NCBI GenBank assembly: GCA_945869825.1 | Contig: CAMBQF010000019.1 | Location: 1-33,332, forward strand | DNA length: 33,332 nucleotides | Reading direction: 5' to 3' | DNA from: Chitinophaga pinensis | GTDB lineage: Bacteria; Bacteroidota; Bacteroidia; CAMBQF01 | In this document: piece by piece, positions 1-33,332 of the stretch | Numbering within the stretch: position 1 is the stretch's first letter | Layout of the letters: every line of letters starts with the position of its first letter | The notes under the pieces: model-generated | Databases searched by the model: none | What the model saw: only the letters and a program-made list of their open reading frames with translations | What the model was told of the DNA's origin: nothing | Translations under genes and position numbers: made by a program

Positions 1-3000
1 GGCGAGTTTGTTGCTATGTTTATCGGGTTAAACGCTGGTGAACAGGTTGGTAATGGTATAGTTTGTCCCGGATCACCAGTTACAGTAAAGCCTTGCATGG
101 CCGATATTGCCATTACACCTGCGCCTGTATTTACCGGCTGACCTATGTAACGGAAACCGTTAGGGCTTGGTGGTATAAAGCGCTCTACCGATACTAAACC
201 GCTTAAGCTGCCGGTAAATCCGCTGCTAAAGTCGTTGATGTAGGCAGTTGACGAAGCACTTGATATAGTTTGCAGGTTACCATTGGTTGTTAACTGACCT
301 GCTCTTAGCTCTAGTGCAGTTGTTACTCTTACAACGTTACCACCGCTGGCTATAGTCAAGCCGTTGCTGTTGTTTGCCTGCAGGGTGCTGAATGTACCAC
401 CACCAGTTATGGTTTGCGCACCAGAAGTACCAGAGAAGATAGTTTTACCTGCGCCTGATACTATGGTAGAAGTTGTTCCTGTCCAGTTGCCTTTTACATC
501 TAAGGTATATCCTGCTGCTATTGAAATTGGCGCGCCTCCGGTTATTGATACATCTTTACATGCACCCATTGCTCCGCTTGATAGGACTGGATCGTTAGCT
601 AAGTTAGGTATAACAATGTCATCGCCAATTGTTGGCACCTGAGCTGGTGTCCAGTTGTTAGCATCGTTCCAGTCGGTACTTACTGAGCCATCCCATGTTA
701 ATGTACCGCAGTTATTAATTGCAACAGTAACAGCCTCAATATCTGTACAACCACCTACCGAGGTGGTCTTCTTGATATAGTAAGTGCCGCTGGTAGTTAT
801 AGCTGCCGGAGTCGATAATGCATTGGTATTATTTTGTGCATCCAACAGAGTTGGGAAATAATTTACAAAACCTGCTGTCGCGTTAATATCAGAATATACC
901 GATGGGCTAGTAATGTTAACCGTAGCCGGAGAACATACAGGTGCAGGGTTTGTAATTACAAGGTTTGGCACATTGCTTACTGTTACCACTACAGGCTCAA
1001 CATCAGAACATCCACCTGCGTCAGTGGTTTTCTTAATGTAGTAAGTACCGCTGGTGGCAATAGCATCAGGGTTACTCATGGCAATGTTAGCATTAGCATT
1101 AGCCAATGTTGTGTGGTAGCTAAGCGTACCTATTGTACCATTTTGGTCAAACACAACGCTACCAGATGTGATATCTACAGTGCCAGGATTACAAGCAGGT
1201 GCCGGATTTGTTATTACCAGGTTAGGCAATAAGCTTATATCTGCAACTACTAAATCATAATCGTAGCAACCACCAATGTTGGTTGTTTTCCTGATATAGT
1301 AAAAACCACTTACCGAAACAGCTGATGGGTTTAATATAGGGTTAATACCAGCATCAGCATCTGATGCTGAACTGTAATAACTTAATGAGCCTACTGTACC
1401 ATTAGCATCGGTAACTATGCCCGCGGCTGTTAAATCAACAGTAGCTGGTGCACATACCGTAGGTGGGTCTGCAATAACAAGGTCTGGCACAGGGTTAAAG
1501 CTTACAACAACGGCTTCAACATCGCTGCAACCGCCTGACGTGGCAGTTTTCTTAATATAATAAGTACCTGCAGTGGTTATTGCATTAGGGCTGGCCATGG
1601 CAATATTAGCATTTGCATTAGCCAAGGTTGTATGGTAGCTTAAAGTACCGGCCACATTATTAGTATCAACTGCAACACCTGCTACTGTAATATCTACAGT
1701 TCCACCAGAGCATCCTCCAGTAGGGGGTGTAATTACTAAGCTAGGTGCTGGGTTAACTGTCATTGTAATTGGGGTTACCGGCGTTGCGGTATTGTCAGCT
1801 ACTATACAGCCAGCGTTGCTGGTTAACTCTACAGTAACCGTATTGCCTGTAGCAAGGGTTGATGTTGCAAAAGTAGTCGATGCGCTGTTTTGTGCAGATA
1901 CACCGTTTACAAAAAACTCATAACCCGGGGTAGTACCACCATTGGTTGGGGTGGCGGTAAATGTTACGTTAGAACCAGAACAAACTGCACCTACTGGGCT
2001 TTGTACTAATGTTACACTTGGCACAATACCTTGTGCTATTTGGAAATCACCATCAGCAGTAATAGCAGATGCCGTTAAGTCTGTTGATGATGGTGTTGGT
2101 GTAACAGTCGGGTATGTCCAGCCAGAGTTGAACCTGCCCACAACCAAATCAGTAGCTGTAGGCGCGCCTATAAGTTCTGCTGCCGTGTAGTTAAATAATG
2201 CGCTGTAGTTAGTAGCCGTTACACCACCGTTTACAAGTTTCCAGTATTGGTTAACGTATTTAGTTGTGTTTAAACACGATGAACCAATATTGGGGTGTGC
2301 ACCAATAACTGCGCGTGCAGTATAGTTACCCGCACCCGAAACACCTGTAAACGATAACGAAACAGGAGTATAGTTGGTTAGGTTACCAACCTCAAAGTTT
2401 ACAGTTGGGCTACCTGCAATTACAGGTTTGCGTAAGTTGCCATACACCCAGCCGTTAGTTTGCAAAACGCTTCCTGCTGCACCAATTATTACATTGTCTG
2501 TAGCAAGGGTAGTAGTTTTTAAAATACCACTGGTTAAGTTAAGCACACCGTTTACAGTAACACCTGCATTGGTAATAGTAACACCACTGCTGTTGTTAAT
2601 AGTAAGGTTATTTACCGTTAGTGGCATACCGTTACCTGTAACCTGTGCGGCATTGTCTATATAAGTATAGTTAGCCGTTGTGCTATAGGTACGTGTGCCT
2701 GTGCTTCTTACGTTACCAGTATTACCAGTTGTAGTAATACCTGCAGCATCAGTAATACCGATAGTAGCTGTTGGGTCCAGGTTAAAGGCCGATGCTCCGG
2801 TGTTTAAAGAGTAGCGCGGTGTAATGCCGGTACCAAAGTTAAGTGTGGCACCGTTGGTAACATTCAATTGGTTTGATAGTGAAATATCGCTACTTACAAG
2901 GTTTACAGTAGTTCCTGCTCCATTAGCGGTAAACTTATCAAAAGTATACATTGATGTAGAGTTGGTAGACCGTGTACCTGAATAATGCTGGGTAAGGTCT

Positions 3001-6000
3001 ATCAGGTTTTTAACACCTGCACCCGCAGTGGTTGATGCTGCAAACAGGGTAAAGTTATCTACTGCAAAATCAGCAGCGCCTAAAGTATTAAAGCCATAGA
3101 ACCTGATTTTTACGTTAGGGTTATTGTTACACGACACAGGCAGAATTAGCGGGTCGGCAGGGAACTGCCATATACCCCAGTCTGTAGCAAACGATGCCAA
3201 TAAATTCCATGTGCTGCCACCGTCGGTGCTATAGTTTACACCAACATCTGGCCATAGCTGGAATAACAGGTAATCTTCGTAGTTACAATAAATATCAAAG
3301 TCGATAGAAAGGGTTTGCAAGCCCGAAGTATTCAGCGATACCTCAATATATTCGCTTGGGTTGGTAGTTGGTGTTGCAGAAGCATCAGGCAGGGTACCTG
3401 TTATAGCAGTACCTGCGGCACCGCCGTATACTGCTGCACCTGCGCCACCTTGCGATGTAAAGGCGCCGCCTGTTTTGGTAAATGCGTTGGCAGAGTTTAC
3501 TGATTGCTCTACTACGTTTTGGAATTGTGTGCGGTTAGCATTGTTTTCAAAATCATAATAAGCAACCGGTATACCTAATGGGTTTTCTACTACGCAAATA
3601 GTAAATGTTGGCGATGTTGACGCGCCTGCTGCGCTATCGTGCACACGCACATAGTATGTAACACCTATAGTAAGGCCACGGATAATTAACGATTCGGTAC
3701 CACCTGCACCAGTAGCGTTAGAACATGAATTGGCAACCGCTGTGTAGGTAGCGCTGCCCGGGCATGTACCACTTAGTGTATATACCTGCACAACAGCATT
3801 AAAGCCTGTTGAACCTACAACAGTTACTGTGTGGGCTGTGCTGGTTGCAACAAATGAATACCAAACATCATCATCGGCAGTGCCGGCACAACCTGCAGGC
3901 ACACCGTTTGTGCCTTGCGATGCTGTAGCCATTTGGGTTGTACCCACAACAGGGTTACACAAATCTGGCGATGCTAAAACAGTTGCATTACATGGGGCAT
4001 CGTTTGCCGGTGGCAATGCTATACATAAATCAAATTCAGAGTTTACTGCGCTACCTGCTGTAAATACACGCACCCAGTAAGTGCCTGCGGCCAAAGTGCC
4101 CAACAGGCCAGACTCGGCCGTATTACAGTAAATAGAGGTACCTCCGCACGATGTGCTGTAGAATTGTATCACCCTATCGGTATTGCCCGATACGTTGGTC
4201 ATACTATAACCTACACTGGTTGATGATGCTATTACAAATGAATACCAAACATCATCATCGGCAGTACCTGTACAAGGTGCCGCTACGCCAGATGCTGTAG
4301 CTGCGCCCGTGTTGGCGGTAACTGTGTTACAACCCGGTTGTAAAGTTGGGAAAGCAATAGCGCCCGCACAATCATCATTTGCCGGTGGCAACGCTAAACA
4401 CAACGTAAAGTTTGATGTTACTGCGGCACCTGCCGTGTAAACCCTAACCCAATAGGTATTTCCACCTACAAGGCCAGTTAAATTTCCTGTTTCGTTAGTG
4501 CTGCAATAAATGCTGCCTACACCACAAGAGCTGTTGTAAAACTCAATAACCCTATCGCTGTTGCCCGATATATCAGTCATAGAATAGGTAAGTGTGGTGT
4601 AGCCCACAGGCTCAACAAAAGAGTACCAAACGTCATCGTCGGCAGTGCCTGTACAGTTAGCTACTAAGCTTTGGGTAGCACCAATAGTATTAACATCTAC
4701 GTTAGTACAGCCCGGTGCCAGTGTTGGGAAATCTATTGCTCCGGCACAATCGTTATTAGCCGGTGGCAATGCTATACATAATGAGAATTGAGAACTAACG
4801 CCCGATGCAAAGGTATAAGCCCTTACATAATATGTAGCGCCTGGTGTTAAACCAGAAAGTACTCCTGTTTCAGGGTTGCTGCACAACAGGCTGGTTAAGC
4901 TGCCGCAGGTGCCACTGTAGAACTGAAGCACACGGTTAGTGTTTCCAGATATGTCTGTATTGGTAAATGATATAGAGGTAGAACCCGCAGGCATGGTAAA
5001 TGTAAACCACACATCATCGTCGGCAGTGCCAGCACAGCCTGCAACAGATTGTGTAGCCCCCCCGGTGTTAACGTTTACACTGGTACAGCCTGCACCAAGT
5101 GTACCAAAGGCAATTGCACCCGTACACTCATTGTTTATTGGCGATATTGTTAAGGTATTGCCGGTAGCTGTGCCGTTAACTGTAACGCTTGCTCCTACTG
5201 TTGTAGCACCTGCAATAAATGTATTGCCGCCCACCGCGTTGGTGGCCACGTTGCCAACAACTAAATAACGGCGTATGCCACTTACTCCGGTTTGTCCGGT
5301 TATGGTAAAGCTCATCAAAGCGCTTAAGCTTTGGGGCGTAGATACTTGTACATCGCCACCATCCCAGGTGCCGCTGTTGTTAGCATCATAAAAAACCCTA
5401 ATGCTGGTTATGTCTGATGATAATGCGCTTCCGCTGTTGTTAACGGTTAACGATGTAAAATCGTATGATGTTAACGAGCAAACAGGGGTAAGTGCAAAGC
5501 CATGCAACACTGTATTGGTAGTACCTGCCGCTATAAAACCTGTAGCCGGCGTGCCGGTGTTGGTTAGGTCTAAGCTTGCCACAGGCCCTGTTACAGCTAT
5601 ATTAAATGTTCCTCCTATATAATCATAGTCTTGCACTAATATATAATAAGTAACACCTGCTGTAAATGTTGCCGTTACGGTTTCTGTAGAGGTAGATGTT
5701 GTTGTAGCCTGTGCAAAAATAGTACCCGGGTAAGAGCCTGGGCACGATGGGCCTGCATACACACGTATGTCAAGGTCTTTTACCGGGCTTGGGCCGCTGG
5801 TAGTTATGGTATGGCTGCCAGTAGCACAAGGGGTAAACTTATACCAAACATCATTACCACCAGTAGAACCAAATGTTTCTGTAGCGTTGGTGGTAGTGCC
5901 TGAAATAGCAGGCGCGCCAACGGTTAAGTTAATTGCGTCTGCACAATCATCGTTAACTGGCGGATTTACTAAACAAATAGTAAAACCATCATTATCAGAG

Positions 6001-8699
6001 CCTCCATTGTATTCAAAAACCCTTACATAATAAACCCCGCCTACAATTAAACCCGTTAAGGCTACAGATTCTGTTCCGCCACATGCTGTAGCGTCAATAC
6101 AACCCAGGCTGGTTAGCGTAGGCGATGGGCAAGAGCCTGTTGATGAGAAAAATTGCACTTCAGGATCGTACCCTACACTACCAAATAATGCATCGCAAAA
6201 CAATGGAGAGCCTCCCAAACCGTCAACAATAACTATAGCCGACGATTGTGTAGCGGTAAATTTATACCAGACATCATCATCGGGGTTGCCGGTACAACTG
6301 TTGGGCACTGCCGATGCAGTTGCTGATGTTGTCCAGGTATTAGTAATTGGAGAACAACTTGCTCCGCCTGTTAATGTTACAGCACTACAAGGGTTATCAT
6401 TAAGTACAACCCTTGTGCCGGCAGGGTTGGTAGCCGTTGGGGTGCGTGGTGTACCGCCTACGGTGCACGATGTTATTTGTGCATCAACAACGTTGCCAAT
6501 GGTTGCCCCTGCGGCTATATCATACGCCAGCCAAAAATGGTTGGTTCCGTTAGCCAGTGCCTGTGTACCGGTTATGCTGTAGGTACCGTTAGGGTTAGCC
6601 TGTGCAGCACCAAATGGCGTTGCGGTAGAAAATGTTCCGGTATTACCGGTGTAGTACAACCTGGCGTTGGTTAAGTTTGCCGCATTGGTTGTGCCTGTTG
6701 TATTAAAGGTAATTGAGGTACAGTTTAATGGTGATATTGCGCCCGACATTACCACCTGTAAATTCACAATTGCGTAGTTGGTGCCGCTTGGCTCTACAGC
6801 TGCTGTAGATGCCTGCGCAACCGTGCACGAAGTAAACGATTGGTTTACCGCCGTTATATTTTGCAAAGTTGTAGTACGGTTTGTATTGGCAGTGCCACAG
6901 GCGGCATTAGTATTATAATGTATAAAATAAGTGCCTCCGGCAGTACCTGTCCATGTTAAAGGTGTTTGCCCAAAGGCCACCTGTGGGCCATTAAAGGTGC
7001 CAGACCTAACGGTAATATAAGCGCTGGCCAAATTCATTGTAGAAACAAAAGTATGGCCCGCCGTAACACCTGTTATCTGGTTATACTCTCCTTCATATTG
7101 ATCTGTAGCTATTTGTGTTGTATTGCCCGGTGCAGGTGCTGCTACTGCTGCGGTGGGATATAGGCCACCCACCGGATTTGTACAACCACAAGGCGCATTT
7201 AGTGTTGTAAAAGTATATGCCGTGGGGCAAGTAGCTGTAGCGCAGTTGTTTTTAGGCACTACCCTCCAATAATATTGTGTGTTGGCTGCTAAAGCACCTG
7301 TAATGTACGAAGTACCTGCCTGGTTACTGCTAACCAATGGTGGGTTTGCTGCTGTTCCAAAATAAACATCGTATAATGTGGCGCCTGCAACAGCCGTCCA
7401 AGCTACAGAGCTTACTGCACCATTGCCTGCGTAGCAAACCCCGGTGGCATTGTTTGCAGGTGTTATACCTGCCGATGTACAAGGAAGTGTAGCGCTATTT
7501 ATAGTTACCGACGGAGAAGTATAAACAACATTACCCGGGCCGCCGCCGTTAGTATTATTCGCAAACCAGAAGTTACCTTCATTTACAACGTCAAATGTAA
7601 TGTTATTAGAACCCGCTGCAGGGGCAGTCATAGCAAACGTGTAGGTTTGTTGTGCCCCCGGGGCTAAACCACCAGCATCTACCCTAACAAGGTAATCAGG
7701 GTCTCCGTTCCATTTACAACCTATATTAATGTCGGGAGATGCATTAGTCCAGGTACTAGTGCCTGAATTTCTAACCGTAACAGTAACGTTTTGTGTTTGG
7801 CCTGCACACCACGATGATGGCACACTCGCAGATACCCATTGCGACTGCCAGGCAGGGGGAGCTGGCGGGCAGGTTAATCGAAAGTTTATATTTCCCGCAA
7901 TATTAGTTTCGGGATCTAAAAGAAAGTAATATTGAACACCTGCGGTAAGCGGTATGTTAACGTTACCGTTAGAGCCATTATTTTGCTGGATATCGTCTAT
8001 ATATGTCCAACCTGTTATGCCGCATCCACCAGAAGCCGCTTTGTAATAATAATCAATATAAGTAGTAGTAGTACCTGATACATGGGTTGATACTATATTA
8101 TAGTTACCCGTTTGCGTAGGGGTAAATGAATATATTTTTTCCTGTCCGGGTGTTGCATACGCAAAACCCTGCGTTTGCATATTCCAAGCACTTCTATCGG
8201 CAGCAAATACAGCTGAAGTATTAGTATTACAGGCTGAGATATTGGTTATAGTTTCACAAGGATTAATATAAAAATACCTAACCCGCGCTGCTGCACTTAG
8301 AGTATTACAAGAAAACCTTGTTAATAAAATAGAGTAATTGCCTGAAGTTGGACATAACCATGAAATTTTAGACTGCGAACCGCAAAAATCATCATCTTGA
8401 ACTAATAGAGTTCCGCCAGTAGTTGCACTATAAAGCCTTAGGTATGTATCGTTCGACGATAACCCACAAGTTTCAAAAACATACGTGCGCCCTGCAGTAG
8501 CGGCAAAATTAAACGCCCTTCTTCCTGAATTGTAAGAGGTTGTTAATTGTGGGGTTGTAGTAACTGTAATTGCAGTGTTATTTGCAGCCGCACCACAATA
8601 CTGTGCGCTTGCATTTTGTACAAATGCAAAAAGCACAAACAATAGCATAATACTTCTGTATGCTTTTGCTGTTTTTAATAAATTGTAAAAATTACTCAT
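1..8699 (-). CDS. Giant secreted multidomain adhesin-like protein (3' end outside window)
   Basis: Reading the minus strand from the ATG at 8699 gives about 2,899 codons without a stop to the left edge, so the C-terminus is missing. Residues 1-32 look like a signal peptide (hydrophobic MLLFVLFAFVQNASA, cut before QYC). In order I see N-terminal beta domains with a DDDFCGSQ stretch, an NBR1/Ig-like segment (about 280-395), an FnIII-like segment (about 407-498), two BNR-associated-like segments (about 652-765 and 1037-1183), six modules with a DVWYxF core (about 810, 950, 1227, 1355, 1482, 1610), a jelly-roll-like region (about 1707-1893), and four Ig-like GxYYIxKT modules (about 2310-2660). 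Last comes a WDGSVSTDWNDANNWTP segment and a GFRYIGQPV motif, both common shortly before T9SS sorting domains. Inference: a cell-surface or secreted adhesin exported by Sec and probably T9SS. No enzyme motif is seen. The start could instead be the internal Met18. Confidence 0.9.
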   Translation of the reverse strand, partial: MSNFYNLLKTAKAYRSIMLLFVLFAFVQNASAQYCGAAANNTAITVTTTPQLTTSYNSGRRAFNFAATAGRTYVFETCGLSSNDTYLRLYSATTGGTLLVQDDDFCGSQSKISWLCPTSGNYSILLTRFSCNTLSAAARVRYFYINPCETITNISACNTNTSAVFAADRSAWNMQTQGFAYATPGQEKIYSFTPTQTGNYNIVSTHVSGTTTTYIDYYYKAASGGCGITGWTYIDDIQQNNGSNGNVNIPLTAGVQYYFLLDPETNIAGNINFRLTCPPAPPAWQSQWVSASVPSSWCAGQTQNVTVTVRNSGTSTWTNASPDINIGCKWNGDPDYLVRVDAGGLAPGAQQTYTFAMTAPAAGSNNITFDVVNEGNFWFANNTNGGGPGNVVYTSPSVTINSATLPCTSAGITPANNATGVCYAGNGAVSSVAWTAVAGATLYDVYFGTAANPPLVSSNQAGTSYITGALAANTQYYWRVVPKNNCATATCPTAYTFTTLNAPCGCTNPVGGLYPTAAVAAPAPGNTTQIATDQYEGEYNQITGVTAGHTFVSTMNLASAYITVRSGTFNGPQVAFGQTPLTWTGTAGGTYFIHYNTNAACGTANTNRTTTLQNITAVNQSFTSCTVAQASTAAVEPSGTNYAIVNLQVVMSGAISPLNCTSITFNTTGTTNAANLTNARLYYTGNTGTFSTATPFGAAQANPNGTYSITGTQALANGTNHFWLAYDIAAGATIGNVVDAQITSCTVGGTPRTPTATNPAGTRVVLNDNPCSAVTLTGGASCSPITNTWTTSATASAVPNSCTGNPDDDVWYKFTATQSSAIVIVDGLGGSPLFCDALFGSVGYDPEVQFFSSTGSCPSPTLTSLGCIDATACGGTESVALTGLIVGGVYYVRVFEYNGGSDNDGFTICLVNPPVNDDCADAINLTVGAPAISGTTTNATETFGSTGGNDVWYKFTPCATGSHTITTSGPSPVKDLDIRVYAGPSCPGSYPGTIFAQATTTSTSTETVTATFTAGVTYYILVQDYDYIGGTFNIAVTGPVASLDLTNTGTPATGFIAAGTTNTVLHGFALTPVCSLTSYDFTSLTVNNSGSALSSDITSIRVFYDANNSGTWDGGDVQVSTPQSLSALMSFTITGQTGVSGIRRYLVVGNVATNAVGGNTFIAGATTVGASVTVNGTATGNTLTISPINNECTGAIAFGTLGAGCTSVNVNTGGATQSVAGCAGTADDDVWFTFTMPAGSTSISFTNTDISGNTNRVLQFYSGTCGSLTSLLCSNPETGVLSGLTPGATYYVRAYTFASGVSSQFSLCIALPPANNDCAGAIDFPTLAPGCTNVDVNTIGATQSLVANCTGTADDDVWYSFVEPVGYTTLTYSMTDISGNSDRVIEFYNSSCGVGSIYCSTNETGNLTGLVGGNTYWVRVYTAGAAVTSNFTLCLALPPANDDCAGAIAFPTLQPGCNTVTANTGAATASGVAAPCTGTADDDVWYSFVIASSTSVGYSMTNVSGNTDRVIQFYSTSCGGTSIYCNTAESGLLGTLAAGTYWVRVFTAGSAVNSEFDLCIALPPANDAPCNATVLASPDLCNPVVGTTQMATASQGTNGVPAGCAGTADDDVWYSFVATSTAHTVTVVGSTGFNAVVQVYTLSGTCPGSATYTAVANSCSNATGAGGTESLIIRGLTIGVTYYVRVHDSAAGASTSPTFTICVVENPLGIPVAYYDFENNANRTQFQNVVEQSVNSANAFTKTGGAFTSQGGAGAAVYGGAAGTAITGTLPDASATPTTNPSEYIEVSLNTSGLQTLSIDFDIYCNYEDYLLFQLWPDVGVNYSTDGGSTWNLLASFATDWGIWQFPADPLILPVSCNNNPNVKIRFYGFNTLGAADFAVDNFTLFAASTTAGAGVKNLIDLTQHYSGTRSTNSTSMYTFDKFTANGAGTTVNLVSSDISLSNQLNVTNGATLNFGTGITPRYSLNTGASAFNLDPTATIGITDAAGITTTGNTGNVRSTGTRTYSTTANYTYIDNAAQVTGNGMPLTVNNLTINNSSGVTITNAGVTVNGVLNLTSGILKTTTLATDNVIIGAAGSVLQTNGWVYGNLRKPVIAGSPTVNFEVGNLTNYTPVSLSFTGVSGAGNYTARAVIGAHPNIGSSCLNTTKYVNQYWKLVNGGVTATNYSALFNYTAAELIGAPTATDLVVGRFNSGWTYPTVTPTPSSTDLTASAITADGDFQIAQGIVPSVTLVQSPVGAVCSGSNVTFTATPTNGGTTPGYEFFVNGVSAQNSASTTFATSTLATGNTVTVELTSNAGCIVADNTATPVTPITMTVNPAPSLVITPPTGGCSGGTVDITVAGVAVDTNNVAGTLSYHTTLANANANIAMASPNAITTAGTYYIKKTATSGGCSDVEAVVVSFNPVPDLVIADPPTVCAPATVDLTAAGIVTDANGTVGSLSYYSSASDADAGINPILNPSAVSVSGFYYIRKTTNIGGCYDYDLVVADISLLPNLVITNPAPACNPGTVDITSGSVVFDQNGTIGTLSYHTTLANANANIAMSNPDAIATSGTYYIKKTTDAGGCSDVEPVVVTVSNVPNLVITNPAPVCSPATVNITSPSVYSDINATAGFVNYFPTLLDAQNNTNALSTPAAITTSGTYYIKKTTSVGGCTDIEAVTVAINNCGTLTWDGSVSTDWNDANNWTPAQVPTIGDDIVIPNLANDPVLSSGAMGACKDVSITGGAPISIAAGYTLDVKGNWTGTTSTIVSGAGKTIFSGTSGAQTITGGGTFSTLQANNSNGLTIASGGNVVRVTTALELRAGQLTTNGNLQTISSASSTAYINDFSSGFTGSLSGLVSVERFIPPSPNGFRYIGQPVNTGAGVMAISAMQGFTVTGDPGQTIPLPTCSPAFNPINIATNS
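715..1770 (-). repeat. Four tandem Ig-like GTYYIKKT modules within the adhesin
   Basis: The unit is about 260 bases (86-87 residues). The repeated core GTYYIKKT, followed by GGCxD, lies on the plus strand near 1551, 1290, 1032 and 772. Units one and three share the block LSYHTTLANANANIAM almost base for base, whereas units two and four are divergent. Confidence 0.8.
3590..5143 (-). repeat. Four tandem DVWYxF modules within the adhesin
   Basis: The coding repeat has a period of about 380-384 bases (127-128 residues). Each unit starts with a CAGAI-like motif, has a core TADDDVWxxF (plus-strand positions near 3872, 4256, 4636 and 5020) and ends with TYYVRVxT followed by a LPPAN linker. The fourth unit (3590-3970) has a longer second half. 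Two more divergent copies lie upstream near 5850 and 6268. The fold resembles PPC-type beta-sandwich modules; this is inferred from the pattern only. Confidence 0.8.
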
Positions 8700-9313
8700 A
8701 AGCTAAAAATTATGAATTGATGAATTGGTTGGATATTATAGGTTGGTGTAATACTATGCAACTGGCTTTATGTCCAATTTCTTCTTGACACGGAAGCCTT
8801 AATAAGTTTGCAAACAACAGCCTTTGAGCATAAAGATGCCCAAATACAGCCAAAGCCTTACAAACTGCAGCAATCAATAAAACAGAAATTAATATAAAAA
8901 AACTTACCATAACTAAGGTTCCTATTTAGTTATGAAATACAATTTACCACTCTAAACTATTAGTAATAAGATAGTTACGAAGCTAGCTGAGTTTAAACCG
9001 AAAAATAGTATGTGTGTAATTAGATAGGTAAATGTTATTTCATAAGCATTATTAAAAAATTCCTTACATTGTATATGTTAGAACAATGTTAAAATATTAA
9101 TCTTAAAAAAACAAGCACTTATTAAAAAAAATAAGACAGTTATTTGTAAAAATCCGCCGAATGCTTGATTATGTAAGAGAATTAGCAGTTAAAAAAAAAG
9201 GCTCAGTATTAAAAATATACTTTTTAGCTTAAATTTTCGTTAATTTGAAAACCAAAACGGTACAAAACAGATAAAAAATCTAACATACCACTGCACCTAT
9301 TATATATACAACG
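8700..9313. other. AT-rich intergenic region upstream of the adhesin
   Basis: About 610 bases lie between the divergently transcribed adhesin and the gene at 9314. The region is strongly AT-rich. No clear TAnnTTTG -7 box is seen for either gene. TAATTTG near 9241-9247 is one base short of the consensus. One inverted repeat at 8908-8934 is listed separately. I see no convincing gene or RNA. Confidence 0.6.
8908..8934. repeat. 9-9-9 inverted repeat upstream of the adhesin
   Basis: CATAACTAA at 8908-8916 is perfectly complementary to TTAGTTATG at 8926-8934, with a 9-base spacer. There is no following T-run, so it is not a typical terminator. It sits about 210 bases upstream of the adhesin start and could be an operator or a leader structure. 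Confidence 0.5.
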
Positions 9314-10840
9314 TTGGGAAAGGAATACAACATAACCATACAAAAGGCAGTAAAGCTGATGGACGATGAAGTATATCGGCAGTTTACCGCATACCTTCAA
9401 AGTATCAAGGCCGACATGTCGTTAAAACTGGCAAACGCAGTATCGCGCCGGTTAGATGTGGTAAATAGTTCAGACCAACTGGCACAGGCTGTTTATGGCA
9501 AAGTTGATACCAAAACAAAGCAAAACTTTAACCAGCTGGCATCGCACACTTTCAGGCTTACGGGGTACATAAGTGCCAGCTACCCAAACTACCTGCTGCA
9601 CAACGTTGGCCGTATAGAAAAACTAATAAACGAAGGCAAAACCGCCGATGCAAACCGCCTTTTGCTGTGGCTGTATGATATTGCCGAAAAGATAGAAGAC
9701 TTTACAACCCTTGCCGCTGTACTTAAAATACAGGCGCAACAGGCAATTTTGGCCCGTGCCTACTCTGAAAACCTTAGGTTGCACCAGGAAATTGACAAAG
9801 TGCTGGATAACGAGCGCCTGATGAATGAATTTTTTTACCGCATACGCAAGTATTTTAATGCTGCCCTGCGCGATAAAGAAGTGCAAAAGGTAGTTGATGA
9901 AAATATTACCTGGTTTGAGAGCCACGCAAACAATGCAGCCAAAACAATCAGCTTGTTTTGCAAAGTGCAGATAATACATATATACTACTATTATAAGCAA
10001 TCTGAGTTTTTTAAGCCCGACACACTGGAAATGATTAAAAAGTGCGAAGATGAACTGGAGGCCAACCCCTACCTGGTTTTTCCTTACCTTTTTGATTTGC
10101 CAAGCAAGCTGGCATACCTGCATTTAAATATGGCTACATCTCAGCTCGATTCGCCAACATCGCGCAATATATTTAAACGCCTAACCCATGTTGAGCGGAT
10201 ACCCAAATACTGGAACAGCTATGTAAACCACCCTATGATTTACGCACTGGCCATACAGGCATCGCACCTGCTGTCTAAATACCAGTACCTTATACATAAA
10301 CCAAACTACGTAAGCCAAATACCAGCCGTAAGCCGCGAAACTATTGAATACCTGCGCCGCACCTGTATAGAAGAACAGCAAAAGCCGCTGTACAAAGAGC
10401 ATGTAAACGATAGTATATACCTGACTATTACCCTTGCCGCCATATCATTACTTTGTGGTGCCGATAGCATTAAAAAATCTACCGACGATTTAGAAGAACT
10501 GATGATTACCTATCAGCAAATTCCATTTTCAGAAAGCATAGATACCATATTTATTTGCCTTATAATAGGCTATTTTGTGCAGGGTAAATATGCTAAGTGT
10601 AACGATACCTTTAAACGCTACCTTAAACTATCTACCCACCGTGTAAGTATAGCCGTAAATGAAAAAGGCATTTACAGCTACTACTATGTATCGCAATGGT
10701 TGCACACAGGGCGTAAGCAATACCTAAAAAAAATAAAAGAGCATCTAGAGTCTATAGAAGGGTCGCCAGAAATGGCAACCATGCACCAAAGCCTGGTTGA
10801 AATGGTGGTAGACTATAACATACCATTAAACGAAAAATGA
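9314..10840 (+). CDS. Uncharacterised alpha-helical protein, 508 aa
   Basis: I do not recognise the family. The sequence has no signal peptide, membrane segment or catalytic motif. It is rich in amphipathic helices with Leu/Ala/Tyr patterns throughout, for example around residues 90-180 and 400-490, which suggests a TPR-like or other helical-repeat solenoid in the cytoplasm. The start is uncertain. The longest frame begins at TTG 9314, because an in-frame stop lies at 9281. The first ATG is at 9359 (residue 16) and is equally plausible. The stop overlaps the start of the following M20 amidohydrolase (ATGA, 10837-10840), so the two are co-translated and probably work together. No Shine-Dalgarno is seen, as usual in this phylum. 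Confidence 0.8.
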   Translation: MGKEYNITIQKAVKLMDDEVYRQFTAYLQSIKADMSLKLANAVSRRLDVVNSSDQLAQAVYGKVDTKTKQNFNQLASHTFRLTGYISASYPNYLLHNVGRIEKLINEGKTADANRLLLWLYDIAEKIEDFTTLAAVLKIQAQQAILARAYSENLRLHQEIDKVLDNERLMNEFFYRIRKYFNAALRDKEVQKVVDENITWFESHANNAAKTISLFCKVQIIHIYYYYKQSEFFKPDTLEMIKKCEDELEANPYLVFPYLFDLPSKLAYLHLNMATSQLDSPTSRNIFKRLTHVERIPKYWNSYVNHPMIYALAIQASHLLSKYQYLIHKPNYVSQIPAVSRETIEYLRRTCIEEQQKPLYKEHVNDSIYLTITLAAISLLCGADSIKKSTDDLEELMITYQQIPFSESIDTIFICLIIGYFVQGKYAKCNDTFKRYLKLSTHRVSIAVNEKGIYSYYYVSQWLHTGRKQYLKKIKEHLESIEGSPEMATMHQSLVEMVVDYNIPLNEK

Positions 10841-12027
10841 TAAATCCTAACGATATAAAAGAACTTGCAGGCCGCTTTTTGCCCGATGTGGTAGAAGTGC
10901 GCAGGCATATGCACACCCACCCCGAATTATCATTCCAAGAGTTTGAAACATCGGCTTATATACAAAGCAAGCTTACCGAGTGGGGCATACCTTTTAAAAA
11001 CAACATTGTAAAAACAGGCATTGTAGCTACTATTGAGGGCAAAAACCCACAAAGCAAAACCATTGCCCTGCGTGCCGATATTGATGCACTGCCTATTGTT
11101 GAAGAAAATGATGTTTCCTACAAATCGGTAAATACCGGTGTAATGCACGCCTGTGGGCACGATGCCCACACCTCATCGCTACTGGGTGCGGCACGTATAC
11201 TCAACACCCTTAAAAATAATTTTGAGGGCACGGTGCGTATGCTTTTTCAACCCGGCGAAGAGCGCATACCCGGCGGCGCTAAGCTGATGATTGAAGAGGG
11301 TGTGTTAGATAACCCGCGCCCCCACTCTATTTTAGGCCAGCACGTATTACCGCAGCTAGAGGCCGGCAAAGTAGGTTTTAAAGGCGGTATGTTTATGGCA
11401 TCGGCCGATGAGATTTATGTTAACGTGCACGGTAAAGGCGGCCATGGCGCTATGCCCCACCTGGCTATAGACCCTGTATTGATTGCCGCTCATATAGTAG
11501 TGGCCCTGCAACAGATGGTAAGCCGCCGTAGCAACCCGCTGGTACCAACCGTACTTACCTTTGGTAAAGTAGTAGCCAACGGCTCTACCAATATTATTCC
11601 TAACGAGGTGTATATGGAAGGAACCTTCCGCACTATGAATGAGGAATGGCGTGCCAAAGCACACGAGATTATGAAAACCACTGCCGAAAGCCTTGCCCAA
11701 AGTATGGGGGCTACCTGCGAGTTTAAAATACTAAAAGGCTACCCCTTTTTGGTTAACGATGAAGACCTGACAGAACGTGCCCGCCAAGCCGCTATTGAAT
11801 TTTTAGGTGCCGATAATGTGGTGCAATTAGAAAGCCGAATGACGGCTGAAGACTTTGCTTACTATACACAACTTATGCCGGCGTGTTTTTACCGCTTGGG
11901 CACAGGCAATTTAGCACGCAACATAACATCAGGCATACACACCCCAACATTTGATATTGACGAGAGCAGCCTTGAAACAGGTATGGGCCTTATGGCTTAC
12001 TTAGCTATTAAAGAGCTGGCTTTATAA
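10837..12027 (+). CDS. M20D-family metal-dependent amidohydrolase (N-acyl-amino-acid hydrolase type)
   Basis: This is a 396-residue cytoplasmic enzyme of peptidase family M20D (hippurate hydrolase, IAA-amino-acid hydrolase and N-acyl-L-amino-acid amidohydrolase relatives). The family signature is complete: RRHMHTHPELSFQE (22-35), RADIDALPI (79-87), the metal-binding MHACGHDAH (103-111, with Cys106 and His108), FQPGEE (137-142, catalytic Glu), GQHV (His169), and the dimerisation-domain GGHGAMPH motif around residue 206. Length is normal for the family. It removes an acyl group from an amino acid or similar amide; the substrate cannot be read from sequence. It shares a 4-base overlap with the upstream helical gene. 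Its 3' end overlaps the 3' end of the convergent ctaA by 31 bases. Confidence 0.93.
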   Translation: MINPNDIKELAGRFLPDVVEVRRHMHTHPELSFQEFETSAYIQSKLTEWGIPFKNNIVKTGIVATIEGKNPQSKTIALRADIDALPIVEENDVSYKSVNTGVMHACGHDAHTSSLLGAARILNTLKNNFEGTVRMLFQPGEERIPGGAKLMIEEGVLDNPRPHSILGQHVLPQLEAGKVGFKGGMFMASADEIYVNVHGKGGHGAMPHLAIDPVLIAAHIVVALQQMVSRRSNPLVPTVLTFGKVVANGSTNIIPNEVYMEGTFRTMNEEWRAKAHEIMKTTAESLAQSMGATCEFKILKGYPFLVNDEDLTERARQAAIEFLGADNVVQLESRMTAEDFAYYTQLMPACFYRLGTGNLARNITSGIHTPTFDIDESSLETGMGLMAYLAIKELAL

Positions 12028-12977
12028 GTGTAGGTGCGCAGCATCATATTTATAAAAGAAAACACCAGCAACCCAAAAATAAGGCTTGAGAATAACAGGT
12101 GTATAGGCTGCACCGCAGGTGGTATTGCAAAGTAGGCCATAACCGCACCGCTTACAATCTCTAAAAAAGTAAATATACCGGCTGCAAAAAGCGGTTTAAA
12201 TATACCTGTGTTTTGCCTGTAGTACCTAAACACCTGCATAAACAAGTACCCCAGCAACCCAGCCCATACTAAAGAAAATGTACGGTGTATAAAAAATATA
12301 CCCGGAAGCAAGCCTATCCAATACTCTCGGTCTGTGTTGCCTGTGGCATTGGCAATGGTGTCTACCTCTTCGCGCACCTGGGTACCCATTAATACCTGAA
12401 AAACAAACAGCCCTATAACCAGCCAAAACAAGTTGCGTATGGTGTGCGATACTTTAATGGTAACCGGGTTAGCTATATTCACAGCACGCTCATATAATAT
12501 AGTAAACGTTATAGAAGTAATAATAGCGAATGACACCATCATATGTATAGTAATACTGCTTACCTCCAGGTTGCTATAAACCACCTTAGCACCCAGCCAC
12601 GCAGCCAGCATTATTAATACAAGGCTTAGCACTGCCAAGCCTATAAGGCGTTTATTGCTTTTCCAATAGGCAAAAGAACAAACCACTGCGCCCAAGGCTA
12701 CCAACCCAAGCAACGCACCCAGCAGGCGGTTAATATACTCTACCCAGGTTTTAAAAGCCTCAAAATCGGCAATGGTTTTACCTTCTACCTTAAAAATCTC
12801 TTTATAATCAGGAGGCAGTTGCGATATGTCGGTTGGCGGAATGTATTGCCCAAAACACTTAGGCCAGTCGGGGCAACCCATACCCGAACCTGTAGTGCGC
12901 ACAACAGCACCGGCCAATATTACCAAAAACGTTAAAACAAGGGAACTAACTAAAAACCTACGGAACCAAACTTTCAT
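11997..12977 (-). CDS. ctaA: Heme A synthase (CtaA/COX15 family)
   Basis: This integral membrane enzyme converts heme O to heme A for cytochrome oxidase. The 326-residue frame has about eight hydrophobic segments. GSGMGCPDWPKC (residues 30-41) carries the Cys35/Cys41 pair of the first extracytoplasmic loop. Histidines that should ligate heme appear in TIHMM, FFIHRTFSL and QPIHLLF. The first motif is EYINR (Glu80, Asn83, Arg84), where the family usually has ExxHR. I chose the ATG at 12977. The frame can be extended to a TTG at 13001, but that codon overlaps the -7 box at 12999-13006. The gene is convergent with, and overlaps by 31 bases, the M20 amidohydrolase gene, and it is divergent from the collagen-like gene. 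No other oxidase genes are in the window. Confidence 0.93.
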   Translation of the reverse strand: MKVWFRRFLVSSLVLTFLVILAGAVVRTTGSGMGCPDWPKCFGQYIPPTDISQLPPDYKEIFKVEGKTIADFEAFKTWVEYINRLLGALLGLVALGAVVCSFAYWKSNKRLIGLAVLSLVLIMLAAWLGAKVVYSNLEVSSITIHMMVSFAIITSITFTILYERAVNIANPVTIKVSHTIRNLFWLVIGLFVFQVLMGTQVREEVDTIANATGNTDREYWIGLLPGIFFIHRTFSLVWAGLLGYLFMQVFRYYRQNTGIFKPLFAAGIFTFLEIVSGAVMAYFAIPPAVQPIHLLFSSLIFGLLVFSFINMMLRTYTYKASSLIAK

Positions 12978-12998
12978 AAAGAATACTGTTTGCTGAGA

Positions 12999-13006
12999 CA
13001 AAGATA
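12999..13006 (-). promoter_or_regulatory. -7 promoter box for ctaA
   Basis: TATCTTTG on the minus strand matches the Bacteroidota -7 consensus TAnnTTTG and ends 21 bases before the ATG at 12977. The same octamer precedes the second isocitrate dehydrogenase at 21126-21133. No clear -33 TTTG is seen. Confidence 0.6.
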
Positions 13007-13056
13007 GTTGGTAAAATCATTGCCTACTTGTGATAAAAATTATTAGTTGAAATTTT

Positions 13057-13064
13057 TATATTTG
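13057..13064 (+). promoter_or_regulatory. -7 promoter box for the collagen-like gene
   Basis: TATATTTG matches TAnnTTTG and ends 20 bases before the ATG at 13085. The -33 element is weak. The box lies back to back with the ctaA promoter, about 50 bases away. Confidence 0.6.
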
Positions 13065-13084
13065 TCTACCCTAACATCAAAAAC

Positions 13085-15229
13085 ATGAAAAAAATATTTA
13101 CACTATTTTTTGTGTTAACCCTTGCATCTTTTAGCTTAGCACAGGCACCACAAAAATTTAACTATCAGGCCATTGCACGGAATACTACAGGTATTGAATT
13201 AGCCAGCCAAAACATTGGTTTACGCATCAGTATTTTAGATGGCAGCCCATCGGGAACGCTTGTTTATCAAGAAACACATGCTATTACTACCAACGCATTT
13301 GGCTTAATGAACCTAAGTGTAGGGAGCGGCACTGTTGTAAGCGGCACATTTGCTACCATTGCCTGGGGCAGCGGCAGCAAATTTATCAAAACAGAAATTG
13401 ACCCTACGGGTGGCTCTAACTACAGCGTAGCCGGTACTACCGAATTAATTAGTGTACCATATGCATTATATGCAGGACAAGCACAAAGCGGCCAGGTTGG
13501 CCCAACAGGTCCTACGGGGCCAGGCGGTGGTGCCACAGGCCCTACCGGCCCACAAGGAGCCCAAGGCTTTACTGGCGCTACAGGCCCAACAGGTGTTGGT
13601 GCTACAGGTGCCCAAGGCCCAACAGGGCCAACAGGAGTTGGCACTACAGGTCCACAAGGCTTACAAGGCAATACAGGCCCACAAGGGCCAACAGGCGCAG
13701 GCACAACAGGAGCTCAGGGGCCAACTGGTCCGGGTGGTGGTGCTACAGGCCCCACGGGCCCGCAAGGCGTGGCAGGAAATACCGGAGCACAAGGCCCAGC
13801 TGGGCCAACAGGTGCAGGCGTAACAGGCCCGCAAGGCCCAGCAGGTCCTACCGGAGCGCAAGGACCAACAGGGGCGCAAGGCTTACAAGGTCCAACAGGC
13901 CCTGGCTCTGTTAACGGAACCCTTAATTATGTGCCTAAGTTTACAGCAACTACAACATTGGGCAACTCGCAAATTTTTGACAATGGCACAAGCGTGGGTA
14001 TTGGCAATACCAACCCACAAAGCAAGTTACATGTTACGGGCGATGTTAGGGTTGAAACCACAGGCCAGGCCGGAGTTAATATTTATGGTGCTACCCTTAG
14101 CGCAATGCGTTTATATAGCAACAATAATTTTATTGGGGCTATATGGAACAACCCAACGCAAGATGCTGATGCTATATTTATTTCTAACAATGCTAACGAG
14201 CCTACACTTGTTATTGACGGAACCGATAATGTGGGTATAGGTACATTTGCTCCGGCTGAAAAGCTACATGTTTTAGGTGGCGACATGCAACTAGAAAGCG
14301 TAAACCCCTATTTTTATATCAAAGGCAACACAGGTAGTGGTTTTGCGGGTGTTAGTATTGTTGATAATAGCAATGCTGTAAAGGGCAATATTGGCTGGGA
14401 TGTAGCTGCAGATGTAATTAAAATTACACGTAACTCGTCAACAGCGGCCATTGCCATAAATAGTTCGCGGCTAGTAGGTATTGGCACAGTAACCCCCACA
14501 AATGCCCAATTGCATGTGGTTAGCACATTAGCCAATGCCGGGTTGTTTGAAACAAGTAATACATCAACAGGCGGTGCGGTAAATGGTACTAATACAGCCA
14601 CAGGCTCAGCCGATGGCGTAGGTATTAGGGGGTATGCAATAACGGCTAACGAGGGCTATGGCTTTGGCGGAAGTTTTGAGGGCAATTACATAGGTGCAAG
14701 TGGTACAGTAAATACAACAGCAACATTTGGTACTTATGGTTTACAGGGCAGTGCAAGTGGAGCAGGAGGCATAAGGTATGGCGTATCGGGCACAGCATCT
14801 GGCGGCACATTTAACTATGGATTGTATTGTATTGGCAATGGGGCTTATACCGGTACCTGGACACAGGTATCTGACCGTAAGTTTAAAACCAATATACAAG
14901 ATATGAGCAGCACCTTAGCTAAGCTTATGATGGTTCAGCCAAAAACCTACGAGATGCGTGTAAACGAATACCCAGCACTAAACTTTGCTACAGGCACCCA
15001 ACTAGGCTTTGTTGCCCAAGAGTTAGAAACTATTTTTCCTGAACTGGTAGAAAATGGCGCTGCCCCGGGCGTAAATAAAGAAGATGTAATAAACTACAAG
15101 GGCGTAAACTACATTGGTATGGTTCCTGTGCTTACTAAAGCCATACAAGAACAACAGGTTATTATTGATGATTTAAAGAAACAAAACGAAAATCTTTCTA
15201 AACGTTTAGATGCATTAGAGAAAAAATAA
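13085..15229 (+). CDS. Secreted collagen-like protein with C-terminal S74 autoprocessing chaperone domain
   Basis: 714 residues. Residues 1-19 form a signal peptide ([19 protein letters not shown]). Residues 21-135 are an N-terminal globular domain of the type ending SVPYALYAG. Residues about 136-274 are a collagen-like Gly-X-Y stretch, mostly GPT, GPQ and GAQ, with short GPGGGA breaks. Residues 280-590 are fibre-type repeats with VGIGxxxPxxxLHV motifs, as in phage tail fibres. From residue 596, SDRKFKTNI starts a peptidase S74 intramolecular chaperone domain. Ser596 and Lys601 fit the SDxxxK dyad that cuts just before the Ser. The last 25 residues are a coiled coil. Inference: a trimeric secreted or surface fibre folded by the chaperone, which then releases itself. 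No T9SS sorting domain is seen, so surface attachment is unexplained. It has its own promoter and terminator. Confidence 0.9.
13490..13906 (+). repeat. Collagen-like Gly-X-Y coding repeat
   Basis: About 139 codons have Gly at every third residue, dominated by the triplets [12 protein letters not shown] and GVG. Two stretches with [14 protein letters not shown] (near 13520 and 13730) are almost identical, suggesting internal duplication. Confidence 0.85.
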
Positions 15230-15250
15230 AACTTAGCTTATAATACTTTT

Positions 15251-15277
15251 AAAAGCGGGCTTATGGCCCGCTTTTTT
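15251..15277 (+). terminator. Rho-independent terminator after the collagen-like gene
   Basis: AAAAGCGGGC (15251-15260) pairs with GCCCGCTTTT (15266-15275) across a TTATG loop, and a T-run follows. It lies 21 bases after the stop codon. The loop is the same as in the terminator at 26475-26513. Confidence 0.9.
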
Positions 15278-15324
15278 GTTTAATGCAAAACACTTTATAC
15301 TGTAATATGTTTGTTTGCTAAAAC

Positions 15325-15339
15325 TTACCATCGTGGTAA
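15325..15339. promoter_or_regulatory. Short inverted repeat near the -33 position of the polyprenyl synthase promoter
   Basis: TTACCA, spacer TCG, TGGTAA. It lies 12 bases upstream of the -7 box at 15352 and so covers the expected -33 region. It may be an operator or chance, since the arms are only six bases. Confidence 0.3.
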
Positions 15340-15351
15340 TTCATTATTAAT

Positions 15352-15359
15352 TACATTTG
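15352..15359 (+). promoter_or_regulatory. -7 promoter box for the polyprenyl synthase-icd operon
   Basis: TACATTTG matches TAnnTTTG. It ends only 9 bases before the ATG at 15369, so the transcript would be leaderless or nearly so if this box is used. Confidence 0.5.
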
Positions 15360-15368
15360 TTGCCATTA

Positions 15369-16346
15369 ATGGCTACCATAGAGCAGATTAAAGCACCAAT
15401 AGCAAAGGAAATGGACGAGTTTGAGTCCACATTCCGCCATTCTATGAAAAGCTCGGTGCCGCTGCTCAACACAATTACCCACTACATAGTAAAACGCAAG
15501 GGCAAGCAAATGCGGCCCATGGTGGTGTTTTTAACCGCCGGCATGTGCGGTGGCATTACAGAAAGCACCTCCCGTGCGGCTGCCCTTATAGAATTATTAC
15601 ACACCGCCACGCTGGTGCACGATGATGTGGTAGATGATAGTAATGAGCGCCGTGGCTTCTTCAGCATAAACGCCCTTTGGAAAAATAAAATAGCAGTATT
15701 GGTTGGTGATTATCTTTTATCTCGCGGCCTTTTACTTTCTGTTGAGCATGGCGAGTTTGACCTGCTTAAAATAACATCGAACGCTGTACGCGAAATGAGC
15801 GAGGGCGAACTGATGCAGATGGAAAAAGCCCGCAGGCTGGATATTAAAGAGGAGATGTATTTTACCATTATCCGCCAAAAAACAGCATCGCTTATTGCAT
15901 CATGCTGCGCATCGGGCGCATGCAGCGCCGACCCTACCGACAAGGACCAGATAGAACGTATGCGTTTGCTGGGTGAAACCATTGGCATTGCTTTTCAGAT
16001 TAAAGATGATTTGTTTGATTACGAGCTTACCAACAAAACCGGCAAGCCCAGCGGTGCCGATATTAAGGAACGCAAAATGACCCTGCCACTTATCAATGCA
16101 CTGCAAAATTCATCAGACAGTGATAAAAAACGTATTATCAACATTGTAAAAAACAATAACAACGACCCCAAAAAGGTTGCCGAAGTTGTGAACTTTGTAT
16201 TGCATAGTGGTGGCATAGAATATGCCCTGACAAAAATGAATGAATACCGCGATAAGGCATTAGCTATGTTGCAAACAATCCCAGAGTCGGAGTACAAAAA
16301 GTCGTTTATAGAACTAATTAGATATACAACTGAAAGAGAAAGTTAA
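15369..16346 (+). CDS. Trans-polyprenyl diphosphate synthase (long-chain isoprenoid, quinone side chain)
   Basis: A 325-residue class I isoprenyl diphosphate synthase, which condenses isopentenyl diphosphate onto an allylic primer to make the polyprenyl tail, in this phylum normally for menaquinone. The GKQMRP motif (45-50), the first Asp-rich motif DDVVDD (85-90) and the second Asp-rich motif KDDLFD (212-217) are present. Residues four and five before the first motif are Thr and Ala; small residues there favour long-chain products. I chose the ATG at 15369. A TTG at 15357 extends the frame by four codons but falls inside the -7 box. It is separated from the isocitrate dehydrogenase gene by 4 bases, so the two form an operon. 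Confidence 0.92.
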   Translation: MATIEQIKAPIAKEMDEFESTFRHSMKSSVPLLNTITHYIVKRKGKQMRPMVVFLTAGMCGGITESTSRAAALIELLHTATLVHDDVVDDSNERRGFFSINALWKNKIAVLVGDYLLSRGLLLSVEHGEFDLLKITSNAVREMSEGELMQMEKARRLDIKEEMYFTIIRQKTASLIASCCASGACSADPTDKDQIERMRLLGETIGIAFQIKDDLFDYELTNKTGKPSGADIKERKMTLPLINALQNSSDSDKKRIINIVKNNNNDPKKVAEVVNFVLHSGGIEYALTKMNEYRDKALAMLQTIPESEYKKSFIELIRYTTERES

Positions 16347-16350
16347 TATT

Positions 16351-17808
16351 ATGTCAGAATTAATCCCTATTACTGTAGCCTACGGCGACGGAATTGGCCC
16401 CGAGATAATGGAGGCCACACTTAGAATACTAACCGCAGCAGGCGCCCGTATAGCCCCCGAACGTATTGAGATTGGAGAGAAGGTTTACCTTAGTGGTAAT
16501 ACCAGCGGTATACCCGACGAGGCCTGGGAAAGCATACGCCGTACCAAAGTATTATTAAAAGCACCCATCACCACCCCATACGGTGGTGGTTACAAAAGCA
16601 TAAACGTAACTATGCGCAACGCGCTGGGTTTATATGCTAACGTGCGCCCTTGTATTGCCTACCACCCTTTTGTACGCACCCTGTTCCCTACGCTTAACGT
16701 AGTTATTGTGCGCGAAAATGAGGAGGACCTTTATGCCGGTATTGAATACAGGCAAACTGCACAGGTTGTGCAAACCCTGAAAATCATCAGCCGCCCCGGT
16801 TGCGAAAAAATTATTCGCTACGCTTTTGAATATGCCATGAATAATGGCCGCAAAAAGGTATCCGTATTTTTAAAAGACAACATCATGAAAATGAGTGATG
16901 GCCTGTTTCGCGAGGTGTTTGATGAAGTGAAGGTTGAGTACCCTGAAATAGAAACCGATAGCTACATTATTGATATTGGCGCTGCTAAGCTTGCCACCGC
17001 ACCTGAGCGTTTCGACGTTATTGTTTGCGAAAACCTATACGGCGATATTATATCAGATATTGCTGCTGAAATGACTGGATCTGTTGGCCTTGCAGGCTCT
17101 GCAAACATTGGCAACCAATGTGCTATGTTCGAAGCCATACATGGTTCTGCACCCGATATTGCGGGCCAGGGCATTGCAAACCCATCGGGAATATTACTTG
17201 GTGCAGTTATGATGTTGGTACACATTGGCCAAAACGATATTGCCAGCAAAGTGCACAACGCATGGCTGCGGACTATTGAAGATGGTAACCATACGGTAGA
17301 TATTTTCCGCATGGGCCTTAGCAAAGCTAAGCTAACCACACACCAGTTTACTAACGAGGTGATTGAAAACCTTGGTAAAGAACCTGTTAAACTTATACCG
17401 GTAAAATATGCTGCAGGCAATACACGCAAAAGCAATATCCAAGATAGTGACTTGCACTATACCCACCCCGAGAAAGACCTTGTAGGTATTGACGTATTTT
17501 TTGACTGGAATAAAGGCACAGCTAAAGAGTTTGGCGATACCATTAACGCACTAAGTACCGAGCAACTGGTACTGCAAATGGTAAGTAACCGCGGCGCTAA
17601 AGTATGGCCCGATGGATTTGCTGAAACTTTTTGTACCGACCACTGGCGCGCACGCTTTAAATGCCCCGACAATGTTAAAAGCCTTCCCTACTCTGCCGTG
17701 CTCGATTTAATGCACCGCCTGGTGGGTGCCGGCTACTACGTTATTAAAACAGAAAACCTGTACTTTTTTGATGGTAAGCCGGGTTATACGAGGGCACAAG
17801 GGCAGTAA
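16351..17808 (+). CDS. icd: Isocitrate dehydrogenase, Thermus/alphaproteobacterial long type, NAD-type signature (paralog 1)
   Basis: 485 residues. It oxidatively decarboxylates isocitrate to 2-oxoglutarate in the TCA cycle. Isocitrate-binding residues follow the IDH pattern: Ser83-x-Asn85-xxx-Arg89, Arg99, RENEEDLYAG (Arg121, Tyr128), Lys175, and metal-binding Asp232 and Asp236 in NLYGDIISD. The loop HGSAPDIAG places Asp269-Ile270 where E. coli NADP-IDH has Lys344-Tyr345. Asp-Ile there is the pattern of NAD-using enzymes of this superfamily, so I infer NAD use. About 140 C-terminal residues beyond the core (from roughly 345) form the extra domain of the long type. The gene is cotranscribed with the polyprenyl synthase. 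A closely related paralog sits at 19647-21101 on the other strand. No clear terminator follows. Confidence 0.9.
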   Translation: MSELIPITVAYGDGIGPEIMEATLRILTAAGARIAPERIEIGEKVYLSGNTSGIPDEAWESIRRTKVLLKAPITTPYGGGYKSINVTMRNALGLYANVRPCIAYHPFVRTLFPTLNVVIVRENEEDLYAGIEYRQTAQVVQTLKIISRPGCEKIIRYAFEYAMNNGRKKVSVFLKDNIMKMSDGLFREVFDEVKVEYPEIETDSYIIDIGAAKLATAPERFDVIVCENLYGDIISDIAAEMTGSVGLAGSANIGNQCAMFEAIHGSAPDIAGQGIANPSGILLGAVMMLVHIGQNDIASKVHNAWLRTIEDGNHTVDIFRMGLSKAKLTTHQFTNEVIENLGKEPVKLIPVKYAAGNTRKSNIQDSDLHYTHPEKDLVGIDVFFDWNKGTAKEFGDTINALSTEQLVLQMVSNRGAKVWPDGFAETFCTDHWRARFKCPDNVKSLPYSAVLDLMHRLVGAGYYVIKTENLYFFDGKPGYTRAQGQ

Positions 17809-17838
17809 ACTTTGTAAAACATATTTACAGGTATAGGC

Positions 17839-18016
17839 GCAAAAACAAAAGCTATAAATAAAGGCCTTGAAGTGGGCAGTAAAAGCATTAACGAGCTAAT
17901 GTGTGTTGTTAAATACTCTGATATTAAGCCTCCGCACGGTGTTTAAACACACCACCGGCCTGTTGCCTATTGAGTATAAAAATAATTACACCATTCAGGC
18001 AATTGTGGTGTATTAA
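17839..18016 (+). pseudogene. Possible remnant of an AraC-type DNA-binding domain
   Basis: There is no intact gene between the two converging units. One frame reads INKGLEVGSKSINELM and ends in TAA at 17942-17944. Shifting frame at about 17939 gives VFKHTTGLLPIEYKNNY, which looks like the C-terminal signature of AraC-family regulators (FKxxTGxxPxEYR), and ends at 18014-18016. The two pieces in different frames suggest a decayed AraC-type C-terminus. The match is short and judged by eye, so chance similarity is possible. Confidence 0.35.
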
Positions 18017-18048
18017 TAGTACTAAGTTCAGGTTGTTGGTTTCTACAA

Positions 18049-18552
18049 TCAACGGGTCAGCCTATTAATTACTTCCGCATACTGCGGGTATTCTTTTATC
18101 AAACCCTCCCTTTCTGCCATTTCAAAATCGGCAAAGTCAAAGCCAGGGCTTACGGTGCAACCGGTTAGGCTAAAACCTTCGGGGTTTGAACATTCTGATG
18201 CAAACCATGCGCCAGCTGGCACTACAGCCTGGTACACCTCGCCATTGGCAATATCCCTTCCTAAGCGTATTGCTTCAAACTCCCCGTTCAAATGGATAAC
18301 GTAAACAGTACAGGCATCACCATCATAAAAATGCCAAAGCTCATCGCTTTTTATGCGGTGGAATGCTGAAAAATTGCCGCCCACCAGCATAAAGTAAATA
18401 CTGGTAGCATAGTTTCTGTCTCCGCTAAAAACACCATCAATAGCCGCCTGCTGAATAACACCTGCCGAACGGTAAACTTCTTTATAATACCCACCCTCAG
18501 GGTGCGGCTGCAAGCCTAGTTGCTTTGCTATTTCAATATGCTCTGTTTGCAT
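18049..18552 (-). CDS. Cupin superfamily protein, DUF985 (Cupin_5) family
   Basis: 167 residues, full length for the family. Family features are HPEGGYYKEVYRS (17-29), a YATSIYFML strand, FHRIKSDELWHFYDG (cupin motif 1 with His and Glu) and the later PAGAWFAS and GFSLTGCTVSPGFDFADFE (cupin motif 2). The fold is a single small beta-barrel. The biochemical role of the family is not settled, so only a metal- or sugar-binding type cupin is claimed. It is probably soluble and cytoplasmic. Start ATG at 18552; the downstream neighbour is the AraC-like remnant, and the DUF6671 gene lies 47 bases upstream on the same strand, so co-transcription is possible. Confidence 0.88.
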   Translation of the reverse strand: MQTEHIEIAKQLGLQPHPEGGYYKEVYRSAGVIQQAAIDGVFSGDRNYATSIYFMLVGGNFSAFHRIKSDELWHFYDGDACTVYVIHLNGEFEAIRLGRDIANGEVYQAVVPAGAWFASECSNPEGFSLTGCTVSPGFDFADFEMAEREGLIKEYPQYAEVINRLTR

Positions 18553-18599
18553 GGTACTAAGCTAAGTTTATTTAGCCATAGTAAAAACATGGTTGTTTA

Positions 18600-19457
18600 C
18601 TATGGGTTGCAAAAGTCGCAATACATAGCATCCTCGTTAAGCTTATTTAATGGGTATTTGACATCCTTTGTATATGCACATTTTTTACACTTATACACAT
18701 AATACAAAATAGCCTTTGTTGGCATACCACACTGGTTGCAGGGCAAACCGCTTTTAGACTCTGCAACACTAAAACCCGGAGTACCACATTGGTCGCACGT
18801 TGCTTGCATAGCATTAACCAAATTAACACCGCAAAGTCTTATGCTCTCCATACGCAATGTGTTGTAGCAGGCGCGCATATCAGTTTCAACCTCAATAATA
18901 CTCTTATCAGCAATATTGCTAATATTTTCGAACATTGCAATAAGCTCATCAACAGATGCCGCCCCTTTTTCTACATGCAATTTAGCAGCCTCTGTAGTAG
19001 TTTTTATAATCAACCTGTTATTTGGAAAATCAATAGCGGTTGCAAAATCAAGCAGTTGCGCCTTTGAGCTTATCTTTCTGCATTCAATGTTCGTATTGTA
19101 TGTTTTATACCACGCAGCAATTTCAAAATCGTTCTTCAGGTCTTTTAGTAGCAACAACTCAGTATTTACTGTAATTACCGCGGCATCGGGGTGTGGGTTA
19201 AATGCTCCCTCGCTGGCCAGCAATAAATCAGTCCGGGGTAGGAGTTCCTTTGCCTTGTCTATTTTAAGCTTCGCGGTATCGTACTGGTTGTGTATCCTAT
19301 CCACCTCTCCACTAAAAGTGCCAAGCAAATCAGTATCTACATTAGCGGCTACATTCAGGGTTATGTTAAATGCCTGTTTCAGTAATGGGCCTATCACTTG
19401 CTCTTTTCCGTGTTTAGAAACTAATACTGCTGTTCTATTTTCAAAAAAACCAACCAT
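18600..19457 (-). CDS. DUF6671 family protein with C-terminal zinc ribbons
   Basis: 285 residues. The N-terminus has FFENRTAVLVSKHGKEQVI (4-22) and then DTDLLGTFSGEVDR and LLLASEGAFNPHP, a pattern I associate with the DUF6671 family. The C-terminal 75 residues hold four CxxC pairs (CDQC, CNQC, CKKC, CDFC), suggesting two zinc ribbons. The function is unknown, and no catalytic assignment is made beyond the conserved His, Glu and Asp residues in the N-terminal half. No signal peptide or membrane segment is seen. It starts at ATG 19457, with two hairpins in the 190 bases separating it from icd paralog 2 upstream, and the cupin gene follows it. I see no TAnnTTTG box directly upstream. Confidence 0.75.
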   Translation of the reverse strand: MVGFFENRTAVLVSKHGKEQVIGPLLKQAFNITLNVAANVDTDLLGTFSGEVDRIHNQYDTAKLKIDKAKELLPRTDLLLASEGAFNPHPDAAVITVNTELLLLKDLKNDFEIAAWYKTYNTNIECRKISSKAQLLDFATAIDFPNNRLIIKTTTEAAKLHVEKGAASVDELIAMFENISNIADKSIIEVETDMRACYNTLRMESIRLCGVNLVNAMQATCDQCGTPGFSVAESKSGLPCNQCGMPTKAILYYVYKCKKCAYTKDVKYPLNKLNEDAMYCDFCNP

Positions 19458-19471
19458 GCCAACTGCATTAA

Positions 19472-19511
19472 AAAACCAACCCCACTGTATTAATACAGCA
19501 GGGCCGGTTTT
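19472..19511. terminator. Bulged palindromic hairpin upstream of the DUF6671 gene
   Basis: AAAACC (19472-19477), CCC and CTGTAT pair with ATACAG, GGG and GGTTTT (19506-19511), with small bulges. The centre CTGTATTAATACAG (19485-19498) is a perfect palindrome. The A/T flanks allow termination on either strand, but it lies only 15 bases before the minus-strand ATG at 19457 and could instead be a leader structure. Confidence 0.5.
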
Positions 19512-19565
19512 GCATTTTAAAAGAACTACTCTAAAAATTATAACTAACTATAAACTTTCTCTTTA

Positions 19566-19604
19566 AAAAGAGCGACAGAGGGTATAATACTCTATCGCTC
19601 TTTT
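19566..19604 (-). terminator. Terminator after icd paralog 2
   Basis: AAAAGAGCGA-x-AGAG pairs with CTCT-x-TCGCTCTTTT around a 9-base loop. On the minus strand the stem is followed by a run of five T. It lies 43 bases after the stop of the isocitrate dehydrogenase gene. Confidence 0.85.
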
Positions 19605-19646
19605 GGTTTGGAACCTAAACTTTGAGATAGATAAAGCTTGTAAATA

Positions 19647-21101
19647 TTATTGGCCTTGTCCGGCAGAGAACATAAGCTGCCCATCCATAGTAACAAGGTT
19701 TTCAGTTTTAATAATATCAAAACCCGCGTTGGTAATTTGCTGTAGCAGCTCTATAACATCGTTATAGGTTGAGGGTTCCAACTTGTCTGATTTGTAACGG
19801 CAACGCCAATGGTCTGTACAAAAAGTTTCAGGCATACCGTCGGGGTAAACTTTTACTCCCCTGTTTGTAATCATAGTAAGCTCCATGTTACCCGCTTTAA
19901 AGCCCACCAGGGTATCGCCCAGTTTATTTGGGTCTCTGTCTTTATGGTGCAAAAACACATCAACCCCAATAAGCTCTTTATTAGCAGGTATAGTAGGGGT
20001 TATTTTTACATTAAAAGTTGCGTTTTTTGCCAACGAGTAATCAACATGTTTTAACTGTTGTGGCTTTTGGCCAATGTTAGCAATAACAGCATCTGCAAAC
20101 TGGCTAGTGCCAACTTTTACTTTGCTCGTATCTTCTTTAAAAATATCATAGGTATGGGTACCGTCTTCCATAGTCTTTAACCATGCGTTATGTACCTTTT
20201 CAGCTACTTCGGCTTGCCCAATGTGTATCAACATTTGTATGGCTCCCAACAGCAGGCCCGATGGGTTTGCCATATTTTGTCCTGCCCTACGAGGAGCAGA
20301 CCCGTGTATGGCTTCAAACATAGAAACACTATCGCCAATATTGGCTGAGCCGGCTAAACCAACCGAGCCTGTAATTTGCGCTGCCACGTCAGACAATATG
20401 TCTCCATACAAGTTTGGCATTACAATTACATCAAAAACCTCTGGCGTATCAGCCAATTTGGCTGCGCCAATATCAATTATCCAATGCTCTTTTTCTAATT
20501 CAGGGTACTCCTGGCCTATTTCATCAAACATTTTATGAAAAAGGCCATCGGTCATTTTCATAATATTATCTTTAGTAAAGCAGGTAACTTTTTTACGGCC
20601 GTAAGCCTTAGCGTACTCAAAAGCGTAGCGTATAATTTTTTCTGTGCCAGGTTTTGAAATTATTTTAAGACACTGCACAACCTCGTCAGTTTGCTGGTGC
20701 TCAATGCCTGCATACAAATCTTCTTCGTTCTCCCTTACAATAACCACATCCATTACCGGATGCTTGGTTTTAACATACGGGTGGTAAGATATACACGGCC
20801 TAACATTGGCATACATGCCCAATACTTTACGTATGGTAACATTTAAACTTTTAAAGCCGCCACCCTGCGGTGTTGTAATTGGGGCTTTTAAAAACACTTT
20901 TGTACGCCTTAACGATTCCCACGCCTCGGGTTTAATACCCGACGGGTAGCCCTGGGTATAAACCTTCTCTCCAATTTCAATTACCTCAGGCTCTATTTGA
21001 GCACCTGCTGCCATAATTATTTTTATGGTAGCCTCCATAATTTCAGGGCCAATACCATCGCCATAGGCAACTGTAATGGGTGTTTTTGCTATCTGTGTCA
21101 T
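19647..21101 (-). CDS. icd: Isocitrate dehydrogenase, Thermus/alphaproteobacterial long type, Arg-Arg cofactor signature (paralog 2)
   Basis: 484 residues from the ATG at 21101. A TTG nine codons upstream (21128) overlaps the -7 box and is rejected as start. All substrate and metal residues of paralog 1 are kept: SLNVTIR (85-91), Arg101, RENEEDLYAG, FTKDNIMK, and NLYGDILSD with both Asp. The cofactor loop reads HGSAPRRAG (Arg271-Arg272) in place of Asp-Ile. Two Arg at the site corresponding to E. coli Lys344-Tyr345 could bind the 2'-phosphate of NADP, so I infer NADP use. The C-terminal extension of the long type is present and ends in the same GQ as paralog 1. It is transcribed divergently from tetR with a shared 120-base control region, and has its own terminator. 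Confidence 0.92.
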   Translation of the reverse strand: MTQIAKTPITVAYGDGIGPEIMEATIKIIMAAGAQIEPEVIEIGEKVYTQGYPSGIKPEAWESLRRTKVFLKAPITTPQGGGFKSLNVTIRKVLGMYANVRPCISYHPYVKTKHPVMDVVIVRENEEDLYAGIEHQQTDEVVQCLKIISKPGTEKIIRYAFEYAKAYGRKKVTCFTKDNIMKMTDGLFHKMFDEIGQEYPELEKEHWIIDIGAAKLADTPEVFDVIVMPNLYGDILSDVAAQITGSVGLAGSANIGDSVSMFEAIHGSAPRRAGQNMANPSGLLLGAIQMLIHIGQAEVAEKVHNAWLKTMEDGTHTYDIFKEDTSKVKVGTSQFADAVIANIGQKPQQLKHVDYSLAKNATFNVKITPTIPANKELIGVDVFLHHKDRDPNKLGDTLVGFKAGNMELTMITNRGVKVYPDGMPETFCTDHWRCRYKSDKLEPSTYNDVIELLQQITNAGFDIIKTENLVTMDGQLMFSAGQGQ

Positions 21102-21125
21102 ACTTGTTGGTATATATTTCTGCGT

Positions 21126-21133
21126 CAAAGATA
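21126..21133 (-). promoter_or_regulatory. -7 promoter box for icd paralog 2
   Basis: TATCTTTG on the minus strand ends 24 bases before the ATG at 21101. The palindrome at 21148-21168 covers the place where its -33 element would lie. Confidence 0.6.
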
Positions 21134-21147
21134 GTAAATATATTTCA

Positions 21148-21168
21148 AATAATAGTATTACTATTATT
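21148..21168. promoter_or_regulatory. Candidate TetR operator (10-1-10 palindrome)
   Basis: AATAATAGTA at 21148-21157 is the exact reverse complement of TACTATTATT at 21159-21168, with one central base. It sits between the divergent icd2 and tetR promoters, as TetR-family operators usually do. A half-site, AATAATAG, recurs at 21211-21218 just before the tetR ATG. The local base composition is AT-rich, so chance is a concern. Confidence 0.5.
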
Positions 21169-21192
21169 AATTTTATTTTTAAACATATTTGC

Positions 21193-21200
21193 TATATTTG
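21193..21200 (+). promoter_or_regulatory. -7 promoter box for the tetR-exporter operon
   Basis: TATATTTG matches TAnnTTTG and ends 20 bases before the ATG at 21221. It is the same octamer and spacing as before the collagen-like gene. Confidence 0.6.
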
Positions 21201-21220
21201 TGCTTTTATAAATAATAGCA

Positions 21221-21925
21221 ATGGAAATACAGCTGCGGATAAGAATGAACGAAAAGATTTACCTGCGCAACCCGGAGGAATCTGCTCTGGGTAAAAACAT
21301 TGTGCGCAATGGTCTTTTGCTTATAAACAAAATAGGCTTTGAAGAGTTTACGTTCAAAAAACTAGCTAAAGAAATAAATACAACAGAAGCTAGTATATAC
21401 CGTTATTTTGAAAACAAACACCGCCTGTTGCTATATATTATAAACTGGTATTGGAGTATTTTAGAGTACAAAGTGGTATATAACCTACATAACATAACAA
21501 ACCCCGAAGTAAAACTAAAGCGCATAGTGGAACTGCTTGCAATACCCGAAGAAGACAACACTAACGACTTTATAAGCGAACGCGAAGCTTATAAACTGGT
21601 AATGTGGGAGGGTTCTAAAACCTATTTAACACGCAATGTGGCAAGCGATAATAACGACAAGCTTTTTAAGCCATACAAAGATATTTGCGGCAGGTTTTCT
21701 GCTATTATTTCAGAGTACAACCCTGATTATAAATACCCTTACTCACTGGCAAGTACTATACTTGAAATGTCGCACATGCAAAAATTTTTCATGAGCAACC
21801 TGCCCTCATTAACTGATTTTGGAAATGAAAAAAACGACAAAAAGCTAATTGATTTTTTAGAACAACTGTTGTTTGATTCACTAAACAAGCCCACACAGAC
21901 AAAAACCAGAAAAAACAATAAATAA
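21221..21925 (+). CDS. TetR/AcrR-family transcriptional regulator
   Basis: 234 residues. The N-terminal DNA-binding domain shows FTFKKLAKEINTTEASIYRY (residues 43-62), a clear TetR helix-turn-helix followed by FENKHRLLLY. The remainder is an all-helical ligand-binding and dimerisation domain with no recognisable ligand motif, and a Lys/Asn-rich tail. An alternative start is Met9. It is the first gene of the exporter operon, 13 bases before the ABC gene, and divergent from icd paralog 2. By analogy with the family it probably represses its own operon, with the inducer likely related to the exported compound. The palindrome at 21148-21168 is the likely binding site. Confidence 0.92.
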   Translation: MEIQLRIRMNEKIYLRNPEESALGKNIVRNGLLLINKIGFEEFTFKKLAKEINTTEASIYRYFENKHRLLLYIINWYWSILEYKVVYNLHNITNPEVKLKRIVELLAIPEEDNTNDFISEREAYKLVMWEGSKTYLTRNVASDNNDKLFKPYKDICGRFSAIISEYNPDYKYPYSLASTILEMSHMQKFFMSNLPSLTDFGNEKNDKKLIDFLEQLLFDSLNKPTQTKTRKNNK

Positions 21926-21938
21926 CCTAAGCAACTAT

Positions 21939-23699
21939 ATGAAAGAAGGTAATCATAACTCCTTTGGTGATAAAAGCGTAACAGAAAAAATAACACCTGT
22001 TTTGCGCTTTTTACTGTACATAAAATCGGAGAAAAAAGATATTTGGATTATTTATATATACAGCATAATTGTAGGCCTTATTGGCTTATCGCTTCCACTT
22101 GGCATGCAAGCCGTAATACAAATGATATCAGGCGGTGAATTGTATGACACAGCGATAGTGATAATTATACTTGTGTTACTGGGCGTTGCTGCAACCGGAG
22201 GCTTACAGCTTATGCAAATTTATATGGTTGAGGTTTTACAACGCAGGCTTTTTGCCAAGGCTACATTTGATTTTGCATACAGGTTGCCCAGAATAAAAGC
22301 TGATGAGTTAATAGGTAGCTATCCGCCCGAAATTGTAAACCGCTTTTTTGATGTGATTTTATTACAAAAAGGTATATCAAAAATATTAATTGAGCTAACA
22401 ACAGCCGTATTACAAGTGTTTTTTGGCTTGCTTTTATTAGCAATATACCATCCAACATTTGTTATAATAGATATTTTATTTATTACACTTTTGTATTTAG
22501 GATTTAAGAGTACTGGCAAAAAGGGGTTAGAAACAAGCCTTAAAGAATCTTCTTACAAATATAAAATGATTAGCTGGCTGCAAGATATTGCACGCAACCT
22601 TAATACATTTAAACTTAATGGCAGCGACAGCCAACTTGTACAAGAAAAAACCGACGATTATACAGTAAAATATATAACTGCCAGAAAAAGCCACTTTAAA
22701 GTTTTACTATCACATTATGTAAACATCTTACTTTTCAAAATTTTCATAATAGCAGATACACTAATTATAGGCTCTTTACTGGTTGTTGAAAGGGAAATAA
22801 ACCTGGGCCAGTTTGTAGCATCAGAAATTATTATAGTATTAATTCTAAGCTCTATTGAAAAATTAATTATTAGCGTTGATACGGTATATGACGCATTTAC
22901 ATCGGCAGAAAAAGCAGCAAAAATAAGCGATTATACCTTAGAGGTAAGCGGCAACATAAAATCACAAGATTATGCAACAGCTAATGGATATAATATAACA
23001 TTAAAAGAACTAAACTACAAAAGTTATATTGCCGATAATATTTTGAAAAATGTCACCTTAACAATTCCGGCAGGCAAAACAGTTGTTATAGCTGGCAACA
23101 ACGGTTACGGTGTAGAGGCTTTAATAAATATTATATCAGGTATATATACAAATTACAAAGGAACTGCCGAAGTAGATGGTTTGGCAATAAAAGATGTAGA
23201 ATTAAACAGCTATAGGGGCTTAATTGCCCATAGCCTAACTGCCGATAACTTTTTTGAAGGCACTATATTAGAAAATATCACCTTAGGAAACTCTCAAATA
23301 TCTGAAATTGAAGTTATAAAAACCCTGAATAAATTAGGGGTGTATGATACTATTACAAACTTAACAGACGGTATACACCACAAATTTTTGCCAGGTGGCG
23401 TTGGGCTTCCGACAGAATTGAACAATAAAATAAACATAGCCCGCAATGTGCTAAAAAATCCTAAGTTGTGGATTGTGCATGAGCATTTAATAGGCGATTT
23501 AGAAATAGCGCAGCATTTGTTTAAAGAAAAACTAAACAACACAACTATTTTATTAATTGGCAATAATGTATCTACACATAAAAAAGCTGCTATTATTTAC
23601 CTTTTGGAAAATGGGGAGATAACTGCCCGTGGAAATTTTGACGAGCTACAAAATAATGAGTGGTATAAAAAAATAATAAACCCTATACATAATGCTTAA
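21939..23699 (+). CDS. ABC exporter half-molecule (permease plus degenerate nucleotide-binding domain)
   Basis: 586 residues. Residues about 35-315 contain the hydrophobic segments of a type I exporter membrane domain; there is no N-terminal C39 peptidase domain. Residues about 350-580 align with an ABC ATPase domain by order and spacing, but the catalytic motifs are lost. Walker A is GNNGYGVEA (386-394), with Val and Glu for Lys and Ser/Thr. The signature position is LPTEL (490-494) instead of LSGGQ. Walker B is LWIVHEHL (510-517), with His514 for Asp although Glu515 remains. The H-switch is IGNNVST (540-546), with Asn542 for His. No Q-loop Gln is visible. The frame is open and keeps the fold landmarks, so it looks like a functional pseudo-ATPase rather than a dead gene. 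The stop overlaps the next start by 8 bases. Confidence 0.9.
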   Translation: MKEGNHNSFGDKSVTEKITPVLRFLLYIKSEKKDIWIIYIYSIIVGLIGLSLPLGMQAVIQMISGGELYDTAIVIIILVLLGVAATGGLQLMQIYMVEVLQRRLFAKATFDFAYRLPRIKADELIGSYPPEIVNRFFDVILLQKGISKILIELTTAVLQVFFGLLLLAIYHPTFVIIDILFITLLYLGFKSTGKKGLETSLKESSYKYKMISWLQDIARNLNTFKLNGSDSQLVQEKTDDYTVKYITARKSHFKVLLSHYVNILLFKIFIIADTLIIGSLLVVEREINLGQFVASEIIIVLILSSIEKLIISVDTVYDAFTSAEKAAKISDYTLEVSGNIKSQDYATANGYNITLKELNYKSYIADNILKNVTLTIPAGKTVVIAGNNGYGVEALINIISGIYTNYKGTAEVDGLAIKDVELNSYRGLIAHSLTADNFFEGTILENITLGNSQISEIEVIKTLNKLGVYDTITNLTDGIHHKFLPGGVGLPTELNNKINIARNVLKNPKLWIVHEHLIGDLEIAQHLFKEKLNNTTILLIGNNVSTHKKAAIIYLLENGEITARGNFDELQNNEWYKKIINPIHNA

Positions 23700-25038
23700 C
23701 CTATCAGAAAATAAATTGGGGCAACATGTAATAGCGCTACAAAAAAAATCGCTGTCGCTGCAAATGGTTGATACGCCCAAAAGCGGAAAAAAACTTAGCC
23801 GTGTGCTATTATTTTTGTTCATAGCCTTAGTAATTTTAATGTTTATACCCTGGCAACAAAATATTAATGGCAAAGGCCAGCTCACCGCGTTGGCTCCGTC
23901 AGAAAGGCCACAAACATTGCAGTCACCTATTGGGGGGCGAATAGAAAAATGGTATAAGCAAGAGGGCGATTATGTTAAAAAAGGAGACACCATTATTACC
24001 ATTTCAGAGATTAAAGAAAAATACTTAGACCCTGATATTTTAAAACGATTAAACGAACAATTAGATTTTAAAAAGAGGAGTATTGATGCCAACCAAAATA
24101 AAGCTATTTCATACACCAAACAAATTGATGCACTAACAAAATCTCGCGATTATAAATTGCAACAGGCTACAAATAAAATAAAGCAGGCAAAACTTAAAGT
24201 TCAGTCAGACAGTATAGAGCTGGTAGCAACCAAAGTGCAATACGCAATTGCCGATACACAGTTTACCCGCTCTACCACACTGTTTAAAAAGGGCGTACTT
24301 TCTTTAACAAGCTACGAAAACAGAAAACGCAGCTTTAATGATGCCTTAGCCAAACTGCTATCGCAAGAAAATAAGTTGCTTGACGCTAAAAATGGTTACT
24401 TAAATGCAGTAATAGAGCAAAGCAGCATAACGGCAGACTATGGCGAAAAAATATCTAAGGCCGAAAGCGAATTGAATGGCACAACGGCATATATAGGAGA
24501 ATCGCAAGGCGATTTATCGAAGTTGCAAAACGAGTACACCAGCACCGCAATACGCAGTGGCTTTTACATTATACGGGCACCACAAGATGGGTATTTAGTT
24601 AAAGCTATAAAAGCCGGTATAGGAGAAAACATTAAGGAGAGCGAGGCGATAGCCACTATTATGCCCAATAACCCAAAATTGGCAGTTGAGCTATTTGTAA
24701 AGCCTATTGATGTGGTTTTACTAAAAAAAGGCACCAAAGTAAGGCTGCAATTTGATGGTTGGCCTGCGCTTGTATTCTCGGGCTGGCCGGGTACATCTAC
24801 AGGTACATTTGGCGGTATAGTAAAGGTGATAGATTATGTTGATAGTAAAAATGGCCAATACCGTGTTTTAGTAGTTCCAGACCCTGAAGAAGAAAACTGG
24901 CCACAGCAAATACGTGTGGGGACCAATGTTTATGGTTGGGGCTTGTTAAATAAAGTACCCGTTTGGTATGAAATTTGGCGTAAACTCAATGGCTTTCCGC
25001 CCGACCTAATTACAAACGATGAACAACCTAAAAAATAA
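23692..25038 (+). CDS. HlyD-type periplasmic adaptor (membrane fusion protein)
   Basis: 448 residues. A cytoplasmic N-terminus of about 36 residues is followed by one membrane segment (37-53). Then come the first lipoyl half (SPIGGRIEKWYKQEGDYVKKGDTI, about 78-101), a long helical hairpin (about 110-285), the second lipoyl half (293-324) and beta-barrel domains including FDGWPALVFSGWPG. The protein should bridge the ABC permease in the inner membrane and the TolC channel. The N-terminal anchor makes it HlyD-like rather than a lipoprotein adaptor such as AcrA. The start overlaps the ABC stop by 8 bases, implying translational coupling and a shared complex. The ATG 7 bases after its stop begins the TolC gene. 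Confidence 0.93.
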   Translation: MLNLSENKLGQHVIALQKKSLSLQMVDTPKSGKKLSRVLLFLFIALVILMFIPWQQNINGKGQLTALAPSERPQTLQSPIGGRIEKWYKQEGDYVKKGDTIITISEIKEKYLDPDILKRLNEQLDFKKRSIDANQNKAISYTKQIDALTKSRDYKLQQATNKIKQAKLKVQSDSIELVATKVQYAIADTQFTRSTTLFKKGVLSLTSYENRKRSFNDALAKLLSQENKLLDAKNGYLNAVIEQSSITADYGEKISKAESELNGTTAYIGESQGDLSKLQNEYTSTAIRSGFYIIRAPQDGYLVKAIKAGIGENIKESEAIATIMPNNPKLAVELFVKPIDVVLLKKGTKVRLQFDGWPALVFSGWPGTSTGTFGGIVKVIDYVDSKNGQYRVLVVPDPEEENWPQQIRVGTNVYGWGLLNKVPVWYEIWRKLNGFPPDLITNDEQPKK

Positions 25039-25045
25039 ACGATAA

Positions 25046-26458
25046 ATGAAGAGGCTCCTATCGCTTATTTTATTGGTATCAATAACTATACAGGCTAATG
25101 CACAAACCGGCTCTTTTACCATTGCCGATTTGTATAAAAATGTGGTGCTTAACCATCCGCTTATTATGCAGGCCAATCTGGTGCAAGATGCCGCCGACTG
25201 GGATGTACGCATAGCCCGCGGTGGTTTCGACCCTGTATTTGCAACAGATTATAGCAACAAAATATTTAGCCCCGATGGTAACAGCCAAAAACTGTATTGG
25301 GACCAAATATATACAGGCCTAAAAGTACCTACATGGTTTGGTGCCGACTTTAACTTTAGCTATCAAAACGCTGCTGGTCAATATATAGACAATGAGCTTA
25401 CTGTGCCACAGGGCGGGCTTTACACCGCAGGTATAAGCATACCAATTGGCCAGGGCTTGCTTATTGATAGCCGCAGGGCAGCTTTAAGGCAAGCACAACT
25501 ATATATTACCATTGCAGGGGCCGAAAGGCAAAAGCTTGTAAACAAAACGCTGCTTACCATTACAAAAGACTATTGGGATTGGTATTACAGTTACCAAAAA
25601 CTGAGGTATACAGAGCGTATTTATAAACTTGCCAAAGATCGGTATTTGTTTGTTGCTGATAATGTTAAAAATGGCGAAGAAGCCCCTATTGATTCTGTGG
25701 AAGCCCATTTTAACTATATACAACGCGAACAGCTTTACCTGCAAGCTGGTGTAGACTTTAAAAACTCGGGGCTTAGCCTTTCTACTCACCTATGGAAAGA
25801 TGGTAACACCCCGCTTGAAATTGACACTACCCTTCTTCCATCAGAAATTGGCACAGAAACAGATACCCTGCTGGTGTTTAAAATGAAGAATCTTATAGAC
25901 TCTGCCACCATTACCCACCCCGATATTGTTAAACTTGATTTTAAGCTAAAGCAATTAGGTATTGACAAACGCTTATCTATAGAAAACCTTAGGCCTCGCA
26001 TAAATGTGAATTATAATTTTTTAAGTAGCAACAACTTTGGCAGCAATAGTTTTGGCCCTGTTTTCAGAGATAATTACAAATCGGGTGTAGAGGTGTATTT
26101 TCCTTTGTTTTTGCGCAAAGAGCGTGGAAAGCTTAACATGATTAAAAACAAAATAACACAAACAAACCTTGAGCTTGATTTTACTGCACGCGACAATAAA
26201 AACAGCCTGCTGGCAGCTTTTAACGACTTGTTGTTATTCGAAAAATTGGTAAAAACCCAGCTAAGCCTGGTAGACAACCTTCAACAGCTATACGATGCTG
26301 AAATGCTAAAATTCAGCAATGGCGAAACAACCTTATTTGTTATAAACATGCGCGAAACAAATTTGATAAACGGGCAAATAAAACTAGCCGAACTAAAGGC
26401 AAAGTACGCCGTATCAAAAGCTAATATTAAATGGATTGCCGGCTTGCGTAGTTGGTAA
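25046..26458 (+). CDS. TolC-family outer-membrane efflux channel
   Basis: 470 residues with a signal peptide (MKRLLSLILLVSITIQANA, cut before QTGSF). The body has the alternating long helices and strands of TolC: the NHPLIMQANL repeat start, ITKDYWDWYYSYQ and VADNVKNGEEAPIDSVEA in the first half, and the related ITHPDIVKLDFKLKQLGI, YFPLFLRKERGKLN and FSNGETTLFVINMRETNLI in the second. It forms the trimeric outer-membrane duct of the exporter encoded just upstream and is the last gene of the tetR operon. A 17-bp terminator follows 16 bases after the stop. Confidence 0.93.
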   Translation: MKRLLSLILLVSITIQANAQTGSFTIADLYKNVVLNHPLIMQANLVQDAADWDVRIARGGFDPVFATDYSNKIFSPDGNSQKLYWDQIYTGLKVPTWFGADFNFSYQNAAGQYIDNELTVPQGGLYTAGISIPIGQGLLIDSRRAALRQAQLYITIAGAERQKLVNKTLLTITKDYWDWYYSYQKLRYTERIYKLAKDRYLFVADNVKNGEEAPIDSVEAHFNYIQREQLYLQAGVDFKNSGLSLSTHLWKDGNTPLEIDTTLLPSEIGTETDTLLVFKMKNLIDSATITHPDIVKLDFKLKQLGIDKRLSIENLRPRINVNYNFLSSNNFGSNSFGPVFRDNYKSGVEVYFPLFLRKERGKLNMIKNKITQTNLELDFTARDNKNSLLAAFNDLLLFEKLVKTQLSLVDNLQQLYDAEMLKFSNGETTLFVINMRETNLINGQIKLAELKAKYAVSKANIKWIAGLRSW

Positions 26459-26474
26459 CCCATGCACTTGATGA

Positions 26475-26513
26475 AAAAATTAAAGCCAACCTTATGGGTT
26501 GGCTTTAATTTTT
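26475..26513. terminator. Bidirectional terminator between the exporter operon and tRNA-Cys
   Basis: A perfect 17-bp stem, 26475-26491 with 26497-26513, encloses a TTATG loop. A-runs and T-runs on both sides let it end the plus-strand tolC operon and the minus-strand tRNA-Cys transcript. Confidence 0.92.
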
Positions 26514-26518
26514 ACCTG

Positions 26519-26589
26519 AGGTTTCGAGCGGATTCGAACCGCTGTAGCAGCTTTTGCAGAGCTGAGCCTAGCCACTCGGCCACGAAACC
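26519..26589 (-). tRNA. tRNA-Cys (anticodon GCA)
   Basis: Seven-base acceptor stem GGTTTCG/CGAAACC (26583-26589 with 26520-26526). The anticodon loop CTGCAAA gives GCA, flanked by CAGCT/AGCTG. The T-loop is TTCGAATC. The discriminator base is U (plus-strand A at 26519), the identity element of Cys tRNAs. CCA is not encoded. A -7 box lies 15 bases upstream, and a terminator follows. Confidence 0.95.
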
Positions 26590-26603
26590 TGACTATTAAG
26601 CGG

Positions 26604-26611
26604 CAAAAATA
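26604..26611 (-). promoter_or_regulatory. -7 promoter box for tRNA-Cys
   Basis: TATTTTTG on the minus strand matches TAnnTTTG. The transcript would begin about 8 bases before the mature 5' end, typical for a stable RNA. The same octamer precedes greA. Confidence 0.6.
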
Positions 26612-26666
26612 ACAAAAAAAGCTAACCTATGCCTATTAATCTTTAAAATCTTAGAAGAACGTACTG

Positions 26667-26882
26667 TTAAGCAGCCCTGTCACCGTGCTTTTCAAGTTCC
26701 ATGAAAAACAGCAGGCACTCTTTACACAGGCAGTCTACATAATTTAAACGCAGTTGTTTGAGCGTTTCGCGGCTCAGATGTATCTCTTCCTCACACCAGC
26801 AATGATCGTGGGTAACGCAGCTAAAAACCTGGCCGCAACGCGGGCATTTTTTCTCAATACTATGGTTTGGAACTTGTAACAT
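26667..26882 (-). CDS. Small cysteine-rich CWC-domain protein
   Basis: 71 residues. The pattern CPRCGQVFSC (13-22) with CWC (28-30) and later CLCKEC (51-56) is that of the cysteine-rich CWC family, small proteins presumed to bind zinc through clustered Cys. The function is unknown. The start ATG overlaps the folB stop by one base (TAATG), so it is the last protein gene of the greA-to-folB block. Confidence 0.85.
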   Translation of the reverse strand: MLQVPNHSIEKKCPRCGQVFSCVTHDHCWCEEEIHLSRETLKQLRLNYVDCLCKECLLFFMELEKHGDRAA

Positions 26883-27226
26883 TACAATACTATTGTTACC
26901 TGTTGTATAGTACCACTTACAGGCGGACGATGTTTACTAACCGATACCTGTACGTTATCAATACCCGGATTGTTATACTCAACACTGGTTTTTATGCGTT
27001 GAGCAAGGTGCTCTAATAAATCCGACGGATATTTCATCTCTTTTTCTACTAAGTGGTAAATAGCAACATAATCAACTGTATCAGCAATGTTATCCGTTTG
27101 TTGTGCGCGGGTAGTATCAACCTCAAAGCTAAGGTTAACCGTAAACAGGTTGCCCTTAACACGCTCTTCGGGGTATACCCCATGAAAAGCCTTAAACTCC
27201 ATTCCCTCTAACTTTATAACGGCCAT
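26882..27226 (-). CDS. folB: Dihydroneopterin aldolase
   Basis: 114 residues, typical FolB length. It cleaves 7,8-dihydroneopterin to 6-hydroxymethyl-dihydropterin and glycolaldehyde in folate synthesis. Visible family features are the FKAFHGVYPEERVKGNLFTVNL start (11-32, substrate-binding Glu), the TVDYVAIY motif (50-57), the LLEHLAQRI motif (catalytic region, 69-77) and the C-terminal VSKHRPPV with the catalytic Lys. It lies 55 bases after gltX on the same strand and overlaps the CWC gene by one base. Confidence 0.93.
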   Translation of the reverse strand: MAVIKLEGMEFKAFHGVYPEERVKGNLFTVNLSFEVDTTRAQQTDNIADTVDYVAIYHLVEKEMKYPSDLLEHLAQRIKTSVEYNNPGIDNVQVSVSKHRPPVSGTIQQVTIVL

Positions 27227-27281
27227 TGCAATACGTTTTTATCGCTATGCTTTAATAGTAAAAAACATTGAGCTATAATGT

Positions 27282-28814
27282 TTAGCCTAATGCAGTAATT
27301 GCGCGGTTTACACGGGCAAGTGTTTCTTCTTTGCCCACAATTTCGGCAACATCAAACATACCTGGCCCCTGCCCCAACCCTGTTACCGACAAGCGGAACA
27401 ACGGGAGCATAGCCCCTATTTTAAGACCCTTATCTTCTAAAAAAGTAGTAAAGGCGCTGTGTACATTATCATGCGTAAAATCTGTAATACCTTCAAAACG
27501 TGCAGCCAGCTCGTGCAACAGTCCGGCGGCATCGGCATTCCATTTTTTCTGTACGGTTGTTTCGTCGTACTTATCGGGCGCTTGAAAAAAGAACCATGAA
27601 TTCTCCCAAAAATCGGCTATAAAAGTAGAGCGCTCTTTGGCCATGCCGCATATACGGGCAAGGATTTCCATATCGGGGTTGTGGCCTTTAGCAGTGAGCT
27701 CAGGCAAATATTCAGCGGCAAGCACTGTATTATCCTTAGCACGCAGGTACTGCTGGTTAAACCACTTGGTTTTTTCAGGATCGAACTTAGCGCCCGACTT
27801 GCTTACACGCTCTAAAGAGAATGATTCGCACAATTCGGCCAGGGTAAAAATCTCTTGTTGGGTACCAGGGTTCCAACCCAATAGGGCAAGCATATTTACA
27901 AAGGCATCGTGGTAATATCCGCGTTCGCGGTAGCCGCTGCTTTGTTCGCCAGTGGTGGGGTCTATCCAGTTTAATGGAAAAACGGGGAAACCTAAACGGT
28001 CGCCATCGCGCTTGCTTAGCTTGCCATTACCATCGGGCTTTAACAAAAGCGGAAGGTGGGCAAATTGGGGCATAACATTTTCCCAACCCAGATAGCGGTA
28101 TAATAATACGTGCAACGGGGCAGATGGTAACCACTCTTCGCCACGTATAACATGTGTTACCTGCATCAGGTAATCATCAACTATGTTAGCCAGGTGATAG
28201 GTAGGCATACCATCGCTCTTATACAGCACTTTATCGTCCATATTAGAGGTATGCACCACAACCCAACCACGTATAATATCATGAAAGCGCACCTCTTCGG
28301 CACGGGGTAATTTTATACGGATAACGTACGGGTCGCCAGCATCTAAACGTCGTTTAACCTCATCCTCGGGCAAGGTTAGCGAGTTTTTCATGTTGGCACG
28401 GGTAACTGCGTTGTAGGCTGAAGATACAGCCTTGGCCGCTTCCAGTTTTTTACGCATATCTTCCAACTCTTCCGATGTATCAAAGGCATAATAGGCATGG
28501 CCCGCCTCTATAAGCTGCATAGCATATTGCCTATACATTGCTTTACGCTCGCTTTGGCGGTAAGGGGCATGGGGGCCATCGCCAAAGCCTATACCCTCGT
28601 TAGGTTCTATGCCACACCATTTTAGTGCTTCAATAATATATTGCTCGGCACCGGGCACAAAACGTCCCTGGTCGGTATCTTCAACACGGAGGATAAAATC
28701 TCCACCGTGCTTTTTAGCAAATAAATAGTTATATAACGCTGTGCGCACACCACCCATGTGCAAAGGCCCTGTTGGGCTGGGGGCAAAACGTACACGTACT
28801 CTGCGGTTTTCCAT
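27282..28814 (-). CDS. gltX: Glutamyl-tRNA synthetase
   Basis: 510 residues, a class I aminoacyl-tRNA synthetase that charges tRNA-Glu. It has the HIGH-type motif as FAPSPTGPLHMGGVRTALYN (10-29), the RVEDTDQ motif, the GMPTYHLANIVDDYLMQVTH segment, VIRGEEWLPSAPLH and the KMSKS-type motif GKLSKRDGD. Length and domain order are normal. No discriminating CxC zinc motif is obvious in the segment after RVEDTD. It starts 8 bases after the stop of the HIT gene and belongs to the greA operon. Confidence 0.96.
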   Translation of the reverse strand: MENRRVRVRFAPSPTGPLHMGGVRTALYNYLFAKKHGGDFILRVEDTDQGRFVPGAEQYIIEALKWCGIEPNEGIGFGDGPHAPYRQSERKAMYRQYAMQLIEAGHAYYAFDTSEELEDMRKKLEAAKAVSSAYNAVTRANMKNSLTLPEDEVKRRLDAGDPYVIRIKLPRAEEVRFHDIIRGWVVVHTSNMDDKVLYKSDGMPTYHLANIVDDYLMQVTHVIRGEEWLPSAPLHVLLYRYLGWENVMPQFAHLPLLLKPDGNGKLSKRDGDRLGFPVFPLNWIDPTTGEQSSGYRERGYYHDAFVNMLALLGWNPGTQQEIFTLAELCESFSLERVSKSGAKFDPEKTKWFNQQYLRAKDNTVLAAEYLPELTAKGHNPDMEILARICGMAKERSTFIADFWENSWFFFQAPDKYDETTVQKKWNADAAGLLHELAARFEGITDFTHDNVHSAFTTFLEDKGLKIGAMLPLFRLSVTGLGQGPGMFDVAEIVGKEETLARVNRAITALG

Positions 28815-28822
28815 TGTAGGGG

Positions 28823-29212
28823 TTAAATATGTAATGCTATTTGTGCTGCCAGGCCAACAAACTCGTCAGTAGCAAGTTTTACACGCGGCTTAGAAAAGTT
28901 CATATCATCCAGCGTGTTTATGGGGATTAGATGCGCGTGCGCATGGGGCACTTCTAAACCAATAACTGATATACCAATACGGTTACAAGGCACAACAGCT
29001 TTTACGCCCTTAGCCACCTTTTTGCTAAACACCCAAAGGGCAGCCAGCGTTTCGTCGTCAAGGTCGTAAATATAGTCTACCTCTTTTTTAGGCACCACCA
29101 ATGTATGGCCTTTGGCCACCGGGTTTACATCTAAAAAGGCAATAAAATTATCGTCTTCAGCTACTTTATAGCAGGGTATCTCTCCGCGTATAATTTTAGT
29201 AAATATGGTCAT
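28823..29212 (-). CDS. HIT-family nucleotide-binding hydrolase
   Basis: 129 residues. It begins with IFTKIIRGEIPCYKVAEDD, contains FLDVNPVAKGHTLVVPK (27-43) and ends in the His-triad motif HAHAHLIPI. The family cleaves nucleoside phosphoramidates or dinucleoside polyphosphates; the substrate here is not determined. Its start overlaps the greA stop by one base, and it is followed by gltX 8 bases later. A greA-HIT pairing is commonly seen in this phylum, to my recollection. Confidence 0.93.
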   Translation of the reverse strand: MTIFTKIIRGEIPCYKVAEDDNFIAFLDVNPVAKGHTLVVPKKEVDYIYDLDDETLAALWVFSKKVAKGVKAVVPCNRIGISVIGLEVPHAHAHLIPINTLDDMNFSKPRVKLATDEFVGLAAQIALHI

Positions 29213-29685
29213 TACAACGATATTTCCAATACCTCAAACTGTAGTTTACCTGCTGGCACGGTTATCTCGGCCTTATCGCCTTTTTTCTTGCCCAAAAGGC
29301 CTTTGGCTATTGGCGATGTAACTGAAATTTTACCTGCTTTCATATCGGCTTCGTTTTCTGCTACAATCTGGTATTTCATGGTAGCATTATTAGCCAGGTT
29401 TTTAATCTTAATGGTAGTAAGAATAGAAACCTTAGAAGTATCAATATTTTTTTCGTCTAATACGCGCGTTGTAGCCAATATATCTTCCAGTTTAGATATT
29501 TTAAGCTCTAGTAAGCCCTGGGCTTCTTTAGCAGCATCGTACTCGGCATTTTCAGATAAATCACCTTTATCACGGGCTTCGGCAATTTGTGCCGAGATAG
29601 AAGGGCGCTCTACTGTTTTAAGGTGATGAAGCTCATCGTTCATCCTCTTCAGGCCCTCTTCTGTTACATAAGTTATTCCAGACAT
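29212..29685 (-). CDS. greA: Transcription elongation factor GreA
   Basis: 157 residues. It rescues backtracked RNA polymerase by stimulating transcript cleavage. The N-terminal coiled coil carries GDLSENAEYDAAKEAQ (41-56), with the acidic tip residues Asp and Glu needed for cleavage. The C-terminal FKBP-like domain has ISVTSPIAKGLLGKKKGD. First gene of a five-gene block. The 5' leader of about 68 bases is almost entirely one hairpin (29713-29757), listed separately. Confidence 0.96.
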   Translation of the reverse strand: MSGITYVTEEGLKRMNDELHHLKTVERPSISAQIAEARDKGDLSENAEYDAAKEAQGLLELKISKLEDILATTRVLDEKNIDTSKVSILTTIKIKNLANNATMKYQIVAENEADMKAGKISVTSPIAKGLLGKKKGDKAEITVPAGKLQFEVLEISL

Positions 29686-29712
29686 AATTCAAATAAATTA
29701 CGGTTACTATAA

Positions 29713-29757
29713 AACGACAAAAAAGACCTCGCTGCCTGCGAAGTCTCTTTTGTCGTT
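29713..29757 (-). promoter_or_regulatory. Long hairpin in the greA 5' leader
   Basis: Arms AACGACAAAA/TTTTGTCGTT, AGAC/GTCT and TCGC/GCGA give 18 pairs with two single mismatches around a 5-base loop. On the minus strand it is followed by TTTTATAG. It begins within a few bases of the expected transcription start and ends 28 bases before the greA ATG. It may be an attenuator, or a 5' stabilising structure. Confidence 0.75.
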
Positions 29758-29758
29758 G

Positions 29759-29788
29759 CAAAAATACGACATAAATACCAATTACAAA
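29759..29788 (-). promoter_or_regulatory. greA operon promoter (-33 TTTG, -7 TATTTTTG)
   Basis: Minus-strand TTTG at 29785-29788, an 18-base spacer and TATTTTTG at 29759-29766. This is the most complete match to the Bacteroidota -33/-7 promoter in the window. Transcription should start near 29752. Confidence 0.7.
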
Positions 29789-29789
29789 A

Positions 29790-30122
29790 ACAAGCAAAAT
29801 TTTTAAGTGCTTATTTTATGATTAGTTACCTGGCTATCAATTACTTTTTACATAATAATAACTGTCTGCAATTCAGTATAAGGGCTATGTATACACTATT
29901 AGTAATGGTTAAAAGATAAATAAGGGGTTATAAGCAGGGTTTTATTGCTGTTTGGTAATACATACAACATATGCTACTAAAAGCTGCATAGCAGAGCCCT
30001 TTAACAACTGCAGAGCATTATAAATGTTTGACTGGTAAAACTATCCCATAAAAAAAGCCCTTTTGCAAATGCAGAAGGGCTTTAATATTTTACGTTCTTA
30101 CGCGTTTAACCAGGTAGGAGTA
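29790..30122. other. Intergenic region between greA and the PorV/PorQ gene
   Basis: About 330 AT-rich bases. Apart from the terminator at 30050-30083 I see no open frame, tRNA or strong structure. Confidence 0.6.
30050..30083 (-). terminator. Terminator after the PorV/PorQ-family gene
   Basis: AAAGCCCTT (30054-30062) pairs with AAGGGCTTT (30075-30083). On the minus strand a T-run follows. It lies about 40 bases after the stop codon. Confidence 0.88.
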
Positions 30123-31184
30123 TTATAAATTGATACGGGCACCAAAGTTATGTGTACCGCCAAATAAATCAGTAGCGCGGTAAGAGTAGTCTAAACCAAA
30201 GGTTGTACCTTTTTCTTTAGCTAAAGGAATTTCTACGGTAAAACCAGCACATGGGCCTAAGAAAGCTGTTTGGCGGGTTTCGTATTTAAAAATACCGTTC
30301 TCGTAGTTAAAGCCACCACGCAGTTGAAGTATTTTTCTCCAAGAGTATTCTAAACCTAACTGAAACTGGTTTCTGGTAAACGAGTTTGCAGTAAAGTTAG
30401 CAGCAACTGTTAGGTTGTGATCTTTACTACCAAAATCGGCAACATAAGCACCACCAATGTTTAACAATGATGGAATCTCGAAAGGCTCAGAACGTTGCGA
30501 TACCGTTTGGGTATTACCATTTGCGGGTATAGTACCGCGGAATGATAAACCATCACCACCATAACGCATACGCGGGCCTACGTTGCGCAGGGCAATACCA
30601 AAGTGGATATTTTCTTTTTTACCTGTTACGTATTGCACACCTGCATCAAAAGCAAAGCCCAAAGCATTAACATCGGGTATAGCCTCGTTAATTACCTTAA
30701 CGGCAATACCACCGTAAATAGAGTTTGAAAACGCTTTGGCGTATGACAGGTGGATGTTTGTAAAACGTGGTTTATATGTACCAATGCCACCCTCAGGAAG
30801 GTCAACCGTGGTAATCATAATATCGCCCGCATCAATAGACATTACGCTAAGGCCTAATACACCAGCACCATCTTTTTTACCCAGCTTTTGGGTAAGGCCA
30901 AAGGAGTTGATGTTTATACCCGAACCTTTTAGCCATGTAGTGCGGCTAAAGATAAGCTCTGTCTTTTTAGTAAAAGCGGTACCTGCCACGTTAAAGTTCA
31001 TGGCCTCTAAACCACGAACGCTGGCGGTGTTGGCACCTGCCCAGCCCGAGGTACGTGCCCAGGGGTTTATAAGCAACTGGGTTGCACCTGCTTGGCCTGC
31101 ACGGTCGCCGTTGCCGGCAAACATTACGGTGGTGGTAGCTAAACCTACAACCAACAACGAAAGTTTTTGTACTAACTGCCTCAT
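30123..31184 (-). CDS. PorV/PorQ-family outer-membrane beta-barrel protein (T9SS-associated)
   Basis: 353 residues with a signal peptide (about 1-23, cut before GNGDRAG). It starts GATQLLINPWARTSGWAGAN, the hallmark of the PorV/PorQ family, and continues as alternating amphipathic strands ending GTHNFGARINL, an outer-membrane barrel. PorV itself shuttles T9SS cargo from the translocon to the attachment complex. The true porV gene usually neighbours the sortase porU. Here the neighbour is a T9SS-sorted protein, so this may be a PorV paralog dedicated to that cargo. The gene lies 81 bases after that partner on the same strand, with a hairpin between them. Confidence 0.88.
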   Translation of the reverse strand: MRQLVQKLSLLVVGLATTTVMFAGNGDRAGQAGATQLLINPWARTSGWAGANTASVRGLEAMNFNVAGTAFTKKTELIFSRTTWLKGSGININSFGLTQKLGKKDGAGVLGLSVMSIDAGDIMITTVDLPEGGIGTYKPRFTNIHLSYAKAFSNSIYGGIAVKVINEAIPDVNALGFAFDAGVQYVTGKKENIHFGIALRNVGPRMRYGGDGLSFRGTIPANGNTQTVSQRSEPFEIPSLLNIGGAYVADFGSKDHNLTVAANFTANSFTRNQFQLGLEYSWRKILQLRGGFNYENGIFKYETRQTAFLGPCAGFTVEIPLAKEKGTTFGLDYSYRATDLFGGTHNFGARINL

Positions 31185-31201
31185 CTCTTTCTGTTTATAA
31201 G

Positions 31202-31226
31202 GGGGATGGCGCTAACGGCCATCCCC
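31202..31226. other. Intercistronic hairpin before the PorV/PorQ gene
   Basis: GGGGATGGC (31202-31210) pairs perfectly with GCCATCCCC (31218-31226) across a 7-base loop. No T-run follows on the minus strand, so it is not a standard terminator. It could mark mRNA processing or stability. Confidence 0.55.
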
Positions 31227-31265
31227 GTTTATTCATTTTGTTTATACTCTCTTTTACTATTAAGA

Positions 31266-33332
31266 CTAGAAGGTATCTAAGTCGATTGGACGCATAACAC
31301 CAAACCATTTCAATACTTTCTCACCAACTCCCGGCACATCAATATGTAGTATGTACAAGCCGCTGGCAATTGGAATACCGGTTTGGTTTTTCAAATCCCA
31401 ATCCAGTGATGTCAATGGGTCATCTTTCTTAAACCTACGTACAAGGGTACCATTCAACGTAAAGATAGAAATGGTTGCACGTTGTGGCAGGTTAGTAATT
31501 TTAACACGGTTATCTAGCTGGTTGCGCTCGTAGGCCGAGAATGCATAGTAAGGGTTAGGTACTATATTTATCAGGTCTAAACCACGTTTAGCAGCATCGG
31601 CGTTATCTGTTTTAGCGAAGATATCGTCGGTGTTAAAGTAGTACTGGTTAAAGTTGTCGTTAACCGGGTTAGCTTCAGCATCAACACTGTAGTTTTTAGT
31701 GTATGCTTTAGCAATGCGCAGGCGGATACGAACGTTGTTAGACAACCATTCTTTGCCATCTACAGCCACCGGAAGGGTAACATACATTGCATCTTTATAA
31801 ACATTACGCTTAATCTGGTCTGATGGGGCATAGTTGTTTTGAGATAACTGTGCCATTAAGTGGGCACCATTGTCAAATAAAGGAGCAACAGGGTTAGGCG
31901 CAGAGTTGCGGCCCATAATATACACATAGTGCATACCACCCATAATTACATTGTTTCCATTAAACACGCGCGATGTTGGATTCCATTTCATATCGCGGCC
32001 ATTATCCTGGGTTAAGAAAGAGTTCTCACCAAACATAATAGTTAAACGCTCACCTGTTTCAACGTTAATAGCGTAGCCCGGAAACCAGCCCATACCTTTA
32101 GCGCTAATGTAGTCAGCATCGTTAGTATCGTTGGTTACAATTCCGTCGCCCGGGTTGCCGTTTTTATCAACCGATGCACGATTACGTACGTCCATCTTTT
32201 TAGCACCACCTTCAGCTGTTGCAGGGTCATTGTTCAACTCTATAACAGGTACGCGGGTCCATTTAGATTTATCAGGAGTAATAACAAGGTCAATACTTGC
32301 AAGTTTACCAAAACCTGCCAATGCCTGCGATGCGGCATTGTTCCATGCCGGAGTACCAATAATGGTATTATCGCGGGCTGCCACACGGTATGGAGCAAAA
32401 GCACCGCCCAACATGTTTTCAAAAGCGCCTAAGTTATCAAGTGCAGGGTAATCGTTCCACTGTGGGTTAGCATCATCTTTATAAGTACCAGAGCGTATCC
32501 AGTTACGTGGATCAAAGCTGCCTTCCTGGTCGTTAATGAAACCTAGCCACTGGCGAGAAACATCATCAAACTTAATAGTAGACTCTAATACACCATTAGT
32601 TGCCGATGCGGTGTCTGAACCAGCATTAGGTACTTGTACCCAGTTTACAGAGAATCCCCAACGCTCATCAGGCGTAATTTTTCCATTATTATCCCTATCG
32701 TATAGCAATATCTGCTCATTAGGGATAGTGATATCACGGTCAGAGTAGATGGTTTCGTTAGTGGTAAGGTTGGTAATGCTCCATTTAGAAGTACCATCAA
32801 CAACACCGCTTACGCTGGCAGTTTTATTACTGTCAATTTTTAGAACAAACTCGCCTTTTGGTACACGTATAGGGTCTACTACTTTAATGTTAACAGGACC
32901 TTTACCATTCATGTAAATAGGTGTACGGGTAAAGCCGTTTTGTAGTATTAACGCTTCGGTCTCAGGGGTCAAATCTAAAATTTGGCCACCATTGCCCTGG
33001 CCTTCAATACGCTGTAAACGTGGGCCACCTGCATAACCAGCACCTAAATTAGTTCCATCTTCTTTAGGGGTGTTTATGTGTGGTATACCAGCATGTACCT
33101 GTATAGCTTTGCCATCAAAGTTCTTTTTACCTGGCAGGTATGGTTCTAATACACCTGTTTGGCTAGAAAAACCGTAAGCAATAACCATGTAATAGTATGT
33201 TTTGTGGTTTACTAAACGGGTAGCACCGGTTGCAAAAGCATCGTCACTAACACTAAAGGTATGTTTAATGCCTTTGTTCTCTCCATTTACTTCTTCTACC
33301 GGAATATAGTCAGACACGGTAGCGTCAAAATA
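31266..33332 (-). CDS. T9SS C-terminal sorting-domain protein (5' end outside window)
   Basis: About 688 residues are visible. The frame stays open past the GTG at 33317 to the right edge (YFDAT before it), so the start is missing. FnIII-like and Ca-site-like segments are suggested by TYYYMVIAYG near the edge, DRDNNGKITPDERWGF and WFPGYAINVETGERLTIMFG. The last 85 residues run from VPNPYYAFSAYE through TISIFTLNGTLVRRF and SGLYILHID to the end, the form of a T9SS C-terminal target domain. Inference: a large secreted or surface protein, exported by type IX secretion and possibly handled by the adjacent PorV/PorQ-type barrel. No catalytic motif is evident in the visible part. Confidence 0.88.
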   Translation of the reverse strand, partial: YFDATVSDYIPVEEVNGENKGIKHTFSVSDDAFATGATRLVNHKTYYYMVIAYGFSSQTGVLEPYLPGKKNFDGKAIQVHAGIPHINTPKEDGTNLGAGYAGGPRLQRIEGQGNGGQILDLTPETEALILQNGFTRTPIYMNGKGPVNIKVVDPIRVPKGEFVLKIDSNKTASVSGVVDGTSKWSITNLTTNETIYSDRDITIPNEQILLYDRDNNGKITPDERWGFSVNWVQVPNAGSDTASATNGVLESTIKFDDVSRQWLGFINDQEGSFDPRNWIRSGTYKDDANPQWNDYPALDNLGAFENMLGGAFAPYRVAARDNTIIGTPAWNNAASQALAGFGKLASIDLVITPDKSKWTRVPVIELNNDPATAEGGAKKMDVRNRASVDKNGNPGDGIVTNDTNDADYISAKGMGWFPGYAINVETGERLTIMFGENSFLTQDNGRDMKWNPTSRVFNGNNVIMGGMHYVYIMGRNSAPNPVAPLFDNGAHLMAQLSQNNYAPSDQIKRNVYKDAMYVTLPVAVDGKEWLSNNVRIRLRIAKAYTKNYSVDAEANPVNDNFNQYYFNTDDIFAKTDNADAAKRGLDLINIVPNPYYAFSAYERNQLDNRVKITNLPQRATISIFTLNGTLVRRFKKDDPLTSLDWDLKNQTGIPIASGLYILHIDVPGVGEKVLKWFGVMRPIDLDTF

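Follow-up and report, generated by a model that had tools for sequence, protein, structure and literature searches.

ABC exporters are defined by the hydrolysis of ATP at their nucleotide-binding domain (NBD). PCAT1 and ComA are ATPases with canonical motifs, and the heterodimeric exporters TM287/288, BmrCD and TmrAB, in which one NBD is degenerate, retain the signature that completes the active site of the partner. EmrAB-TolC is a tripartite system that pairs an adaptor with an inner-membrane protein needing no ATPase. Whether the membrane domain of an exporter can work without its motor has hitherto been approached via truncated LmrA and MsbA: their laboratory-truncated membrane domains show ethidium transport that is proton-coupled, and Glu314 in transmembrane helix 6 (TM6) of LmrA is needed for proton-coupled transport (PMC4979069, PMC6155054). 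The common bacterial family described here is a natural experiment on the same question. No published description of it was found in full-text literature outside most subscription papers and bioRxiv preprints, and within that scope the earlier suggestion that the exporter is undescribed holds.

The window, i.e., the whole stretch of 33,332 nucleotides that was analysed, is contig C19 of a 2.98 Mb draft genome assigned to Chitinophaga pinensis. ORFs and Pfam matches confirm the order tetR-ABC-hlyD-tolC (Table 1) put forward in the original prediction, and also that no second ATPase is encoded in the operon. As in the relatives described below, an exporter, a HlyD adaptor and a TolC channel are thus encoded together, as in type 1 secretion; the HlyD protein matches the NCBIfam type_I_hlyD model at E 1.6e-22, which is under the cut-off of the model. 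The gap between tetR and the ABC gene is 13 nt and the start of hlyD overlaps the ABC gene by 8 nt, and this spacing, together with the shared direction of the four genes, fits a single operon. A 24-nt inverted repeat before tetR (21126-21149/21177-21200, 83% complementary) is a possible TetR operator, and the candidate promoter TATATTTG resembles the consensus of the Bacteroidota -7 element. At the other end of the window the minus strand carries an ORF of at least 2899 aa (3-8699) that runs off the contig end and holds many repeated modules; with its apparent Sec-type signal peptide it probably encodes a giant secreted or surface protein, and nothing found here connects it with the exporter.

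Table 1. Features of the exporter locus, in window positions.
Feature	Position	Strand	Basis
Intergenic region before tetR, AT-rich, many overlapping repeats	21129..21220	+	
Candidate promoter TATATTTG	21193-21200	+	likeness to Bacteroidota -7 element
TetR-family regulator, first operon gene	21221..21925	+	Pfam TetR_N E 9.9e-9; intact ORF
Degenerate ABC exporter half-molecule, 586 aa	21939..23699	+	Pfam; alignments to solved exporters; intact ORF
Exporter transmembrane domain (TMD), residues about 17-330	21987..22928	+	conserved residues
Degenerate NBD, residues about 345-580	22971..23678	+	ABC_tran E 1e-11; dN/dS 0.079
Former Walker A, GNNGYGVEA G386-A394 (Lys to Val392, Ser/Thr to Glu393)	23094..23120	+	alignment, pattern check
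Former signature LPTEL 490-494	23406..23420	+	alignment, pattern check
Former Walker B LWIV-H514-E515 (510-515)	23466..23483	+	alignment, pattern check
Former H-switch, Asn542	23562..23564	+	alignment, pattern check
HlyD-family periplasmic adaptor	23692..25038	+	Pfam HlyD_3 E 5.7e-13; intact ORF
TolC-like outer membrane channel	25046..26458	+	Pfam OEP E 1.3e-28; intact ORF

The ABC protein has both domains of a type IV exporter and matches solved exporters end to end. Its ABC_membrane match is barely above the Pfam cut-off (28.3 against 28 bits) and its ABC_tran match scores 46 bits; profile A3 of the family likewise aligns end to end with solved exporters, PCAT1 included. The catalytic motifs that belong to this fold, i.e., Walker A Lys, LSGGQ, Walker B Asp-Glu and H-switch His, were located by alignment to four canonical exporters of the same genome and by pattern checks. 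Every change listed in the original prediction is present in an intact frame, and Glu515 is all that is left of the catalytic set; the Q-loop Gln is replaced by Thr434 and the D-loop Asp is also gone. A pattern check found no other P-loop, hhhhDE or SGGQ motif anywhere in the protein, so that intact motifs do not lie elsewhere in the chain. A structure predicted from a two-sequence alignment had a mean pLDDT of 32. Judged from the sequence, the system lacks the ATP-hydrolysing inner-membrane subunit of type 1 secretion, and the proposal that a pseudo-ATPase exporter works coupled with HlyD and TolC is supported.

Homologs of the window protein (query P0001) were found in 180 of 395 sampled Bacteroidia genomes (E <= 1e-60). 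A second sample, drawn from across the phylum, had them in 76 of 296 genomes (E <= 1e-50). A scan of genome contigs gave one locus only, and a scan of viral contigs gave no relatives. The first labelled set of 92 loci comprised the window, its close relative L006 and 90 loci from the class search, and of 23 further loci three came from plasmid records and 20 from genomes of other Bacteroidota classes; statements on motifs cover the loci read, a subset of the 180 genomes with a homolog. The order ABC-hlyD-tolC held in nearly all loci inspected, the exceptions being L113 and L200, in which only the ABC gene was recognised, L187, in which tolC was not recognised, and loci at contig ends. Among the 80 Bacteroidia homologs that bear an NBD none has LSGGQ: signature position 2 is Pro in 39 and Ser in 30, and position 4 is Ser in 50. 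The Walker B Asp is kept in 30/80, the Glu at the catalytic position in 17/80 and the H-switch His in 8/80. The Walker A Lys, absent from the window protein, is kept in 64/80, and most Bacteroidia homologs may for this reason bind ATP; total loss of the Lys is a trait of the window genus and a few other lineages. The orthologs thus carry degenerate motifs with the same neighbours. SGGQ matches in L073, L086 and L096 were rejected as signatures as they are sited near the first membrane helix.

A TetR-like ORF is the commonest neighbour (45 loci). The tally of neighbours gave no recurring ATPase family and, apart from TetR, no recurrent fourth operon gene, a substrate gene included. An ABC-like gene upstream in the f91 loci was considered as a partner and proved to be UvrA. 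Many homologs (L069, L074, L190 and others) have an N-terminal domain of about 150-240 aa where HlyB has its C39-like domain. It was suspected to be C39-like, and a profile built from ten of these matched nothing significant in the PDB; the window protein has no C39 or C39-like domain at its N-terminus. Two members of one family from small genomes (L178 and L179, f43) sit on a very long branch of 2.9 changes per column and have kept Walker A. On plasmid-typed records, relatives followed by HlyD and TolC genes occur in Riemerella anatipestifer (WP_004920602.1) and Aureibacter tunicatorum (WP_309940528.1). Both are annotated as 'ABC transporter ATP-binding protein', a label that should be read with caution in this family. 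The 102 kb plasmid-typed record of the Riemerella anatipestifer locus L184 has the operon amid the housekeeping genes rsmI, murB and rplU.

In nine genomes, some of them assembled in one to four contigs, the exporter is a protein of 332-339 aa that ends after the TMD and is followed directly by hlyD, so that only the TMD part of an ABC exporter is present. The stop codon of the short gene overlaps the hlyD start by 8 nt in seven of the nine, as in the window, and the gap is 34 or 66 nt in the other two; therefore no NBD is hidden between the two genes. In each of six of these genomes searched with ABC_membrane, the NBD-less protein was the sole match in so short a frame. The nine proteins form one clade with support 100 in a TMD tree, and the NBD was thus lost once in this sample. 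The same tree, a quick one without bootstraps, places sixteen relatives from other Bacteroidota classes on one side of a branch with an SH-aLRT of 97, and 4 of the 20 other-class loci within the Bacteroidia part. Most of the sixteen keep Walker A, the Walker B Asp-Glu and the H-switch His, and their signatures are already altered (LSTGQ, LPGGL and ISFGM among them). ATPase function thus seems to have been lost long ago and step by step, inside a conserved operon. If the tree is rooted on the sixteen, which is an assumption, the signature was altered first and the catalytic residues later, and the Walker A Lys was replaced on six or more occasions.

The TMD is conserved to a greater degree. Mean pairwise identity is 48% for the TMD and 29% for the NBD, the NBD being lower in 99.6% of 3160 pairs; in canonical exporters of the window genome and family f3 the NBD is the more conserved domain in all pairs compared but one. 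Conserved residues specific to the family are E98, NRFFD134-138, K144, H171, K207-Y208, R249, E296, E307-K308, D318 and K325. All nine NBD-less proteins keep E98, K144, E296, an acid at 307 (Glu or Asp), K308, D318 and K325, and NRFFD134-138, K207-Y208 and R249 also persist in them, with Glu at 138 in one. Other-class relatives whose NBDs are better preserved have the same conserved TM6 carboxylates, which are therefore no mark of ion-driven members.

Recent decay of the window gene into a non-functional copy is very improbable. Its 97%-identical relative L006, from a pond MAG labelled 'Bacteroidetes bacterium', has the same residues at the degenerate motifs, and dN/dS between the two is about 0.05 for the TMD and about 0.08 for the NBD (one pair, with seven NBD substitutions), i.e., purifying selection acts on both domains in this close pair. 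As the NBD is moreover degenerate throughout the family, the degeneracy is conserved beyond chance. A recent local decay had been named beforehand as one outcome that would overturn the prediction, to be seen in relatives with the same neighbours and normal motifs; the other, intact motifs at another place in the protein, was looked for above and not found. Other Bacteroidota classes do contain such relatives, in which Walker A, Walker B and the H-switch are all intact; they are however a separate clade, and the decay within the class is old and class-wide, with the operon conserved. In favour of decay, the frame of a 59%-identical ortholog (L068, in the single-contig assembly G001) is broken near its N-terminus, but the neighbouring gltX and tetR genes are split in the same assembly, which suggests sequencing or assembly error, and the in-frame stop was set aside as a sign of pseudogenisation. 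It is also improbable, though less so, that the NBDs still bind ATP and hydrolyse it slowly with substituted residues, such as an E-D order in Walker B or the LPxS signature that recurs, most of the family then being slow ATPases. The retained Walker A Lys, the recurring Ser at signature position 4 and the purifying selection on the NBD are in line with such activity. It fits poorly with the window protein, which lacks the Lys, the Ser/Thr and the Walker B Asp, it is impossible for the NBD-less members, and replacement of the H-switch His alone leaves HlyB (H662A) with <0.1% activity (PMC9751043).

A more serious, if still somewhat unlikely, alternative is that an unlinked canonical ABC half-transporter, e.g., of the L002 type (G000:C29), energises the complex in trans. 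It would do so either as a heterodimer or as active dimers placed beside pseudo-dimers around a HlyD ring, on the pattern of HlyB, three dimers of which assemble with six HlyD (PMC9751043). The window genome has four canonical exporters, and in four f3 loci (L069, L070, L071 and L072) an L002-type exporter lies directly upstream on the same strand, at a gap of 89-178 nt in three and 1351 nt in the fourth. The L002 type also co-occurs with the system above expectation (136/44 vs 135/80, Fisher p 0.007, uncorrected for relatedness). This linkage is however seen in f3 only, no second half-transporter being encoded alongside in the window, and the L002 type is missing from 44 of the 180 genomes with the system and from 3 of the 9 with NBD-less members (at E 1e-150, which may miss diverged copies). 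A classical heterodimer, as originally proposed, is moreover unlikely because the degenerate subunit must give LSGGQ to the Walker A/B of its partner, and the chain that has lost Walker B has lost its signature too (it reads LPTEL in the window protein, and not one of the 80 homologs has LSGGQ). Neither composite site would be canonical, one joining the dead Walker A/B to the LSGGQ of the partner and the other the Walker A/B of the partner to LPTEL, and the NBD-less members point the same way. Slightly less probable again is that the inner-membrane protein acts as a scaffold or a passive gate, the HlyD-TolC conduit exporting periplasmic substrates or working down a gradient without energy. The persistence of NBD-less forms with HlyD and TolC, the conservation of TMD, HlyD and TolC and the absence of an energising neighbour are what a scaffold would lead one to expect. 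Against it, the conservation of the TMD takes in TM6, which lines the substrate cavity in exporters, as well as the coupling-helix segments, neither of which a plain anchor would seem to need.

From the comparisons of sequence it is likely that exporters of the window type no longer depend on ATP hydrolysis by their own NBD, and the pump is probably powered in some other way. The system is best read as a tripartite, type-1-secretion-like exporter, with an inner-membrane exporter under TetR control, a HlyD adaptor and a TolC channel. The TMD, presumably a homodimer, would still form the gate into the HlyD-TolC conduit, and in the window genome the NBD would persist as a vestigial module with a structural role, docked to the coupling helices. 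Energy would come from elsewhere, or none would be needed. An ion-motive force coupled via the conserved TM6 carboxylates E296 and E307 seems the likeliest source, ahead of a partner ATPase in trans and of a passive or scaffold role, and is put forward tentatively, at somewhat less than an even chance, with the truncated LmrA and MsbA membrane domains as a precedent. It is equally tentative, yet tempting, to speculate that evolution in this family has converted an ABC exporter, within a HlyD-TolC conduit, into an ATP-independent transporter driven by an ion gradient. The preserved intermediates would then run from an altered signature through loss of the catalytic residues and of Walker A to loss of the whole NBD in one clade. 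The TetR regulator suggests that the substrate may be a small toxic or amphipathic compound.

Compared with type 1 secretion (HlyB-HlyD-TolC, PrtD, LssB), the system has the same gene order of exporter, adaptor and channel, the same exporter fold and an adaptor of the HlyD type, and the NCBIfam LssB, PrtD and HlyB models match the window protein at E values of about 1e-28 to 1e-27, far under their curated cut-offs. Unlike type 1 secretion, the family lacks functional ATPase motifs, has lost the NBD in one clade and has no recurring substrate gene, and no match identified the N-terminal domain of its long forms as C39-like. Residues 21-570 of the window protein align full-length to the solved PCAT1 (6v9z), profile A3 does so to the solved ComA (8hf7), and a model of NHLP bacteriocin exporters matches the window protein under its cut-off at E 2.7e-41; the window protein differs from PCAT1 and ComA in having no peptidase domain. 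With TM287/288, BmrCD and TmrAB it shares a degenerate NBD on an exporter half-molecule, but in the family the signature and Walker B are lost jointly, the window encodes no partner for it and the NBD is missing from some members. The isolated membrane domains LmrA-MD and MsbA-MD resemble the NBD-less members in being exporter TMDs without an NBD, in LmrA with an acidic residue in TM6. They are however artificial truncations outside a tripartite system, and the ion coupling reported for them is only putative in the window family. EmrAB-TolC is likewise tripartite with an adaptor, but EmrB is an MFS transporter, whereas the window protein has a TMD of the ABC type.
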